Positions 1-64,000 of a stretch of DNA of 64,000 bases are shown here, piece by piece; within the stretch, counting starts at the first letter, position 1, and each line of letters begins with the position of its first letter. The stretch lies in the NCBI RefSeq assembly GCF_000428825.1, contig NZ_AUAR01000002.1, positions 248,001 to 312,000 on the forward strand. The letters are read 5' to 3'. The notes under the pieces were generated by a model, which saw nothing but the letters and a program-made list of their open reading frames with translations, had not been told where the DNA came from and did no database searches. This DNA comes from Desulfomicrobium escambiense DSM 10707 (GTDB lineage Bacteria > Desulfobacterota > Desulfovibrionia > Desulfovibrionales > Desulfomicrobiaceae). Both the position numbers and the translations under genes were made by a program.

Positions 1-1
1 C

Positions 2-1189
2 CCCATTTTCACCGCGGATATGCAGGTGTGGGGGTACGAGCTGCTTTTCCGCCATGAAGAGGACATCCAGTCGGCCGTCTTCACGGACGGCGACCAGGCC
101 ACAAGCCAAATTATCGCCGACGGCTTCAGCCTGGCCGCGCCAGGGCTGCGTCAGGGATCCAAGGCGCTCATCAATTTTCCGCGCAACGTCCTTGTCGGCG
201 CAGCGCCCTACGTGCTGCCCCCCGAACGCTGCGTGGTGGAGATCCTGGAGTCGGTCCGGCCCGAGCCCGAGGTCATCCAGGCCTGCCACGAGCTGAAGAA
301 GCGGGGCTACGTCCTGGCCCTGGACGACTACGAGGGCGCCCCGGGCCTGGAACCCCTGTGCGAGCTGGTGGACATCATCAAGGTCGACATCCTGCACAAG
401 GCCCCGAAAGAGGTCCGGTCCATCGTCGAAGGGGTTTCGGGATACAAGGCGGCCCTTCTGGCCGAAAAGGTCGAGACCCACGACATCTTCAAGGTCTGCA
501 AGAATCTCGGCTTCACCTATTTCCAGGGCTTCTTCTTCAACCGCCCCGAGATCATCCCCGGCCGCAAGCTCTCGGCCAGCCAAGTCACGAAGCTCAAGCT
601 CCTGAAGGAACTGGGCGCCCTGGACACGAACCCCGACCGCCTGGTGCAGATCATCCAGACGGACCTGTCCATCTCCTACCGCCTGCTCAAATACATCAAT
701 TCGGCCTTCTTCGGCCTGCAGGTCGAGGTTACGTCCATCCCACGCGCCGTGGCCATGCTGGGCTGCCAGAACATGCGCCAGTGGCTGCAGGTGGTCATCC
801 TCTCGGACATGAACACCACGGACAAGGCCCAGGAACTGGTCCGCATTTCCGTGCAGCGGGCCCGCTTCCTGCAGTTGCTGGCCATGCGCCACCCCAGTCC
901 CTTCGATCAGGACAGCATGTTCCTGATGGGCTTTTTCTCGCTGCTGGACGCCATCCTGGACCAATCCATGTCGACGGTGTTGGAGGAGATCCCGTTGGAC
1001 CCCGCCCTGAAGAAGGCGCTGGTAGACCCGACCAGCCCCGACTCGGCCTGGATCGGGCTTCTTGACGAAATCGACAGGTGCAACTGGGCCAGACTGAACG
1101 GCAAGGCTGCGCAGATGGGGCTGTCCATGGCGCTCATCAGCAGGCTGTCCGCCGAGGCCTCGGCCTGGGCCAACGAGGTGCTGACCTGA
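2..1189 (+). CDS. EAL/HDOD-domain signalling protein (5' end outside window)
   Basis: This is a YuxH-type regulator with an EAL-like fold followed by an HDOD domain, probably a cytoplasmic signalling protein with little or no c-di-GMP hydrolysis. The reading frame is open to the window edge, and the residues before the first Met (PIFTAD, then MQVWGYELLFR) match the usual start of this family, so the gene begins upstream of base 1. About 395 residues are visible. The first ~190 form the EAL-like half (WGYELLFR; LALDDYEG; YFQGFFF). The HDOD half follows from about residue 200 (ISYRLLKYINSAFFG; IPRAVAMLG). The canonical EAL catalytic signature is degenerate. The prepilin peptidase gene follows after 57 bp in the same direction. 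The specific pathway cannot be told from sequence. Confidence 0.85.
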   Translation, partial: PIFTADMQVWGYELLFRHEEDIQSAVFTDGDQATSQIIADGFSLAAPGLRQGSKALINFPRNVLVGAAPYVLPPERCVVEILESVRPEPEVIQACHELKKRGYVLALDDYEGAPGLEPLCELVDIIKVDILHKAPKEVRSIVEGVSGYKAALLAEKVETHDIFKVCKNLGFTYFQGFFFNRPEIIPGRKLSASQVTKLKLLKELGALDTNPDRLVQIIQTDLSISYRLLKYINSAFFGLQVEVTSIPRAVAMLGCQNMRQWLQVVILSDMNTTDKAQELVRISVQRARFLQLLAMRHPSPFDQDSMFLMGFFSLLDAILDQSMSTVLEEIPLDPALKKALVDPTSPDSAWIGLLDEIDRCNWARLNGKAAQMGLSMALISRLSAEASAWANEVLT

Positions 1190-1246
1190 AACGCAGCACC
1201 CGCAACCCGGCACGTCCCGGCCACGTGCCGTCCCACCGGAAGCCCC

Positions 1247-2029
1247 ATGCCTGAAATGCAGCTCCCGCCAGTTCTCTTCCACGCCGCGGCCCTTATCCTG
1301 GGTCTGTGCCTGGGCAGCTTCTACAACGTCTGCGTCCACCGCTACCTCACGGGGCAGTCCGTGGTCAGCCCCGGCTCCCACTGTCCTGCCTGCGGGCACG
1401 TCCTGTCCTGGTGGGAGAACATCCCGGTCCTGTCCTACGTGCTGCTCGGCGCCAGATGCAGGTCCTGCCGGGGGCGCATCCACTGGCGTTATCCGGCCGT
1501 CGAACTCCTGTCCGGGCTGCTCTCCCTGCTTTTCGCCCTGAAATTCGGCCCCACCCTGCAGTGGGCCGTGTACATGGTCTTTCTCGGCATCTTCCTGGTG
1601 GCCAGCTTCATCGACCTCGACTCCTTCATCCTGCCGGACATCCTGACCTGGCCAGCCGCCGCATTGGCCCTGACCACCCCGCTTTACCTGCCCGCTGAAT
1701 GGCTGGACACGGCGCTGGGGAGTCTGTGCGGAGCGGGCGTCTTTCTCCTGCTGCAGCAGGCCTACCTGCGCCTGCGAGGTCTCGACGCCCTGGGCACCGG
1801 GGACATCAAGCTGATGCTCAGCCTCGGGGCCCTGACCGGCCTGTCCCGCCTCCCCCTCATGATCCTGCTCGCCGCGGTCTCGGCCCTGCTCGTGGCCGTG
1901 GTCTACATGCGCCGCCCCGACGCCCAGGGCATGCGCACGGCTGTGCCGTTCGGCCCCTTCCTCTGCCTCGGCGCCGTGCTGACGCTGCTCTGGGGCGACG
2001 CACTTCTGAACTGGATTCTGTACCTGTAG
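1247..2029 (+). CDS. pilD: type IV prepilin peptidase / N-methyltransferase
   Basis: This is an inner-membrane aspartyl protease that cleaves the leader of type IV prepilins or type II secretion pseudopilins and methylates the new N-terminus. At 260 aa it has the expected length. An N-terminal domain carries two CxxC pairs (CPAC, CRSC), the zinc-binding arrangement of bifunctional PilD. The two catalytic aspartates are visible in FIDLDSFILPD and in GTGDIKLM (the GxGD motif). Hydrophobic segments throughout fit about eight membrane spans. It stands alone, with no pilin gene visible. No strong Shine-Dalgarno precedes the ATG, so the exact start is less certain than the identity. Confidence 0.9.
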   Translation: MPEMQLPPVLFHAAALILGLCLGSFYNVCVHRYLTGQSVVSPGSHCPACGHVLSWWENIPVLSYVLLGARCRSCRGRIHWRYPAVELLSGLLSLLFALKFGPTLQWAVYMVFLGIFLVASFIDLDSFILPDILTWPAAALALTTPLYLPAEWLDTALGSLCGAGVFLLLQQAYLRLRGLDALGTGDIKLMLSLGALTGLSRLPLMILLAAVSALLVAVVYMRRPDAQGMRTAVPFGPFLCLGAVLTLLWGDALLNWILYL

Positions 2030-2346
2030 CGACTGCAACAGCGGCTTGATGCGCCGCTCGCGGCCCCGGCGCATCCGCGAGCGGGTTGATCAATCAATGT
2101 ATTGTTTGGCTGAACAATTTATATGCGTACGAGTAAAAGATTGCTCGGTTGATCAAATAAGCGCTTTTATATTGACCTATTGCCCCTCTTTTGGATAGCC
2201 AAGCGTTTTGCAAAAATCCCGAGGATTTTTGTTCACATTCTCCTTGTCCCTGCTCCTTTCGTGGGAAGTCGTCAGTCGGTCCTGCCGGCTGAACTTATAC
2301 TGGCGTCTATGGTGACTGGACAAAATTGCAAGGAGGTTTTTTGCCT
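2030..2346 (+). promoter_or_regulatory. AT-rich control region upstream of echA with several palindromes
   Basis: This 317-bp non-coding stretch is far more AT-rich than its surroundings. It holds two identical GGTTGATCAA blocks whose TTGATCAA palindromes (2086-2093 and 2149-2156) are 63 bp apart, about six helical turns. It also holds ATTGTT-N6-AACAAT (2101-2118) and a perfect 9-bp inverted repeat with a 3-nt loop, CAAAAATCC/GGATTTTTG (2211-2231). A weak -35/-10 pair could be TTGACC at 2172 and GATAGC at 2194. The Shine-Dalgarno AGGAGG at 2331-2336 belongs to echA. A regulatory role is inferred and the regulator is unknown. Confidence 0.5.
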
Positions 2347-4281
2347 ATGCTAGCCCCGCAACTGATAGGGATTAGCATCGCCCTGCCGTTCATCGCGGCA
2401 GTGTTGTGTCTGATCAATGTCAAACCCCTGAGGTCCGCGCTGGTTATTGGAACCGGCGTGGTCGTCTCCGTCGCATCGCTCGCGCTGGTGCAGTCGGGGG
2501 CGATTTCCTTCACGCCCGAGAGTTTTCTCGGGATCAACCCCGACAGCCTGATCGCGGTGCTCGACTTCGCGCTCCTGTTCGTCATCCTGGGAATCGCCTA
2601 CCGGATGAAGAACAAGCTCATCGCCGTCCTGACCCTGCTGCAGATCGTGCCCCTGGCCTTTCTCGAACTGTTCATGCACCCCGGCGAGAACATGGGTCCC
2701 GCACTCTACGTGGATCAGTTCTCCATGATCATGTGCATGGTCATCTCCATCGTCGGGTCGCTCATCTGCGTGTACGGCCTGGCCTACATGAAGGAGCACG
2801 AGCACCATCTGAAGCTGGCTACGTCCAGGCAGGGGCGTTTCTTCTTCTTCATGGTTCTATTCCTGGGCGCCATGAACGGCCTGGTTTTCTCCAACAACCT
2901 GCTGTGGCTGTACTTTTTCTGGGAAGTGACGACGTTCTGCTCGTTCATGCTCATCAAGCATGACGACACCGAGATCGCGGTCAAGAACGCCACCCGCGCC
3001 CTGTGGATGAACATGCTGGGCGGCGTGGCCTTTGTCCTGGCCCTCGTCATCTTCCGTTCCCAGGGCCTGCCCCTGTCCCTGCAGGAGATCATCACCGCCG
3101 AATCCGCCTCCAAGCTGATCCTGCTGCCCGTGGGCCTCTTGTGCTTCGCTGGCTTCACCAAGGCCGCCCAGCTCCCCTTCCAGAGCTGGCTGTGCGGCGC
3201 CATGGTCGCCCCGACGCCCATCTCCGCGCTGCTGCACTCGAGCACCATGGTCAAGGCGGGCGTGTACCTGGTCATCCGTCTGGCCCCGGCCTTCGCCGGC
3301 ACGGTCTTCAGCAAATACGTGGCCCTGTTCGGCGCCGTGACGTTCCTGGGAGCCGCGGTCCTGGCCCTGTCCCAGAGCAACGGCAAGAAGATCCTGGCCT
3401 ATTCGACCATCAGCAACCTCGGCATGATCGTGGCCTGCGCAGGCATCAACACCCCGGCGGCCATGTCGGCCGCGGTGCTCCTGATCGTCTTCCACGCCAT
3501 CTCCAAGGCCCTCATGTTCCTGTGCGTCGGCACCATCGAGCAGCACATCGGCAGCCGCGACATCGAGGACATGCGCGGGCTGATCAGTGTCATGCCCCGT
3601 ACGACCATGGTCGCCGTGATCGGCATCGTGACCATGTTCCTGCCGCCCTTCGGCGCCCTGCTGTCCAAGTGGATGGCCGTCGAGGCTTCGGCCCATCTGC
3701 CGCTGGTCGTGCTCATGCTGGCCGTCGGCTCGGCCCTGACCATGGTCTTCTGGGGCCGCTGGCTCGGGCTGCTCATGACCTCGGTGGTGCCGGACAAGGC
3801 TCCGCAGGCCGAGTCCCAGCCCTGCCTGATCCGTCTGCCGCTCCTGGCCCTGGCCGTGGCGGCCGTGCTGATCAGCTTCGTGGCCCCGGGCCTCTACACC
3901 TCCATGGTGCTGCCGGTCCTGGAGCGCTTCTACGACACCGACCTCTACATCTCGGCCCGTGGCGTCATCTCCAACAACATCGGCATGTTCGCCCTGTACC
4001 CGGTGTTCGTGGTCATGACCCTGGGCGTCATCTACGCGGTGCGCGCCTCGTCCTCCAAGCGGCTCATCAAGCGCGGCTCCTATGTCACCCCGTACGTCTG
4101 CGGCCTGCAGGACCCCGGCGACGCGCGCAAGCTCGGCTTCAAGGGACCCTTGGGCGTCTGGGCCGACTTCAAGACCTCGAACTGGTACATGGAAAACCTC
4201 ATTGGCGAATCCCGGATCACCGGGTGGATCAACCTGGTCGCCATCGGCATTCTGATCATCTTGCTGGCGGGGGTGTTCTAA
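2347..4281 (+). CDS. echA: Ech hydrogenase subunit A (NuoL/MrpA-like membrane subunit)
   Basis: This is the large ion-translocating membrane subunit of the energy-converting [NiFe]-hydrogenase, homologous to the NuoL antiporter-like subunit of complex I. The 644-aa chain is almost entirely hydrophobic helices. It carries the family core around FTKAAQLPFQSWLCGAM and APTPISALLHSSTMVKAGVY, including the Lys and His residues of the proton path. ATG 2347 lies 10 nt after AGGAGG; a TTG at 2341 lies only 4 nt after it and is less likely. It heads a six-gene operon, and its TAA abuts the ATG of echB. All six Ech subunits are present, so the complex should be functional. Confidence 0.93.
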   Translation: MLAPQLIGISIALPFIAAVLCLINVKPLRSALVIGTGVVVSVASLALVQSGAISFTPESFLGINPDSLIAVLDFALLFVILGIAYRMKNKLIAVLTLLQIVPLAFLELFMHPGENMGPALYVDQFSMIMCMVISIVGSLICVYGLAYMKEHEHHLKLATSRQGRFFFFMVLFLGAMNGLVFSNNLLWLYFFWEVTTFCSFMLIKHDDTEIAVKNATRALWMNMLGGVAFVLALVIFRSQGLPLSLQEIITAESASKLILLPVGLLCFAGFTKAAQLPFQSWLCGAMVAPTPISALLHSSTMVKAGVYLVIRLAPAFAGTVFSKYVALFGAVTFLGAAVLALSQSNGKKILAYSTISNLGMIVACAGINTPAAMSAAVLLIVFHAISKALMFLCVGTIEQHIGSRDIEDMRGLISVMPRTTMVAVIGIVTMFLPPFGALLSKWMAVEASAHLPLVVLMLAVGSALTMVFWGRWLGLLMTSVVPDKAPQAESQPCLIRLPLLALAVAAVLISFVAPGLYTSMVLPVLERFYDTDLYISARGVISNNIGMFALYPVFVVMTLGVIYAVRASSSKRLIKRGSYVTPYVCGLQDPGDARKLGFKGPLGVWADFKTSNWYMENLIGESRITGWINLVAIGILIILLAGVF

Positions 4282-5142
4282 ATGGACTTCAAGACTATTA
4301 GCTTCGTCATCCTGGCAATTATTCTGGCACCTCTCGCCGGCGGCCTGCTGGCCGGCATCGACCGCCGCCTCACCGCCTGGTTCCAGGGCCGCTTCGGGCC
4401 GCCGATCCTGCAGCCCTTCTACGACGTCATCAAGCTGCTGGGCAAAGAGCCCCAGGTCGTCAACTACTGGCAGATCTTCTGCGTGCACATGTACCTGGTC
4501 GCCTCGATCCTGTGCGTGGCCCTCTTCGCCATGCAGGCCGACCTGCTCATGATCTTCTTCGTCATGACCATCGGCGCGGTATTCATGGTCGTTGGCGCTC
4601 TGGCAGTTCCGTCGCCCTACTCCCAGCTCGGCGCCCAGCGCGAGCTGATCCAGATGCTGACCTACGAGCCGCTTCTGATCATCGTCTTCGTCGGCATCTA
4701 CTTCGTCACCGGCAGCTTCAAGATCGACGCCATCCTGGACTACGAGCGCCCGATCTTCCTCATGCTCCCGCTCTTGTACCTCGTGCTGACCTTCGCGCTG
4801 ACCATCAAGCTGCGCAAGTCGCCCTTCGACATCTCGGCCAGCCACCATGCCCACCAGGAACTAGTGCGCGGCGTGCTGACCGAATACTCCGGGCCCTATC
4901 TGGCCATTCTGGAAATCGCCCATTGGTACGACATCGTGCTCATCCTGGCCATCTGCAGCCTGTTTTGGAGCACGAGCTGGATCGGCCTGGTGATCCTGCT
5001 GGCCGTGACCTACATGGCCGAGATCATCATCGACAACGTGACGCCCAGAATGACGTGGAAATGGATGCTGACCTACGTGTGGGCAGTGGGCATCAGCCTG
5101 TCCTTCTTCAACATGGCGCTTCTGTACGCCAAGTCCTTCTAA
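4282..5142 (+). CDS. echB: Ech hydrogenase subunit B (NuoH-like membrane subunit)
   Basis: This membrane subunit connects the hydrogenase arm to the ion-pumping arm and is homologous to NuoH of complex I and HycD. Its 286 residues have about eight hydrophobic helices. The hallmark is near residues 38-55, where GRFGPPILQPFYDVIKLLGK matches the NuoH quinone-site loop. The acidic and polar residues around KLRKSPFDISASHHAHQE are also typical of Ech/Hyc B subunits. The ATG directly follows the echA stop codon with no gap, indicating translational coupling. echC follows after a 19-nt gap containing GGAG. Confidence 0.93.
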   Translation: MDFKTISFVILAIILAPLAGGLLAGIDRRLTAWFQGRFGPPILQPFYDVIKLLGKEPQVVNYWQIFCVHMYLVASILCVALFAMQADLLMIFFVMTIGAVFMVVGALAVPSPYSQLGAQRELIQMLTYEPLLIIVFVGIYFVTGSFKIDAILDYERPIFLMLPLLYLVLTFALTIKLRKSPFDISASHHAHQELVRGVLTEYSGPYLAILEIAHWYDIVLILAICSLFWSTSWIGLVILLAVTYMAEIIIDNVTPRMTWKWMLTYVWAVGISLSFFNMALLYAKSF

Positions 5143-5161
5143 GTACCAACGGAGTTCAGAT

Positions 5162-5686
5162 ATGGGCTTTTTTCAAGATCTGCTGCACACATCCCGGGTG
5201 AAGTCTCCGTGGCTCATCCATTTCGACTGCGGGAGCTGCAACGGGTGCGACATCGAGGTGCTGGCCTGCCTCACCCCGGTGTACGACGTCGAGCGCTTCG
5301 GCATCCTGAACATCGGCAACCCCAAGCACGCCGACATCCTTGTCGTCTCCGGCACGGTCAACCCCCGAAACGCCAAGGCTCTGAAGAACATCTACGACCA
5401 GATGCCCGACCCCAAGGCCGTCATCGCCATCGGCGCGTGCGGCACCTCGGGCGGCGTGTTCCGTGAGGCCTACAACGTCCTGGGCGGCATAGACAAGGTC
5501 ATCCCGGTGGATGTCTACGTCCCCGGCTGTCCCTCCAAGCCCGAGGCCATCATCGACGGCGTGGTCCTGGCCCTGGAGAAGCTCAAGAAGCGCCGGCCCG
5601 AAAAGGACACGGAGCCGCTGGTGGCCGACCTCAAGAAGGCCAGGGAGTTTTACGAAAATCGCGAAGACCGTCAGGTCACGAGGTAA
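5162..5686 (+). CDS. echC: Ech hydrogenase small subunit (NuoB-like, [4Fe-4S])
   Basis: This is the electron-transfer small subunit of the [NiFe]-hydrogenase. It holds the proximal [4Fe-4S] cluster next to the NiFe site of EchE. The 174-aa chain has the cysteine pattern of the NuoB/small-subunit family: CGSCNGCDIEV near residues 23-33, GACG near 94 and VPGCPSKPEAI near 121. There is no Tat signal or membrane segment, as expected for a subunit facing the cytoplasm. It lies between echB and echD and shares the operon. Confidence 0.94.
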   Translation: MGFFQDLLHTSRVKSPWLIHFDCGSCNGCDIEVLACLTPVYDVERFGILNIGNPKHADILVVSGTVNPRNAKALKNIYDQMPDPKAVIAIGACGTSGGVFREAYNVLGGIDKVIPVDVYVPGCPSKPEAIIDGVVLALEKLKKRRPEKDTEPLVADLKKAREFYENREDRQVTR

Positions 5687-5689
5687 GAT

Positions 5690-6073
5690 ATGGCATTTGA
5701 AACCACAAATCTGGAGAAGAGCCAGCTCGCATCCGAAGTCCAGTCCCTCAAGAACAAGGGGTACCGCTTCGTGACCATGAGCTGCGTTGATCTGGGCGAC
5801 AGCTTCGACCTGCTGTACCACTTCGACCTGGACCTGAAGCTGACGCACCTGCGCCTGAACGTGGCCAAGGCGGACAGGGTGGTGCCGAGCATTTCCGGCA
5901 TCTATTTCGCCGCCCTGATCATCGAGAACGAGACCCAGGACCACTTCGGCATCACGTTCGAAGGCATTGCCCTGGATTTCGGCGGGCATTTCTATCTGGA
6001 GGAGGAAGTGAAGAAGTTCCCCTTCTGCAAGTTCACGGTCAACAAGGCCGAATCAGCCGGGGAGGGAGCATAG
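5690..6073 (+). CDS. echD: Ech hydrogenase subunit D (NuoC-like)
   Basis: This is a small soluble structural subunit related to NuoC (30-kDa subunit of complex I). At 127 aa it is shorter than NuoC, as usual for Ech. The family signature is the stretch containing FAALIIENETQDHFGI, equivalent to the E-R-E-x-x-D-x-x-G block of NuoC. Its start is 3 nt after the echC stop, with GAGGT overlapping the end of echC. It precedes echE by one base, so the genes are tightly coupled. It has no cofactor ligands of its own. Confidence 0.88.
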   Translation: MAFETTNLEKSQLASEVQSLKNKGYRFVTMSCVDLGDSFDLLYHFDLDLKLTHLRLNVAKADRVVPSISGIYFAALIIENETQDHFGITFEGIALDFGGHFYLEEEVKKFPFCKFTVNKAESAGEGA

Positions 6074-6074
6074 C

Positions 6075-7148
6075 ATGGCGACCATCGTACCTTTCGGCCC
6101 CCAGCACCCGGTTCTGCCCGAACCGCTGCACCTCAAGCTCGTCCTCGAGGACGAGATCGTCAAGGAAGCCCTGCCGACCCTGGGCTACGTTCATCGAGGC
6201 CTGGAGACTCTGGCCTCCATCCGCGACATGGACCAGATGGTCCAGATCGTCGAGCGCGTGTGCGGCATCTGCAGCTGCATTCACGCCCACACCTACTGCA
6301 TGTGCATTGAAGGCCTGATGGGCATCGAGGTCCCGCAGCGCGCGGACTTCCTGCGCGTCATCTGGTCCGAGCTGCACCGCATGCACTCGCACCTGCTGTG
6401 GTTGGGCCTGCTGGCCGACGCCTTCGGCATGGAGAGCATGTTCATGCACGCCTGGCGCATCCGCGAACGCGTCATGGACGTCATGGAGGCCACGGCCGGC
6501 AACCGCGTCATCATCTCCGTCAACAAGATCGGCGGCGTGCGCCGCGACATGAGCCCCGAGCAGCTGCGCTGGGTCGTGCAGGTCGTGGACGAGCTGGAGC
6601 AGGAACTGGACAAGATCAAGGCCGTCCTGACCAACGACTACACCGTCAAGAAGCGCACCGTGGGCGTCGGCGTGCTGACCTACCAGCAGGCCTACGAACT
6701 GGGCGCGGCCGGCCCGCAGCTGCGCGGTTCCGGCGTGGCCCAGGACATGCGCATGCTGGGCTACGGCGCCTACAAGTACGTCGACTTCGCGCCGGTGGTG
6801 GAGAAGGACGGCGACAGCTGGGCCCGGACCATGGTCCGCTTCCGCGAGCTGTACCAGTCCATCGACATCGTGCGCCAGCTCATCGCCAAGATCCCGGACG
6901 GCGAAATCGCCGCCAAGGTCAAGGGCAAGCCCACGGGCGAGATCGTCTGCCGTTCCGAGCAGCCCCGCGGCGAGCTGATGTATTACGTCAGGGCGACCGG
7001 GGACAAGTATCTGGACCGCGTCCGCATCCGCACCCCCACATTCGCCAACGTGCCGCCGCTCTTGGCGATGCTCCCCGGCTGCGAAATGGCCGACGTGCCG
7101 ATTATCGCTCTGTCCATCGATCCCTGCATCAGCTGTACGGAACGTTAA
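6075..7148 (+). CDS. echE: Ech [NiFe]-hydrogenase catalytic large subunit (NuoD-like)
   Basis: This is the catalytic subunit that carries the NiFe(CN)2CO active site and interconverts H2 with protons and electrons passed to ferredoxin through EchC and EchF. The L1 motif RVCGICSCIH lies near residues 59-68 and the L2 motif DPCISCTER ends the chain at residue 357. Both Ni-binding CxxC pairs are therefore present. The protein stops three residues after the last Cys, so it has no C-terminal extension for a maturation endopeptidase. This fits what is known for Ech/Coo-type large subunits. No hyp maturation genes are in the window. The nickel-type transporter at 9377-12966 may supply the metal (inference). 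Confidence 0.95.
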   Translation: MATIVPFGPQHPVLPEPLHLKLVLEDEIVKEALPTLGYVHRGLETLASIRDMDQMVQIVERVCGICSCIHAHTYCMCIEGLMGIEVPQRADFLRVIWSELHRMHSHLLWLGLLADAFGMESMFMHAWRIRERVMDVMEATAGNRVIISVNKIGGVRRDMSPEQLRWVVQVVDELEQELDKIKAVLTNDYTVKKRTVGVGVLTYQQAYELGAAGPQLRGSGVAQDMRMLGYGAYKYVDFAPVVEKDGDSWARTMVRFRELYQSIDIVRQLIAKIPDGEIAAKVKGKPTGEIVCRSEQPRGELMYYVRATGDKYLDRVRIRTPTFANVPPLLAMLPGCEMADVPIIALSIDPCISCTER

Positions 7149-7157
7149 GGAGGCCCC

Positions 7158-7523
7158 ATGTTCGATATGACAGCGACCGTGCTCAGGAACTTCCTGAGCA
7201 AGACACATACGCGGCTCTACCCGTTCCAGGTCCGGGAGACCTTCGAGAACGTGCGCGGCAACCTCGACATCAGGATCGAGGAATGCATCATGTGCGGCAT
7301 GTGCCAGAAGAAGTGCCCCTCGCAGTGCATCACCGTGAACAAGGACGCCAAGACCTGGGAGGTCGACCCGTATTCCTGCGTGTACTGCGGCATCTGCGTG
7401 GACCACTGTCCCACCAGCTGCCTGTTCATGCACAAGGATTACCGCAAGCCGGCCAAGGTCAAGGAAAACAACCAGCAGGTCCAGCTGAAAGGGCCCGAAA
7501 AGAAAAAGAAAGCCCAGGAGTGA
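7158..7523 (+). CDS. echF: Ech hydrogenase ferredoxin-like subunit F (2x[4Fe-4S])
   Basis: This polyferredoxin subunit relays electrons between soluble ferredoxin and EchC and is homologous to NuoI. The 121-aa chain has two classical [4Fe-4S] motifs, CIMCGMCQKKCPSQC near residues 38-52 and CVYCGICVDHCPTSC near 74-88. A basic, Lys-rich tail follows. The ATG has an AAGGAGG-type site 7-8 nt upstream, overlapping the end of echE. It is the last gene of the operon; a strong intrinsic terminator lies 27 nt downstream. Confidence 0.94.
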   Translation: MFDMTATVLRNFLSKTHTRLYPFQVRETFENVRGNLDIRIEECIMCGMCQKKCPSQCITVNKDAKTWEVDPYSCVYCGICVDHCPTSCLFMHKDYRKPAKVKENNQQVQLKGPEKKKKAQE

Positions 7524-7550
7524 TCCCGGGCGTTTCAATCGACGATGCAA

Positions 7551-7580
7551 GGCCGCTCCCGCGAGGGGGCGGCCTTTTTT
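7551..7580 (+). terminator. intrinsic terminator of the ech operon
   Basis: A 10-bp GC-rich stem (GGCCGCTCCC / GGGGGCGGCC, one wobble pair) with a GCGA loop is followed by six T. It begins 27 nt after the echF stop and ends where the convergent minus-strand gene at 7580 stops. Confidence 0.85.
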
Positions 7581-8395
7581 CACGGCAGGTAGGCCTTGGC
7601 GATGAGGTAGAGGTCGGCGAAGGGTACGCCGGACTTGATGGCCGACATCATGTGCATGGACAGGTCCATCTTCAGTTCCGTGGCCTCCAGGATCTCCTTC
7701 TTGACCAGATTCAGGCGGAACTTGACGAAGTCGTAGTCGAACCCGTCGCGGATGAGGGCCAGCCCGTCCTTGAAGTACTGGGAGGAAATGAACTCCTGGT
7801 AGTCCAGCAGGGATTCCACCCCGCTGCGCCTGGCCAGCATGCAGTAGAAGATGAGGTTGATGATCAGGGCTTCGATCTTGAGCTTGTGGTCGATGTTCAG
7901 GAACTTGGCCTTGTTGAGCTCGGAGTTGTCCAGGTTCTTGAGCATGACCTGGGCCACGTCGAAGACCTGCTTCTCGAAGATCGGCGCGATGTGGAACTTG
8001 GACAGGAAGCGGATCATGACCTTCTGCGGGTTCTCCTTGGACACGATGCCCAGAAGCCCGATGGCCATGAGGACGTACTTGCGGTGCAGTTCGGCCAGGA
8101 TGTTCCGCTTGCGCACCTGCGCCAGATCTTCGCAGCGGGAGGCGGGGAAGGACGAGGCGGCCAGCTCCAGCAGGAAGCGCACGTGGGGCTCGCGTGTGTG
8201 GCGGGCCTCCTCAAGCAGGAAGCCGTCGTCCTTTTTCCTGGAATCGAGGGTTTTTTTTACGGAGAGCCAGAAGGCGGCCACGCCTTCGACGGGCATCTCC
8301 ATGAGGTCGAACTCCTTGGGCGCCTCGATGGCGCGGGCGCTGGCCCCGAGGAGGAGCTGCGAAACCTGGTCGTTGATGTTCCCCGCGCCGCTCAT
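7580..8395 (-). CDS. conserved-looking hypothetical protein next to cheX
   Basis: I do not recognise this 271-aa protein. It has no signal peptide and no clear membrane helix. It looks mostly helical and soluble, with many charged residues and a C-terminal half rich in Leu, Ile and Phe. It starts 4 bp after the stop of the CheX-like gene on the same strand, so the two are almost certainly co-transcribed and may share a signalling or motility role (inference from context only). Codon use and GC bias match the neighbours, which supports it as a real gene. The start ATG at 8395 is plausible. Confidence 0.7.
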   Translation of the reverse strand: MSGAGNINDQVSQLLLGASARAIEAPKEFDLMEMPVEGVAAFWLSVKKTLDSRKKDDGFLLEEARHTREPHVRFLLELAASSFPASRCEDLAQVRKRNILAELHRKYVLMAIGLLGIVSKENPQKVMIRFLSKFHIAPIFEKQVFDVAQVMLKNLDNSELNKAKFLNIDHKLKIEALIINLIFYCMLARRSGVESLLDYQEFISSQYFKDGLALIRDGFDYDFVKFRLNLVKKEILEATELKMDLSMHMMSAIKSGVPFADLYLIAKAYLP

Positions 8396-8399
8396 GGGG

Positions 8400-8858
8400 C
8401 TAGTCGAAGCAGAATTCGAGGGTGAAGGTCCCGGCTTCGCAGGAGAAGGGGATGGCGATGGCCAGGGCCGAGGTCATGTGGGCGATGGTGTGGTTGTCGC
8501 CCATGATGACGGACGGCGTGGAGCCCTGGAGCTTCAGGCCCATGTCGACCAGGCCGACGCGGGCCTGGCCGGAGATCATGTTGGTGATCTCGCCCACGGC
8601 GTCCTGCACGTCCTGCAGGATGTCCTCGATGGCGTCGCCGAGCATCTGCTTGACGATGTGCACGGCGGTCTTGCGGTCGAAGGAAATGGAAAAGGTGCCG
8701 TGCTTGTCGCCGGTGATGCCGATCACGGCCGACACGTCGCCGCGGGCCATCTTGTCCTTCTTGATGTAGGGCGTCCCGGCGACGACGTCGAGGGCGGCCA
8801 TGGCGGCGAGCACGTCCTTGGTGGCTTTGATGAAGGGCTTGGCCAATGCTGGGTCCAT
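8400..8858 (-). CDS. cheX: CheX/CheC-type chemotaxis phosphatase domain protein
   Basis: This 152-aa single-domain protein belongs to the CheC/CheX/FliY family, which dephosphorylates CheY-P. The catalytic pattern E-x2-N is visible in VGEITNMISGQ near residues 81-91. The second half, with the GDNHTIAHM region, matches the duplicated CheX fold. The start was set to the ATG at 8858 because AAGGAGA lies 6 nt upstream; an open frame extends further but without such a site. It is the first gene of a two-gene unit with the hypothetical gene at 7580. No other chemotaxis genes are nearby, so its CheY partner lies elsewhere. Confidence 0.8.
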   Translation of the reverse strand: MDPALAKPFIKATKDVLAAMAALDVVAGTPYIKKDKMARGDVSAVIGITGDKHGTFSISFDRKTAVHIVKQMLGDAIEDILQDVQDAVGEITNMISGQARVGLVDMGLKLQGSTPSVIMGDNHTIAHMTSALAIAIPFSCEAGTFTLEFCFD

Positions 8859-8892
8859 TTGGGTCTCCTTGGGGCGCGTGAACTGAGAAGAC

Positions 8893-8905
8893 TTCACACC
8901 GTGAA
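8893..8905. promoter_or_regulatory. small palindrome TTCAC-N3-GTGAA upstream of cheX
   Basis: A perfect 5-bp inverted repeat with a 3-bp centre sits 35-47 bp upstream of the cheX start codon, in the divergent region. Its position suits an operator or promoter element, but it is short and no regulator can be named. Confidence 0.3.
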
Positions 8906-8931
8906 ATCTCATAAGGACAATTCGTGTCCGT

Positions 8932-8978
8932 GGTCAACTCCCGGCGCAGGCGCGGCGCGGATGCGCCGGGAGTTGACC
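8932..8978. repeat. perfect 17-bp inverted repeat between cheX and the HPt gene
   Basis: The left arm (8932-8948, beginning GGTCAACTCCC) and right arm (8962-8978, ending GGGAGTTGACC) are exact reverse complements around a 13-nt GC-rich loop. There is no T-run on either side, so it is not a normal terminator. It lies between two divergent genes. It could be a cruciform or operator, or a miniature repeat. Confidence 0.7.
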
Positions 8979-9038
8979 GAAACGGCCCGGGGGCGCAATG
9001 ATCCTTGGGGTCTGCATATCACCGAAAAGGAGTTCGAC

Positions 9039-9380
9039 GTGGACAAAAGTCTGGAGCGGAGGGTGCTTGAGCACCTGTGCCGGGTCTATGGCTTCGGCCT
9101 GGACGAAGTGCGGGAATTGTACGCCATCGGGCGCGACACGGTCGGAGAGACGTTGCGTCGCCTCGATGAGGCTCTGGCCCGCGACGGCTGGTCTGAGATG
9201 GCCGACGCGGCCCACATGCTGAAGGGGACCCTGTTCAACATGGGCTTGCAGGAACTGGGCGACGCGGCCCGGAACCTGGAGCTGGCCGCCAAGGAGGGGC
9301 GCCTCGACGAGGCCCGGGGGCTCCATGCCGAACTGGGCCATTGGCTGCAGGAATTCCGCGCTCCTGCCGCAGACGTCTAG
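9039..9380 (+). CDS. histidine phosphotransfer (HPt) domain protein
   Basis: This 113-aa single-domain phosphotransfer protein would pass phosphoryl groups between a hybrid kinase and a response regulator. The phosphorylatable His lies in MADAAHMLKGTLFNMG near residue 57, the standard A-H-x-L-K-G motif. The start is taken as GTG 9039, preceded at 6 nt by AAAGGAG. The frame stays open upstream but without an equivalent site and runs through the inverted repeat at 8932-8978. It diverges from cheX, and its TAG overlaps the nikO stop in a shared CTAG (9377-9380). No kinase lies beside it. Confidence 0.82.
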   Translation: MDKSLERRVLEHLCRVYGFGLDEVRELYAIGRDTVGETLRRLDEALARDGWSEMADAAHMLKGTLFNMGLQELGDAARNLELAAKEGRLDEARGLHAELGHWLQEFRAPAADV

Positions 9381-10105
9381 TCGTGGTGATGGTGCGGCTC
9401 GTTTCCCAGGGGATGGGCGTGCACGTGGCGGTGCGGCAGGTGGGGGATGTCGGTCAGCAGGCTGCCGTCCTTGATGGTCATGAACCGTGTCGTGGTCTGC
9501 GCCAGGAAGTCCCAGTCGTGGGAGATGATGATGCGCGCCGTGGGCAGGGCGCCCAGGATTTCGATGATGCGCTCCCGGGTCTGCGGGTCCAGGCCGTTGG
9601 TCGGCTCGTCCAGGAGCAGGACGCTCGGCCGCATGGACAGGACCGTGGCCAGGGAGACGAGCTTCTTCTCGCCGCCCGAAAGACGGTGGGTCAGACGGCT
9701 TCCGAAGCCCGCAAGGCCCAGTTCCCGCAGGGTATCCTCCGCTCGATCCCTCGCCTCGTCGGCCGACAGCCCGAGGTTCAGGGGGCCGAAGGCCACGTCG
9801 TCGAGGACCGTGGGGTTGAAGAGCTGGTCCTCGGCGTTCTGCATGACCAGGCCCACTTCGCGGCGCAGGGCGCGGAACTGCCTTTCGCCGCTCACGGGGA
9901 CGCCGTGGAAGAGCACCCTCCCCGTCGAAGGCGCCGCGAGGCCCATGATGATATGGAAAAGGGTCGTTTTGCCGCTGCCGTTGGATCCGTAGAGGCCGAT
10001 CTTGCGGCCGGGTTCGAAGGCGAAGTTCACGTCGCGCAGGACCTCGCGCCCCGAAGGGTAGGCGAAGGACACGTTTTCCAGGGCGAAAAGGGACGGTTCA
10101 GACAC
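9377..10105 (-). CDS. nikO: nickel/cobalt ECF transporter ATPase
   Basis: This is the energising ATPase of a group I ECF transporter for Ni2+ or Co2+. Walker A is GSNGSGKTT near residues 40-48, the signature LSGGEKK near 138 and Walker B VLLLDEPTNGLDP near 158. The His-rich end (HLPHRHVHAHP, then HHHHD) is typical of metal-related CbiO/NikO proteins. GTG 10105 is chosen because GGAGG lies 6 nt upstream; a TTG at 10108 is too close. The start overlaps the nikQ stop by 8 nt (GTGTCTGA), implying translational coupling. It is the last gene of the operon. Cobalt instead of nickel remains possible. Confidence 0.88.
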   Translation of the reverse strand: MSEPSLFALENVSFAYPSGREVLRDVNFAFEPGRKIGLYGSNGSGKTTLFHIIMGLAAPSTGRVLFHGVPVSGERQFRALRREVGLVMQNAEDQLFNPTVLDDVAFGPLNLGLSADEARDRAEDTLRELGLAGFGSRLTHRLSGGEKKLVSLATVLSMRPSVLLLDEPTNGLDPQTRERIIEILGALPTARIIISHDWDFLAQTTTRFMTIKDGSLLTDIPHLPHRHVHAHPLGNEPHHHHD

Positions 10106-10865
10106 CAAGGGCCTCCGGGTACAGGTCCATCACGGTGAGCGCGGCCGTGGCCGCCAGCCAGAACAGGGCGAAGAGTGCGTCGCGGGTCCTGGCCCGGAAG
10201 CGTACCACGGATGCGAAGCGTCCGGAGAACCCGCGCAGGACCATGGCCTGGTAGACGCGACCTGAACGGTCGAAGCTGCCGACCAGGACCATGGCCAGCA
10301 GATGGGCGATGGTCCGGTAGCTGTGCATGCCGGTCCGGGGTGCGAAGCCGCGCAGCCTGGCCGCCGTGATCAGCCGCCGCCATTCGTCGGCGATGACGTG
10401 CAGGTAGCGATAGGTGAAGAGGAAGAGAAAGACCAGCTTGGGCGGCACGCCCAGACGGTCCATGGCGTGTCCCATGGTCGGGGCGTTCATGGTCGCGGCT
10501 AGGGCCAGGAAGGCCAGCAGGATGGCGTTGGACTTGAGGGTCACGAGCCAGGCCAGGGCCACGCCCTCGCGGCTGAAGGAGAGGGGCCCCACGGTCAGCA
10601 GTTCCTGACCGGGCATGGTTGCGGGCACCGTGGCCCACAGAAAGAGGATGAAGGCGTTGACCACGGCCAGGCGCCTGACCAGCAGGAGCGCCGGCGGCCG
10701 GCTCAGGGCGAGGACCGTCGCGGCCAGGAGCAGGGCGGCGCCTGCGGCGGCCGGCGCTTTCAGGAGCGCCACGCAGACGGAAAAAAAGGTTGCCGCGGCC
10801 AGGCGCACCCTGGGGTCGAGCCCGTGCACGGGGGAGTCGCCGCAGGCGAAAGGCTCGTCAAACAC
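10098..10865 (-). CDS. nikQ: ECF transporter transmembrane T component (CbiQ/NikQ)
   Basis: This is the membrane T component that couples the ATPase to the substrate-binding M subunit. The 255-aa protein has about six hydrophobic helices. The cytoplasmic motifs expected for CbiQ are present as AARLRGF (A-R-G motif 1) and MVLRGFSGRF (motif 2). The start is GTG 10865, which begins family-like sequence (VFDEPFACGDSPVHGLDPRVRL) and overlaps the nikL stop by 8 nt (GTGTTTGA). A longer frame upstream only re-reads nikL in another phase. It lies third from the 3' end of the operon. Confidence 0.87.
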   Translation of the reverse strand: MFDEPFACGDSPVHGLDPRVRLAAATFFSVCVALLKAPAAAGAALLLAATVLALSRPPALLLVRRLAVVNAFILFLWATVPATMPGQELLTVGPLSFSREGVALAWLVTLKSNAILLAFLALAATMNAPTMGHAMDRLGVPPKLVFLFLFTYRYLHVIADEWRRLITAARLRGFAPRTGMHSYRTIAHLLAMVLVGSFDRSGRVYQAMVLRGFSGRFASVVRFRARTRDALFALFWLAATAALTVMDLYPEALGV

Positions 10866-11469
10866 GGGACCGGCCCTTGAAATATGCGGCCAGGCCGACG
10901 ATTCCGAAGATCCAGCCGATGCCGCCGATGATTTCCCGCATGCCCGGGCCCTCCTCCGTCCGTTCCAGCACGGCGCGCCTGATGGGCGCGAGCTTGGCGT
11001 CAAGGGCCGCGTTCACGATTTCCTCCACGTCGCCGCGCGACAGCGCCCCGGGCCCTTCGGCGTTGTCGGGCGCGGTCCGCTCCGGGGCGACGGTCGGCTG
11101 CGCCGCACCCGCCCCTTCGGCTGATTCCGAACCTGAGGGCATGAACTCCGCGGCGTCCACAACCCACTCGTTCTGATGGCCTTCCCCGGCCCGCAGCACG
11201 ATGCGCAGTCCGGAAGCCGTCCGTTTGGCCGCTTCGGGCACCGGAAAGCGGAAGTGGCCGTCTTCGTCCGTTTCCCCGGTCAGCAGGGTTTCTCCGCTCT
11301 GCAGGCTCAGCACCTCGATGGCCCCGCGGTTGACCCGCTTGGACTTGCTGTAGCTGCACTCGACCACCACGTCTCCACCCTCGACATAGGCGAAAACATT
11401 GACCCTGTGGGCCAGGGCCGCGGTATGGGTCAACAGGGCGAGGACAAGGGGCAGCAGAATGCGGCGCAT
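10858..11469 (-). CDS. nikL: nickel transporter accessory protein NikL (exported/membrane-anchored)
   Basis: This is an accessory component of NikKMLQO-type systems. The 203-aa protein has an N-terminal signal sequence (RRILLPLVLALLTHTAALA) directly followed by a mature N-terminus beginning HRVNVFAYVEG. An Ig-like domain with GETDEDGHFRFPVP follows. A C-terminal membrane helix (IIGGIGWIFGIVGLAAYF) and a basic end anchor it. ATG 11469 is favoured over a TTG 15 nt upstream because AGGAGA lies 8 nt before it. The His exposed after signal cleavage is typical of this family and may bind metal (known for homologues, not shown here). Confidence 0.8.
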   Translation of the reverse strand: MRRILLPLVLALLTHTAALAHRVNVFAYVEGGDVVVECSYSKSKRVNRGAIEVLSLQSGETLLTGETDEDGHFRFPVPEAAKRTASGLRIVLRAGEGHQNEWVVDAAEFMPSGSESAEGAGAAQPTVAPERTAPDNAEGPGALSRGDVEEIVNAALDAKLAPIRRAVLERTEEGPGMREIIGGIGWIFGIVGLAAYFKGRSRV

Positions 11470-11490
11470 GGGGCTTCTCCTCAATGCGGT

Positions 11491-12090
11491 TCAGGTGAGG
11501 TTCAGAAGTTCCGGCCGCACTCGGGCCAGAAAGGACACGGCCAGCGCGGTGACGATCCCTTCCGCGATCATGACCGGAATGTGGGCAACGAAGAGGATGC
11601 GCGCGGCCTGCAGAAAGCCTTCGCTGGTGAAGGACAGGGACAGGGCGGTCAGCAACCCGGCCCCGGCCACGGACAGGGCTCCGCAGCAGAACGCGCCCGC
11701 GGTGCGCAGCCGGGCGTTTCGCGTCAGCAGGGGCCGCAGCAGGTAAAAGCACAGCACGGCCGGGAAGGCCATGTTGAAGGTGTTGACCCCCAGAACCGTG
11801 AAACCGCCGTATTGGAAAAGTACGGACTGCAGGACCAGGGCCACGAGGATGGCCGGGAAGGCTGCCCAGCCCAGGATCGCGCCCAGGAGGCCGTTCAGGA
11901 TGAGGTGGGCGCTGGCCGGGCCGATGGGCACATGGATGAGGGAGCCGACGAAAAAGGCCGCGGACAGGATGGCCACGGTCATGAGCCGGTCGTAGTCGAG
12001 GTGGCGCAGGCCCACGGCCGTTCCTGCGGCGGCCAGGGCCGCGCCGGCGCCCAGGATGGCGGGGGAGAGGACTCCTTCGGAAATGTGCAC
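11491..12090 (-). CDS. nikM: nickel/cobalt ECF transporter substrate-specific component
   Basis: This is the metal-binding S component. Family members chelate Ni2+ or Co2+ through the N-terminal Met-His motif, and this protein begins MHISEGVLSP, the strongly conserved M-H-I-x-E-G start. Its 199 residues make six or seven hydrophobic helices. The loop IHVPIGPASAHLILNGLLGAILG carries the second conserved His region. Nickel is favoured over cobalt because NikK- and NikL-type accessory proteins accompany it instead of CbiN. The gene lies 21 bp upstream of nikL. Confidence 0.88.
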   Translation of the reverse strand: MHISEGVLSPAILGAGAALAAAGTAVGLRHLDYDRLMTVAILSAAFFVGSLIHVPIGPASAHLILNGLLGAILGWAAFPAILVALVLQSVLFQYGGFTVLGVNTFNMAFPAVLCFYLLRPLLTRNARLRTAGAFCCGALSVAGAGLLTALSLSFTSEGFLQAARILFVAHIPVMIAEGIVTALAVSFLARVRPELLNLT

Positions 12091-12132
12091 GATCGGCTCC
12101 CGCAGTCTCCGGCCCGTTACGGCCGTGTGTCG

Positions 12133-12160
12133 GACCCGCCGGGAGGGTTGCCGGCGGGTC
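12133..12160 (-). promoter_or_regulatory. stem-loop between nikK and nikM
   Basis: A perfect 10-bp stem (GACCCGCCGG / CCGGCGGGTC) with an 8-nt loop lies in the 105-bp nikK-nikM gap. It has no T-tract. It could stabilise or process the transcript and set different levels of the exported NikK and the membrane components (inference). Confidence 0.5.
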
Positions 12161-12195
12161 GGGGTGAACGCATCTGTCGAGGCAGTCGTGTAGCC

Positions 12196-12966
12196 CTACT
12201 TGCGCATGGGTTCAAGAAATTCCGTCCACAGCACGGCTCCGAGTTCCACGTCCTTGGGCGAGCCGTCGTGGTCCATCTTCGCGTCAGCCGTGTTCAGGGC
12301 GGCGAAGCCCCACCAGCCGGCAAAGGGCACGCCGTAGGTGAACACGCCGCCCTCGTCGGCCTTGACGACCTGGGTGATCATGTAATCGTTGGGGGCTTCA
12401 CGCTTGCCGTCCCGGTTGTAGAACTCCACTTCGACCATGGCTCCGGGCACGGGCTTGCCGTCGAGGAGCACCTGTCCCTGGAAGACGTTGCCCACGTAAT
12501 TGCCGAAGGGGCGGGTCAGGGGCACGATCTCGGTCTTGAGGCCCAGGGGGCGGTCCCAGCCCTCCTCTTCGCCGAAAGCCGGCACGACGGTCTTGGTGAT
12601 GTGGACGATGAAGCAGTCCTCAGCCGGCTCCCAGTAGGGCTTGGGCTCCATGACGAACTGGTACACGCCGGGCTTCGTGACGGCGTAGCCGGCGCTCCAG
12701 GCCTCGTTGCCCATGACCTTTGCAGGTTTCAGGGCAGGCAGCAGGTCCGCGGATTCCCCGTCGGCGAAGACCTTAAAGGATGCGGGGGAGGCCAGCGGCA
12801 TGCCGACCATTTCCATGGGGTGGGAAAAGGACAGGGTCAGGGTCAGGGCCGCGTCCTTCTTGTCCGCGACGCTGCCCGCGGAGGGAATGAGCATGCCGAA
12901 ATGCGCCAGGGCCGAGTTGGCGGCGCAGAAGACCAGGGTGAAACAGAGCAGAAAGATTCTCATCAT
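12196..12966 (-). CDS. nikK: periplasmic DUF4198-type nickel transport accessory protein
   Basis: This is an exported protein of the NikK/DUF4198 family, first gene of the nickel ECF operon. Residues 1-22 form a signal peptide ([18 protein letters not shown]) with cleavage before HFGMLIPS, again placing a His at the mature N-terminus. The rest is a beta-rich domain with [13 protein letters not shown] and [15 protein letters not shown], typical of DUF4198 proteins. Two adjacent ATG codons (12966 and 12963) follow AGGAGG; either could be used. The role in metal capture is known only from family context. Confidence 0.82.
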
Positions 12967-13061
12967 CGCGGCGCACCTCCTGTCCCGGGTACGTGCGTGG
13001 AATACGGTTCGCCCCGGAAATCACGTTGGAAGAGTATTGAATTCAAGAAAGAGCCGAAAGG

Positions 13062-13088
13062 ATAACACCGAAAATCAAATCATAACAC
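13062..13088 (-). promoter_or_regulatory. paired GTGTTAT direct repeats upstream of nikK (possible NikR half-sites)
   Basis: On the nikK strand two GTGTTAT blocks (complements of 13062-13068 and 13082-13088) lie 20 bp apart, about two helical turns and roughly 95-120 bp before the nikK start. GTGTTA-type half-sites have been proposed for NikR in deltaproteobacteria, normally as inverted repeats. Here the two copies are direct. Assignment to NikR is therefore tentative. Confidence 0.35.
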
Positions 13089-13212
13089 TGGCGGATGAAC
13101 TACTGCCGAAACAAGATTGTTGTCAATCATGATTTTGAGGGGTTGCGTTACAAAGAGGCGTGAACGCAGGCCGTCTGGATGTGGCGGTTCATCCGGGCGA
13201 CCTGCGGACGTT

Positions 13213-14679
13213 TCATGCGGGTTTCTTGGATTTGGGACGCCGTGCGGGAGGGCTGCCCGCGGGCCTTCCTGCCTGCGCGGGCTTGCGGCTGGACGGGGAG
13301 CCGGGTCTGTCGGCGTCGGGCCGTCTTGCGGTCGGTTTGGCATGGCCGCCGGATTTTTGGTTCGGGTTTTGCTGCTGCTTGTCGGCAGATTCTCCGTGCC
13401 TGGCTTCCGGGCGACGCGGCCCTTTCCCGGATTTTGGGGCTGATGGCTCGGATTTCCGGATTGTCTGGGCCTTGCCTGGCGTGCGCGGTGAACCGGGGGC
13501 CGCCGGTCCGCGTTTGCGCGGCGCAGGGGCCAGGGGCTGCGCACCGGACGCGTCGGACGGCGCCAAGGCGCCGCGCACCATGCGTACGGGCTCCATGGCG
13601 ATGTCGAGTTCCTCGGCATAGCGTCTGGCCAGGCGGGTTTCGGGCTCGGTCAGCAAGGTCAGGACGAGCCCGGCGGCCCCGGCGCGGCCGGTTCGTCCGG
13701 CGCGGTGCAGGTAGTCCCGGCTCTGGCTCGGGGCGTCGAGGTTGACCACCAGCTCCACGTCCGCAATGTCCAGGCCGCGGGCCGCGATGTCCGAGGCGAT
13801 GAGCACCCGGGCCTTGCCCCTGCGGAAGCTGTCCAGGGCGGCCTGGCGCTCGAACTTGTCCCTGGCCCCGTGCAGGTCGGCCACGGCCAGCTGGTGATAG
13901 TCGAGGCGCTCGGAGATGCGTTCGGCGCTGGCCCCGCGGTGCACGAAGACGAGGGCGCGGCTGGGTTCGAGGCCGCGCAGGGCCTTGCGCAGCCACTCGA
14001 TCTTGTCCCGCTCCTCGCACACGAGGTAGCAGTGGCGGATGGTGGGGCTGATGCTTGCCTGCACGCGCACGAACTTGAGGTCCGGGGCCAGGCCCTTGGC
14101 GATGCGGGTCGTGGCCGGGCCTTCGGTGGCCGAGACGAAGACGAAGCGCGTCTGCGGCCCCAGTTCGCCGGTGATGCGCCGCACATGTTCGAGCCCTTCC
14201 TCGATGAGCAGGCGGTCCGCTTCGTCGAGCACCAGCCAGGCCGTGTCGCGCAGCTTCAGCTTGCCCAGGTCCAGGAGGTGGGTGATGCGTCCGGCCGAAC
14301 CGACGACGATGTGCGGCTTTTTCTTCAGCCCCTCGATCTGCCGGCTGGCGGCCGCGCCGCCGATGAGGGACTGGACTCTGACCCCGAGGCCGGCCTCCGC
14401 CGACAGCTCCTTGGCCACGCGGTTGATCTGCATGGCCAGCTCGTGGGTCGGGGCCAGGATCACGGCCTGCACGTGCGGGCTTTGCGGGTCGATGCCCGCC
14501 AGGATGGGCAGGAGATAGGCCAGGGTCTTGCCCGACCCGGTTCGGGAGACGAGCATGGCCGATTCGCGGGCGGCCAGGACGGGCAGGGCGGCCTCCTGCA
14601 CTGGCAGGGCTTCGCGCAGCCCGCGTGCGGCCAGGGCTTGAACAAGCGGGATGGGTAATCCGAGTGATTCGAATGACAT
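13213..14679 (-). CDS. DEAD-box ATP-dependent RNA helicase
   Basis: This is a superfamily 2 RNA helicase, probably for ribosome assembly or RNA turnover. The motifs run in order: Q-motif region (LPVQEAALP), motif I SRTGSGKT near residues 44-51, Ia APTHEL, Ib GSAGRI, II LDEADRL near 150-156, III SAT, V ARGLDI and VI HRAGRTGRAG near 323-332. About 110 residues of low-complexity Arg/Lys/Pro/Ala-rich tail follow the core, probably an RNA-binding disordered extension. The start ATG has AAGGAAA upstream. It is monocistronic or co-transcribed with the upstream diguanylate cyclase gene (88-bp gap). It is RhlE-like in general form, but the exact orthologue is not clear. Confidence 0.9.
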   Translation of the reverse strand: MSFESLGLPIPLVQALAARGLREALPVQEAALPVLAARESAMLVSRTGSGKTLAYLLPILAGIDPQSPHVQAVILAPTHELAMQINRVAKELSAEAGLGVRVQSLIGGAAASRQIEGLKKKPHIVVGSAGRITHLLDLGKLKLRDTAWLVLDEADRLLIEEGLEHVRRITGELGPQTRFVFVSATEGPATTRIAKGLAPDLKFVRVQASISPTIRHCYLVCEERDKIEWLRKALRGLEPSRALVFVHRGASAERISERLDYHQLAVADLHGARDKFERQAALDSFRRGKARVLIASDIAARGLDIADVELVVNLDAPSQSRDYLHRAGRTGRAGAAGLVLTLLTEPETRLARRYAEELDIAMEPVRMVRGALAPSDASGAQPLAPAPRKRGPAAPGSPRTPGKAQTIRKSEPSAPKSGKGPRRPEARHGESADKQQQNPNQKSGGHAKPTARRPDADRPGSPSSRKPAQAGRPAGSPPARRPKSKKPA

Positions 14680-14767
14680 AGATTTCCTTTGGGTCCGGCT
14701 TACTGCCGGAGGATGAAGGCGGCGGGTTCGTTTCCCGCGCCCGGCGAGGAGAGATCCGGCGGGCGCG

Positions 14768-16399
14768 CTATTCGGCCTTTAACTGTTCGGGCGTCCAGGT
14801 CTGGACTTTGTTGCGGCCGGAATTCTTGGCCTGGTACAGGGCCTGGTCGGCTTGTTCAAGGAGTATGTCCATGCTGCCGTCCCCTTCCTCGGGCGAGGGG
14901 ATCGTGGTCACGACGCCGATGCTCAGGGTCACGCAGGGCGCTGCGTCGGACCCGGAGTGCTCGATGCGCAGATCCCGAACGGCCTGCGCCAGGACCCCGG
15001 CGATGTGCCCGGCCCCTTCGGCGTCGGTGCCCGGCAGGATCACGGCGAACTCCTCCCCGCCGTACCGGGCCAGCAGGTCGGCCGGACGCTGCATGTGCAG
15101 CTGCATGACAGCGGCCACGCCGATGAGGCACATGTCGCCCTGCTGGTGCCCGTAGGTGTCGTTGTAGTTCTTGAAATGGTCCACGTCGGCCAGCATGATG
15201 GACAGGGGTGCCTGCTCGCGCATGGCCCGTCGCCATTCCTGCTTGAGGTAGACGTCGAACATGCGACGGTTGGCGATGCCGGTCAGGGCGTCGTTCAGGG
15301 AGAGCTGCGTGAGCTGTTCGTTGGCCCGCTGGAGTTCCACGGTGCGGTCGCTGATGGTCTGGACCAGGGAATCGAGGCTCTTGGCCAGGACTCCGATCTC
15401 GTCCTTGCGCTCGAGCCCCAGGCGCAGGGAATAGTCACCCTCCTCCTGCAGCTTGACGGCATGGTCGGTCAGACGCTTCAGGGGCCTCAGGACCACGGCC
15501 TGCATCATCAGGTTCAGGATCACGAGCACGGTCACGCCGGAACCGATGACCAGAAAGACGGCGTAACGGATGCTGGCGAGGCCCTTGCGGGTGGTCTCGC
15601 GGGGAAAGAGGTACTGGACCCCGAAAAGGGTTTCGCCGGTTTCGTCCTGGTATCCTGCACAGGACACCATGTTCCCGCCTTCGGTTTTGGTGAAGTAGTG
15701 CAGGTCGCCGACGGTCATGGGCTTCATGCCGGCCGTGCGGCAGAGCATCTTCGACGTGTCGAAGGGGGCGACGATTTCGAAGGACAGGCGGGTCTGCTCC
15801 TTCAGGGTCTCGAGCATGGCTTGGTTCAGGAAGCGTCCCATGATCAGGAAGCCGTTGGAGGGGCCCGACCCGTCGGAGCGCAGAATTTCCCGGGAGGCGA
15901 AGAGCATGGGCCCGGCTTCGGTGTTGAATATGCCCCTGTTGCCCCTGCCGCCTTCGGGAGAGGGGTGCACGGAGAGCGTCGTGTGCTTCAGGTCGATGTG
16001 TCCCCCGTCCATGAAGCCGAGCTGCAGCGTCGTCTTTTCCTCCAGGTCGCGGACGCGGCTCCAGACGATGTTGCCTCTGGTGTCGCAGAAGGCGATCATG
16101 TTCAGGGAGATGTTGTCCAGGGAATCGTCGCTCAGGTTGCTTTCGATGAAGCGCTCGGAGCCAGTGGCCATGAAGTCGTGGGAATCGTTCCACGTCGCCC
16201 AGTCGCGGCACAGACGCCCCACGTGGTAGGTTTCGCGGTCGATGGCGTGGAAGATGCGCTGCAGGTTCTCGCCGGCTTCCCGATATTCCAGCTCCAGGAA
16301 ACTGGGGTAGATGATGAAGCGCTGGATAATGAAATCCGCAGCTCCAAGGGCGGCGAAGAGAACGAAGATGATGAGGAAGACCTTGGTTCTGATGGACAT
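14768..16399 (-). CDS. membrane diguanylate cyclase (CHASE4-HAMP-GGDEF)
   Basis: This sensor makes c-di-GMP. Residues ~7-28 form the first membrane helix. A periplasmic CHASE4-like domain follows to about residue 270 (RDWATWNDSHDF is its hallmark). A second helix lies near 278-302, then HAMP, a short coiled coil and a GGDEF domain from about 360. The active site reads RYGGEEF. An RxxD product-inhibition site (RPAD) precedes it by five residues, so catalysis and feedback inhibition are both predicted. GGAGTCC upstream supports the ATG at 16399. The ligand of CHASE4 is unknown. The EAL/HDOD gene at the window start is another c-di-GMP-related gene but not linked. Confidence 0.92.
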   Translation of the reverse strand: MSIRTKVFLIIFVLFAALGAADFIIQRFIIYPSFLELEYREAGENLQRIFHAIDRETYHVGRLCRDWATWNDSHDFMATGSERFIESNLSDDSLDNISLNMIAFCDTRGNIVWSRVRDLEEKTTLQLGFMDGGHIDLKHTTLSVHPSPEGGRGNRGIFNTEAGPMLFASREILRSDGSGPSNGFLIMGRFLNQAMLETLKEQTRLSFEIVAPFDTSKMLCRTAGMKPMTVGDLHYFTKTEGGNMVSCAGYQDETGETLFGVQYLFPRETTRKGLASIRYAVFLVIGSGVTVLVILNLMMQAVVLRPLKRLTDHAVKLQEEGDYSLRLGLERKDEIGVLAKSLDSLVQTISDRTVELQRANEQLTQLSLNDALTGIANRRMFDVYLKQEWRRAMREQAPLSIMLADVDHFKNYNDTYGHQQGDMCLIGVAAVMQLHMQRPADLLARYGGEEFAVILPGTDAEGAGHIAGVLAQAVRDLRIEHSGSDAAPCVTLSIGVVTTIPSPEEGDGSMDILLEQADQALYQAKNSGRNKVQTWTPEQLKAE

Positions 16400-16566
16400 A
16401 GGGACTCCTTGAACCGTTTGAGCGCTGCGTTTCCCTCGCTATCCGAGTTCTCCCCGAGGGACAAGCGGGAAGAAGCAAAGGCTTGCGTTTCCTGCGCAAC
16501 ACGGCGTAAGGCCCATGCGTCCGCCCGGCTTTGCGCCCGGGCCGCCATCCTCTGCGGATAAGGAAG

Positions 16567-17184
16567 ATGCTCGAACTCGTCACCGTCGCCACCATCACCA
16601 TCCTGGCCGTCATCAGCCCCGGCGCGGATTTCGCCATGGTCACCCGCAACAGCATGGTCATCTCCAGGCGGGCCGGAGTGCTGACCGCCGCCGGCATCTC
16701 CCTGGGCGTGCTGGTCCATGTGGCTTATAGCCTTCTGGGGGTGGGACTCGTCATTTCCCGGTCGGAGATGCTTTTCAGCCTGATCAAGTATCTGGGCGCA
16801 GCCTATCTCGTCTGGCTCGGCATCGGCATGCTTCGGGCCATGCCCGCGGCGCCCGGCGCGGTGCCCTTGCCGCCCCTGTCCGACCTCGGCGCCCTGCGCC
16901 GCGGTTTTCTGACCAACGCCACCAACCCCAAGACCACCCTCTTCGTGGTCAGCCTGTTCACACAGGTGATCAGCCCACGGACACCCCTGCCGGTCCAACT
17001 CGGCTACGGGGCGTTCATGTCCCTGGCCCATTTGGCGTGGTTCGTCCTGGTGGCCCTGGCCTTTTCCTCCGTTCCGGCCCAGCGGGTCGTCGCCTCGGCC
17101 CGGCACCACGTGGAGCGGGGCATCGGCGGCGTCCTAGTCTGCCTGGGCCTGACACTGGCCCTGGCCTCGCTGCGGCAGGCGTGA
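16567..17184 (+). CDS. LysE/RhtB-family amino-acid exporter
   Basis: This small inner-membrane exporter of the LysE family typically expels amino acids or homoserine derivatives. The 205-aa protein has six hydrophobic segments. The N-terminal signature ISPGADFAMVTRNS near residues 14-27 corresponds to the family's S-P-G-P pattern with Ala in place of Pro. ATG 16567 was chosen because it gives the normal N-terminus; AAGGA lies close (2-3 nt), so translation may be modest. It is followed after 25 bp by the CsaA-like gene and then an EamA permease, possibly one transcript. The substrate is not predictable. Confidence 0.87.
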   Translation: MLELVTVATITILAVISPGADFAMVTRNSMVISRRAGVLTAAGISLGVLVHVAYSLLGVGLVISRSEMLFSLIKYLGAAYLVWLGIGMLRAMPAAPGAVPLPPLSDLGALRRGFLTNATNPKTTLFVVSLFTQVISPRTPLPVQLGYGAFMSLAHLAWFVLVALAFSSVPAQRVVASARHHVERGIGGVLVCLGLTLALASLRQA

Positions 17185-17209
17185 GGGCCCCATCGCACAA
17201 GGAGAAATC

Positions 17210-17569
17210 ATGGCTGCTGAATTGAAGCCCGAGGTGAGCTTCGAAGAATCCTTCGCCCTGCTCGACGCCCGTCTCGGGCGCATCGTCGAGGCCGAGCCCT
17301 GCGCCGAGACCCCCAAGCCGACGTACAGGATGGTCATCGATTTCGGCAAATACGGGCGCCGCACGAGCTACGGGAGGTTCACCTCCCACCCCGTGGACGA
17401 GGTCGTGGGGCGGCTGGTGTTCGGAGTGCTCAACTTCCCGGCTCGGCAGATGGGGCCGGTCGTCTCGGAAGCCCTCGTGCTCGGCGTGCAGTATCCGGGC
17501 AAGGACAGCGGCGAGGCGACCTTCGTCTCGCCGGCCGTGAACGCCAAGCTCGGCAGCAAGCTCTTCTAG
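17210..17569 (+). CDS. CsaA/EMAP-like tRNA-binding domain protein
   Basis: This is a stand-alone OB-fold protein of the CsaA type, a domain that binds tRNA-like structures and has been proposed as an export-related chaperone. The 119-aa chain shows the expected order: an N-terminal [22 protein letters not shown], then [32 protein letters not shown] and [19 protein letters not shown] precedes the ATG. Family members often dimerise. It resembles the C-terminal domain of MetG (26770-28716) only at fold level. The cellular role is uncertain. Confidence 0.8.
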
Positions 17570-17578
17570 GCCGCGCCG

Positions 17579-18424
17579 ATGAAACCCTACCTCTACGCCA
17601 TGGGCGCGGTGCTCTGCTGGGCCAGCCTGCCGGCGGCAACGGGCAGCGGCCTGGACGGCCTCTCGGTGCCGGAGCTGCTGTTCTTCAGCTTCGTGCCGGC
17701 CGCGCTGTATTTGACCGCTCAGGAAATGGTCATCTCGAAGCGCGCGGCCATCCCCTGGCCTTCTCCCCGCATGGCCGCCCTGGGGCTCGTCGGCATCTTC
17801 GGCTACCATGCGGTCTACTACCTGGCCCTGGACCACGCGCCTCTGGTGGAGGGGGCCATTCTGACGACGACCTGGTCCTTCTGGATCGTGGTCTTTTCCT
17901 CGGTCCTGGCCAAGCGCCGCCTGTCAATGCCGGTGCTGGCCGTGGCCCTGGCCGGGCTCCTGGGGGCGGGGCTGGTCGTGTCCGGCGGCAGAAGCCTGCA
18001 GTTCGACCCGCGCTATCTCCCCGGCTACGCCCTGGCCCTGTGCTGCGGGCTGATCTGGAGCGGCTTCTCCGTTGCCCTGTCCCGGTTGCGGCCCACCGGG
18101 GACTACATGCCCGCCTTCACCGTCCTGGCCGCGGCCTGCTCGACCGCGGTCTACGCCGCCGGCGCCCCCCAGGGACTGCCGCCGGCCGGAGCCCTGCTCT
18201 CGGCCCTGTATCTGGGGCTCGTGCCTCTGGGCCTGTCCTTCACCCTCTGGAACCGGGCCGTGACCACGGGCAACATGACCGTCATCGGCTACCTCTCCTA
18301 CCTCACCCCGCCCCTGGCCGTCCTGCTGGCGGCCCTGGCCCGCGGCGCAGCCGTGACGCCCCACGCCGTGGTCGGCATGGCGGTCATTCTCGTCGCCGCC
18401 TTCGTCGGGCGGCGCATCGCCTGA
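17579..18424 (+). CDS. EamA/DMT-family permease
   Basis: This is a ten-helix drug/metabolite transporter family protein of 281 aa. Two EamA repeats are recognisable, the second around [18 protein letters not shown] and [16 protein letters not shown], the latter being the usual EamA end. The ATG lies 9 nt after the stop of the CsaA-like gene, so the two are likely coupled. The substrate is unknown. The 182-bp gap to recA includes separated 10-bp complementary arms (GGGAAACCGG at 18464-18473 and CCGGTTTCCC at 18516-18525). Confidence 0.88.
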
Positions 18425-18606
18425 AGGCGAGCGCGGGGCGTCGAACGCAACCGGCGTCCCCGGGGGAAACCGGCTCGGCGTGGGCATATTGTCGAACCGG
18501 GGGCGCCGCCGGGCACCGGTTTCCCGGCATTGTCTTCCATACCCTTATTTGCTACGAGCGCTTGTTTCTCTGTTTTCGCCGAACCCCAACTTTCATGGAG
18601 CATCTC

Positions 18607-19659
18607 ATGGCCCGACCAAAAACCGCATCCCCCGAAGACGCGCGCCGCGAAGCGCTGGAAACCGCGCTGGCCACCATCGAGCGCCGCTACGGCCAGGGCT
18701 CGGTCATGCGTCTTTCCGACACGTCCCATCAGGTCGTTCCGGTCATCCCCACGGGATCCATCGGGCTGGACCTGGCCCTGGGCGTCGGCGGCATTCCACG
18801 CGGCCGCGTGACGGAGATTTTCGGGCCGGAATCCTCGGGCAAGACCACCCAGGCTCTGCACATCATCGCCGAGGCCCAGAAGCGCGGCGGCGTGGCGGCC
18901 TTCATCGATGCCGAGCATGCCCTGGACATCAACTACGCGCGCAGGCTCGGGGTCAAGACCGAAGATCTGCTCATCTCCCAGCCCGACTACGGCGAGCAGG
19001 CCCTGGAAATCGCGGACATGCTGGTCCGCTCCGGCGCCGTGGACGTGGTCGTGGTGGACTCCGTGGCCGCCCTCATCCCCCAGTCCGAACTGGAGGGGAA
19101 CATGGGCGAGACCCAGGTCGGCAGCCAGGCCCGCCTCATGTCCCACGCCATGCGCAAGCTGACGGGCACCATCCACAAGTCCCGCACGTCCATCATCTTC
19201 ATCAACCAGCTGCGCATGAAGATCGGCATGACCGGCTACGGCAGCCCCGAGACGACCACGGGCGGCAACGCCCTCAAGTTCTACGCCTCCGTGCGCATGG
19301 ATCTGCGACGCATCCAGACCCTGAAGGACAAGGAGGAGTCGTACGGCAACCGCGTGCGGGTCAAGGTGGTCAAGAACAAGATGGCCCCGCCCTTCCGCGA
19401 GGCCGAGTACGACGTGCTTTTCGGCACCGGCATCTCCCGTGTGGGCGAGTTGCTGGACTTGGGCGTGGAACAGGGCGTCGTCGAGAAGAGCGGCGCCTGG
19501 TACGCCTTCGGCTCCGAGCGCCTGGGCCAGGGCAAGGAGAACGTGCGCGCCTTCCTGCAGGACAACGACGAGCTGCGCATGCAGATCGAACGCGCCCTGC
19601 TTGAACAGCTGGGCATGCCCGTGCCCGAGGAAGCGCCCGCGGCGGCGCCAGCCGAGTAG
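18607..19659 (+). CDS. recA: recombinase RecA
   Basis: This is the homologous recombination and SOS-inducing ATPase. Its 350 aa match the usual length. Walker A is GPESSGKT near residues 75-82, Walker [11 protein letters not shown] near 150, and the L2 region [23 protein letters not shown] is nearly canonical. The start is ATG 18607, with GGAG 6 nt upstream; an in-frame ATG at 18595 forms part of that Shine-Dalgarno. The acidic/Ala-rich C-terminus is typical. I saw no convincing LexA box in the upstream 180 bp. A dRS3-like repeat pair follows the gene. Confidence 0.98.
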
Positions 19660-19686
19660 TTTCGGCTGATTTTCAGTAACATCAGA

Positions 19687-19781
19687 GGCATGGAGTTACC
19701 CTGTCGGGCGCACGTCGCGGGAATGACGCAACCTTGGCGTCATGGCACGACGTCATTCCCGCGAAGGCGGGAATCCATGCC
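19687..19781. repeat. dRS3-like inverted repeat pair between recA and alaS
   Basis: The block begins GGCATGGA (19687) and ends TCCATGCC (19781), with each end leading inward to a CGCGGGAATGACG/CGTCATTCCCGCG unit. The right half contains ATTCCC-N8-GGGAAT (19755-19774), the form of the dispersed dRS3-type repeat known from Neisseria and similar sequences in many proteobacteria. A related pair lies after metG (28744-28880). It fills most of the 172-bp recA-alaS gap. The alaS start codon lies 50 bp beyond it. Confidence 0.8.
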
Positions 19782-19831
19782 TTTCACCATATCATGCCCT
19801 GGCGAGAACGGGGATCAACGAGGTAGACAAC

Positions 19832-22471
19832 GTGATCAGCGCCGGTGAAATCCGCAAACGGTTTTTGGAATATTTCGAGAAGCACGGCCACAGCGTGCAG
19901 CCCAGCTCATCCCTGGTCCCCCAGGACGACCCGACCCTTCTCTTCACCAACGCCGGCATGGTCCAGTTCAAGAAGATCTTTCTGGGCCAGGAGAAACGCG
20001 ACTACAGCCGGGCCGCCACGTCCCAGAAGTGCCTGCGCGTGGGCGGCAAGCACAACGACTTGGAGAACGTCGGCCGCACGGCGCGCCACCACACCTTCTT
20101 CGAGATGCTCGGCAACTTCTCCTTCGGCGACTACTTCAAGGAAGACGCCATCCGCTTCGCCTGGAACTTCGTGACCGTGGAGCTGGGCCTGGACAAGGAG
20201 CGGCTCTACGTCTCCATCTTCCGCGACGACGACGAGGCCGGCGAGCTGTGGCAGAAGGTGGCCGGCGTGCCGGTGGAGCGCATCTTCCGCCTGGGCGAGA
20301 AGGACAATTTCTGGGCTATGGGCGACACCGGCCCCTGCGGCCCATGCTCCGAAATTTACGTGGACCAGGGCGCGGACATGGCCTGCGGGCCGGACTGCGG
20401 CATCGGCAAGTGCGACTGCGACCGGTTCCTGGAAATCTGGAACCTCGTGTTCATGCAGTTCAACCGCTCGGCCGACGGGACCATGACGCCCCTGCCCAAG
20501 CCGAGCATCGACACGGGCATGGGCCTGGAGCGCATCACGGCCATCTGCCAGGGCAAGCGCTCGAATTTCGACACCGACCTCTTCCAGGGCCTGATCCAGG
20601 CCATGGCCAAGAAGGCCGGCGTGGCCTACCGCCAGCATGCCGACTCGGATACGGCGCTTCGCGTCATCGCCGACCACAGCCGCTCCATCGCCTTCCTGCT
20701 GGCCGACGGCATGCTGCCCTCCAACGAAGGCCGCGGCTACGTCCTGCGCCGCCTGATCCGCCGCGCCTACCGCTTCGGCAAGCTGCTGGGCTTTGGCGAG
20801 CCCTTCCTGTGCGAGACCACGGCCCAGGTCGTGGCCGAGATGGGTGCGACCTTCCCCGAACTCGTGGCCGGCCGGGACTTCATGGTCCGCGTCGTACGCC
20901 AGGAGGAGGAGCGTTTCGGCGAAACCCTGGACAAGGGCCTGCGTATCCTCGAGGACGAGATGGCGGCCCTGGCCGCCAAGGGCGAACGGACCATCGGCGG
21001 CGAGACGGCCTTCAAGCTTTACGACACCTACGGCTTCCCCCTCGATATCGTCAACGACATCGCCGAGAAGCAGGGTTTTGCCGTGGACGAGGCGGGCTTT
21101 CGCGAGCACATGGCCGTGCAGAAGAAGAAATCCAAGGAAGCCTGGGCCGGCTCCGGCGACAAGGGCCTGGCCGGGCAGTTCGCGGCCCTCATGGGTTCGG
21201 GCCTGGAATCCGCCTTCATCGGCTACGACTGCCTGTCCGCCGTGAGCCGCATCGTGGCCCTGCTGGACGCCGAAGGCCAGCCCGTCGAGCGCCTGACCGG
21301 CGGCACGGGCTTCATGGTCACGCTGAAGACCCCGTTCTACGGCGAGTCCGGCGGCCAGATGGGCGACACGGGCCGGGTGCAGGCCCCCACGGGCGCGGCC
21401 CGCGTGGTCGACACCCTGAAGCCCGCGCCGACGCTTTTCGTGCATAAGATCGAGGTCTCCGGCGGCGAGATCCTGGCCGACCAGGAAGTGGAGCTTTTCG
21501 TCGAGGAAGGCGAGCGCGTGGCCACGGCCCGCAACCACTCTTCCACCCACCTGCTGCACGCGGCCCTGCGCCGGGTGCTGGGCGAGCACGTCAAGCAGGC
21601 CGGCTCCCTGGTGGGCCCGTCGCGCCTGCGCTTCGACTTCACCCACATCTCCGGGCTTTCGGCCGAGGAGCTGCAGCAGGTCGAGAACGAGGTCAACCGC
21701 GCCATCCTGGCCGACGCGCCCATCACCACGCAGGTCATGTCCTATGACGCGGCCGTGAATGAGAAGCAGGCCATGGCCCTGTTCGGCGAGAAGTACGAGG
21801 CCGACGTGCGCGTGGTCGAGATGGCCGGCGAATCCGTCGAACTGTGCGGCGGCACCCACCTGGAGTCCACGGGCCAGGCCGGTTCCTTCGTCATCCTGTC
21901 CGAGGCCGGCATCGCAGCGGGCGTGCGCCGCATCGAGGCCCTGACGGGCTGGGACGCCCTGCGCCACTGGCAGGCCCAGCGCGAGGAGGTCCGCAATGCT
22001 GCCGCCCTGCTCAAGGCCGCCCCGAACGAGGTCTCGAAGAAGATCGCGGCCCTGCAGGACCAGGCCAAGGCCCTGTCCAAGGAACTGCAGGCCCTGCAGG
22101 CCAAGGTCATGTCCGAGAGCGGCAAGGATCTGGCCTCCGAGGCCAAGGACATCGCCGGCATGAAGGTGCTGGCCAGGAAGGTCGAGGCCCCGGACATGAA
22201 CGCGCTCAGGAATCTCATGGACGACCTGCGCTCCAAGATCTCAAGCGGCATCATTGCCCTGGCCGCCGAGATAGACGGCAAGGCCATGCTGGTGCTTGCG
22301 GTCAGCAAGGACCTGCACGGCCGTTTCACGGCCCCGGCGCTCATCAAGGAGGTCTCGGGCGAGATCAAGGGCGGTGGCGGCGGGCGTCCGGATTTGGCCC
22401 AGGCCGGCGGCTCCGAGCCGGCGGGCATCGACCGGGCCCTGGCCAGGCTCGAGGCGTTTCTGGCGCAGTGA
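19832..22471 (+). CDS. alaS: alanine--tRNA ligase
   Basis: This class II synthetase charges tRNA-Ala and edits mischarged Ser/Gly. Its 879 aa are full length. The catalytic core starts with the usual [19 protein letters not shown] and [17 protein letters not shown]. The editing-domain zinc site is present as [12 protein letters not shown] and [10 protein letters not shown], and a C-Ala domain ends the protein ([14 protein letters not shown]). The start is GTG 19832, with GAGGT 7 nt upstream. The frame stays open further upstream but there it only translates the repeat element, so a longer N-terminus is rejected. A terminator follows closely. Confidence 0.97.
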
Positions 22472-22478
22472 CGGGGAA

Positions 22479-22503
22479 GGGCCGCCTTCGGGCGGCCCTT
22501 TCG
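22479..22503 (+). terminator. intrinsic terminator of alaS
   Basis: GGGCCGCC-TTCG-GGCGGCCC forms an 8-bp stem with a stable tetraloop 7 nt after the alaS stop. It is followed by a short, interrupted T-stretch (TTTCGCTTTC). Confidence 0.75.
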
Positions 22504-22570
22504 CTTTCGGTCCCGCTCGGACGGTCATTGACAATCGATAATCTTTTTGGCGAGATGGCCGCGACGGGGT

Positions 22571-22936
22571 CTAAACCACGACGCTGATCATGGGGGAGAC
22601 GCTGCGCAGGTTGGCCTGTTGGCCGTAGGCCATGGCGCCCAGGCGCCTGGTGGTCGCATTGGCGGCATAGCTGCCTGCGGCCGCAAAGGGCCGAACGTGT
22701 TGGGTCAGGTACTGCAGTTCAAGCTCCTGGGCGAAGTCCTTCAGGATCTTGGGCTCGGGCTCGTCGGCGAATGAGATGTTCTGGGTGCTCAGGCTGACGC
22801 CGAGCTTGCCGAGCTGCACGCCGACCGTGCGCGTGGAGACGCGGGCGGACAGCATCTGCCGCGAAAACCCCGAACTCCACTGCGCGTCGGAGCCGAGGCT
22901 CTGACTGGAATACGCGCTGATGGGGTCTGAGGTCAT
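22571..22936 (-). CDS. hypothetical small protein
   Basis: I do not recognise this 121-aa protein. It is Ser/Ala/Gln-rich with no signal peptide or membrane helix. Residues ~65-85 (the EPEPKILKDFAQELELQYL stretch) look like an amphipathic helix; the ends look disordered. The ATG at 22936 has AAGGAAGGA 7 nt upstream; a GTG six bases further up is possible. It stands alone, convergent with alaS and divergent from nfnA. The good ribosome site and codon pattern argue that it is real. Confidence 0.6.
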   Translation of the reverse strand: MTSDPISAYSSQSLGSDAQWSSGFSRQMLSARVSTRTVGVQLGKLGVSLSTQNISFADEPEPKILKDFAQELELQYLTQHVRPFAAAGSYAANATTRRLGAMAYGQQANLRSVSPMISVVV

Positions 22937-23065
22937 GGGCACATCCTTCCTTTGACGGTCATATTTCTTTACAATCGCCCAGGTAGTTTGACAAGCAGCG
23001 ATGAAGCGGCGGAATTCTGGGCCACTTGTTCAATAAGACGCCCCGCTTAGGGCATGGAGGAATTG

Positions 23066-23911
23066 GTGAGCACGACCATACTGAAAAAAAGAATTCTCAT
23101 CCCAGGCCGGGTCACGGAGATGACCCTGGACGCACCCGAGATCGCGGCCAAGGCCAAGCCGGGCAATTTCGTCATCCTGCGCGTGGCGGAGGACGGCGAG
23201 CGCTTTCCGCTGACCATCGCCGACGCCGATGCCGGGAAAGGGACCATCACCATCGTCTACCTCGTCCTGGGCAAGAGCACGGCCATTCTGGACAGTCTGG
23301 GCGAAGGCGATGCGGTCCTTGACCTGTGCGGCCCCCTGGGCCGGGCCACGGACATTCACAAGGTCGGCACCGTGATCTGCGTGGGCGGCGGCACGGGCAT
23401 CGCGGCCATGCACCACATCGCCAAGGGCCATGCCCAGGCCGGGAACAAGGTGGTGTCCATCATCGGCGCGCGTTCGGCTGATCTGTTGCTCTTCGAGGAG
23501 GAACTGTCCAAGTTCAGCCACGAAGTCCTGATCGCCACGGACGACGGAAGCAAGGGGCAGAAGGGCTTCGTGACCCAGGTGCTGAAGGAGCGCCTGGAGT
23601 CGGACCCGGAGGTCAAGGAGGTCGTGGCTGTGGGGCCGGTGCCCATGATGCGCGCCGTGGCCGAAGTGACGCGGCCCTTTGGCGTGAAGACGGTGGTCAG
23701 CCTCAATTCCATCATGGTGGACGGCATCGGCATGTGCGGCGCCTGCCGGGTGCGCGTGGACAACGCCATCCGCTTCGCCTGCGTGGACGGGCCGGAGTTC
23801 GACGCCCACAAGGTGGATTTCAACGAGCTGATGATGCGGTTGGGGTCGTACGTTCCGCAGGAAAAACAGTCCTACAAGTGCTACTGTGAGTGCCATGGCA
23901 AAGAAAGCTAA
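23066..23911 (+). CDS. nfnA: NfnA-type subunit of NADH-dependent reduced ferredoxin:NADP+ oxidoreductase
   Basis: This is the FAD/[2Fe-2S] subunit of the electron-bifurcating transhydrogenase, formerly annotated as sulfide dehydrogenase subunit B. The 281-aa chain has a ferredoxin-reductase FAD domain (PGNFVILRVAEDGERFPLTIAD), an NAD-binding half (VICVGGGTGIAAM near residues 105-117) and a C-terminal Cys set (GMCGACRV, FACVDGPEFD) for the [2Fe-2S] cluster. GTG 23066 follows GGAGG by 5 nt; an in-frame ATG at 23054 overlaps that site. It overlaps nfnB by 17 nt. It would link NADH, NADPH and ferredoxin pools also used by Ech. Confidence 0.88.
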   Translation: MSTTILKKRILIPGRVTEMTLDAPEIAAKAKPGNFVILRVAEDGERFPLTIADADAGKGTITIVYLVLGKSTAILDSLGEGDAVLDLCGPLGRATDIHKVGTVICVGGGTGIAAMHHIAKGHAQAGNKVVSIIGARSADLLLFEEELSKFSHEVLIATDDGSKGQKGFVTQVLKERLESDPEVKEVVAVGPVPMMRAVAEVTRPFGVKTVVSLNSIMVDGIGMCGACRVRVDNAIRFACVDGPEFDAHKVDFNELMMRLGSYVPQEKQSYKCYCECHGKES

Positions 23912-25310
23912 GCTTCTCCCACGCGTGTCCATGCCCATGCAGGACCCCCATGTCCGCCGGGGCAACTTCAACGAGGTCGCCCTGGGGTATACCCTGGAGC
24001 AGGCGCAGGCCGAGGCCAGGCGCTGTCTGCAATGCAAGAACCCCACCTGTCAGGCCGGATGCCCGGTCGAGGTGGACTGCAAGGCCTTCATCCATGAGGT
24101 GGCCGAAGGGCGGCTCGACGAGGCCTACAAGGTCATCAAGGCCACCAACAGCCTGCCCGCGGTCTGCGGCCGGGTCTGTCCCCAGGAGAAGCAGTGCGAG
24201 GCCAGGTGCAAGCTGAACCCCACGGGCCAGCCTGTGGCCATCGGCCGCCTGGAGCGTTTCGTGGCCGATTCCTATTACGCCGTGAATCCGTGCGACGCCG
24301 TCACCGGCGGGGATGACTGCAAGCTTCTGCGCGAGGATCTCAAGGTCGCCTGCGTGGGCTCGGGCCCGAGCAGCCTGACGGCGGCCGGGTACCTGGCGGC
24401 CCTGGGCGTGTCCGTGACCGTCTTCGAGGCTCTGCACGAGGTCGGCGGCGTGCTGACCTACGGCATCCCCGAGTTCCGCCTGCCCAAGTCCATCGTGCAC
24501 ACGGAAGTGGAATTCCTGAAGCGCATGGGCGTGGTCTTCAAGACCAACTGGGTCGTGGGCAAGACCGTGTCCGTCCAGGACTTCTTCGATCAGGGCTACA
24601 AGGCCGTGTTCATCGGCGTGGGCGCGGGCCTGCCCAAGTTCCTGAACATTCCCGGCGAGAGCCTCCTGGGCGTGTACAGCGCCAACGAGTACCTGACCCG
24701 CGTCAACCTCATGCGCGGCTACAAGTTTCCCGAAGTGGACACGCCCGTGGCCGCCGGCCGCCAGGTCACGGTCCTGGGCGGCGGCAACGTGTCCATGGAC
24801 GCCGCGCGTACGGCCCTGCGCCTGGGAGCCGAGAAGGTGACCATCGTCTACCGCCGCACCAAGGAAGAGATGCCGGCCCGCCTCGAAGAGCTCGAGCACG
24901 CCTTGGAGGAGGGGGTCTGCCTGGAAAACCTGGTCGCCCCCGTGGCCTTCAACGGCGACGAGAAGGGCCATCTGCGGAGCCTGACCGTGCAGCGCATGGA
25001 GCTGGGCGAACCCGATGCCTCGGGGCGGCGCAAGCCGGTGCCGGTGGATGGGGCCTTCTTCGACATCCCCACGGACCTGGCCATCCTGGGCATCGGCACG
25101 GGCCCCAACCAGGTCCTGCTGCGCGAGACCCCGGAGCTGACGCTGAACAAGTGGGGCTACATCCAGGCCGACCCCGAAACCGGCGAGACGGACATCCCCA
25201 TGGTCTTCGCCGGCGGCGACATCGTCACCGGCGCGGCCACGGTGGTCCTGGCCATGGGAGCTGGGCGTAAATCCGCCCGGGAAATCGCGCGCAGGCTCGG
25301 CCTTCTCTAG
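23895..25310 (+). CDS. nfnB: NfnB-type subunit (glutamate synthase small-chain-like flavoprotein)
   Basis: This is the larger NfnAB subunit, the site of flavin bifurcation in characterised homologues. The 471-aa protein resembles the small subunit of glutamate synthase. Its N-terminal [4Fe-4S] domain has CLQCKNPTCQAGCPV near residues 42-56 and CGRVCPQEKQCEARC near 87-101. An FAD Rossmann motif follows (VACVGSGPSSLTAAGYL near 148) and an NADP one (VTVLGGGNVSMDAA near 290). The start ATG 23895 lies inside nfnA. No gltB-like large subunit is near, supporting Nfn over glutamate synthase. The operon ends at a strong terminator. Confidence 0.88.
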   Translation: MAKKAKLLPRVSMPMQDPHVRRGNFNEVALGYTLEQAQAEARRCLQCKNPTCQAGCPVEVDCKAFIHEVAEGRLDEAYKVIKATNSLPAVCGRVCPQEKQCEARCKLNPTGQPVAIGRLERFVADSYYAVNPCDAVTGGDDCKLLREDLKVACVGSGPSSLTAAGYLAALGVSVTVFEALHEVGGVLTYGIPEFRLPKSIVHTEVEFLKRMGVVFKTNWVVGKTVSVQDFFDQGYKAVFIGVGAGLPKFLNIPGESLLGVYSANEYLTRVNLMRGYKFPEVDTPVAAGRQVTVLGGGNVSMDAARTALRLGAEKVTIVYRRTKEEMPARLEELEHALEEGVCLENLVAPVAFNGDEKGHLRSLTVQRMELGEPDASGRRKPVPVDGAFFDIPTDLAILGIGTGPNQVLLRETPELTLNKWGYIQADPETGETDIPMVFAGGDIVTGAATVVLAMGAGRKSAREIARRLGLL

Positions 25311-25339
25311 CTTGTCACTTTCGGCTTCTCCCGCTACAC

Positions 25340-25376
25340 AACCGGTTCCGGGCATCGGCCTGGAACCGGTTTTTTG
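25340..25376 (+). terminator. intrinsic terminator of nfnAB
   Basis: A perfect 10-bp inverted repeat (AACCGGTTCC / GGAACCGGTT) with a 12-nt loop is followed by six T, 29 nt after the nfnB stop. Confidence 0.85.
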
Positions 25377-25448
25377 CGCCGTGGCGCACGAACGTGAAAC
25401 CGTCATCACCTCCCGCGCAGCGCGACGGGATCATCCTTTGGAATATAT

Positions 25449-26744
25449 ATGGCTCAATACGTAGGTGTTTCTTTCAGACGCCAGGGACAGATATACTTCT
25501 TCCTGTCGACGCCCTTCGTGCTTTCCCTGCACGACATGGTCCTGGTCAAGACCGAGGAGGGCATCGGCTTCGGCGAGATCGTGGCCCTGCGCGACGATCT
25601 GCCCGAAGGCGTGGACCCGGAAACCGTCAAGCCCATCTACCGTCCGGCCACGGCCGAGGACATCGCCATCGACCGTGAAAACCGGGAGTTGGCCAGCGAG
25701 GCACGCAAATACTGCCAGCGTTCCATGGCCCGCCTGCACCTGGACATGAAGCTCGTCGACGTCGAGATCTATTTCGACAAGAGCAAGATGATCTTCTATT
25801 TCACGGCGCCTGGCCGGGTCGATTTCCGGGAGCTGGTCAAGGATCTGGTGCGCAACTACCGCACCCGCATCGAGCTGCGCCAGATCGGCGTGCGCCACGA
25901 GACGCAGATGATCGGGGCGCTCGGCAACTGCGGGCAGATGTGTTGCTGTCGCCGTTACCTGCGCCGTTTCGAGCCCGTGACCATCAAGATGGCCAAGGAC
26001 CAGAACCTGTTCCTGAACCCGGCCAAGATTTCGGGCGTCTGCGGGCGCCTGTTGTGCTGCCTGGCCTACGAGAAGGACAATTACGCCGATTTTCAGCGTC
26101 GCGCCCCCAAGCTCGGCCGCCGCTACATGACCACGCAGGGACCCATGAAGACTCTCCGGGCCAACATGTTCCGCGACTCCGTCAGCGTGGTGACCGAAAA
26201 CGGCGAGGAACTCGATTTTTCCCTGACGGACTGGGCGGCCATGGTTCTGCCGGACCAGCCGCGCGTTGTCGCGCAGGACGACTCGTCCGATGACGTGCCC
26301 GCCGAACTCGCGGCTCTCATGGACCCCGAGGTCCGGGGTCAGGGCGGGCGCCAGGACCGCCGGCCCAAGCCCATGCGCAAGGACAACCGCCCGCGCCAGG
26401 GCGGCGATCGCGGTCCACGGCCCGAGCGTTCTGAACGCACGGACAGACCCGAGCGTCCTGAGCGCACTGACAGGTCCGAGCGTGCGGAACGCGCCGACCG
26501 GCATGATCGTTCAGAACGAACGGACCGCCCGGACCGCCCGGACCGCTCGGAGCGCGCGGATCGCCAGGACCGTCCAGACCGGGCCGAGCGGCCCAGGCCC
26601 AGGCCCGAAAGCGGCGAGGGCGGCGAGCGCAGGCCCGAAGGGTCAGGCCAGCCCCGTGACCGCAGGGACGGGCGCCCACGCGACAAGCGGCGCAGGTCCG
26701 GCCCGCGAAAGGACCAGGCCCCCAAGCCCACAGAGCAGCAATAA
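25449..26744 (+). CDS. PSP1 domain protein (RicT/YaaT-like) with long charged tail
   Basis: This PSP1-superfamily protein is related to Bacillus RicT (YaaT), part of a [4Fe-4S]-binding complex that affects RNA processing and phosphorelay. The conserved N-terminal ~280 residues include CGQMCCCRRYL near 159-169 and CGRLLCCLAYE near 197-207, the Cys-rich family signatures. From about residue 295 to 431 the chain is a low-complexity Arg/Asp/Glu/Pro tail built of degenerate R-x-E-R/R-x-D-R units, predicted disordered. AATATAT precedes the ATG without a strong ribosome site. It is followed after 25 bp by metG, probably an operon. The function of the tail is unknown. Confidence 0.85.
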   Translation: MAQYVGVSFRRQGQIYFFLSTPFVLSLHDMVLVKTEEGIGFGEIVALRDDLPEGVDPETVKPIYRPATAEDIAIDRENRELASEARKYCQRSMARLHLDMKLVDVEIYFDKSKMIFYFTAPGRVDFRELVKDLVRNYRTRIELRQIGVRHETQMIGALGNCGQMCCCRRYLRRFEPVTIKMAKDQNLFLNPAKISGVCGRLLCCLAYEKDNYADFQRRAPKLGRRYMTTQGPMKTLRANMFRDSVSVVTENGEELDFSLTDWAAMVLPDQPRVVAQDDSSDDVPAELAALMDPEVRGQGGRQDRRPKPMRKDNRPRQGGDRGPRPERSERTDRPERPERTDRSERAERADRHDRSERTDRPDRPDRSERADRQDRPDRAERPRPRPESGEGGERRPEGSGQPRDRRDGRPRDKRRRSGPRKDQAPKPTEQQ

Positions 26745-26769
26745 CCTCCGGCAGACAAGGAGCACAGCG

Positions 26770-28716
26770 TTGAAACCGTTTTTCATTTCGACTCCCATCT
26801 ACTATGTGAACGCCCGGCCGCACCTCGGGCACGGATATACGACCATCGTCGCCGACAGCGTGAGCCGTTTTCACCGGCTGAGGGGCGACGCCACGTTTTT
26901 TCTCACGGGCACCGACGAGCACGGCGACAAGATCGTGCAGGCCGCCGAGGCCAACGGTCAGGATCCCAAGGCCTATTCGGACACCATCAGCCAGCTCTTC
27001 AAGGATCTCTGGCCCGAGCTTGAGGTATCCAACGACCAGTTCATCCGCACCACCGACACCCGGCACAAGCTCTGCGTGCGCCACGTGCTGCAGCAGGTCT
27101 TCGACAACGGGGACATCTATTTCGACGAGTACGGCGGGCATTACTGCTTCGGCTGCGAGCGCTTCTACACCGAGAAGGAGCTGGTGGACGGCAAGTGTCC
27201 GGATCACCAGACCGTGCCGACCTTCATCAAGGAGAAGAACTACTTCTTCCGCATGAGCAAGTACCTCGAACCGTTGCGCCAGCACATCGAGGCCAACCCG
27301 GATTTCATCCAGCCCGAGCGCTACCGCAACGAGGTCCTGTCCATGCTCAAGGAGGACCTGGGCGATCTGTGCATCTCCCGGCCCAAGACGCGGCTGACCT
27401 GGGGCATCGAGCTGCCTTTTGACAGCGATTTCGTGACCTACGTCTGGTTCGACGCCCTCATCAACTACATCTCGGCCCTGGGTTACCCCGACGGCGAGGA
27501 TTTCCGCAAATACTGGGCCGGCGCCCATCATCTCGTGGCCAAGGACATCCTGAAGCCCCACGCCATCTTCTGGCCGACCATGCTCATGTCGGCAGGCATC
27601 CCCCTGTACAAGGGGCTGCGCGTGCACGGCTACTGGACCGTGAACGAGACCAAGATGTCCAAGAGCCTGGGCAACGTCGTCGCGCCCCTGGACATGGCCA
27701 AGAAGTATGGCCTGAGCGCCTTCCGCTACTTCCTGCTGTCGGAGATGAGCTTCGGCCAGGACTCGTCCTTCAGCGAGGATGCCCTGGTGGGCCGCTTCAA
27801 CGCCGACCTGGCCAACGACCTGGGCAACCTGTTCTCGCGCAGCCTGTCCATGACGCACAAGTATTTCGGCGGCGTGGTGCCCGAATGCGGCGAGCTTGAG
27901 GATCTCGACCGCGAGGTTCTCGAAATCGGCCATAACGCCATGGCCAATTTCCAGACCCAGTTCGAGCACTTCCAGTTCTCCAGGGCGCTCAAGTCCCTGT
28001 GGGAGCTCATTCGCCACCTGAACAAGTACATCGACTCGTCCGCTCCGTGGACCCTGTACAAGAACGGGGACATGAACCGGCTGGGCACGGTCATCTATGT
28101 GATTCTCGAAGGCATGCGTAAGGTCGCCCTGCACCTGTGGCCGGTCATGCCGTCCACCAGCGAGACCATGCTGACCCAGCTCGGAATCAAGTTCGCCCTG
28201 GAGGGCGTGGACCTGGAAGCCGAGACGTCGTCCTGGTTCGGTCTGGCCCCGGGCACGCCCGTGGCCGAACGCTCCAACCTCTTTCCCCGCCAGGACCTGG
28301 AGCCCAAGGAGGACAAGCCCGCCGAGCCGAAGAAGGTCAAGGCCCCCAAGGAGGCCAAGCCCGGTCCCAAGATCGAGATGGCTTGCCCCGAGTGCATCGA
28401 GTTCGAGGACTTCGCCAAGGTCGACCTGCGCGTCGGCACGGTCCTCGAAGCGGCCCCGCACCCCGAAGCCGACAGGCTGCTGGTCCTCAAGGTCGACGCC
28501 GGGGAGGAGAGCCCCAGGCAGGTCGTGGCCGGCATCGCCGAGTTCTTCAAGCCCGAGGAACTGGTCGGCCGGCAGGTGGTCGTGGTCTTCAACCTCAAGC
28601 CCCGCAAGCTGCGCGGCACCGTCTCCCAGGGCATGGTCCTGGCGGTCAAGAAGGAAGGCGGCCTGGCCCTGCTGGGGCCGAGTTCCGGCGTGGTCAACGG
28701 GAGCAAGGTGTCCTGA
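26770..28716 (+). CDS. metG: methionine--tRNA ligase with C-terminal tRNA-binding domain
   Basis: This class I synthetase charges both initiator and elongator tRNA-Met. The 648-aa protein has the HIGH motif as HLGHGYT near residues 19-25 and KMSKS as TKMSKSLGN near 295. Zinc ligands are in CFGCERF and GKCPDH. A C-terminal CsaA-like dimerisation/tRNA-binding domain starts near residue 545 (FEDFAKVDLRVGTVLEA). The start codon is TTG 26770, with AAGGAG 7 nt upstream and the family N-terminus KPFFISTPIYYVNA right after it. The preceding PSP1 gene and metG likely share a transcript. Confidence 0.97.
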   Translation: MKPFFISTPIYYVNARPHLGHGYTTIVADSVSRFHRLRGDATFFLTGTDEHGDKIVQAAEANGQDPKAYSDTISQLFKDLWPELEVSNDQFIRTTDTRHKLCVRHVLQQVFDNGDIYFDEYGGHYCFGCERFYTEKELVDGKCPDHQTVPTFIKEKNYFFRMSKYLEPLRQHIEANPDFIQPERYRNEVLSMLKEDLGDLCISRPKTRLTWGIELPFDSDFVTYVWFDALINYISALGYPDGEDFRKYWAGAHHLVAKDILKPHAIFWPTMLMSAGIPLYKGLRVHGYWTVNETKMSKSLGNVVAPLDMAKKYGLSAFRYFLLSEMSFGQDSSFSEDALVGRFNADLANDLGNLFSRSLSMTHKYFGGVVPECGELEDLDREVLEIGHNAMANFQTQFEHFQFSRALKSLWELIRHLNKYIDSSAPWTLYKNGDMNRLGTVIYVILEGMRKVALHLWPVMPSTSETMLTQLGIKFALEGVDLEAETSSWFGLAPGTPVAERSNLFPRQDLEPKEDKPAEPKKVKAPKEAKPGPKIEMACPECIEFEDFAKVDLRVGTVLEAAPHPEADRLLVLKVDAGEESPRQVVAGIAEFFKPEELVGRQVVVVFNLKPRKLRGTVSQGMVLAVKKEGGLALLGPSSGVVNGSKVS

Positions 28717-28743
28717 TTTTGTGACTGTATTCCTGAGCTGAAA

Positions 28744-28880
28744 GGCATGGATTTACCCTGACGGGCACAAGCCCGCCTTCGCGGGAATGACACATCGTTC
28801 CATGCGGCAGTTCGGTTTACGGTTAAAGTCCGGTTCCTTCACCCCACCATCGCGTCATCCCCGCGAAGGCGGGGATCCAT
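28744..28880. repeat. dRS3-like inverted repeat pair downstream of metG
   Basis: The left unit (28744-28790) opens GGCATGGA and closes CGCGGGAATGAC. The right unit (28854-28880) reads GTCATCCCCGCG then GATCCAT in the opposite direction, about 63 bp away. The left unit shares TTACCCTG and the CGGGC block with the pair at 19687-19781, so the two loci belong to one family. Both follow the 3' end of a plus-strand gene. Confidence 0.8.
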
Positions 28881-28894
28881 CTTCCAAAATAATG

Positions 28895-28931
28895 AAGCGA
28901 GCCCCTGCCATCGTCTGGCAGGGGCTCGCTT
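28895..28931. terminator. bidirectional-type terminator between metG and fhs
   Basis: A perfect 16-bp stem (AAGCGAGCCCCTGCCA / TGGCAGGGGCTCGCTT) with a 5-nt loop lies between two convergent genes. AT-rich flanks are on both sides; the T-richer side for the minus strand reads CATTATTTTGG. It probably ends fhs and also stops metG read-through. Confidence 0.8.
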
Positions 28932-28950
28932 ATTTGGGCAGGCAATCGGA

Positions 28951-30633
28951 CTAGAACAGGCCGCTGATGACCCCGTTGGCGTCGATGTCGATCTTTTCCG
29001 CCGAAGGTATCTCCGGCAGGCCGGGCATGCGCATCATGTTGCCGGTGATGGGCACCAGGAAGCCCGCTCCGGCCGCGATCTCGACCTCGCGCACCGTGGC
29101 CGTGAAGTCTCGCGGACGGCCGCGCAGGCCGGGCTGGTCCGAGAGGGAGCTCTGGGTCTTGGCGATGCAGATGGGAAGGTGCTCGAGCCCCAGCCGCTTG
29201 ATCTTGTCCAGGTCCAGCAGGGCGCCGGGGGCGTACTCCACCGAGGCCGCGCCGTAGACGCGGGTGGCGATGATCTCGATCTTCTCGCGCACGCTCTGCT
29301 TCCAGTCGTAGAGGGGCTTGTAGTGGGCCGTGCAGCGGTCGGCCGTGGCCGCGACCAGTTCGGCCAGTTCCTCGGCCCCGGCCCCGCCCTTTTCCCAGCC
29401 TTCCATGACGGCCGCCTGCACGCCCATGAACTGGCAGTGGTCGAGGATGACCTGATGCTCCTCGTCGGTGTCCGTGGCGAAGCGGTTGATGGCCACGATG
29501 GGCGTGAGGTGGAAGAGTCGCACGTTCTCGACCTGCTTGGACAGGTTCTCAAGGCCCCTGGCCAGGGCCTTGGCGTTGGGCACGGACAGATGCTGCAACT
29601 CCACGCCGCCGTGGTACTTGAGGGCCCGGACCGTGGCCACCAGGACCACGGCGCAGGGGTCGAAGCCCGCGGACTGGCATTTGATATCCAGAAACTTCTC
29701 GCCGCCCAGGTCGAAGCCGAAACCGGCCTCCGTGACCACGTAGTCGGCCAGGCACAGGCCTGTGCGCGTGGCGAGGACCGTGTTGGTGCCCTGGGCGATG
29801 TTGGCGAAGGGGCCGCCGTGCATGATGGCGGGGTTGCCCTCCAGGGACTGGATCAGGTTGGGCTTGACGGCGTCCTTCAAGAGGGCGGCCATGGCGCCCT
29901 GGGCGCTTAAGTCTCGGGCGTGGATGGGCTCGCGGCCATGGGTGAAGCCGATGAAGATGTCGCCCAGGCGTTTCTTCAGGTCCGGCAAGTCGTCGGCCAG
30001 GCAGAGGATGGCCATGATTTCCGAGGCCGCCGTGATGTCGAAGCCCGTCTCGCGCGGCACGCCGTGGGCCAGGCCGCCCAGGCCGCAGACCAGGCGCCTG
30101 AGCGACCGGTCGTTCATGTCCATGACCCGTTTCCAGGCCACGGTGCGGCCGTCGAGGTTGAGGGACCGGCCCTTGCTCTGCAGGTTGTTGTCGATGAGGG
30201 CGGCCAGGAGGTTGTTGGCCTTCTCGATGGCCGCGAAGTCGCCGGTGAAGTGGAGGTTGATGTCCTCCATGGGCAGGAGCTGCGAATACCCGCCGCCCGT
30301 GGCGCCGCCTTTGATGCCGAAGACAGGGCCCAGGGACGGCTCGCGCAGCACGACCATGGCCTTCTTGCCGATGCGGTTCAGGCCGTCGGCCAGGCCGATG
30401 GACACCGTGGTCTTGCCTTCGCCGGCCGGGGTGGGCGTGATGGCCGAGACCAGGATGAGCTTGCCGTACTTGCACTGGTCCTTTTCGGCCAGGTGCAGGG
30501 GCAGCTTGGCCTTGTGCTTGCCGTACGGTTCGAGCTGGTCGTAGCTCAGGCCGAGCTTGGCCGCGATGTCGCGGATGTGCAGCATCTTGGCCTGCTGGGC
30601 GATGGAGATGTCGGACTTGGCGGTTGCGGGCAT
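28951..30633 (-). CDS. fhs: formate--tetrahydrofolate ligase
   Basis: This is an ATP-dependent synthesis of 10-formyl-THF from formate, supplying C1 units for purines and, in some sulfate reducers, part of a Wood-Ljungdahl route. The 560-aa protein has the P-loop TPAGEGKTT near residues 61-69, and EPSLGPVFGIKGGATGGGYSQ is typical. The start is ATG 30633, preceded by CAGGAGAGC; the open frame upstream overlaps murB and is not used. It lies 14 bp after murB on the same strand. No other Wood-Ljungdahl genes are in the window. Confidence 0.97.
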   Translation of the reverse strand: MPATAKSDISIAQQAKMLHIRDIAAKLGLSYDQLEPYGKHKAKLPLHLAEKDQCKYGKLILVSAITPTPAGEGKTTVSIGLADGLNRIGKKAMVVLREPSLGPVFGIKGGATGGGYSQLLPMEDINLHFTGDFAAIEKANNLLAALIDNNLQSKGRSLNLDGRTVAWKRVMDMNDRSLRRLVCGLGGLAHGVPRETGFDITAASEIMAILCLADDLPDLKKRLGDIFIGFTHGREPIHARDLSAQGAMAALLKDAVKPNLIQSLEGNPAIMHGGPFANIAQGTNTVLATRTGLCLADYVVTEAGFGFDLGGEKFLDIKCQSAGFDPCAVVLVATVRALKYHGGVELQHLSVPNAKALARGLENLSKQVENVRLFHLTPIVAINRFATDTDEEHQVILDHCQFMGVQAAVMEGWEKGGAGAEELAELVAATADRCTAHYKPLYDWKQSVREKIEIIATRVYGAASVEYAPGALLDLDKIKRLGLEHLPICIAKTQSSLSDQPGLRGRPRDFTATVREVEIAAGAGFLVPITGNMMRMPGLPEIPSAEKIDIDANGVISGLF

Positions 30634-30647
30634 GGCGCTCTCCTGGC

Positions 30648-31520
30648 TTATTCGTGATCGGGGCACAAGGGGCAGAGGCATTGTTCAAGTTCGAGCTCGT
30701 AGCCGAAGCGTTCGCGCACGGTCCGGCGGCACAGTTCGACCAGTTCGAGGACGTCGTGGCACGTGGCGTCCCCGACGTTGACGATGAAACCGGCGTGCTT
30801 CTCCGAAACCTGGGCCCCGCCCACGCGGGCGCCCTTGAGGCCGGCCCGGTCGATGAGCTCCGAGGCGTAGGCCCCTTCGGGGCGCTTGAAAACGCTGCCG
30901 GCGGACGGGAATTCCAGGGGCTGCTTTTCCTTGCGTCTGGCCAGGATTTCCTTGCGCCTGGCCAGCAGGGCTGCGGTGTCTGCCAGGGGCAGAATCCATG
31001 TCCCGGCCAGGATGACGGAGTCGTGCAGGGCCGTGGCGCGCCGGTAGCCGAAGCCGCACTCGGCCTTGGGAATTTCGACCACGCGGCTGTCCCTGGTCAG
31101 GACCGTGACGCTGTGCAGGCAGTCGGAGATTTCCTGGCCATAGGCCCCGGCGTTCATGAACAGCGCGCCGCCCAGGGTGCCGGGGATGCCGGACAGGCAT
31201 TCGACGCCGCCCAGACCTTCGCGCAGGTTCTCCAGGACCCAGGCGTCCATGACCTTCCCGGCTTCGGCGAAGACGGTGCCGCCGTCGCGCGAAGTGGCCG
31301 TCATCTCGCTCGTGGAGATGATGGGCAGCCGGATTTCGCCGTCCGGAAAGAGGGTGTTGGCCCCGCCGCCGTGAATCCAGAAAGGGCGCGCCTGGGCGCG
31401 ATGCAGGCGGACGATTTCGGCCATCTCGTCGATGCTTTCCGGGAAATAGAGATCCCGGGCCACGCCGCCGATACGGTAGGTGCAGAAATTTTTGAGCGGT
31501 ATGTCGCGAAGGTGTTTCAT
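30648..31520 (-). CDS. murB: UDP-N-acetylenolpyruvoylglucosamine reductase
   Basis: This FAD- and NADPH-dependent enzyme is the second step of peptidoglycan precursor synthesis. The 290-aa chain has the FAD-binding motif ENLREGLGGVECLSGIPGTLGGALFMN broken into its usual parts (GLGGVE, GIPGT, GGALFMNAGAYG) and the catalytic serine loop SAGSVFKRP near residue 210. It is a type II (short) MurB. ATG 31520 with GGGGAG 4 nt upstream is preferred over a much longer frame. The usual mur/fts partners are absent here; murB is instead paired with fhs. Confidence 0.95.
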   Translation of the reverse strand: MKHLRDIPLKNFCTYRIGGVARDLYFPESIDEMAEIVRLHRAQARPFWIHGGGANTLFPDGEIRLPIISTSEMTATSRDGGTVFAEAGKVMDAWVLENLREGLGGVECLSGIPGTLGGALFMNAGAYGQEISDCLHSVTVLTRDSRVVEIPKAECGFGYRRATALHDSVILAGTWILPLADTAALLARRKEILARRKEKQPLEFPSAGSVFKRPEGAYASELIDRAGLKGARVGGAQVSEKHAGFIVNVGDATCHDVLELVELCRRTVRERFGYELELEQCLCPLCPDHE

Positions 31521-31712
31521 GATACTCCCCACGTACTCCCGCAGCCGTGAAGGTGCAATATTGCGGTGCGCGCGCCGAGAAGGTAGGGGATGGTTTGAAG
31601 CCGGCCACGAAGAACCGCGCAAGGGGCTCGCCCCACGCGCGGCCACGGATTCGAGGAGTCTGGCCGAAGGTCGGACGGCCGCGCAACATCAACCCGCATC
31701 ATTCGAGAAAAC

Positions 31713-32168
31713 ATGAAACTCTCCGCAAAATCCAGATACGCGTCCCGCATTCTCCTTGACCTGGCGTTGCACAACGAAGGCGTCCCGCACCGCGTCAACG
31801 ACATCTCCGAGCGGACGGGCATCACCATCCCATTCATCGAGCAGATCATCAAGCCCCTCAAGCACGCGGGCATGGTCGCGAGCAAGCGCGGCGCCGCGGG
31901 AGGGCATCAGCTGAACAAGTCCGCCGAAGACATCACCCTTGGCGACATCGTGCGCGTCATGGAGGGCTCGGTGGAGCTTTCGGCCTGCCTGAGCGACCCG
32001 AAGCTTTGCGGGAGGACCGATGACTGCCTGACCAGGGCTGCCTGGCAGCGGGCCACGGACGCCATGTTGCGCGAGCTGGACACCATAACCCTGGCCGAGC
32101 TGGCCAAGGGGGCGCCAAACTGCTGCCAACTGACAGAAGACTATTTCGATCGCGACCAACCCCTTTGA
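31713..32168 (+). CDS. Rrf2-family transcriptional regulator
   Basis: This 151-aa winged-helix regulator is of the Rrf2/IscR type. The N-terminal MKLSAKSRYASRILLDLA and IPFIEQIIKPLKHAGMVASKRG are the DNA-binding part. It carries a three-Cys pattern CLSDPKLCGRTDDC near residues 91-104, similar to FeS-binding members, so redox or FeS sensing is plausible. No good Shine-Dalgarno precedes the ATG. A 10-bp palindrome GCAATATTGC (31555-31564) lies in the murB-rrf2 gap and is a candidate operator. Its regulon cannot be told; the divergent murB-fhs and downstream argJ are the nearest candidates. Confidence 0.9.
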   Translation: MKLSAKSRYASRILLDLALHNEGVPHRVNDISERTGITIPFIEQIIKPLKHAGMVASKRGAAGGHQLNKSAEDITLGDIVRVMEGSVELSACLSDPKLCGRTDDCLTRAAWQRATDAMLRELDTITLAELAKGAPNCCQLTEDYFDRDQPL

Positions 32169-32195
32169 CAAAGGTTTTTTCCCCTGTCAGGGAGG

Positions 32196-32223
32196 AATCC
32201 CGTGCTCGGGCGCGGGATTTTTT
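32196..32223 (+). terminator. terminator or attenuator between rrf2 and argJ
   Basis: A 7-bp stem AATCCCG / CGGGATT with a 10-nt loop runs into six T. It ends 16 nt before the argJ ATG, so besides ending the rrf2 transcript it could act as a leader element for argJ. Confidence 0.6.
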
Positions 32224-32239
32224 CGTATCCGGAGGAGTC

Positions 32240-33415
32240 ATGAACATCCCGTCAGGTTTCCGCTTTTCCACCACCCAGTGCGGTTTCAAACGTCCGGGCC
32301 GCTCGGACCTGGCCCTCGTGGTCAGCGATGCGCCGGCCGCGGCCGCAGGCGTCTTCACCACCAACCGCTTCCAGGCCGCGCCGGTCCTGGTGGCCCGGGA
32401 AGTCCTGGCCGCTTCGCCGGCCGGCATCCGCGCCCTGGTCGTCAATTCCGGCCAGGCCAACGCCTGCACCGGCCAGGAAGGCATTGACAAATGCCGGGCA
32501 ACCCTTGAACTGCTGGGCTGCCTGGGGCTCAAGCCCTCAGAGGTCCTGCCCGCCTCCACCGGCGTCATCGGCGATCAGCTGAAGATGGACCTCTGGGAAC
32601 TGGGCGTGCCGTCCCTGCGCGACAACCTCGGCCGGGCGGGTCTCGTCGATGTGGCCCGGGCCATCATGACCACGGACACCTTTCCCAAGATCGCCTCGCG
32701 CGAAGTGTCCCTCGGCTCCGGAACCGTGCGACTGGCCGGCTTCTGCAAGGGCGCCGGCATGATTTGCCCGAACATGGCCACCATGCTCGGTTTCATCCTC
32801 TGCGACGCGGGCGTGGACCCGGCCTGGTGGCAGGCTGCCCTGACGCGTTGCGTGGAGAAGAGTTTCAACGCCATCACCGTGGACGGCGACACGAGCACCA
32901 ACGACTGCGTGCTGGCCCTGGCCAACGGCGCGGCCGCAACCGCCGCCGGTGCCGATCTGCAGATCCTCGAAGAGGCCCTGCTCGAAATCTGCCAGGACCT
33001 GGCCTACATGATTGTGCAGGACGCCGAGGGCGGCACCAAGGTCATGCGCGTCAACGTCAGCGGCGCAGCCAGCATGGCCGACGCCCAGTTGGCCGCCAGG
33101 GCCGTGGGCAACTCGCCCCTGGTCAAGACGGCCCTCTATGGCCGCGACCCGAACTGGGGCCGCATCGTGGCCGCCCTGGGCCGCAGCGGCGCCTCCTTCA
33201 CGCCCGAGGCCGTGGTGGTGCGCATCGCCGGCCTGACCATTTTTCGCCAGGGTACGCCGGTCAAGGCCGACTGGGACAGCCTGCTGGCCTCGGCCCTGCG
33301 TCGCGACACCGTGGACATCGACATCGAGCTGAACGCGGGAGGGGCCGAACTGACGCTTTTGGCGTCCGATTTCACCGAGGAGTACATCAAGATCAATGCT
33401 GAATACCGAACCTGA
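32240..33415 (+). CDS. argJ: bifunctional ornithine acetyltransferase / N-acetylglutamate synthase
   Basis: This arginine biosynthesis enzyme recycles the acetyl group from N-acetylornithine to glutamate. The 391-aa precursor self-cleaves; the nucleophile Thr is visible in MATML near residue 181. Other landmarks are NSGQANACTG and DGDTSTNDC. ATG 32240 follows GGAGGA at 5 nt and is preferred to an in-frame start 75 nt upstream that would lie within the terminator. Its stop overlaps the next gene by 20 nt. Other arg genes are not in the window, so whether it is bifunctional or only recycling is not settled. Confidence 0.96.
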   Translation: MNIPSGFRFSTTQCGFKRPGRSDLALVVSDAPAAAAGVFTTNRFQAAPVLVAREVLAASPAGIRALVVNSGQANACTGQEGIDKCRATLELLGCLGLKPSEVLPASTGVIGDQLKMDLWELGVPSLRDNLGRAGLVDVARAIMTTDTFPKIASREVSLGSGTVRLAGFCKGAGMICPNMATMLGFILCDAGVDPAWWQAALTRCVEKSFNAITVDGDTSTNDCVLALANGAAATAAGADLQILEEALLEICQDLAYMIVQDAEGGTKVMRVNVSGAASMADAQLAARAVGNSPLVKTALYGRDPNWGRIVAALGRSGASFTPEAVVVRIAGLTIFRQGTPVKADWDSLLASALRRDTVDIDIELNAGGAELTLLASDFTEEYIKINAEYRT

Positions 33416-34025
33416 GGCCGCCGTCGTGGCCGACCCCACCTGGAAACGCCTGGCCGATTTCGTCTTCGAGCTTGGCATGCTGCGGCGCACCCCGCGCACG
33501 GGCTACCAGTTCCTCGGCTCCGGCGCCGAGAACGTGGCCGAGCATTCCTTCCGCACGGCCATGATCGGCTACATCCTGGCCCGCAGGGCCGGGGCCGACG
33601 TGGCTCGCACCGTGTTCCTGTGCCTGTTTCACGACGTGCACGAGGCGCGCATCGGCGACTTCAACTACGTCAACCGCATCTACAACACGAGCGACCCGGT
33701 CCTGGCCTTCACCCACGCCCTGGAGGGTACGGGCCTGCGGGCGGAGGTGCTGGATATGTGGCGCGAGCTCGAAGCCGGCGAGACGCTGGAGTCGAAACTG
33801 GCCCATGACGCGGACCAGCTCGACTTCATCGCCAACCTGAAGGAGGAGCAGGACCTGGGCAACCCCTATGCGGCCAAGTGGCTGGCCCATGCCCTGCCGC
33901 GGCTCAGGACCGACGTGGCCCGCGAGTTCGCCGCGGTCATCCGGGAGACCGACCAGTCGCAGTGGTGGTTCGCCCGGCCCGATGAATCCTGGTGGCGCAA
34001 AGGCAACGGGAAGCGACGGTCCTGA
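33396..34025 (+). CDS. HD-domain phosphohydrolase (YfbR-like)
   Basis: This 209-aa metal-dependent phosphohydrolase resembles 5'-deoxynucleotidase YfbR. HD-motif residues are in ENVAEHSFRTAMIG near residues 47-60, CLFHDVHEARIGD near 75-87 and KLAHDADQLDFI near 133. Family members remove phosphate from dNMPs. The start overlaps the argJ end by 20 nt, so the genes are translationally linked, though no metabolic link is obvious. The next gene starts 6 nt after its stop. Confidence 0.85.
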   Translation: MLNTEPEAAVVADPTWKRLADFVFELGMLRRTPRTGYQFLGSGAENVAEHSFRTAMIGYILARRAGADVARTVFLCLFHDVHEARIGDFNYVNRIYNTSDPVLAFTHALEGTGLRAEVLDMWRELEAGETLESKLAHDADQLDFIANLKEEQDLGNPYAAKWLAHALPRLRTDVAREFAAVIRETDQSQWWFARPDESWWRKGNGKRRS

Positions 34026-34031
34026 GGCGGC

Positions 34032-34616
34032 ATGGTCAGGCCAGAGCGGAAGGCGCCCCGGCTCGGGTGGGCGGTGACAAGCGTCCTTCTCGCCCTCTGC
34101 CTGCACGCCGGCCCGGCCTGGTACCTTTTCTTCGGCCATCTCTACGGATTGCCGAGCGTTCTCGAACTCAACATCGACGCCATCAACTGGTACCGGCAGC
34201 GCATCTTCCGGGAACGCCCACCTGACGGCTCGGTCCAGCCCGCCGCCGCTGCGCCGCTGAACATCACCGTATCCATGCAGGCCCGCCCCGACACCGGGAA
34301 GCGGGTCTCGGGCCCGCGCAGCGAGACGGAACTCGTCAGGGCCAGGGCGGTGCAGCGCGCCATCAGGAGCCTGTGGGAGAGCATGTCCCCCGAGCGGCCG
34401 GGCTACGCCCTGGTCAGCCTGAACATCCGAGCGGACGGCAGCATCGGCGAGTTCGTCCTCAACCGCATCTCCGGCGGGGAGGAGTTCCAGGCCTTTCTCC
34501 TTTCCTTCCTGTCAACGCTCAAGGCCACCTCGGGCAGTCTCGGCGGAGCCGGCGAACCGCTGTGGATCGAATGCGAGTTCGTCATTCAACCGATGAAAGG
34601 CAAAGGGGCCTCATGA
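34032..34616 (+). CDS. membrane-anchored TonB/TolA C-terminal-like protein
   Basis: This 194-aa protein has an N-terminal membrane anchor (WAVTSVLLALCLHAGPAWYLFF) and a C-terminal segment (ALVSLNIRADGSIGEFVLNRISGGEEF, split as V-S-L-N-I then D-G-S-I-G) that resembles the TonB/TolA periplasmic domain. The Pro-rich linker of classical TonB is missing, and no ExbB/ExbD genes are nearby. It may be a TolA-like envelope protein. The gene overlaps the phosphodiesterase start by 4 nt (ATGA). Confidence 0.6.
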   Translation: MVRPERKAPRLGWAVTSVLLALCLHAGPAWYLFFGHLYGLPSVLELNIDAINWYRQRIFRERPPDGSVQPAAAAPLNITVSMQARPDTGKRVSGPRSETELVRARAVQRAIRSLWESMSPERPGYALVSLNIRADGSIGEFVLNRISGGEEFQAFLLSFLSTLKATSGSLGGAGEPLWIECEFVIQPMKGKGAS

Positions 34617-35098
34617 TCGTCGCGGTCATTTCCGACACCCATCTCGAACGGCCGGACCGGCTGCTGGCGGCCGTGTTCGAGCGCTTCTGCCGCGACGCGG
34701 ACGTTCTCCTGCACTGCGGGGACTGCGTGGGCGAGGAGACGTGGGCCTTTCTCAACTCCCATCCCCGTTTCTACGCCGTGCAGGGCAACTGCGACCTGCC
34801 GCCGCTGCGGGGATCGCTGCCCGGCTTGCGCGAACTCGAACTGGAAGGCTTTCGGGTGGGCATGGGCCACGGCTGGGGACCGCGCTCCCGCGTGGGCGAG
34901 GCCGTGGCCGAGCAGTTCCCCGGGGCGGACATCGTCTGCTACGGGCACACGCACACCCGCGACTGGCGCCGGCTGGGCAACGGAGTCAGGCTCCTCAACC
35001 CCGGCTCCCTTTTCTGGCCGAGGGGCGGGGAAGGCGGGCTGGCCAGACTCACACTCGAACGGGGCCGGGACCCGGAGGTGGAGTGGGTGACGCTCTGA
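34613..35098 (+). CDS. YfcE/MJ0936-type metallophosphodiesterase
   Basis: This 161-aa calcineurin-like phosphoesterase of the YfcE family has metal-binding motifs SDTHLE (residues 7-12), HCGDCVG near 34-40, GNCD near 58, GHGWG near 83 and YGHTHTRD near 106. It is a full-length small member. The substrate is unknown; homologues hydrolyse model phosphodiesters. The start shares ATGA with the preceding gene. It is the last gene before a strong terminator. Confidence 0.88.
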   Translation: MIVAVISDTHLERPDRLLAAVFERFCRDADVLLHCGDCVGEETWAFLNSHPRFYAVQGNCDLPPLRGSLPGLRELELEGFRVGMGHGWGPRSRVGEAVAEQFPGADIVCYGHTHTRDWRRLGNGVRLLNPGSLFWPRGGEGGLARLTLERGRDPEVEWVTL

Positions 35099-35138
35099 AG
35101 CGCGCGGAGTCCTGATTCGCGGAGTACTTTTCAAAAAA

Positions 35139-35173
35139 CGAAGGCCCGCCTCGGTATTCGAGGCGGGCCTTCG
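35139..35173. terminator. bidirectional terminator between yfcE-like gene and ppiD
   Basis: A perfect 15-bp stem (CGAAGGCCCGCCTCG and its complement) with a 5-nt loop. On the minus strand it is followed by six T, so it mainly ends the ppiD transcript, and it also insulates the convergent plus-strand operon. Confidence 0.85.
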
Positions 35174-35195
35174 CGCATGTCGTGTTCGGGAAGCG

Positions 35196-37097
35196 TCAGT
35201 TGTCGAGTAGGGCCGGGTTCGTCAGGCGAACATCTGCCTTGGCGCGCAGATCCGCCATGAAGGCCTGCATGGCCTGGCCTTCGGTGCGTTCATTGAGGGT
35301 CGAAACCCACAGGTCTTTTTCCGTCTCCCATTCCTCAGGCGTGGGCGGGACGACCTTGACGGGCTTGGCCAGGACATATCCGGTGGGGAAGGCGAAGGAT
35401 TCGGGAATCCAGGCGCCGGCAGGGGCCATGAACGCCTTCTCGGAAAGCATCTGGTTCGCGCCCAGGCCCGGGATGGAGCCCTGGCGCCCGAAGGGTTCCG
35501 TCTCCATGGCCGTGGCGTTGGACGCCGCGGACGGGGCTTCGCCCTTCATGAGCAGGGCCAGGTCGGCGTCGGCGTCGGTCTTGGCCAGCTTCATGGCTTC
35601 CTCCCGTACGATGGTCGCCACGATGCTTTCGCGGACGGCGTCCAGCGGCTGCACCGAGGCGTCCAGCTGTTCGCGTTTGGTCGCGAGCACGTATCCGTCC
35701 TCAAAGGGCACGGGGGACTGGGTCGTGGCGTTCAGCGCAAGGTCGAAGAGGGTGGCTGTGTTTTCCGGGGACAGGGCCGCAAGCTCCACGGGACCCTGTT
35801 CGCGGGTGAAGGAGTCGGTCGTGCGGACTTCGATGCCGAGCGTCTTGGCCACGGCATCGAGGGAATCGCCGATGAGGACCATCTCCAGCGCCTGGTCCAG
35901 ACGGTCCTGCAGCGTCTCGGTGGCGCGGTCCTCGGCGATGGAGCGGCGGATCGTGTCGGCGACGCTGGCGAAATCCTCGAAGCCGGCGGCCTTCTTGTCC
36001 TCGACCTTGATGAGGTGGAAGCCGAACTGGGTGCGGACCGGTTCGCTGACCGCGCCCTTGTCCAGGGCGAAGGCGGCGTCCTCGAAGGGCTTGACCATCC
36101 GGCCGCGGCCGAACCAGCCCAGCTCCCCGCCGGTCTGGGTTCCGGACGGGTCTTCGGTGTATTTGGCGGCCGTTTCCTCGAAGCTCTTGCCGGTCTTCAG
36201 GACGGCCTGAGCCTTCTTGATCGTGTCCATGGCCTTGGCGACATCGGCTTCAGTGGCGTTTTCATCGACGCGCACCAGGATGTGGCGCGCCTGGACCTGC
36301 TCTTCGATCTTGAAGTTGTCCTTGTGCTGGTCGTAATACGCGCGGGCTTCCTGATCCGTCACGGAGGCCGTGTCGGCCAGGGCGCCGGGGGTCAGGACGA
36401 TGTAGTCGACCCTGGCCTTGGCCGGCACGGCGAAAGCGTCCTTGCGCGCGGCGTACTGCTCGGCGATCTTTTCCTCGGTGGCGTTGACCTGGTCCTTGTA
36501 CTTTTCCCAAGGGTACTTCAGGTATGCGATCACGGCAGTGCTGCGGCCGTAGTCGTAATAGTCCCGGGCCTGCTCCTCGCCCAGGCGTCCCGTGAGGCCC
36601 AGGTAGGCCTGGAGCTTGTCCATGAGCATGCTGCGCATGTACTCGGACTCGAATTTGCCGGGGGTGAGGTTGTTGGCCCGCAGCACGCTCTGGTAGGTTT
36701 CAGGGTCGAAGAGCTTTCCGTCCTTCTGGAAGGCCGGGATGAGGTGGATCTGCTTGGCGAGCTCTTCCTTGGAGACGCTCAGTCCCAAGGTCGCGGCCTG
36801 CTGCAGCATGAGCTCCTCGCCAACCATCTGGTCGAGGATCTGCCGCTTGAAGCCCATCTGGGCTAGCATTTCGGACGTCACGTTCGGGTTCTGGCGCCTG
36901 ATCATCTCCAGGTTGCGCTGCAGACGCTCCTGGAAGTGCTGCAGATGAATGGGAGCGTCGTTGACCGTGGCCACCACAGTGGTCTTGTCGTTGTGCATGC
37001 GGTTCATGCCGAACGCCAGGACGAACACGGCGATGATGATGCCGAAGAGTATCTTGATTCCCCAACTTTGAGCGCCTTGGCGCAGTATATCGAGCAT
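35196..37097 (-). CDS. ppiD: PpiD/SurA-type peptidyl-prolyl isomerase, membrane-anchored
   Basis: This periplasmic foldase is anchored to the inner membrane. The 633-aa chain has an N-terminal anchor near residues 13-31 (IKILFGIIIAVFVLAFGMN) and a SurA_N-like chaperone domain up to about 230. A parvulin domain lies near 270-360 (ARHILVRV; GGELGWFGRGRMVKPFEDAAF; TQFGFHLIKV), and a long C-terminal domain follows. Architecture and length match PpiD. It starts 48 bp after the aconitase stop on the same strand, so they may share a transcript. Confidence 0.9.
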   Translation of the reverse strand: MLDILRQGAQSWGIKILFGIIIAVFVLAFGMNRMHNDKTTVVATVNDAPIHLQHFQERLQRNLEMIRRQNPNVTSEMLAQMGFKRQILDQMVGEELMLQQAATLGLSVSKEELAKQIHLIPAFQKDGKLFDPETYQSVLRANNLTPGKFESEYMRSMLMDKLQAYLGLTGRLGEEQARDYYDYGRSTAVIAYLKYPWEKYKDQVNATEEKIAEQYAARKDAFAVPAKARVDYIVLTPGALADTASVTDQEARAYYDQHKDNFKIEEQVQARHILVRVDENATEADVAKAMDTIKKAQAVLKTGKSFEETAAKYTEDPSGTQTGGELGWFGRGRMVKPFEDAAFALDKGAVSEPVRTQFGFHLIKVEDKKAAGFEDFASVADTIRRSIAEDRATETLQDRLDQALEMVLIGDSLDAVAKTLGIEVRTTDSFTREQGPVELAALSPENTATLFDLALNATTQSPVPFEDGYVLATKREQLDASVQPLDAVRESIVATIVREEAMKLAKTDADADLALLMKGEAPSAASNATAMETEPFGRQGSIPGLGANQMLSEKAFMAPAGAWIPESFAFPTGYVLAKPVKVVPPTPEEWETEKDLWVSTLNERTEGQAMQAFMADLRAKADVRLTNPALLDN

Positions 37098-37145
37098 GGA
37101 GTCTCCGACGGAGTGTCTGAGGTTAAATGGTATCGCCGACCGGGC

Positions 37146-39068
37146 CTATTTCTGCCTGTCGTTGACGAAGTTGAGCAAACCGCCCGCCTTGATAATGGCT
37201 ATTTCATTACCCGTCAAATCATGGCCGAGCGCGATCCGTCGGCCTTCGGCCGTCGTGGCCTCAAGGGGCTGCCCGGCGGCCAGGGCCGTCAGGTCGAAGC
37301 GCAGGACCGCGCCCTGGGCCAGGGCGTCGTAGTCCGCCGGGTCGGCCAGGACCAGGGGCAGGATGCCGAAGTTGATCAGGTTGGCCTTGTGGATGCGGGC
37401 GAAGGACTTGGCCAGGACGATGCGCACACCGAGGTGGCGCGGGGCCAGGGCCGCGTGTTCGCGGCTGGAGCCCTGGCCGTAGTTGTCGCCGCCCAGGATG
37501 AGGCCCTGGCCGGCGGACTCGGCGCGGGCCACGAAGTCCTTGTCCACGCGCTCGAAGACGTGGCGGCTGATGGCCGGGATGTTGGAGCGCAGGGCCGTGA
37601 TGGCCGCGCCGGCCGGCATGATGTGGTCCGTGGTGATGTTGTCGCCGACCTTGATCAGCACCGGCAGTTCCATGGTGTCGGGCAGTCTGTCGAAGGGCGA
37701 GAGGGCGACGATGTTGGGCCCGCGCACGATTTCCACCGCGGAGCCGTCTTCGGGCGGGAAGGCGAAGAGGTGCCGGATGGACGGGGCCGAGGACGGCAGG
37801 GACGGCTTGGAGACGGCCTTGGTCCAGCCCGCGGGGTCGGTGAACTTGCCGTTCAGGGCGCAGAAGGCCGCGGTCACGGGGCTGACCAGATAGACTTGGC
37901 CGTCCTGGGTGCCGCTGCGGCCCTCGAAGTTGCGGTTGAAGGTCCGGGCGCTGACGCCGTGGCTCGATGGCGAGCCGCCCATGCCGATGCACGGGCCGCA
38001 GGAGCACTCCAGGAGCCGGCCGCCGGCGTCGAGGATCTTATCCAGGAGGCCTTCGGCCATGAGCATCTTGAGGACCTGCTTGGAGCCTGGCGAGAGCAGC
38101 AGGTCCGTGTTCGGCGCGATGTGCTCGCCGTGCAGGACCTGGGCCACGGCCTGCAGGTCGGAGTAGGAGGAGTTGGTGCAGGAGCCGATGGCCACCTGAT
38201 CCACGGTCAGGCCGTCGAGTTCGGCCACGGGCACGACCAGGTCGGGCATGTGTGGACGGGCCGCCAAGGGCGCAAGGGTGCTCAGGTCGATGACGATCTC
38301 GCGGTCGTACTCGGCGCCGTCGTCGGCGGCCAGGGGCGCGAAGTCCGCCTCGCGGCCCATGAGGGCCAGGAACGCGCGGGTCTGCTCGTCGCTGGGGAAG
38401 ACGGAGGCCGTGGCGCCCAGTTCCGCGCCCATGTTGGTGATGGTCGCGCGCTCGGGCACGCTCAGGCTGGCCACGCCGGGGCCGCAGTACTCCATGACCG
38501 CGCCCACGCCGCCCTTGACGGTCAGCACGCCCAGCAGGTGCAGGATGACGTCCTTGGCCGAGGCGTGCCCGGTCAGTTCGCCTTCCAGGCGGATCTTGAA
38601 GACCTTGGGCATGGTGATGGTGTAGGGCTCGCCGGCCATGGCCAGGGCCACGGACAACCCGCCGGCGCCCATGGCCAGGCTGCCGATGCCGCCGGCCGTG
38701 GGGGTGTGGGAGTCGGAGCCGATGAGGGTCTTGCCCGGGACGGCGAAGTTCTCAAGATGCAGCTGGTGGCAGATGCCCGTGCCGGGAGGCGAGAAGACTA
38801 TGCCGTACTTGGCCGCGACGCTGCGCAGGTAGCGGTGGTCGTCGGGGTTGCGGAAGCCCATCTGCAGGGTGTTGTGGTCCACGTAACTGACGGAGAGCTC
38901 GGTCTTGACCCTCGGCAGGCCGATGGCCTCCCACTGCAGGTAGGCCATGGTGCCGGTGGCGTCCTGGGTCAGGGTCTGGTCTATCCTGATGGCCACTTCC
39001 CTGCCGGGCGTCATGTCGCCTTCGACGAGGTGCGCCGCGATGATCTTCTGGGTCAGGTTCTGTTTCAT
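37146..39068 (-). CDS. aconitate hydratase
   Basis: This [4Fe-4S] enzyme interconverts citrate and isocitrate. The 640-aa protein contains both the large catalytic domains and the small swivelling domain. Cluster ligands are in SCTNSS near residue 290 and CGPCIGMGG near 355. The N-terminal GSDSHTPTAGGIG carries conserved active-site residues. It belongs to the short (~650 aa) aconitase group found in anaerobes, not the ~900-aa AcnA/AcnB forms. AAGGAGCATCC precedes the ATG. A fused 3-isopropylmalate dehydratase is a less likely reading. Confidence 0.9.
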   Translation of the reverse strand: MKQNLTQKIIAAHLVEGDMTPGREVAIRIDQTLTQDATGTMAYLQWEAIGLPRVKTELSVSYVDHNTLQMGFRNPDDHRYLRSVAAKYGIVFSPPGTGICHQLHLENFAVPGKTLIGSDSHTPTAGGIGSLAMGAGGLSVALAMAGEPYTITMPKVFKIRLEGELTGHASAKDVILHLLGVLTVKGGVGAVMEYCGPGVASLSVPERATITNMGAELGATASVFPSDEQTRAFLALMGREADFAPLAADDGAEYDREIVIDLSTLAPLAARPHMPDLVVPVAELDGLTVDQVAIGSCTNSSYSDLQAVAQVLHGEHIAPNTDLLLSPGSKQVLKMLMAEGLLDKILDAGGRLLECSCGPCIGMGGSPSSHGVSARTFNRNFEGRSGTQDGQVYLVSPVTAAFCALNGKFTDPAGWTKAVSKPSLPSSAPSIRHLFAFPPEDGSAVEIVRGPNIVALSPFDRLPDTMELPVLIKVGDNITTDHIMPAGAAITALRSNIPAISRHVFERVDKDFVARAESAGQGLILGGDNYGQGSSREHAALAPRHLGVRIVLAKSFARIHKANLINFGILPLVLADPADYDALAQGAVLRFDLTALAAGQPLEATTAEGRRIALGHDLTGNEIAIIKAGGLLNFVNDRQK

Positions 39069-39100
39069 GGATGCTCCTTCACGGGAAAGACGGGTATTTG

Positions 39101-39131
39101 AAAAAAGGCTCCCAGCCGAAGCCGGGAGCCT
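39101..39131 (-). terminator. terminator of the CM/EPSPS-like operon
   Basis: On the minus strand an 11-bp stem (AGGCTCCCGGC / GCTGGGAGCCT, one mismatch) with TTCG loop is followed by six T, 13 nt after the stop of the small coiled-coil gene. Confidence 0.82.
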
Positions 39132-39143
39132 GTCGTGTCTGGT

Positions 39144-39392
39144 TCACCAGGTGGATGTGAGACGTCGCAGCTTGACCTGCAGGAACTGGATCTCCGTGTC
39201 CATGCGCAGCTTGTCCTGCTGCAGGTGGAAGATCTCTTCGTGAAAGGTCACGCCCTGGGCCGGGTCCTCGCGCTGCAGCAGATCCTGGACCCGGGCCTGG
39301 ATGGCGGCCTGCTCCGTCCGGATGCGGTCGATGTCCCGCTCGATGGCCTCAGTCTGTGGAGATTCTGATGCGCTTGCGCTTGGGCTTGTCAT
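39144..39392 (-). CDS. small coiled-coil protein overlapping the CM/EPSPS-like gene
   Basis: This 82-residue chain with no known family is predicted to be a long amphipathic helix or coiled coil from about residue 15 to 75, rich in Glu, Gln, Arg and Leu. The ATG lies 44 nt inside the 3' end of the upstream gene in another frame, and there is no strong Shine-Dalgarno, so translation would depend on coupling. It is followed by the operon's terminator, which supports it as the last gene. It might be a partner of the CM/EPSPS-like protein (inference). Confidence 0.6.
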   Translation of the reverse strand: MTSPSASASESPQTEAIERDIDRIRTEQAAIQARVQDLLQREDPAQGVTFHEEIFHLQQDKLRMDTEIQFLQVKLRRLTSTW

Positions 39393-41001
39393 CGCGGGTT
39401 TCGTCTTCCTTTTCTTCGCTGCGCGGCTGGTTGATGAAGTTCTGGGGGTCCGGGAGATTCATGAAGATCTTCCAGAACCAGGGCCATGCGGAGGTGATGT
39501 TGTCGGCGTTGCTCATGCACAGCCCGGGATGGGTGAAGGAGATGAGCGCGCCCGCCAGGGTCCAGTAGGGACCGGGGCTCTGCCAGGGCGACTCGCCGGA
39601 TTTCCTGTTCGCCTGGGGCGAGGCGGGGAGCCCGACCTGCAGGAGCCCAGGCTCGATGGAGTAGCCCGCGCCGAGGTTTTCGAGCATGTCCTGGGCGTAC
39701 TCGACGTCTTCACGGGAGGTGTCCAGGGTGATGGCGCACTTGCCGCGCAGGCCCATGGCCATGGCCAGGACAAGGGGCAGGTACTCCTGGCAGCATGTAA
39801 GATCAATGGAAAGCTGCTTGGGCCTGTTGCCCATGCGCGAGGAGATCTGGTCTGAGCCGATGTTGATGCGCAGGCCGAACTCATGAAGGATGTCCATGAC
39901 GTCCTGGAGGTGCGGCGCATGCTCCGGCCACTTGCCGTGCAGCACCACGTTGCCATCCACGAAGAACGGCAGAGCGAGCAGGTGCAGGCTCATGAGCGGG
40001 TCCACCGGGATGTCGACGGAGGAAAGATCAAGACTCAGCGGCGCGGGCGGAACGATGATGGCGGTCCCTTCGTACTGCAGTTCCGGGAGGTACTGCTGCA
40101 GGAAGACGATGCCCTTGCGCAGGAGCTTGCTGCCTGCGTAGGACTCGTGCAGGCGGATGGTCAGGCCGGATTTGAACGTGGTTGCGGCCACGGCCAGGGC
40201 GAGGATGAACTTTCTGGACACGCCCTCGGGGATGAAGATGGTCTCGGGCAGCTGTCCGCTCGATTCCACGCGCACGGGCACGCCGTTGCTGTGCGGTTCG
40301 ACGATGGTCAGCCGGGCGCCGAGCTTGGGCAGAAGGTCCTGGACCGGCCTGACATCGTGAATTTTCAGTTTGGTCGAGCCCGTGAACTTGGCCCGAGTCA
40401 CCTTGCCCAGCGCGAGGCAGAGCAGGAGATAGAAATGGAACTTGCTCTGGCCGGCGTAAATGATCTTGTTGTCGAGGGACCATGACGAAACCGGCTGTGT
40501 CGAGCACGCGCGGTTCTGGAAGGTCAGGTTGAAGCCGCAGAGGTTCAGCGCGTTGATGAGTTCCAGAGATATGTCGTTGCCCTGGAACGGGGCCACCGTC
40601 AGGGGTGCGGGATTCGTGGCGCCGAGAAAGAACATCATGCTACGCAGGATCTGGTCGCGCGGTGCCGAGAGGTCGATGTTGACGGGTTTGCGCCTGGGAT
40701 AGAGGCACAGGGGCTTCTCGTTGGAGGCGTTTCGCTCGACGCGGGCGTAGGAAAGATTGTTGGTCAGGTGGAAGATCTTCTTGAGGATCTGGGGCTCCAG
40801 ATTGTCGCCCTTTGACGTATCCCTCCAGACTTGCCACAGGACCTTTTCCTGATTCGGGTCGGTGATGCCCAGGTTTTTTGCCCGGCGGGACGCCGCCGCC
40901 CGCGACAGCAGGCTGGTGCGCGCGGCGATGAGGGATACGAGGCGTTCGTCGAGCTGCGCCAATTCCTGGGTGAGTGAGAGGGTCGTGTGTTTTTCGGCCA
41001 T
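39349..41001 (-). CDS. chorismate mutase-like / EPSP synthase-like fusion, apparently degenerate
   Basis: This 550-aa protein has an N-terminal AroQ chorismate-mutase-like helical region (LTQELAQLDERLVSLIAAR) up to about residue 95. A long domain with the repeated fold of EPSP synthase (AroA) follows, and it ends in a very basic tail (KPKRKRIR). Compared by eye with the families, the CM part lacks the first catalytic Arg and has Gln in place of the later one. The AroA part lacks the G-S-K-S and G-N-A-G-T substrate loops and the D-H-R block. It may be a regulatory or scaffold protein in aromatic synthesis. Start uncertain: ATG 41001 is used; ATG 41037 is possible; neither has a strong ribosome site. 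Confidence 0.6.
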   Translation of the reverse strand: MAEKHTTLSLTQELAQLDERLVSLIAARTSLLSRAAASRRAKNLGITDPNQEKVLWQVWRDTSKGDNLEPQILKKIFHLTNNLSYARVERNASNEKPLCLYPRRKPVNIDLSAPRDQILRSMMFFLGATNPAPLTVAPFQGNDISLELINALNLCGFNLTFQNRACSTQPVSSWSLDNKIIYAGQSKFHFYLLLCLALGKVTRAKFTGSTKLKIHDVRPVQDLLPKLGARLTIVEPHSNGVPVRVESSGQLPETIFIPEGVSRKFILALAVAATTFKSGLTIRLHESYAGSKLLRKGIVFLQQYLPELQYEGTAIIVPPAPLSLDLSSVDIPVDPLMSLHLLALPFFVDGNVVLHGKWPEHAPHLQDVMDILHEFGLRINIGSDQISSRMGNRPKQLSIDLTCCQEYLPLVLAMAMGLRGKCAITLDTSREDVEYAQDMLENLGAGYSIEPGLLQVGLPASPQANRKSGESPWQSPGPYWTLAGALISFTHPGLCMSNADNITSAWPWFWKIFMNLPDPQNFINQPRSEEKEDETRDDKPKRKRIRISTD

Positions 41002-41133
41002 TCGGTTCGCTTCGGGGCTAGGGTGTTGCTGGTTCATGGGTAGATGAACGCATTGATTACTCAGGGAACAATAGGGTTGTTTAACAATAATAAGGTACGG
41101 ATTGCAAGGGCTTGTTGGCGTGCAAGATCGCAA

Positions 41134-41318
41134 GATATTGGAATCAAAGTATTAATCTTTGGTTGTTCAGAGTCCGTGCATGTTTCATGGGTGGTTGAAG
41201 AGAGGTTGATAAAAAAATCACAAAAAGGTTGACAAGTTTGCCGAGCCGACGCAAATAGGGGTCTCCGACCTGTTATTTGTGAAGATAATAACAAACTATA
41301 TTTAGGAGGATCCGCATT
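41134..41318 (+). promoter_or_regulatory. AT-rich sat promoter/leader with inverted repeat
   Basis: The non-coding stretch before sat contains a consensus -35 TTGACA (41229-41234), for which I find no good -10 at normal spacing. A perfect inverted repeat TGTTATT-N9-AATAACA (41271-41293) lies just upstream of the Shine-Dalgarno AGGAGGA (41304-41310). The repeat may be an operator or a leader hairpin. Confidence 0.45.
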
Positions 41319-42587
41319 ATGGCTCTCGTACCCCCGCATGGTGGAAAAGGTTTGGTTTGCTGTCTGCTTCAGGGCGCTGAACTCGCTGCCGAGCAGAAGA
41401 AGGCCGAAGGTCTGAAGAAGATCGACATCAGCCCCCGCGCCAAGGGCGACCTGATCATGATGGGCATCGGCGGGTTCAGCCCGCTGAACGGCTTCATGTC
41501 CAAGGCCGATTGGAAGTCCGTTTGTGAAAACTTCACGCTGGCCGACGGCACCTTCTGGCCCGTGCCCGTGACCCTGGATATGGACGAGGCAGTGAAGGTC
41601 GGTGAAGAGATCGCCCTGTTCGACCCCAAGAAGGGCGTTTTCATGGCGACCATGAAGGTCACCGAAGTGTACGAAATGACCGAAGCCGACAAGAAGTGGG
41701 AATGTGAAAAGGTCTACAAGGGCCAGGGCGAAGAGTCCGCTGATGACAAGTTCTGGGAAATCGCCCCGAAGGATCACCCCGGCGTGCAGATGGTCATGGC
41801 TCAGAAGAAGTTCAACGTCGCCGGCCCGGTCAAGGTTCTGTCCGAAGGCGACTACCGCGACAGATTCCCCGGCTGCTACATGACCCCGGCCGAAGCCCGC
41901 AAGACTTTCGAAGAGAAGGGTTGGAGCAAGGTCGCCGCTCTGCAGCTGCGCAACCCCATGCACCGTTCCCACGAGTTCCTGGCCAAGATCGCTGTTGAAG
42001 TGTGCGACGGCGTGTTCATCCACTCCCTGGTCGGCAACCTGAAGCCCGGCGACATCCCGGCCGAAGTGCGCATCAAGTGCATCGACACCCTCATCGACAA
42101 GTACTTCGTGAAGGCCAACGTCGTGCAGGGCGGCTACCCGCTCGACATGCGTTACGCCGGTCCCCGCGAAGGCCTGCTGCACGCCACCTTCCGCCAGAAC
42201 TACGGCGTTTCCGACATGCTGATCGGCCGTGACCACGCCGGTGTCGGCGACTTCTACGGCCTGTTCGAGGCCCAGGAAATCTTTGACCGCATTCCCAAGA
42301 ACCTTGGCGCCGGCAAGGACCTGGTCACCCAGCCCATGAAGATCGACTGGACCTTCTACTGCTACAAGTGTGACGGCATGGCCTCCCTGCGCACCTGCCC
42401 GCACGGCAAGGAAGACCGCGTGGTCCTGTCCGGCACCAAGCTGCGCAAGGCCCTGTCCGAAGGCGCTCCCGTCGCCGACCACTTTGGCCGCGACGAAGTC
42501 CTGGAAATCCTGCGCGAATACTACTCCTCTCTGACCGAGAAGGTCGAGATCAAGATGCAGAGCCACGCTGCTGCGACCAAGATGTAG
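41319..42587 (+). CDS. sat: sulfate adenylyltransferase (ATP sulfurylase)
   Basis: This enzyme activates sulfate with ATP to adenosine phosphosulfate, the first step of dissimilatory sulfate reduction in the cytoplasm. The 422-aa homo-oligomeric type has the nucleotide motif [11 protein letters not shown] near residues 208-218, GRDHAG near 305 and a metal-binding Cys set [16 protein letters not shown] near 348. Strong AGGAGGA precedes the ATG. Codons are biased to the preferred set, as expected for one of the most abundant proteins. It is followed by aprBA and qmoABCD but has its own terminator and, apparently, its own promoter. Confidence 0.98.
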
Positions 42588-42601
42588 TTTCGATGATCAT
42601 C

Positions 42602-42633
42602 GGGGGGCCGGGGTAATCCCAGCCTCCCGTTTT
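42602..42633 (+). terminator. probable terminator of sat
   Basis: An 11-bp G/C-rich stem with one mismatch and one wobble pair (left 42602-42612, right 42618-42628) and a 5-nt loop is followed by GTTTTG, 14 nt after the sat stop. This makes sat a largely separate transcript from aprBA. Confidence 0.65.
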
Positions 42634-42665
42634 GCCATGTGGGGCACGGCTTGAGACGGTCATGA

Positions 42666-42730
42666 TATGCCGTCGGGCTGCTTGACACGGCATACGTGCT
42701 TTGATAAAAGATTCACAAGCGAAACGCTTG
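42666..42730 (+). promoter_or_regulatory. aprBA promoter with overlapping inverted repeats
   Basis: TTGACA (42682-42687) and GATAAA (42703-42708) form a -35/-10 pair with a short 15-bp spacer. An 8-bp inverted repeat TATGCCGT-N13-ACGGCATA (42666-42694) straddles the -35 box, and CAAGCG-AAA-CGCTTG (42716-42730) lies just after the likely start site. The arrangement suits repressor control, though the regulator is unknown. Confidence 0.45.
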
Positions 42731-42787
42731 GGTATTTTTGTTCGGGCCTGTGGCTAAGTAGTTTTTAACTCTTTATTCGGAGGAATT

Positions 42788-43276
42788 ATGCCAACCTTTG
42801 TTGATCCAGCAAAGTGTGATGGATGCAAGGGCGGTGAGAAGACTGCCTGCATGTACATCTGTCCTAACGACCTGATGATCCTGGACCCCGTTGAGATGAA
42901 GGCTTACAACCAGGAGCCGGCCGCTTGCTGGGAATGTTACTCCTGCGTCAAGATCTGCCCCCAGGGCGCGATCACTGCCCGCCCCTACGCCGACTTCGCT
43001 CCCATGGGCGGCACCTGCATCCCGCTGCGCGGCGCTGAAGACATCATGTGGACCGTCCAGTTCCGCAGCGGCGAAGTGAAGCGTTTCAAGTTCCCCATCC
43101 GTACCACTGTTGAAGGTTCCATCAAGCCTTTCGATGGCAAGCCCGAACCCGGCGATCTGGAAAGCGAACTGCTGTTCACCGAGTCTGCCCTGGCCACCCC
43201 GAAAGAGGCCCTTGGCAAGAAGATCGAAGTTGGTGAAGCCGACCTGAAGGTCACCTTCAAGTCCGCCGTCGCCTAA
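42788..43276 (+). CDS. aprB: adenylylsulfate reductase beta subunit
   Basis: This is the electron-transfer subunit of APS reductase, with two [4Fe-4S] clusters passing electrons to the FAD of AprA. The 162-aa chain starts with the diagnostic CDGCKGGEKTACMYICPND (residues 10-28). The second set, CWECYSCVKICPQGA, lies near 47-61. The C-terminal tail that wraps around AprA is present. TCGGAGGAATT precedes the ATG. It is the first gene of the aprBA transcript, with aprA 39 bp downstream. Confidence 0.98.
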   Translation: MPTFVDPAKCDGCKGGEKTACMYICPNDLMILDPVEMKAYNQEPAACWECYSCVKICPQGAITARPYADFAPMGGTCIPLRGAEDIMWTVQFRSGEVKRFKFPIRTTVEGSIKPFDGKPEPGDLESELLFTESALATPKEALGKKIEVGEADLKVTFKSAVA

Positions 43277-43315
43277 TTCTGGGCTTTGTAACGCAAGAAA
43301 TTTCAGGAGGAACAC

Positions 43316-45301
43316 ATGCCTCAGATTCCTGTTAAAGATACGATCAAGGGCCTGGCCCTTGCTGAGCCGGAAGTTGTTGAGCTTGAAACCGACATTCTCA
43401 TGGTCGGCGGTGGTATGGGTAACTGCGGCACGGCGTTCGAAGCCGTGCGTTGGGGCGATCCCCTCGGTGTGAAGATCATGCTGGTCGACAAGGCCGCCAT
43501 CGACCGCGGCGGCGCGGTTGCCCAGGGTCTGTCCGCCATCAACACCTACATCGGTGAAAACAACTCCGACGACTATGTCCGCATGGTCCGCACCGACCTC
43601 ATGGGCCTGGTCCGCGAAGACCTGATCTTCGACCTGGGCCGCCACGTCGACGATTCCGTCCACCTGTTCGAAGAGTGGGGCCTGCCCTGCTGGATCAAGA
43701 AAGACGGCAAGAACCTGGACGGCGCCCAGGCCAAGAAAGAAGGCCTGTCCCTGCGCAAGGGTGACGCCCCTGTCCGTTCCGGCCGCTGGCAGATCATGAT
43801 CAACGGTGAATCCTACAAGGTCATCGTTGCGGAAGCCGCCAAGAACGCCCTGGGTTCCGACCGCTACATCGAACGCCTGTTCATCGTGAAGCTGCTCCTC
43901 GACGCCAAGGTCTCCAACCAGATCGCCGGCGCCGTGGGCTTCTCCGTTCGCGAAAACAAGGTGTACATCATCAAGGCCAAGGCCATGTCCGTGGCTTGCG
44001 GCGGCGCCGTCAACGTGTACCGCCCCCGCTCCACCGGTGAAGGCCTCGGCCGCGCCTGGTATCCCGTATGGAACGCCGGTTCCACCTACACCATGTGTGC
44101 TCAGGTTGGCGCCGAAATGACCATGATGGAAAACCGTTTCGTCCCCGCCCGCTTCAAGGACGGTTACGGCCCGGTCGGCGCTTGGTTCCTGCTGTTCAAG
44201 GCCAAAGCCACCAACGCCAAGGGTGAAGACTACTGCGTCACCAACCGCGCCATGCTGAAGCCCTACGAGGATCGCGGCTACGCCAAGGGTCACGTCATCC
44301 CGACCTGTCTGCGTAACCACATGATGCTGCGCGAAATGCGTGAAGGTCGCGGCCCCATCTACATGGACACCGCCACCGCTCTGAACACGACCTTCGCCAC
44401 CCTGTCCAAGGCCGAGCAGAAGCACCTTGAGTCCGAAGCTTGGGAAGACTTCCTCGACATGTGCGTCGGCCAGGCCAACCTGTGGGCCGCCATGAACATC
44501 AAGCCCGAAGAGCGCGGCTCCGAGATCATGCCCACCGAACCCTACCTGCTCGGCTCCCACTCCGGCTGCTGCGGCATCTGGGTTTCCGGTCCGAACGAGC
44601 CTTGGGTTCCCGAGGAATACAAGGTCAAGGCCGCCAACGGCAAGGTCTACAACCGCATGACCACGGTCAACGGTCTGTTCACCTGCGCTGACGGCGTCGG
44701 CGCTTCCGGTCACAAGTTCTCCTCCGGTTCGCACGCTGAAGGCCGCATCGTCGGCAAGCAGATGGTGCGCTACTGCGTGGACCACAAGGACTTCACCCCC
44801 ACGCTGAACGTGTCCGCCGACCAGCTGAAGAAGGAAATCTATCAGCCTTGGTACACCTTCGAGCAGTTCAAGGGCGCGTCCACCGATCCGGTCGTCAACC
44901 CGAACTACATCACCCCGAACAACTTCATGATGCGCCTGATCAAGGCCACCGATGAATACGGCGGCGGTGTTGCCACCCTGTACACCACTTCCGACAGACT
45001 GCTCGACACCGGCTTCGCCCTGCTCGACATGCTGGAAGAAGACTCCCAGAAGCTGGCCGCCCGTGACCTGCACGAACTGCTCCGCTGCTGGGAACAGTAC
45101 CACAGACTGTGGACCGTTCGTCTGCACATGCAGCACATCCGGTTCCGTCAGGAAAGCCGTTACCCCGGTTTCTACTATCGTGCCGACTTCATGGGTCTGG
45201 ACGATGCCAAGTGGAAGTGCTTTGTTAACTCCAAGTTCAACCCGGCCACTGGTGAAACCGAGATCTTCAAGAGACACTACTACCAGATCATCCCTGACTA
45301 G
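43316..45301 (+). CDS. aprA: adenylylsulfate reductase alpha subunit
   Basis: This FAD enzyme reduces APS to sulfite and AMP. The 661-aa chain starts with the FAD-binding motif DILMVGGGMGNCGTAFEA near residues 24-41 and contains the substrate-site regions RGGAVAQGLSAIN and SGSHAEGRIVGKQM. Length and sequence are of the sulfate-reducer type rather than the reverse-acting sulfur-oxidiser type, consistent with QmoABC next door. AGGAGGAACAC precedes the ATG. Codon bias indicates very high expression. A strong terminator follows the stop. Confidence 0.98.
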   Translation: MPQIPVKDTIKGLALAEPEVVELETDILMVGGGMGNCGTAFEAVRWGDPLGVKIMLVDKAAIDRGGAVAQGLSAINTYIGENNSDDYVRMVRTDLMGLVREDLIFDLGRHVDDSVHLFEEWGLPCWIKKDGKNLDGAQAKKEGLSLRKGDAPVRSGRWQIMINGESYKVIVAEAAKNALGSDRYIERLFIVKLLLDAKVSNQIAGAVGFSVRENKVYIIKAKAMSVACGGAVNVYRPRSTGEGLGRAWYPVWNAGSTYTMCAQVGAEMTMMENRFVPARFKDGYGPVGAWFLLFKAKATNAKGEDYCVTNRAMLKPYEDRGYAKGHVIPTCLRNHMMLREMREGRGPIYMDTATALNTTFATLSKAEQKHLESEAWEDFLDMCVGQANLWAAMNIKPEERGSEIMPTEPYLLGSHSGCCGIWVSGPNEPWVPEEYKVKAANGKVYNRMTTVNGLFTCADGVGASGHKFSSGSHAEGRIVGKQMVRYCVDHKDFTPTLNVSADQLKKEIYQPWYTFEQFKGASTDPVVNPNYITPNNFMMRLIKATDEYGGGVATLYTTSDRLLDTGFALLDMLEEDSQKLAARDLHELLRCWEQYHRLWTVRLHMQHIRFRQESRYPGFYYRADFMGLDDAKWKCFVNSKFNPATGETEIFKRHYYQIIPD

Positions 45302-45313
45302 TTTATGGGCCAA

Positions 45314-45346
45314 AAGGCTGCGGGTCCAACCCGCAGCCTTTTTTCT
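45314..45346 (+). terminator. intrinsic terminator of aprBA
   Basis: A perfect 12-bp stem (AAGGCTGCGGGT / ACCCGCAGCCTT) with a 3-nt loop and a T-run, 12 nt after the aprA stop. Confidence 0.88.
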
Positions 45347-45356
45347 GTATCAGGAT

Positions 45357-45420
45357 ATAGAATGGTCTATGCATGATCTGTAACCTCTGGTAGTTATAGA
45401 TCATGCTTGGGCCATTCTAT
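45357..45420. promoter_or_regulatory. 64-nt interrupted palindrome between aprA and qmoA
   Basis: Two pairs of perfect 9-bp arms are nested symmetrically: ATAGAATGG (45357-45365) with CCATTCTAT (45412-45420), and GCATGATCT (45371-45379) with AGATCATGC (45398-45406). TAAC/GTTA add more pairs inside. It lies just after the aprA terminator and 44 bp before the qmoA start. It could be a two-site operator or a long leader hairpin on the qmo mRNA. Confidence 0.7.
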
Positions 45421-45463
45421 TCATTTTTATGGCCTTCAACATGTGTGTTCTGGGAGGAATCTA

Positions 45464-46705
45464 ATGGCTAGCAACAGCATACTTGTCATAGGTGGTGGTT
45501 TTGCAGGACTCACCGCCGCCCTTGAGGCCGCAGAGATCGGTCATGAGGTCTTCATCATAGAGAAGACCCCATTTCTGGGTGGACGCGTTATGCAGCTGAA
45601 CAAGTATTTTCCGAAGCTGTGCCCACCGTCGTGCGGCCTGGAAATCCAGTATCAGCGAATCAAGAACAACCCCAAAGTGAAGTTCTTCACCTTGGCCGAA
45701 GTCACCAAGGTGGAAGGCGGTGTCGGCAACTATGACGTTACCGTCCGCATCAAGCCGCGCTACGCTGGCCCCAGCAGTCCCGATCTTTCCGAACTGTGCG
45801 GTTCGCTCGATTCGGACGTGGTGAACGACTTCGAATTTGGACTTGCCACGCGCAAGCCCGTGTACATGGACGCCCCGTTCGCCTTTCCGCAGCGCTACGT
45901 CGTCGACAAGGCCGCGATGAGCGATGCCGACAAGGCCAAGGCCAAGAAGTGCGAGTACATCGACCTGAACGAAGAGGAAAAGACGGTCACCCTGAACGTC
46001 GGTTCCATCGTCATCGCCACGGGCTGGAAGCCGTATGACGTCACGAAGTTGACGAACCTCGGCGCCGGTCAGGTCAAGAACTGCATTTCAAACATGCAGA
46101 TGGAGCGTCTGGCTTCTCCGTACGGCCCGACCAACGGCAAGATCGTGCGTCCTTCGGACGGTCGCGAGCCGAAGAAGATCGCCTTTGTGCAGTGCGCCGG
46201 TTCTCGCGATGAAAACCACCTGCACTACTGCTCCTATATCTGCTGCGCCGCATCGTTGAAGCAGGCGCAGTATGTCCGTGAGCAGTATCCGGACGCCGAA
46301 GTCACGATCTTCTACATCGATCTGCGCACGCCGGGCCGGTACGACAATTTTGCCAAGAAGGTGCTGGCCGACGAGAAGACCTTTGCCGTCAAGGGCAAAG
46401 TCGCTGCCGTCGAGCAGGACAAGGCGGGCGACGACGTCTGGGTGACCGTGGAAGACGCGGTGTCCGGCAGCAAGTCCGTCGAACGTTTCGATCTCGTGGT
46501 TCTGGCCACAGGAATGCAGCCCAGCCTGGCCGGCGCTTCCCTGCCCATCGATGTCCCGGTTGACTCCGAGGGGTTCATCATCGGCGGGGAGGAAAAGGGA
46601 ATTTTCGCCGCTGGCTGTGCCAAACAACCTCTGGACGTGATGAAGTCGGCCCAGTCTGCCACCGGGGCAGCGATGAAAGCGATCCAGACGGTGAGAGGGA
46701 GGTAG
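45464..46705 (+). CDS. qmoA: quinone-interacting membrane-bound oxidoreductase subunit A
   Basis: This HdrA-like flavoprotein is part of the Qmo complex that links menaquinol oxidation to APS reductase. The 413-aa chain has an N-terminal FAD motif VIGGGFAGLTAALEAAEIGH and the characteristic FPKLCPPSCGLEIQYQRI. A VQCAGSRDENHLHYCSYICC Cys-rich segment lies near residue 240. ATG 45464 follows GGGAGG at 6-7 nt; a longer frame exists upstream inside the palindrome and is rejected. It lies 3 bp before qmoB. Confidence 0.96.
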   Translation: MASNSILVIGGGFAGLTAALEAAEIGHEVFIIEKTPFLGGRVMQLNKYFPKLCPPSCGLEIQYQRIKNNPKVKFFTLAEVTKVEGGVGNYDVTVRIKPRYAGPSSPDLSELCGSLDSDVVNDFEFGLATRKPVYMDAPFAFPQRYVVDKAAMSDADKAKAKKCEYIDLNEEEKTVTLNVGSIVIATGWKPYDVTKLTNLGAGQVKNCISNMQMERLASPYGPTNGKIVRPSDGREPKKIAFVQCAGSRDENHLHYCSYICCAASLKQAQYVREQYPDAEVTIFYIDLRTPGRYDNFAKKVLADEKTFAVKGKVAAVEQDKAGDDVWVTVEDAVSGSKSVERFDLVVLATGMQPSLAGASLPIDVPVDSEGFIIGGEEKGIFAAGCAKQPLDVMKSAQSATGAAMKAIQTVRGR

Positions 46706-46708
46706 GAC

Positions 46709-49000
46709 ATGGCCGACAAGATTGGTGTATACTTTGACGAATCGAGCCTTGGCGGGCTGCTGGACATCCAGAAGCTCTGCGAAGGCGTGCAGAAGAAATG
46801 GAGCGATCTGTGTCCGGTGGTCAAGGTCCATCCCCGCCTGGCGAGCGACGAGGGCCGTTCGATGATCCAGAAGGACATCGACGCCGGCCTGATCAACGCC
46901 GTCTGCATCTGCGGCACGTCGCCGCGCGTGGAGTGGGACTTCTACAAGTTCGGCGAGGGCATCCTGGTCGAGCGCGTCAACCTGCGCGAGCAGTGCGTGC
47001 TCTGCTACGCCGACCCGAGCGGCGAGAAGGTCCAGCCCGGGCAGACGCCTGAACTGCTGCACAAGATGGCCAACGACTATGTGAACATGGGCGTGGTCAA
47101 ACTGCAGAAGGCCAACGTCCCTGCCAGCGACCAGGTTGAGGTCATCAAGCGCGTGCTGGTCATCGGCGGCGGCTGGGCCGGCCTGACCGCGGCCAAGAAC
47201 GTCGCCGCCGTCGGCTACGATGTGACCCTGGTGGAAAAGAAGGATGTCCTTGGCGGCGCTGCGGCGGCCATGTACAAGACCATCCCCCTTTCCTACCCCT
47301 ATGACGCGGCCCACCCCACGGGAGTGGAGAAAAAGATCGCCGAAGTGACCGGCAACGACAAGATCGAAGTCCTGCTCAATTCCGAGGTCGCGAGCATCGC
47401 TGGCGCCCCTGGCAACTACGAGGCGACGGTGACCGTCGGCGGCCAAGAGCGCGTCATTCCGTGCGGTTCCGTGGTCCTGGCCACAGGCTGGGTTCCGCAG
47501 GATACGGCCGTGCTGAAGCCCCTGGGCTACGGCAAGCTGAAGAACGTCGTGACCTCCCGCGAGTTCGAGGCCATGGCCAAGGCTGGGGCCATCGTGCGCA
47601 AGAGCGACGGTGCCAAGCCCCAGAAGATCATGTTCCTGCTCGGCGTGGGCGACAAACTCGTCCCGCAGGAGGCCAAGGAAGCCGAAGCCAAGGCTGCGGC
47701 CCTGGCCGCGGCTGCCAACAAGGAAGCCGACGACGCGCCCAAGACCAACTTCAGCAAGCAGGACACCTGCAAGCACCTCTACTACAGCTCCGAGTTGACC
47801 TCCATCACGGCCCTCAAGCAGGCCAACTACGTGCGCGAGTTCATTCCCGGCGGCGTGGCCATGGTCGTCTACGAGCACATGATGGTGCCCGGCATCAACG
47901 AACTCTACTACAAGGCCGCCCAGAACGACCCGAGCGTCATGATGACCAAGGGCGTCATCAACGACGTACGTGACGGCGGCGACGGCGACATCATCGTGGT
48001 CCTGGAGGATACGCTGCTCGGTGCCAAGATCGAGGTCGAGGTCGACATGCTTGTCCTGCCCACGGCCCTGGTGCCCACCACGGCCCTGGATCCGATCCTC
48101 AAGCTGAAATACCGCCAGGGCCCGGCCATGCCCGACCTGGACCTCTTCAGCGGCTACGCCGACTCCAACTACATCTGCTTCCCGTACGAAACGCGCCGCA
48201 CCGGCATCTATGCCGCCGGCACCGTGCGCCAGCCCATGACCCTGTCCACGACCGAGACCGACGCCGCCGGCGCGGCCCTCAAGGCCATCCAGTGCCTCGA
48301 GTCCGCCAACCGCGGCATGGCCGTCCATCCTCGTTCGGGCGACCTGTCCTACCCCAGGTTCAACCTGGTGCGCTGCACGCAGTGCAAGCGCTGCACCGAG
48401 GAATGCCCCTTCGGCGCCCTGGACGAGGACGAGAAGGGCAACCCGATGCCCAACACCTCACGCTGCCGCCGTTGCGGCACGTGCATGGGCGCCTGTCCGG
48501 AACGCGTCATCTACTTCGACAACTACAACGTCGACCAGATCGGTTCCGCCATCAAGCAGGTCGAAGTGCCTGACGACATGGCCGTGGGCGGCCCGCGCAT
48601 GCTCATTCTGGCCTGCGAGAACGATGCCTACCCGGCTCTCGACATGGCCGCCCTGCGCGGCAAGAAGTGGAGCCCGTACGTCCGCATCGTCCCGGTCCGT
48701 TGTCTCGGTTCCGTGAACACCATCTGGATCGCCGACGCCATGTCCAAGGGCACGGACGGATGTCTGCTCCTTGGTTGCAAGTACGGCGAAGACTACCAGT
48801 GCCACTTCGTCAAGGGCTCTGAGCTGTGCAATCGCCGCATGGCCAACATCGGCGAGACTCTGGGCAAGCTCGGCATCGAAACCGAACGGGTGCAGCAGAT
48901 GCAGGTGGCCATCGACGAATACGACAAGGTGCCCGGCATGATCGACGACTTCGTCGATGCGATCACCAAGCTCGGACCCAACCCGTTCAAGGGATACTAG
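46709..49000 (+). CDS. qmoB: quinone-interacting membrane-bound oxidoreductase subunit B
   Basis: This is the largest soluble Qmo subunit, 763 aa. An N-terminal domain is followed by an FAD-binding motif VIGGGWAGLTAAKNVAAVG near residues 151-169. Two [4Fe-4S] motifs lie near 560-600 (CTQCKRCTEECP, CRRCGTCMGACP). A C-terminal MvhD/HdrA-like domain carries VPVRCLGSVN and LLGCKYGEDYQCHF. In family models it passes electrons toward AprBA. GAGGGAGG precedes the ATG. The operon order is qmoA-qmoB-qmoC-qmoD. Confidence 0.96.
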   Translation: MADKIGVYFDESSLGGLLDIQKLCEGVQKKWSDLCPVVKVHPRLASDEGRSMIQKDIDAGLINAVCICGTSPRVEWDFYKFGEGILVERVNLREQCVLCYADPSGEKVQPGQTPELLHKMANDYVNMGVVKLQKANVPASDQVEVIKRVLVIGGGWAGLTAAKNVAAVGYDVTLVEKKDVLGGAAAAMYKTIPLSYPYDAAHPTGVEKKIAEVTGNDKIEVLLNSEVASIAGAPGNYEATVTVGGQERVIPCGSVVLATGWVPQDTAVLKPLGYGKLKNVVTSREFEAMAKAGAIVRKSDGAKPQKIMFLLGVGDKLVPQEAKEAEAKAAALAAAANKEADDAPKTNFSKQDTCKHLYYSSELTSITALKQANYVREFIPGGVAMVVYEHMMVPGINELYYKAAQNDPSVMMTKGVINDVRDGGDGDIIVVLEDTLLGAKIEVEVDMLVLPTALVPTTALDPILKLKYRQGPAMPDLDLFSGYADSNYICFPYETRRTGIYAAGTVRQPMTLSTTETDAAGAALKAIQCLESANRGMAVHPRSGDLSYPRFNLVRCTQCKRCTEECPFGALDEDEKGNPMPNTSRCRRCGTCMGACPERVIYFDNYNVDQIGSAIKQVEVPDDMAVGGPRMLILACENDAYPALDMAALRGKKWSPYVRIVPVRCLGSVNTIWIADAMSKGTDGCLLLGCKYGEDYQCHFVKGSELCNRRMANIGETLGKLGIETERVQQMQVAIDEYDKVPGMIDDFVDAITKLGPNPFKGY

Positions 49001-49011
49001 GAGGAGCATGT

Positions 49012-50238
49012 ATGTCCAAAACAGTGAAAATCGAGCCTAATCTGCAGTTCGTCAAGGAACTGCAGGAGGTGGGTGGTGCGGACCTCAAGAAGTGCTACCA
49101 ATGCGCGACCTGCTCTGTCACATGCCCCATGTCTCCCGCCGACAACCCGTATCCTCGCAAGGAAATGGTCTGGGCGCAGTGGGGTCTCAAGGACAAGCTC
49201 GTCAACGACATCGACATCTGGCTGTGCCACAACTGCGGCAACTGCTCCGAGCTGTGCCCCCGCGGCGCCAAGCCGGGCGATCTCATGTCGGCCCTGCGCA
49301 ACATGGCGTACCGCAAGCTCGTCGCACCGACCATCATCGGCACTTGGATGAGTTCGCCCAAGCACCTGCCCATCCTGGCAGGCATCCCGGCCGCCCTCTT
49401 CGCCATCATCTGGATGATCCGGGCCGCCATGCTCGGGACATTCTTCCCGCTGACCGAAGACGGCAAGATCGTCTACGGGAACCTCTTCCCCGGTGACTTC
49501 ACCATCGACCCGGTGTTCGTGCTGCTGTTCCTGTGCGTGTGTCTGTGCTTCGGCATGGGCATCAAGAACATGATCGACGGCTTCAAGGCCACGGTGGGAC
49601 AGACCTTCGTCATCGGCTACAAGAAGCCGAGCCTGAAGGACGCCATCATCGATACCGTCAAGTACGACATCCTGCAGCACTCCAGGTTCAAGAACTGCGT
49701 GGACAGCCCAGCCGATGAAGAGCGCGTCAAGGGTCACCAGATCCTGTTTTACGGTTTCGTGGCGTGCGCCATCGTCACCACCATCGTGGCGGTGAGCCAC
49801 TGGGGCGGCAAGGTCGTGCACTTCATCGCGCCTCTCGGGCATACGCCCATGCCCCTGTGGAGCCCGGTCAAGATCCTGGCCAACGTGGGCGCCGTCCTGC
49901 TGGTGACCGGCCTGACCCTGCTGACCCGTCGCCGCCTCAACGCGGACACCTCGAAATCCCGGTCGAACTACTATGACTGGTATCTGCTCGGCGTGATCTG
50001 GGTCGTGACCCTGACCGGCATCGGTTCGGAAGTGTTCCGACTGGCTGGCGTGGCCCCCCTGGCCTTCTTCACCTACTACGTGCACCTGGTCAGCATCTTC
50101 ATGCTTATCGGGTACCTGCCCTGGTCCAAGCTGGGGCATCTGGTGTACCGTACCACGGCGCTCATTTACGCCCGGTACGTAGGTCGTTTGCCCATCGGCG
50201 AAAAGCTCATCGAAGACGATAAAATCTTTGTTATTTAA
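49012..50238 (+). CDS. qmoC: quinone-interacting membrane-bound oxidoreductase subunit C
   Basis: This membrane anchor subunit, a natural fusion of an HdrC-like ferredoxin domain and an HdrE/NarI-like cytochrome b domain, has 408 aa. Two [4Fe-4S] motifs are near residues 28-38 (CYQCATCSVTCP) and 72-84 (CHNCGNCSELCP). Six hydrophobic helices follow, with His residues suitable for heme b. It takes electrons from menaquinol. GGAGG precedes the ATG, which is 12 nt after the qmoB stop; an out-of-frame ATG just before it is not used. Confidence 0.95.
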   Translation: MSKTVKIEPNLQFVKELQEVGGADLKKCYQCATCSVTCPMSPADNPYPRKEMVWAQWGLKDKLVNDIDIWLCHNCGNCSELCPRGAKPGDLMSALRNMAYRKLVAPTIIGTWMSSPKHLPILAGIPAALFAIIWMIRAAMLGTFFPLTEDGKIVYGNLFPGDFTIDPVFVLLFLCVCLCFGMGIKNMIDGFKATVGQTFVIGYKKPSLKDAIIDTVKYDILQHSRFKNCVDSPADEERVKGHQILFYGFVACAIVTTIVAVSHWGGKVVHFIAPLGHTPMPLWSPVKILANVGAVLLVTGLTLLTRRRLNADTSKSRSNYYDWYLLGVIWVVTLTGIGSEVFRLAGVAPLAFFTYYVHLVSIFMLIGYLPWSKLGHLVYRTTALIYARYVGRLPIGEKLIEDDKIFVI

Positions 50239-50253
50239 TTAAAGGAGGACACC

Positions 50254-50928
50254 ATGTCTGAAGCTCGCAAGATTTTTCCCATGGATACGTTTGTGGCCTA
50301 TCTGAAGGGTGATGGCAGCGCCAATGTGGCCGAGATGCTCGGTTACCTGACCCAGAAGGACCTGGATGCCGATTCCGTGCCCTTCGCCGCAGCCCTGGCC
50401 AAGGCCTGGATTTACGAGCAGCACCCCGAGCTGACCAAGATGTCCAAGGGACAGGTGGTGGAGCTGGGCCAGTCCGTCTCCGTGGCCCCCATGCCCGTCA
50501 AGGCCAAGACCGAAGTGGACGAAGTGTTCGCCAAACTGGCCGACTACAAGGGTCAGATCAACGCCAAGGCCGCCAAGATCGATGAGCTGACCAAGGCTCT
50601 GGCCGCCAAGGACGCCGAAATCGCCGCCCTGGCCGCCAAGGTCAAGGAATTCGAAGGCCAGAAGAAGGGCGAAGCCGAAGCCCTGTTCGTGACCACCGAA
50701 GCCCGCATCGTCGAATTCACCGGCAAGCTCGAAGCCCTGCTGAAGGAAGTCGAGGAAGTGAAGAAGACCGGTGTCGTGGTTGCCGGCGTGGCCGGTGTCG
50801 CCGCTGCCGCCGGTGCAGCCGCTCCTGCCGCCGAAGGCGCCGCCGGCGCCCCGGCCGAAGCCGCTGCCGGAACCGATTTCGGCTTCTCCGGCGGTTCTCA
50901 GGATCCCTTCGCCGATTCCAACTGGTAG
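50254..50928 (+). CDS. qmoD: QmoD-like accessory protein
   Basis: This 224-aa soluble protein is of the type found after qmoC in Desulfovibrio species, where it is called QmoD; its biochemical role is not established. The N-terminal ~85 residues are a compact domain. Residues ~95-160 look like a coiled coil (many AKxxE/AAK heptads). The C-terminus is an Ala/Gly/Pro-rich flexible stretch ending GGSQDPFADSNW, with an aromatic end. AAAGGAGGACACC precedes the ATG. It is the last gene of the operon. Confidence 0.85.
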   Translation: MSEARKIFPMDTFVAYLKGDGSANVAEMLGYLTQKDLDADSVPFAAALAKAWIYEQHPELTKMSKGQVVELGQSVSVAPMPVKAKTEVDEVFAKLADYKGQINAKAAKIDELTKALAAKDAEIAALAAKVKEFEGQKKGEAEALFVTTEARIVEFTGKLEALLKEVEEVKKTGVVVAGVAGVAAAAGAAAPAAEGAAGAPAEAAAGTDFGFSGGSQDPFADSNW

Positions 50929-50952
50929 AATCGGGCCTGATATGCGCCTCAA

Positions 50953-50985
50953 AGGCTTCTCCCGTGCGCGGGGGAAGCCTTTTTT
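50953..50985 (+). terminator. intrinsic terminator of the qmo operon
   Basis: A 12-bp stem (AGGCTTCTCCCG with CGGGGGAAGCCT, one wobble) and a 4-nt loop run into seven T, 24 nt after the qmoD stop. Confidence 0.88.
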
Positions 50986-51067
50986 GTATCTGCGGCGCAT
51001 GGCGGGGTGTTGCCGACCTTGCGCGATTCTGGGACAGTGCGGGAAATTTTCAGTGGGGGAGGCTGCG

Positions 51068-51529
<462 letters not shown>

Positions 51530-51626
51530 GGGCGCTGCGGTACACCGGTCCGGCGGTTCTCTGCAGACCCTTTCCGCCATGACGGATTCTGGGAGGAAAG
51601 GGGGATTGTGCGGACAGCGCGCAATG

Positions 51627-51660
51627 AAAAAGCCACGTCGGCGGAACCGGCGTGGCTTTC
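51627..51660 (-). terminator. terminator of the liv operon
   Basis: On the minus strand AAAGCCACG and CGTGGCTTT pair, extended by CCGG/CCGA around a short loop, and are followed by a T-run (TTTTTC). It begins about 27 nt after the livF stop. Confidence 0.8.
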
Positions 51661-51686
51661 CTTTGTCCGCTCTGCGCTGAAAGGGG

Positions 51687-52400
51687 CTAGTGACCGCCGC
51701 CCAGGTAGGCCTTCTGGACCTGTTCGTTCTGGAGCAGGTTGGCGGCGGAGTCGGCCAGCACGATGTTGCCCACTTCCATGACGTAGCCGCGGTCGGCGAG
51801 CTTGAGGGCGGCCTTGGCGTTCTGCTCCACGAGGATGACCGTCACGCCGGATTTGTTGATCTCCCTGACCGTGTCGAAGATGGACTTGACCAGGATGGGC
51901 GCCAGACCCAGACTCGGTTCGTCCAGGAGCAGGATCTTGGGGTTGGCCATGAGCGCCCGGCCGATGGCCAGCATCTGCTGTTCGCCGCCGCTCAGGGTGC
52001 CGGCCAGCTGTCTGCGGCGTTCCTCCAGGCGCGGGAAGAGGGTGTAGATCCACTTCAGGCTCTTCTGGATGCGCTCGGTGTTGACCGAGGTGAAAGCCCC
52101 GAGCATGAGGTTCTCCTGCACCGTCAGGGTCGTGAAGACGCGCCGGCCTTCGGGGCTCTGGGTGATCTTGAGCTTGACGATCTCGTGGGCCGGGAGCTTG
52201 TGCAGGGCTGTGTCCTGGAAGAAGATCCCACCGCCGGTGATCTGCACCAGGCCGCTGATGGCGTTCAGGGTGGTGGACTTTCCGGCCCCGTTGGCGCCGA
52301 GGATGGTCACGATCTCGCCCTCGTTCACTTCGAGGTTGATGCCGTGCAGGGCTTCGACATTGCCGTAGTTGACGCGCAGATTTTCGATTTTGAGCAGCAT
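51687..52400 (-). CDS. livF: branched-chain amino acid ABC transporter ATPase LivF
   Basis: This is the second ATPase of the LIV-I-type importer, 237 aa. Walker A GANGAGKST near residues 36-44, signature LSGGEQQM near 137 and Walker B ILLLDEPSLGLAP near 156 are complete. It lies 10 bp after livG, last in livJHMGF. Substrate range (Leu/Ile/Val or other amino acids) depends on LivJ. Confidence 0.94.
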   Translation of the reverse strand: MLLKIENLRVNYGNVEALHGINLEVNEGEIVTILGANGAGKSTTLNAISGLVQITGGGIFFQDTALHKLPAHEIVKLKITQSPEGRRVFTTLTVQENLMLGAFTSVNTERIQKSLKWIYTLFPRLEERRRQLAGTLSGGEQQMLAIGRALMANPKILLLDEPSLGLAPILVKSIFDTVREINKSGVTVILVEQNAKAALKLADRGYVMEVGNIVLADSAANLLQNEQVQKAYLGGGH

Positions 52401-52410
52401 GGCGGATACC

Positions 52411-53175
52411 TTATTCGGAGTCGGCGCCGAGATAGGCTTCGATGACCCGTGGATTGGACTGGATTTCAGCGGGGGTTCCGGAGGCGATCTTGGCCCCGTG
52501 CTCCAGCACCACCAGGGACGAGCAGACGCGCATGACCAGCCCCATGTCGTGTTCGATCAGGAGCACCGTGATGCCGCGGTCCTGGATGGCGCGGATGAGG
52601 CTGATGAGTTCCTGTGTCTCCTGGTCGTTCATGCCGCCGGCGGGTTCGTCGAGCACGATGAGCTTGGGCTTGGTGGCCAGGGCGCGGGCGATCTCCAGGA
52701 GACGCTGGTTGCCGTAGGACAGGTTCTTTGCCTTGTTCTGCCATTCCCTGGCCAGGCCCACGAATTCCAGTTCCGACATGGCCTGCCGCATGGCCTCTTC
52801 CTCTTCCCGGCGCTGTGCGGGCGTACGCAGCATGGCCGCGATGCACCCCGCGCGCATGCGGCAGTGGACTCCGGCCAGGACGTTCTCCAGAACCGTCATG
52901 TTCTGGAACAGGCGGATGGTCTGGAACGTGCGCGCGATGCCCTTTTCCACGATGGTGTGGGTGGGCAGTCCGACGAGGTTCTGACCGTCGAAGAGGACCG
53001 TGCCCGTGTTGGGCTGGTAGTTGCCTGTAATGAGGTTGAAGACCGTGGTCTTGCCCGCGCCGTTGGGGCCGATGAGGCCGACGATGCTGCCTTTCTCCAC
53101 CTCGAAGGTGACGTCGTTCACGGCCATGAGGCCACCGAAGCTCTTGCTCAGGTTGTCGACGGACAGAAGGGTCAC
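52411..53175 (-). CDS. livG: branched-chain amino acid ABC transporter ATPase LivG
   Basis: This 254-aa ATPase has Walker A GPNGAGKTT near residue 36, signature LSYGNQRLLEIARAL near 156 and Walker B LIVLDEPAGGMN near 176. The LSYGNQR variant of the signature is normal for LivG. The start is GTG 53175, with GGGAGGT upstream; its GTGA overlaps the livM stop by 4 nt. The frame is open far upstream within livM but that part is a shadow. Confidence 0.94.
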   Translation of the reverse strand: MTLLSVDNLSKSFGGLMAVNDVTFEVEKGSIVGLIGPNGAGKTTVFNLITGNYQPNTGTVLFDGQNLVGLPTHTIVEKGIARTFQTIRLFQNMTVLENVLAGVHCRMRAGCIAAMLRTPAQRREEEEAMRQAMSELEFVGLAREWQNKAKNLSYGNQRLLEIARALATKPKLIVLDEPAGGMNDQETQELISLIRAIQDRGITVLLIEHDMGLVMRVCSSLVVLEHGAKIASGTPAEIQSNPRVIEAYLGADSE

Positions 53176-54128
53176 TGTGCACCTCCCGCGTGGAGCTTGG
53201 CCGCGATGTCGTACCGCTTGGGTCCGGGCGGCAGCAGGCCCTGGTTGCGGAAGATCATCATCAGGACCATGGCCGCGCCGAAGACGAGCATGCGATATTC
53301 GGCCAGGCCGCGGAAGACTTCGGGCAGCCCGACGAGCAGGAAGGACCCGAGGATGACGCCGGGGATGCTGCCCGAGCCGCCCAGGATGACGATGGTGAAG
53401 AGGATGACCGACTCGGCGAAGGAGAAGGACTCCGGCGCGATGATGGTCATCTTGGCCGCGTAGATGGTGCCGCACATGCCGGCCCAGACCGCGCCGATGA
53501 TGAAGGCCACGAGCTTGTGGTGGGCCACGTTGATGCCGCTGCCGCCGGCCGCCACCTCGTCCTCCTTGATGTACAGGAGCGCCCGGCCGAAGCGCGAGTG
53601 CTCCAGACGCATGAGCAGGAAGATGGTCAGGGCGGCGAACCCCCAGATGAGGTAGAAGAAGTGGTCGGGCTTGGAAATCTTGAAGCCGAAGACCGAAGGG
53701 CGGCTGATGCCGAAGATGCCGTTGGCGCCGCCGGTGATGTCGAAGACGTTGTTGATGAGGGCGATGCGCACGATCTCGACGATGCCGATGGTCACGATGA
53801 GCAGGTAGTCGCCGCGCAGATGGATGATGGGCCGGGCCACGACCAGCGCGAACAGCCCCGCCATGACGCCGGCCAGGGGCATGAGCCAGAGCACGGGGAC
53901 GCCGTACGTGGTGTTCAGGATGGCCGCGGTGTACGCGCCGATGGCGTAGAACGCGGCGTGTCCCATGTGGAAGAGCCCGCAGTGGCCGAGGATGACGTTG
54001 AGGCTCAGGGCCAGGATGGCGTACAGGCCGACGTTGTTGAAGACGTCCGTCCAGTAGGCGTTGAGGAAGAACGGGCACGTGGCCATGGCCGCGGCGAAGA
54101 CGAGATAGAGGATTTTGCTCGATTTCAT
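53172..54128 (-). CDS. livM: branched-chain amino acid ABC transporter permease LivM
   Basis: This inner-membrane permease of 318 aa has about nine helices. The family loop is at AYTAAILNTTYGVP, and the ATPase-contact region GGSGSIPGVILGSFLLVGLPE near residue 253 is well conserved. It overlaps livH by 4 nt and livG by 4 nt, so all three are translationally coupled. It would pair with LivH to form the channel. Confidence 0.93.
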   Translation of the reverse strand: MKSSKILYLVFAAAMATCPFFLNAYWTDVFNNVGLYAILALSLNVILGHCGLFHMGHAAFYAIGAYTAAILNTTYGVPVLWLMPLAGVMAGLFALVVARPIIHLRGDYLLIVTIGIVEIVRIALINNVFDITGGANGIFGISRPSVFGFKISKPDHFFYLIWGFAALTIFLLMRLEHSRFGRALLYIKEDEVAAGGSGINVAHHKLVAFIIGAVWAGMCGTIYAAKMTIIAPESFSFAESVILFTIVILGGSGSIPGVILGSFLLVGLPEVFRGLAEYRMLVFGAAMVLMMIFRNQGLLPPGPKRYDIAAKLHAGGAQ

Positions 54129-55030
54129 ACTTTTTCAGCCACCCTTTCTCCAAGCAGGCCCGTTGGCCTGACGATGAGGATGAGGATCAGGACGCAGAAG
54201 GCGATTGCGTCCTTCCAGGCGATGGAGATGTAGGCCGCGCCCAGGGCTTCGATGACGCCCAGCAGCAGCCCGCCGACCATGGCTCCGGGGATGTTGCCGA
54301 TGCCGCCGAGGATGGCGGCGGTGAAGGCCTTGAGGCCGTACATCCAGCCCATGCTGAAGTTGATCTGTCCGTAGTAGAGCCCGACCATGAGACCGGCCGC
54401 GCCGCCCAGGGCGGGGCCGATGCAGAAGACGAGCATGATCACGCGGTCCACATTGATGCCCATGAGCTTGGCCGCGCCCTGGTCGATGGCCGCGGCGCGG
54501 ATGGCCGTGCCGATCTTGGTCTTCTGGATGAAGAAGTAGAGGGCCAGCATGAGCAGCAGGGACGTCAGGAACAGGATGATGCGCATGACCGGGATGTCCA
54601 GGCCCAGGATGTTGATGGCGGCCTTGGGCAGGATGTCGTGGGGGTAGACCAGAAATTTGGGGCTGTAGATGGCCATGATCGCGTTTTGAAAGAAGATGGA
54701 CGCGCCCAGGGCCGAGACCACGGCCGACAGCCGCGGCGAATGCCGTAGGGGTTTGTAGGCCACCCGCTCGAGGATCGCGCCGATGATGGCCACCAGGATC
54801 ATGACCATGACGGCCAGCAGGATCACCGCCGGGAGCGGCCCGATCTTGTCGAAGAGGCCGAGGGACACCAGCAGGGTCAGGCCGAGATAGGCGCCAATGG
54901 TGAAAAGGTCTCCGTGGGCGAAGTTGATGAGCTTCATGACCCCGTAGACCATGGTGTAGCCCAGGGCGATGAGGGCGTAGATGCCTCCGACCGCCAGACC
55001 GTTGGTCAGCTGCTGAAAAAATTCTTCCAT
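54125..55030 (-). CDS. livH: branched-chain amino acid ABC transporter permease LivH
   Basis: This 301-aa permease begins with the typical FFQQLTNGLAVGGIYALIALGYTMVYG and contains INFAHGDLFTIGAYL near residue 36. GGIGNIPGAMVGGLLLGVIE near 237 is the EAA-like loop contacting the ATPases. It starts 64 bp after livJ, separated by a stem-loop, and overlaps livM. Together with livJMGF it is a complete importer. Confidence 0.93.
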   Translation of the reverse strand: MEEFFQQLTNGLAVGGIYALIALGYTMVYGVMKLINFAHGDLFTIGAYLGLTLLVSLGLFDKIGPLPAVILLAVMVMILVAIIGAILERVAYKPLRHSPRLSAVVSALGASIFFQNAIMAIYSPKFLVYPHDILPKAAINILGLDIPVMRIILFLTSLLLMLALYFFIQKTKIGTAIRAAAIDQGAAKLMGINVDRVIMLVFCIGPALGGAAGLMVGLYYGQINFSMGWMYGLKAFTAAILGGIGNIPGAMVGGLLLGVIEALGAAYISIAWKDAIAFCVLILILIVRPTGLLGERVAEKV

Positions 55031-55060
55031 GATGAACGCCAGGGCAATGTGTTGATGGAA

Positions 55061-55088
55061 AAGGGCTCCCCCGAACGGGGGAGCCCTT
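55061..55088 (-). promoter_or_regulatory. stem-loop between livJ and livH
   Basis: A perfect 12-bp stem (AAGGGCTCCCCC and complement) with a GAAC/GTTC loop lies just after livJ and is followed on the minus strand by TTTTCC. Such structures commonly give partial termination or protect the binding-protein mRNA, keeping LivJ in excess of the permease. Confidence 0.7.
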
Positions 55089-55093
55089 GGCGT

Positions 55094-56224
55094 TTACGGC
55101 TGCAGGACGAAGGCGCCGGCGGCGTCGACCTTGTACACGCGGTACAGGTCGCCCACGCGGTCGCCCTTATCGTTGAAGGAGATCTTGCCGGTCAGGCCGG
55201 AGAAATCCTTGAGCTGGGTCCTGAGGTAAGCGGCGAGCTTTTCGCCGGAGGTTTCCTTGGACTTGGCGATGGCTTCGACGATGACGCGGTAGGCGTCGCC
55301 GGCCAGCACGGCCCAGACGGAGCCGGGAGCGGTGCCGTACTTGGCCTTGTAGGCTTCCATGAAAGCCTTGGCTTCGGGGGTGTCGAGGTCGGCCGGCACG
55401 GGCGGGCTCAGGAACATGTAGCCGTCGGCAGCCTTGTTGCCGGCGATCTTGACGAGGTCGGGGTTGTTGGTGGCGTCGCCGCCGAGCATGGGCACGTTCC
55501 AGCCCATTTCCATCTTCTGGCGCAGCAGCATGCCGGCTTCGGGGTAGTAGCCGGTGAAGAAGACGACGTCGGGGGCGGCGGATTTGAGCTTGGTCAGGAT
55601 GGCGTTGTAGTCGCGCTCGCCGGGGGTCAGGGCGTCGAAGAAGGCGATGGTCTTGCCTTCCTTTTCGAGCAGGGACTTGGCTTCGTCGGCCAGGCCCTTG
55701 GCGTAGGAGGTGTTGTCATGCAGGATGGCGATCTTGGAGTAGCCCAGGGCGCCCAGGGTCTTGGCGGCGACCATGCCCTGCTCGTCGTCGCGGGGGCAGG
55801 TACGGAAAAAGAGGGGCAGGTTCTTCTCGGACAGGCGGATAGCCGTGGAACCCGTGGCGACCTGCAGGATGCCGGATTCGGCGTAGATGTTCTGGGAGGC
55901 TTCGGTCACGGAGGAACCGTAGGTGCCGATGACGGAGGAAATTTCCTTGGTGGTCAGGCGGGTGGCTGCCAGGGCGGCCTGGCGCGGATCGCCGCCGTCG
56001 TCCTCGATGACGATCTCGACCTGGTCTCCGTTAATGCCTCCGGCCTTGTTGGTCTCGGCCGCGAGCAACTCGACGATCTGCTTCATGTCCTGGCCTTCGC
56101 TGGCCCAGGAGCCCGTCAGGGGACACATGAGGCCGATGCGGACGGTCTTCGCCCAGGCCGACCCCAGGGTCAGCGCCACGAGGGCCAGGGTCAGGAATCC
56201 AAGTGTGAACAACTTTTTCTTCAT
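55094..56224 (-). CDS. livJ: branched-chain amino acid ABC transporter substrate-binding protein
   Basis: This type I periplasmic binding protein has 376 aa. Residues 1-25 are a signal peptide (FTLGFLTLALVALTLGSAWA). The mature protein opens KTVRIGLMCPLTGSWASEGQD, typical for LivJ/LivK. The two-lobe fold has GTYGSSVTEASQNIYAESGI near residue 98. The start ATG 56224 has GGAGG 5 nt upstream. It is the first gene of the operon. The specificity for branched-chain amino acids is the family default; other amino acids or amides are possible. Confidence 0.93.
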   Translation of the reverse strand: MKKKLFTLGFLTLALVALTLGSAWAKTVRIGLMCPLTGSWASEGQDMKQIVELLAAETNKAGGINGDQVEIVIEDDGGDPRQAALAATRLTTKEISSVIGTYGSSVTEASQNIYAESGILQVATGSTAIRLSEKNLPLFFRTCPRDDEQGMVAAKTLGALGYSKIAILHDNTSYAKGLADEAKSLLEKEGKTIAFFDALTPGERDYNAILTKLKSAAPDVVFFTGYYPEAGMLLRQKMEMGWNVPMLGGDATNNPDLVKIAGNKAADGYMFLSPPVPADLDTPEAKAFMEAYKAKYGTAPGSVWAVLAGDAYRVIVEAIAKSKETSGEKLAAYLRTQLKDFSGLTGKISFNDKGDRVGDLYRVYKVDAAGAFVLQP

Positions 56225-56610
56225 GCAGTCCTCCTTCAGGTTGCAGAGCCCTTGGGTCCGCGGACGGCGGACCGGTTTGGGTGAGATATGGAACCGGAGA
56301 ATCCGGATTACCCCCTTTGGGAAAAACAAGGGACGGAAGCGGGAACGAAGGGATCAATATGCAAATTTTGTAAAAAATGACTACATGAGAACCGGTTGGA
56401 AATCAATTTCTTTCCAAAAAGAGAAAGGTGCTCGCCCAGGACGGAACTGCGTTGGCGAATATTCGAAGAAAATAGATTATGCGAAATTTTGTTCGAATAC
56501 AACCGCTGGACAAGACCCCAATACGGATGATCGCGGATTTGCATCCCCCTGTGATGGGTGATTGTTCGGACCAAAGGTTTGTTGCGGCCTCTGGCGGGAA
56601 CCGTGCGGAC
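56225..56610 (-). promoter_or_regulatory. livJ upstream region (non-coding, AT-rich centre)
   Basis: About 390 bp without a supported gene. It contains inverted repeats TTGGAAA-N8-TTTCCAA (56396-56417), the palindrome CGAATATTCG (56457-56466) and CCGGA-N3-TCCGG (56294-56306). I could not assign a clear -35/-10 pair. It likely carries the livJ promoter and operators. Confidence 0.4.
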
Positions 56611-56646
56611 AAAAAAAAGGCTTGCCGGACAGGTGTCCGGCAAGCC
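56611..56646 (-). terminator. intrinsic terminator of putA
   Basis: On the minus strand a perfect 13-bp stem (GGCTTGCCGGACA and complement) with a 2-nt loop is followed by eight T. It starts 23 nt after the putA stop. Confidence 0.9.
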
Positions 56647-56669
56647 GCGATGCGAAGCGATGACGCGCG

Positions 56670-59600
56670 TCAGATGATCCAGTCGTCGTCGGCCTCGATG
56701 GGGGCGAAGCCGCGGCGCATGGTGTTTTCGCAGACCACGCGGGGGTCCATGAACTGCAGCAGGTAGTCGGGGCCGCCGGCCTTGGAGCCGATGCCGGACA
56801 TGTTGAAGCCGCCGAAGGGGTGGCGTTCGACCAGGGCGCCGGTGGAGCCGCGGTTCAGGTACAGGTTGCCGACGTTGAACTCGGCACGGGCGCGCTCAAG
56901 ATGCCTGGGGCTGCGCGAGAAGACGGAGCCGGTCAGGGAGTAGCGGGTGGAGTTGGCCCACTCGAGGGCCTGGTCGAAGTTCTTGGCCTTCATGATCGAG
57001 AGGACCGGGCCGAAGACCTCCTCCTGGGCGATGCGGTGCTCGGGCGTGATGTCCTCGACGATGGTCAGGGGCACGTAGTAGCCGTTCGACGGCGCGGAGC
57101 TGGAAACCAGGAGCTTGCCCTCGCTCTTGGCGATCTCGATGTATTTGAGCACGTTGGCCTGGGCCTTGTCGTCGACCACCGGGCCCATGAAGTAGGTCGG
57201 GTCCTCGGCGGGCCCGATGGCCAGGGAGCGGGCGCCCTCCACCAGCCGTTCGATGAACTTGGCGTAGATGGGCTCGACCACGATGACGCGCGAGCAGGCC
57301 GAGCACTTCTGGCCCTGGAAGGCGAAGGCGGAGTGGAGCACTTCCCTGATGGCCTCGTCCAAGTCGGCGTCATCGTCGATGATGATGGCGTTCTTGCCGC
57401 CCAGTTCGGCGATGACCTTCTTGATCTGCTTCTGGCCGGGGTGGACCACCGAGGCCTTGTTGATGATGCGGTGCCCGACCTCCATGGAGCCGGTGAAGGC
57501 GATCAGGGAGATGTCGGGGTGCTCGACGAGGTAGTCGCCCATGACCGAGCCGCGGCCCGGCACGTAGTTGAACACGCCGTCGGGCAGGCCGGCCTTGCGG
57601 AAGATCTCGGACAGCGTGAAGCCGACCACCGAGGAAGGGCCGGCGGGCTTGTACAGCACCGGGTTGCCGGTCACGATGGCCGCCGCGCTCATGCCGCAGC
57701 TGATGGCCAGGGGGAAGTTCCAGGGCGCGATGACGGCCGCGATGCCTTTGGGCTGGTAGATGAGCTGGCTCATCTCGCCCGGGGCGCGGCCCATGCGCTG
57801 GGGTTTGCCGAGGCGGATCATTTCGCGGGCGTAGTATTCGAGGAAGTCGATGGCCTCGGCCACGTCGGCCTGGGCCTGGTCGTACTGCTTGCCGACCTCG
57901 AGGGTCTGCCAGGCCGACAGGGTGAAGATGTCCTTGCGGGCGACGTCGGCGGCCTTGTGCAGGAAGCTTGCGCGTTCCTCGGGGGACAGGGCCTTCCAGG
58001 CCGGGGCGGCCTTCTTGGCGGCCTCGATGGCCAAGTCGATCTCCTTGGTGGACGCCTGGCAGATGGTGCCGATGACTTCGCTCGGATTGGCCGGGTTGAC
58101 CGAGGGCAGGGTGTCGGCGGTGCGCACTTCCTTGCCGCCGATGACCAGCGGGTACTCGCGGCCGAGCTGTGAGCGGACCTGGGTCACGGCGTCGATGAAG
58201 GCCTTGCGCACGGACTCCCTGGTGAAGTCGGCGAAGGGCTCGTTCTCGAAGCGGGGCAGGCCCTTGGCCTCGGCTTCCGCCTTGGGGGCGCGGCAGGCCT
58301 TTTCGCGTTCGGCCGTCTGGACCGGGTTTTCCAGCAGGCGGTCGACCTCGGCCTCCTCGGCGAAGGACTGGCGCAGGAAGGACTCGTTGGCCGTGTTCTC
58401 CAGCAGGCGGCGCACCAGATAGGCCATGCCGGGCAGCAGGTCGCCGTAGGGGGCGTAGAGGCGCACGCGCTTGGCCACGTTCAGCAGGCCTTTGCGCACG
58501 GGTTCGGCCATGCCGTAGAGCACCTGGAATTCATAGCGCTCCTCGGGCACGTTCAGCTCCCTGGCCGTTTCCATGATCGCGGAGATGGTGCGGATGTTGT
58601 GGGAGGCGCAGCCGAAGTGGCAGATGTCGTGGTTCTCCAGGATGACCCTGGCCTGGCGCTCGTAGGCCGCGTCGCTCTCGGCCTTGACGGTCCAGACCGG
58701 GATGTCCCAGCCGTTCTGCTTGGCGATGACGGTTTCGTAGTCCCAGTAGGCGCCCTTGACCAGGCGCACGGAAATGGGGAGCTTCTGGGCCCTGGCCCAG
58801 GCCAGGAGGTCGGCCAGGTCGCGGTCCGTGTCCTTGAGGTAGGCCTGCAGGACGATGCCCAGGTGTGGGTAGTCGCGGAACTCCTCGCTCGAACGCAGGC
58901 GGCGGTACACCTCAAGGGTGATGTCCTTGAACTTGTACTGCTCCATGTCGATGCGCATGAAGCCGTTCATCTCCTTCACCTTGCGCAGGATGGCGGCCAG
59001 GCGTTCCTGGATCCCGCGCACGGACCCTTCGAAATCCTTGGGCGAGGCCTGGGAGAAGAGGGCCGTGGGCTTGACCGAGATGTTGACCTTGGGGGCGTGT
59101 CCCCAGTCCAGTTCGCCCACGCCCAGGGCGGGCCAGGATGAGTGCTCCTTCTTCAGGGCGGCCAGGAGTTCCAGATATTCGTTCAGGTAGGCTTCGGACT
59201 CGATCTCGCTGACCGTGGCCTCACCCAGGATGTCCACGGTGAAGGCGAAGCCGTCCTTGCGGATCTTCTTCAGGTTCTTCATGGCGTCGGAGGTGTTCTC
59301 GCCGATGATGAACTGCTTGGCCATGCCCTCGATGTTGGAGCGGATTGTCTTGGCCATGAGGCCGGCGGCCAGCTTTCCGCCCAGGCCCGAGCCCATGGCG
59401 CCCGCTCCCCATTTGAGGACCTTGGGCACGTCCTGGTCGTCGCCGGCGAAGTACTCGTCGATGTGGCGGGTCAGGGAGTCGGAGGTGTTCAGATAGGGCA
59501 GGACGTCGACGAAGCGGAAAAGCTGAACCTTGAAGTTTTCGTTCTTCATGGACCAGTCCATGACCTTGCCGGTCCACCAGCCCTTGTTGAAGATGGAAGG

Positions 59601-59675
59601 CGCCTCGCCGGAAATGCTGGCGAAGAACTCCCTGCCGCGGTCGCGGATCTTTTTGTCCAAAGCTGAACTGTCCAT
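56670..59675 (-). CDS. putA: bifunctional proline dehydrogenase / L-glutamate-gamma-semialdehyde dehydrogenase
   Basis: This enzyme oxidises proline to glutamate in two steps. The 1001-aa chain has an N-terminal FAD proline dehydrogenase barrel (about 80-430; SVRLVKGAYWDYE near 297, RLYAPYGDLLPGMAYLVRRLLEN near 410). A C-terminal NAD-dependent aldehyde dehydrogenase follows from about 500, with FAFQGQKCSACSR (catalytic Cys) near 790 and AELGGKNA before it. The N-terminal DNA-binding ribbon-helix-helix of enterobacterial PutA is absent, so control is probably by the adjacent Lrp. AGGAGACGAGGA precedes the ATG. It starts 22 bp after lrp. Confidence 0.95.
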   Translation of the reverse strand: MDSSALDKKIRDRGREFFASISGEAPSIFNKGWWTGKVMDWSMKNENFKVQLFRFVDVLPYLNTSDSLTRHIDEYFAGDDQDVPKVLKWGAGAMGSGLGGKLAAGLMAKTIRSNIEGMAKQFIIGENTSDAMKNLKKIRKDGFAFTVDILGEATVSEIESEAYLNEYLELLAALKKEHSSWPALGVGELDWGHAPKVNISVKPTALFSQASPKDFEGSVRGIQERLAAILRKVKEMNGFMRIDMEQYKFKDITLEVYRRLRSSEEFRDYPHLGIVLQAYLKDTDRDLADLLAWARAQKLPISVRLVKGAYWDYETVIAKQNGWDIPVWTVKAESDAAYERQARVILENHDICHFGCASHNIRTISAIMETARELNVPEERYEFQVLYGMAEPVRKGLLNVAKRVRLYAPYGDLLPGMAYLVRRLLENTANESFLRQSFAEEAEVDRLLENPVQTAEREKACRAPKAEAEAKGLPRFENEPFADFTRESVRKAFIDAVTQVRSQLGREYPLVIGGKEVRTADTLPSVNPANPSEVIGTICQASTKEIDLAIEAAKKAAPAWKALSPEERASFLHKAADVARKDIFTLSAWQTLEVGKQYDQAQADVAEAIDFLEYYAREMIRLGKPQRMGRAPGEMSQLIYQPKGIAAVIAPWNFPLAISCGMSAAAIVTGNPVLYKPAGPSSVVGFTLSEIFRKAGLPDGVFNYVPGRGSVMGDYLVEHPDISLIAFTGSMEVGHRIINKASVVHPGQKQIKKVIAELGGKNAIIIDDDADLDEAIREVLHSAFAFQGQKCSACSRVIVVEPIYAKFIERLVEGARSLAIGPAEDPTYFMGPVVDDKAQANVLKYIEIAKSEGKLLVSSSAPSNGYYVPLTIVEDITPEHRIAQEEVFGPVLSIMKAKNFDQALEWANSTRYSLTGSVFSRSPRHLERARAEFNVGNLYLNRGSTGALVERHPFGGFNMSGIGSKAGGPDYLLQFMDPRVVCENTMRRGFAPIEADDDWII

Positions 59676-59697
59676 TCCTCGTCTCCTGTACTGGGTG

Positions 59698-60183
59698 TTA
59701 TTTTGTCGTTTTCTTGGGTTGCCTGCACTCGATGAACTGCAGCGACAGGGCCTGCGTTTCCTTCAGGGTATCGAGGACCAGCGTGGTGCGGCTGTCGCGC
59801 ACCCCGGGGATCTCGCCGAACTTCTTCATGAGCAGGGCCAGGGTTTCGGTGCTGCTGACCCGCGCCTTGACGAGATAGTTGTACTCGCCCGCGGTCCAGT
59901 GCACTTCCTGCACCTCGTCGATCCCGGCCAGCTGGCGGCCTATCTCGGAACTGCCAACGGCGTCGGAGGTCTTGATCTGGATGAAGGTCGAGAGGGAAAT
60001 CCCCAGGGCCTTGGGGTTCAGGCGGACCTCGTAGCCGGCGATGATGCCCTTCTGCTCCAGCTTCTTGACGCGTTCGAGAACGCCCGACGGCGCCATGCCG
60101 ATCTGGCGGGCCAGCTCGGCGTTGGTGATCTTCCCGTTTTCTTGAAGGATGTTCAGGATCTGGATGTCTGTGCTGTCTAACAT
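59698..60183 (-). CDS. Lrp/AsnC-family transcriptional regulator
   Basis: This 161-aa regulator has an N-terminal helix-turn-helix (DIQILNILQENGKITNAELARQIGM, then GVLERVKKLEQKGII) and a C-terminal ligand-sensing RAM domain (VHWTAGEYNYLVKARV). It precedes putA by 22 bp on the same strand, so it probably responds to proline or another amino acid and controls putA (inference from position, common for PutA operons). The RBS is weak. An inverted repeat ATCTTC-N6-GAAGAT (60225-60242) lies 42-59 bp upstream and may be an autoregulatory site. Confidence 0.93.
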   Translation of the reverse strand: MLDSTDIQILNILQENGKITNAELARQIGMAPSGVLERVKKLEQKGIIAGYEVRLNPKALGISLSTFIQIKTSDAVGSSEIGRQLAGIDEVQEVHWTAGEYNYLVKARVSSTETLALLMKKFGEIPGVRDSRTTLVLDTLKETQALSLQFIECRQPKKTTK

Positions 60184-60646
60184 GGTCGGTTGTCTCTCTT
60201 TTTGGGAATATAATTCTTTGAATGATCTTCGTCAATGAAGATTGCCATTATTGGGAAAGAACCGGTTTGCACGCGTGTCCAAAGCCGGCCGGGCTTTCTG
60301 TGGCACATGCCATGGACGGGCGGATATGAATATCATTCGGATGATTGGTCAAGAAAAAGAATTATGATGAAAATATGATGTAATCAGATGGCCTGGATTA
60401 CATTATCGTCACAAAAATTCGCCCAGCTTCGGATTTTGTCAAACGTGCCCGAACAGTGAGGAATCCTGCGTCGCGGCGTCCTGGCGTCGGCGCGGGTTGG
60501 GCAGGATTTTGCAAGAACGCAGTGTTTGACCTTCCCGAACTCTGTGTTTAGTGTACTGGGGCCTCATCGGTGCGGGCATGACGGCGGTAGCCCCGCCCGC
60601 GCTTGTGACGGGATTCCTTCACATATAACCCACCCACACATCATCC
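60184..60646. promoter_or_regulatory. divergent control region between lrp-putA and carB
   Basis: A 463-bp non-coding stretch with no supported ORF. It holds ATCTTC-N6-GAAGAT (60225-60242), a cluster of AATGAT/ATCATT/ATGATG motifs (60221-60380) and a perfect ATGTAATC-N10-GATTACAT inverted repeat (60378-60403). AT-rich sites like these suit Lrp-type binding. The carB half is GC-rich, and no promoter could be fixed by eye. Confidence 0.45.
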
Positions 60647-63895
<3,249 letters not shown>

Positions 63896-63929
63896 CCCAG
63901 GGGTGCCCGGGACCACGGATTTTGGTACA

Positions 63930-63962
63930 AAGCTCAGGGCCTTCGGCGGTCCTGGGCTTTTG
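63930..63962 (+). terminator. probable terminator of carB
   Basis: AAGCTCAGG / CCTGGGCTT (one wobble) pair around a GC-rich 12-nt loop that can itself pair (GCC-TTCG-GC), followed by TTTT, 34 nt after the carB stop. Confidence 0.7.
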
Positions 63963-64000
63963 CACATTCAGGAACACCTACACGGAACGTGAAACGATAT

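Follow-up and report, generated by a model that had tools for sequence, protein, structure and literature searches.

A conserved protein of the Desulfovibrionales that joins chorismate mutase-like and EPSP synthase-like folds appears to be a pseudoenzyme

Between aconitase and sat, in a stretch of Desulfomicrobium DNA of 64,000 nucleotides (the window), there is a gene whose product joins an AroQ-type chorismate mutase (CM)-like segment to a fold like that of EPSP synthase (EPSPS, AroA). The question it raises is what use a cell could have for a protein in which both active sites appear to be gone. A preliminary description had placed the gene between aconitase and sat, away from aro genes, which is indeed the case, and there is also a small coiled-coil ORF between the gene and aconitase. 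The open reading frame given there, 39349-41037, is real and translates from 41037 on the minus strand into 562 aa, but the coding sequence more likely begins at 41001, as two relatives, L012 and L017, have a stop in frame at most three codons 5' of the Met that matches residue 13 (MAEKH). A scan of the intergenic region at this gene for promoters and terminators gave no score above those of shuffled sequences. The neighbouring genes are given below, with neighbour counts from 39 loci picked by hand, about one per genus and favouring closer relatives, several of which end at contig ends.

35196..37097, minus strand: PpiD/SurA-like peptidyl-prolyl isomerase, a frequent downstream neighbour (29 of 39 loci)
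37146..39068, minus strand: aconitase, a frequent downstream neighbour (28 of 39 loci)
39144..39392, minus strand: small coiled-coil ORF of 82 aa that passes the cut-off of no Pfam family, sharing 44 nt with the 3' end of the pseudoenzyme gene (such overlaps, counted from the first possible start codon, are upper bounds)
39349..41001, minus strand: probable CDS of the CM-EPSPS-like pseudoenzyme (550 aa), from the ORF list and the start comparison; the earlier, longer start is 41037
41319..42587, plus strand: sat (ORF as listed), the divergent neighbour in Desulfomicrobium
42788..45301, plus strand: aprB and aprA
45407: qmoA, after aprBA

Within the protein (P0001), four features can be placed.

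39361..39381, minus strand: basic C-terminal motif, KRKRIRI in Desulfomicrobium, conserved in orthologs
39448..40716, minus strand: EPSP-synthase fold, residues 108-530, with catalytic positions lost (19 of 20), from AF2, Foldseek, VIA, hhalign and the residue table
40264..40578, minus strand: all ten family-specific conserved polar positions, residues 154-258, from a filter of the family against canonical AroA
40729..40974, minus strand: AroQ (chorismate mutase type II) fold of three helices, residues 22-103, from CM_2, alignment, model, VIA and profile

The two-lobed enolpyruvyl transferase fold of the larger half is recognised on a predicted model (AF2, pLDDT 91.6), which matches EPSPS by Foldseek (E 8.1e-25) and, by VIA, the M. 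tuberculosis enzyme 2bjb (Z 35.3, 3.1 A over 402 residues), and hhalign against EPSPS gives a probability of 99.94. A profile built from 46 relatives recovers E. coli (Ec) EPSPS at E 4.4e-28, and CM_2 and EPSP_synthase are the only domains found in these 46 members at E<=0.001. For the Desulfomicrobium protein itself, PF00275 is not listed in the Pfam search at E up to 10, and the equivalog TIGR01356 scores 35.6 bits (E 4.5e-9), well under its cut-off of 287.25. RNA 3'-phosphate cyclase, presumably a related fold, is absent among the structural matches listed for this half, which excludes nothing.

The Ec EPSPS catalytic set, which we take to include K22, S23, R27, N94, R100, R124, S169-Q171, D313, K340, E341, R344, H385, R386 and K411, was placed by motif. 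In the Desulfomicrobium protein 19 of the 20 alignable positions are replaced, with S169 alone still Ser and N336 in a gap. Of the 20 mapped positions, 19 have the same residue in 16 or more of 17 canonical AroA, and N94 is shared by 13. Among the 46 family members the canonical residue occurs in no more than 11, at S169, and at 14 of the 20 positions no single residue reaches half of the family. Three positions have a new majority residue (R100 to Y in 32, H385 to P in 30, and S169 to P in 25 of 46), which would suggest that the old cleft is not wholly free of constraint. Judged by these alignments, the EPSPS active site has been lost and no one conserved set has taken its place. The absence of G-S-K-S, G-N-A-G-T and D-H-R blocks from the preliminary description holds for SKS, GNxGT and DHR, but by profile alignment the Ser of Ec S169 is still present.

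The AroQ half matches Pfam CM_2 (36.1 bits where 27 is the cut-off, E 7.8e-9) and its predicted model (pLDDT 93.2) has the three-helix AroQ topology on VIA, with Z of 10.7 to 5go2 and 10.5 to the next CM-like domain, in the range (under about 13) that can be common among helical bundles. The three-helix AroQ fold is thus indicated by CM_2, by VIA and by the predicted model. The two best matches, 5go2 and 5j6f, are CM-like domains fused to DAHP synthase, and VIA rows 1-29 are all chorismate mutases or isochorismate-pyruvate lyases (Z 10.7 to 6.1). Foldseek found no match to this half at E < 0.001, and its profile finds the chorismate mutases 2gtv (E 6.8e-6) and 1ecm (E 6.6e-5), both ranked under two designed coiled coils.

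The CM catalytic residues, presumably Ec R11, R28, K39, R51, E52 and Q88, were placed via an equal-length profile match to 1ecm. Among 51 aligned orthologs the equivalents of R28 (R40) and E52 (E64) are invariant, that of D48 is kept in 47, and that of K39 is R or K in 45, being R in Desulfomicrobium. At the R11 position there is an Arg in just four, with T23 in Desulfomicrobium; the R51 position is Q in 20 and L in 19, with no Arg among the residues listed; and the Q88 position is A in 27 and V in 9, with no Gln among the residues listed. The AroQ residue set is therefore incomplete and the CM site, as aligned, is degraded, the R28 and E52 equivalents staying while R11 and R51 are gone. By eye, the CM part had been said to lack the first catalytic Arg and to have a Gln for the Arg ahead of a conserved Glu; both observations are borne out (Ec R11 as T23, Ec R51 as Q63 before E64). 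So is the joining of AroQ-like helices to a full AroA-like fold (CM_2 match, AroQ Z 10.7, EPSPS Z 35.3), and the profile search and modelling that had been proposed find both folds, with no intact catalytic set aligned in either half. On sequence grounds the protein is a pseudoenzyme.

Other loci of the Desulfomicrobium genome encode ordinary versions of AroA, CM, prephenate dehydratase and DHQS-II, so the pseudoenzyme is not the EPSP synthase that works in this organism. Across the order Desulfovibrionales, 271 of 297 genomes have an ordinary AroA that scores over its cut-off, which answers the earlier suggestion that relatives be checked for a normal AroA. The CM-EPSPS-like gene is matched in 272 of the 297; all 25 genomes without it were checked, and it has been lost in two lineages. 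A single-protein scan of genome contigs matched seven close relatives and nothing else, and among the matches listed for 395 sampled genomes of the phylum the full-length ones are confined to this order of mostly sulfate reducers. Two origins were considered and rejected. For an intact CM-AroA fusion outside the order as ancestor, the outside matches listed in the phylum sample begin no earlier than position 64 of the profile, and most of their ORFs are the size of ordinary AroA. For descent from the order's own AroA, a tree of 21 of the 46 members and 24 AroA sets the 21 apart as a clade on a long branch (support 0.83, midpoint root), and the order's AroA groups with other AroA; the family profile scores other lineages' AroA at up to 167 bits against 78.5 bits for the order's own.

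Within the family, other residues have become conserved. Across 413 positions, family-specific conserved polar residues are present at 154, 159, 162, 165, 166, 217, 225, 242, 256 and 258, with none beyond residues 154-258; five gap columns flagged as conserved (338, 474-477) were left out. The tail, described before as very basic, does carry KRKRIRI, conserved in relatives. A motif of three basic residues and a hydrophobic or basic one within the last 45 residues is present in 54 of 70 orthologs, an R-R-I/V tail in 14 of the remaining 16, and the motif is absent from all 175 neighbouring ORF products that served as controls. In 12 of 58 relatives, although not in Desulfomicrobium, the N-terminus is extended by an Arg/Lys-rich low-complexity segment.

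These residues could belong to a new enzyme or a small-molecule sensor, in which either the newly conserved positions or the remnant CM pocket (R40, R51, D60, E64) would bind or convert a small molecule. That R242, E258 and R or K at 256 are found in 46 of 46 members where canonical AroA varies would fit this, as would the presence of R40 and E64 throughout the aligned orthologs. However, the classical EPSPS cleft is mostly not conserved, the CM pocket is two arginines short, and the new polar positions are confined to one stretch, whereas EPSPS chemistry draws on both lobes; this explanation is unlikely. The new reaction suggested in the preliminary description is improbable in the old EPSPS cleft, since most cleft positions differ between family members; binding or catalysis may take place at a new site.

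It is quite unlikely that the protein regulates or scaffolds aromatic amino acid synthesis, its CM part sensing prephenate or chorismate and its dead EPSPS part docking on AroA or partners. Both halves derive from that pathway, the AroQ half is structurally closest to the CM-like domains of 5go2 and 5j6f, the equivalents of Ec R28, K39 (R/K), D48 and E52 persist as counted above, and there is precedent in the fungal QUTR-type repressors, described in PMC10512348 as presumably inactive proteins related to shikimate enzymes. Genera g17 and g21, which are without the CM-EPSPS-like gene, have aroA no more than 8 kb from aprA in 11 of 14 genomes, in an aro operon, ordinary by eye, that is divergent from aprB. 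Replacement of the gene by an aro operon at the apr locus was nevertheless not accepted: the adjacency is absent in G094 (g21), was not resolved in G036 and G296, and falls within a single clade of the tree of AprA (from which two short fragments, L064 and L078, had been dropped), so that it is treated as possibly a single event. The Desulfomicrobium gene, moreover, is outside the aro operon of its own genome. Against a regulatory part stands G102 (99% complete, 4 contigs), which keeps the gene at full length while aroC, prephenate dehydratase and DHQS-II were not found and the best aroA match is weak (E 9.0e-26). G185 also keeps it without aroC and DHQS-II and with a weak best aroA match, though prephenate dehydratase is present. 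A part in making aromatic amino acids is weakened by both genomes. Of the earlier reading, the keeping of both folds with loss of both active sites stands, and a role in aromatic amino acid synthesis, given G102, is not supported.

The neighbourhood points to another pathway. Gene order is widely conserved as qmo-apr-sat, CM-EPSPS-like gene, small coiled-coil ORF, aconitase, PpiD; aprB is nearby in 29 of the 39 loci and sat in 24, in 11 of these on the strand of the pseudoenzyme gene. This, together with full-length matches listed solely in an order of mostly sulfate reducers, could mean that the protein binds or regulates Sat, AprBA or Qmo in sulfate activation or reduction. Such a role is improbable: of the 46 genomes in which no aprA reaches E<=1e-100, 44 retain the gene. 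Restricting the count to those with a completeness of 90% or more and a contamination of 5% or less gives, by arithmetic, 31 of 31, and 23 genomes with an aprA match are without the gene. An APS reduction role drawn from synteny alone was rejected after the order-wide aprA search. By these searches, the gene is present whether or not APS reductase is, and in one near-complete genome apparently even without the chorismate pathway. The small coiled-coil ORF, downstream in 35 of the 39 loci, was not found by profile in 7 of 19 loci of aprA-less genomes, G102 included, which suggests that the coiled-coil partner is not obligatory.

That the gene is in decay and retained by chance is scarcely credible: in G048 (same genus, one contig) it is in two pieces in different frames, and there are the two lineage losses, but dN/dS of 0.047-0.118 in five within-genus pairs refutes decay and indicates a maintained protein, residues are invariant across all six sampled families of the order, and the gene is retained in a small genome of 1.7 Mb.

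With both active sites lost, yet the gene kept in nearly all Desulfovibrio-type bacteria, apparently including one without aromatic amino acid synthesis, the dead CM-EPSPS fusion probably now serves some other use. The reading that we favour, at a little short of even confidence, is that the protein, a neofunctionalised pseudoenzyme, now works as a non-catalytic binding scaffold or adaptor; both the scaffold role and the partner are inferred. In AroQ enzymes the helices dimerise, and by analogy those of the pseudoenzyme may be a dimerisation module, with the EPSPS body as a rigid platform. Two elements would do the binding, a putative face of newly conserved polar residues (N154, E159, N165, K217, K225, R242, R256, E258) and the flexible basic motif at the C-terminus, joined in relatives that have it by the Arg/Lys-rich N-terminal extension. 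The scaffold might then sit on a polyanionic partner (RNA, a ribonucleoprotein or DNA) in a general cell process, the partner being the least certain step; where possible, the coiled-coil protein encoded by the overlapping ORF would act alongside the scaffold. A narrower version, for which we have rather low confidence, is an order-specific housekeeping scaffold that binds RNA or ribonucleoprotein, combining a CM-type dimer, the dead EPSPS body, the new polar face and the C-terminal arginine motif with, in several lineages, an RG/charged-rich disordered N-terminus, and surviving in a small genome without sulfate activation or aromatic amino acid synthesis.

Present in 272 of the 297 genomes searched in the order, and often a neighbour of the sulfate-reduction core, the protein is without a family model of its own: there is no dedicated one in Pfam or NCBIfam, no title or abstract opening found in the literature search names the family, and a term search of the main text of the D. 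vulgaris TnSeq paper (PMC10102598) gave no mention of it. The protein could be misnamed a chorismate mutase or EPSP synthase, and genome-based calls of pathways or glyphosate targets should not count it as aroA or CM. It is a case of two enzyme folds losing their active sites under strong selection, in which natural experiments (the apr losses and the aromatic pathway loss) point away from both obvious roles.

QUTA is grouped with the shikimate-derived regulators of the QUTR type. The fungal repressors QUTR, GaaX and TanX are likewise related to shikimate enzymes and reused for regulation, and their inactivity is called a working hypothesis in PMC10512348. Those repressors are eukaryotic, are assembled from different AROM domains (shikimate kinase, dehydroquinase, shikimate dehydrogenase) and are tied to known catabolic pathways, whereas the protein described here shows no such link and its 46 members carry no AROM-derived set. 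MurA shares the enolpyruvyl transferase fold (Z about 27) and is further than EPSPS in structure and sequence. With EPSP synthase the whole two-lobed fold is common (Z 35.3 to 2bjb), although 19 of 20 mapped catalytic positions are replaced, a new polar set is conserved, and TIGR01356 gives 35.6 against 287.25 bits. From AroQ chorismate mutase the equivalents of Ec R28, K39 (as R), D48 and E52 are kept, and those of R11, R51 and Q88 are not. The AroQ topology is also that of the DAH7PS-CM proteins (B. subtilis AroA(G) and Geobacillus DAH7PS-CM, type I-beta DAHP synthases; Z 10.7 and 10.5), a class to which this protein does not belong, since the CM domain is joined there to DAHP synthase and here to a dead EPSPS fold.

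The fusion gene called in the preliminary description, there with a start at 41037, is borne out, and the features of the window that concern it are as follows.

39349-41001, minus strand: fusion gene (longer start at 41037), in which a chorismate mutase (CM) domain of the AroQ fold is joined to an EPSP synthase (EPSPS) fold
39144-39392, minus strand: small coiled-coil ORF, between the fusion gene and aconitase

The start at 41001, which would give a protein of 550 aa, is more likely than that at 41037, because in two orthologous loci (L012, L017) there is an in-frame stop at most three codons upstream of the Met equivalent to residue 13 (MAEKH). The 562-residue count of the preliminary description (P0001) is retained for residue numbers. 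In another genome of the genus, assembled as one contig, the fusion gene is in two overlapping pieces in different frames (G048:C1:1322836-1324475), through either a frameshift or a sequencing error.

Profile searches and structural modelling support the proposal that AroQ-like and full-length AroA-like folds are joined in this protein. Pfam CM_2 matches residues 23-93 (E 7.8e-9) and NCBIfam aroA residues 150-437 (E 4.5e-9, yet with 35.6 bits where the cut-off is 287.25); in the alignment of 46 orthologs (A1), CM_2 is matched by 34 members and Pfam EPSP_synthase by 27 at E<=0.001, and NCBIfam aroA by 44. The A1 profile matches E. coli EPSPS at E 4.4e-28 over chain residues 6-418 of 427, and the AlphaFold2 model built from A1 (pLDDT 91.6, pTM 0.88) has EPSP synthases as its closest solved structures (Foldseek E 8.1e-25), with Z 35.3 and 3.1 Å over 402 residues to 2bjb in VIA. 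Modelled alone, the CM part is predicted to form three helices in the AroQ order (pLDDT 93.2). In VIA its Z is 10.7 against a CM-like domain of B. subtilis and 10.5 against Geobacillus DAH7PS-CM, values of about 10 being possibly common among helical bundles by the tool's own warning, and rows 1-29 are all chorismate mutases or isochorismate-pyruvate lyases. Foldseek gives no match with E <0.001 for the CM part alone. Its profile matches two CMs: 2gtv, at E 6.8e-6, and that of E. coli, 1ecm, at E 6.6e-5 with 72 positions aligned to 72 residues. Two designed coiled coils rank above both.

The E. coli residue numbers used here are those that we take to correspond to positions of the fusion protein. 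Of 21 catalytic or substrate-binding positions of EPSPS, placed by motif, 20 align, N336 falling in a gap. At 19 of these positions at least 16 of 17 canonical AroA sequences share one residue, and at N94 13 do; in the fusion protein 19 are replaced and S169 alone is still S. Across the 46-member family the canonical residue is found in at most 11 (the maximum, at S169). At 14 of the 20 positions even the commonest residue is in fewer than half of the members, three have a new majority residue (R100 to Y in 32, H385 to P in 30, S169 to P in 25), and three stand at exactly half, with 23 members each (T97 to F, D313 to E, K340 to P). It follows from these residue counts that the old EPSPS cleft has lost its chemistry and, by the mapped positions, does not hold one new conserved site. 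That the protein has a new small-molecule site, the main rival to the proposed scaffold function discussed below, is quite unlikely.

In the CM half, the equivalents of R28 and E52 (R40 and E64) show no variation among 51 orthologs, that of D48 (D60) is D in 47 and that of K39 (R51) is basic (R or K) in 45. The R11 position is R in just four; at the R51 position Q is found in 20 and L in 19, and at the Q88 position A in 27 and V in 9. The earlier claim that both active sites are dead is supported, the CM half having lost the R11 and R51 equivalents while keeping R40 and E64. As judged from the defining residues of those enzymes, the fusion protein is neither an EPSP synthase nor a chorismate mutase.

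The fusion gene encodes a conserved pseudoenzyme under purifying selection. In five within-genus pairs from four orthologs, dN/dS is 0.047-0.118 for the gene as a whole; the EPSPS half gives 0.058-0.132 and the CM half, computable for four pairs, 0.006-0.082. Synonymous sites are close to saturation in four of the five pairs. In the Desulfovibrionales, the gene is present in 272 of the 297 genomes searched, representing 50 of the 55 genera; outside the order, the matches listed in the phylum search are AroA-like alone. In the 25 genomes without it, the family profile gives either nothing or partial AroA- or MurA-like matches, and an aprA match is present in 23. Four genera (g17, g21, g32, g34) account for 21 of the 25 and g49 for one; the other three are assemblies that are 66-84% complete. 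In a midpoint-rooted AprA tree of 39 sequences, including 11 of the 21, the four genera group in a single clade, with g49 outside it; in the g49 locus (L147), PpiD, aconitase, the small ORF, sat and apr are in place and the fusion gene alone is missing. In g17 and g21 (L137-L143), aroA is at most 8 kb from aprA in 11 of 14 genomes, and by eye there is an ordinary aro operon (DHQS-II, CM/prephenate dehydratase, AroA) divergent from aprB, at the usual place of the fusion gene.

There is no aprA at E<=1e-100 in 46 of the 297 genomes, and the fusion gene is kept in 44 of these (all but G077 and G072), against 228 of the 251 with aprA; by family cut-off, the figures are 52 of 55 against 220 of 242. 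With completeness of 90% or more and contamination of 5% or less required, 243 genomes remain. Of these, 31 lack aprA, and by deduction all 31 have the fusion gene, since the 21 that are without it all carry aprA. In 19 loci inspected from genomes without aprA above cut-off, the fusion gene is present in 19 and the small ORF in 12. In genome G102 (99% complete, four contigs), aroC, prephenate dehydratase and DHQS-II were all searched for and none was found, the best aroA match being at E 9.0e-26, where genuine aroA of the order is at about 1e-100; the fusion gene is kept (profile positions 4-535, E 6.1e-116). In genome G185, aroC and DHQS-II were not found and the best aroA match is at E 3.2e-24; prephenate dehydratase is present and the fusion gene is again kept. 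The fusion protein is therefore not required for sulfate activation nor, in G102 and G185, for aromatic amino acid synthesis, and the retention in these two genomes speaks against the role in the latter that had been suggested.

The gene does lie away from other aro genes, as had been noted: an ordinary AroA (C12:19603, E 8.1e-112, above cut-off), CM (C12:18503), prephenate dehydratase (C12:18749) and DHQS-II (C12:17544) are on contig C12 of the same genome. Related genomes also carry a normal AroA, above cut-off in 271 of the 297.

In 39 loci (that of the window and 38 others, selected at roughly one per genus), aprB is nearby in 29, PpiD in 29, aconitase in 28 and sat in 24, the last on the same strand as the fusion gene in 11 and on the opposite strand in 13. 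The small coiled-coil ORF, for which there is no Pfam family above cut-off, is downstream in 35 of the 39, and overlaps the fusion gene in all 35 if the first start codon is taken. In the window, the 44 nt at 39349-39392 are in two frames, as the conserved basic tail and the beginning of the small ORF.

Of 70 orthologs, 54 carry, within 45 residues of the C-terminus, a motif of three basic residues and then a hydrophobic or basic residue. Of the remaining 16, 14 have R-R-I or R-R-V in this region, and in L049 and L053 the basic stretch is looser. The motif is absent from all 175 products of neighbouring ORFs at these loci (29 PpiD, 28 aconitase, 4 small ORF, 24 Sat, 29 AprB, 29 AprA, 25 QmoA-like, 7 HD). 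Overlap with the small ORF is not the explanation of this tail, because it persists where no small ORF is detected downstream, as with NRRRIITE in G102. Of 58 orthologs, 12 have an R/K-rich N-terminal extension (up to 50 residues ahead of the CM part, R or K at least 20%, hydrophobics at most 20%, start codons being placed mechanically), in which repeats such as RGERPERGERSERGER occur; the Desulfomicrobium protein has none. Long low-complexity Arg/Gly/Asp/Glu repeats extend the N-terminus upstream of the CM part in L189, L070 and L075.

The 413 positions of the EPSPS half were filtered for charged or amide residues with the charge class kept in at least 80% of the family and shared with at most 8 of the 17 canonical AroA sequences. 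This yields ten positions (154, 159, 162, 165, 166, 217, 225, 242, 256, 258), all inside residues 154-258, which presumably lie within one lobe of EPSPS. R242 and E258 are present in 46 of 46 members and position 256 is R or K in all; 162 and 166 are close to the filter limit, and the Desulfomicrobium protein deviates at both.

Taken as a whole, a scaffold or adaptor is our tentative reading of the fusion protein, at just short of an even chance; that it is specifically directed to RNA or RNP is rather doubtful. Such a scaffold would dimerize through its AroQ helices and bind through the newly conserved polar residues and the basic tail, perhaps to a polyanionic target, and the small coiled-coil protein may be its partner where present.

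None of the papers listed in the literature searches is on this CM-EPSPS-like fusion family. Fungal QUTR-type repressors are presented as catalytically inactive relatives of AROM domains, as a working hypothesis (PMC10512348), and to that extent would be the same kind of case, inactive relatives of enzyme domains. The fusion protein differs in being built of other domains, in another kingdom, and with no shown pathway link. The fusion protein would be a case of a known kind, the neofunctionalised pseudoenzyme.
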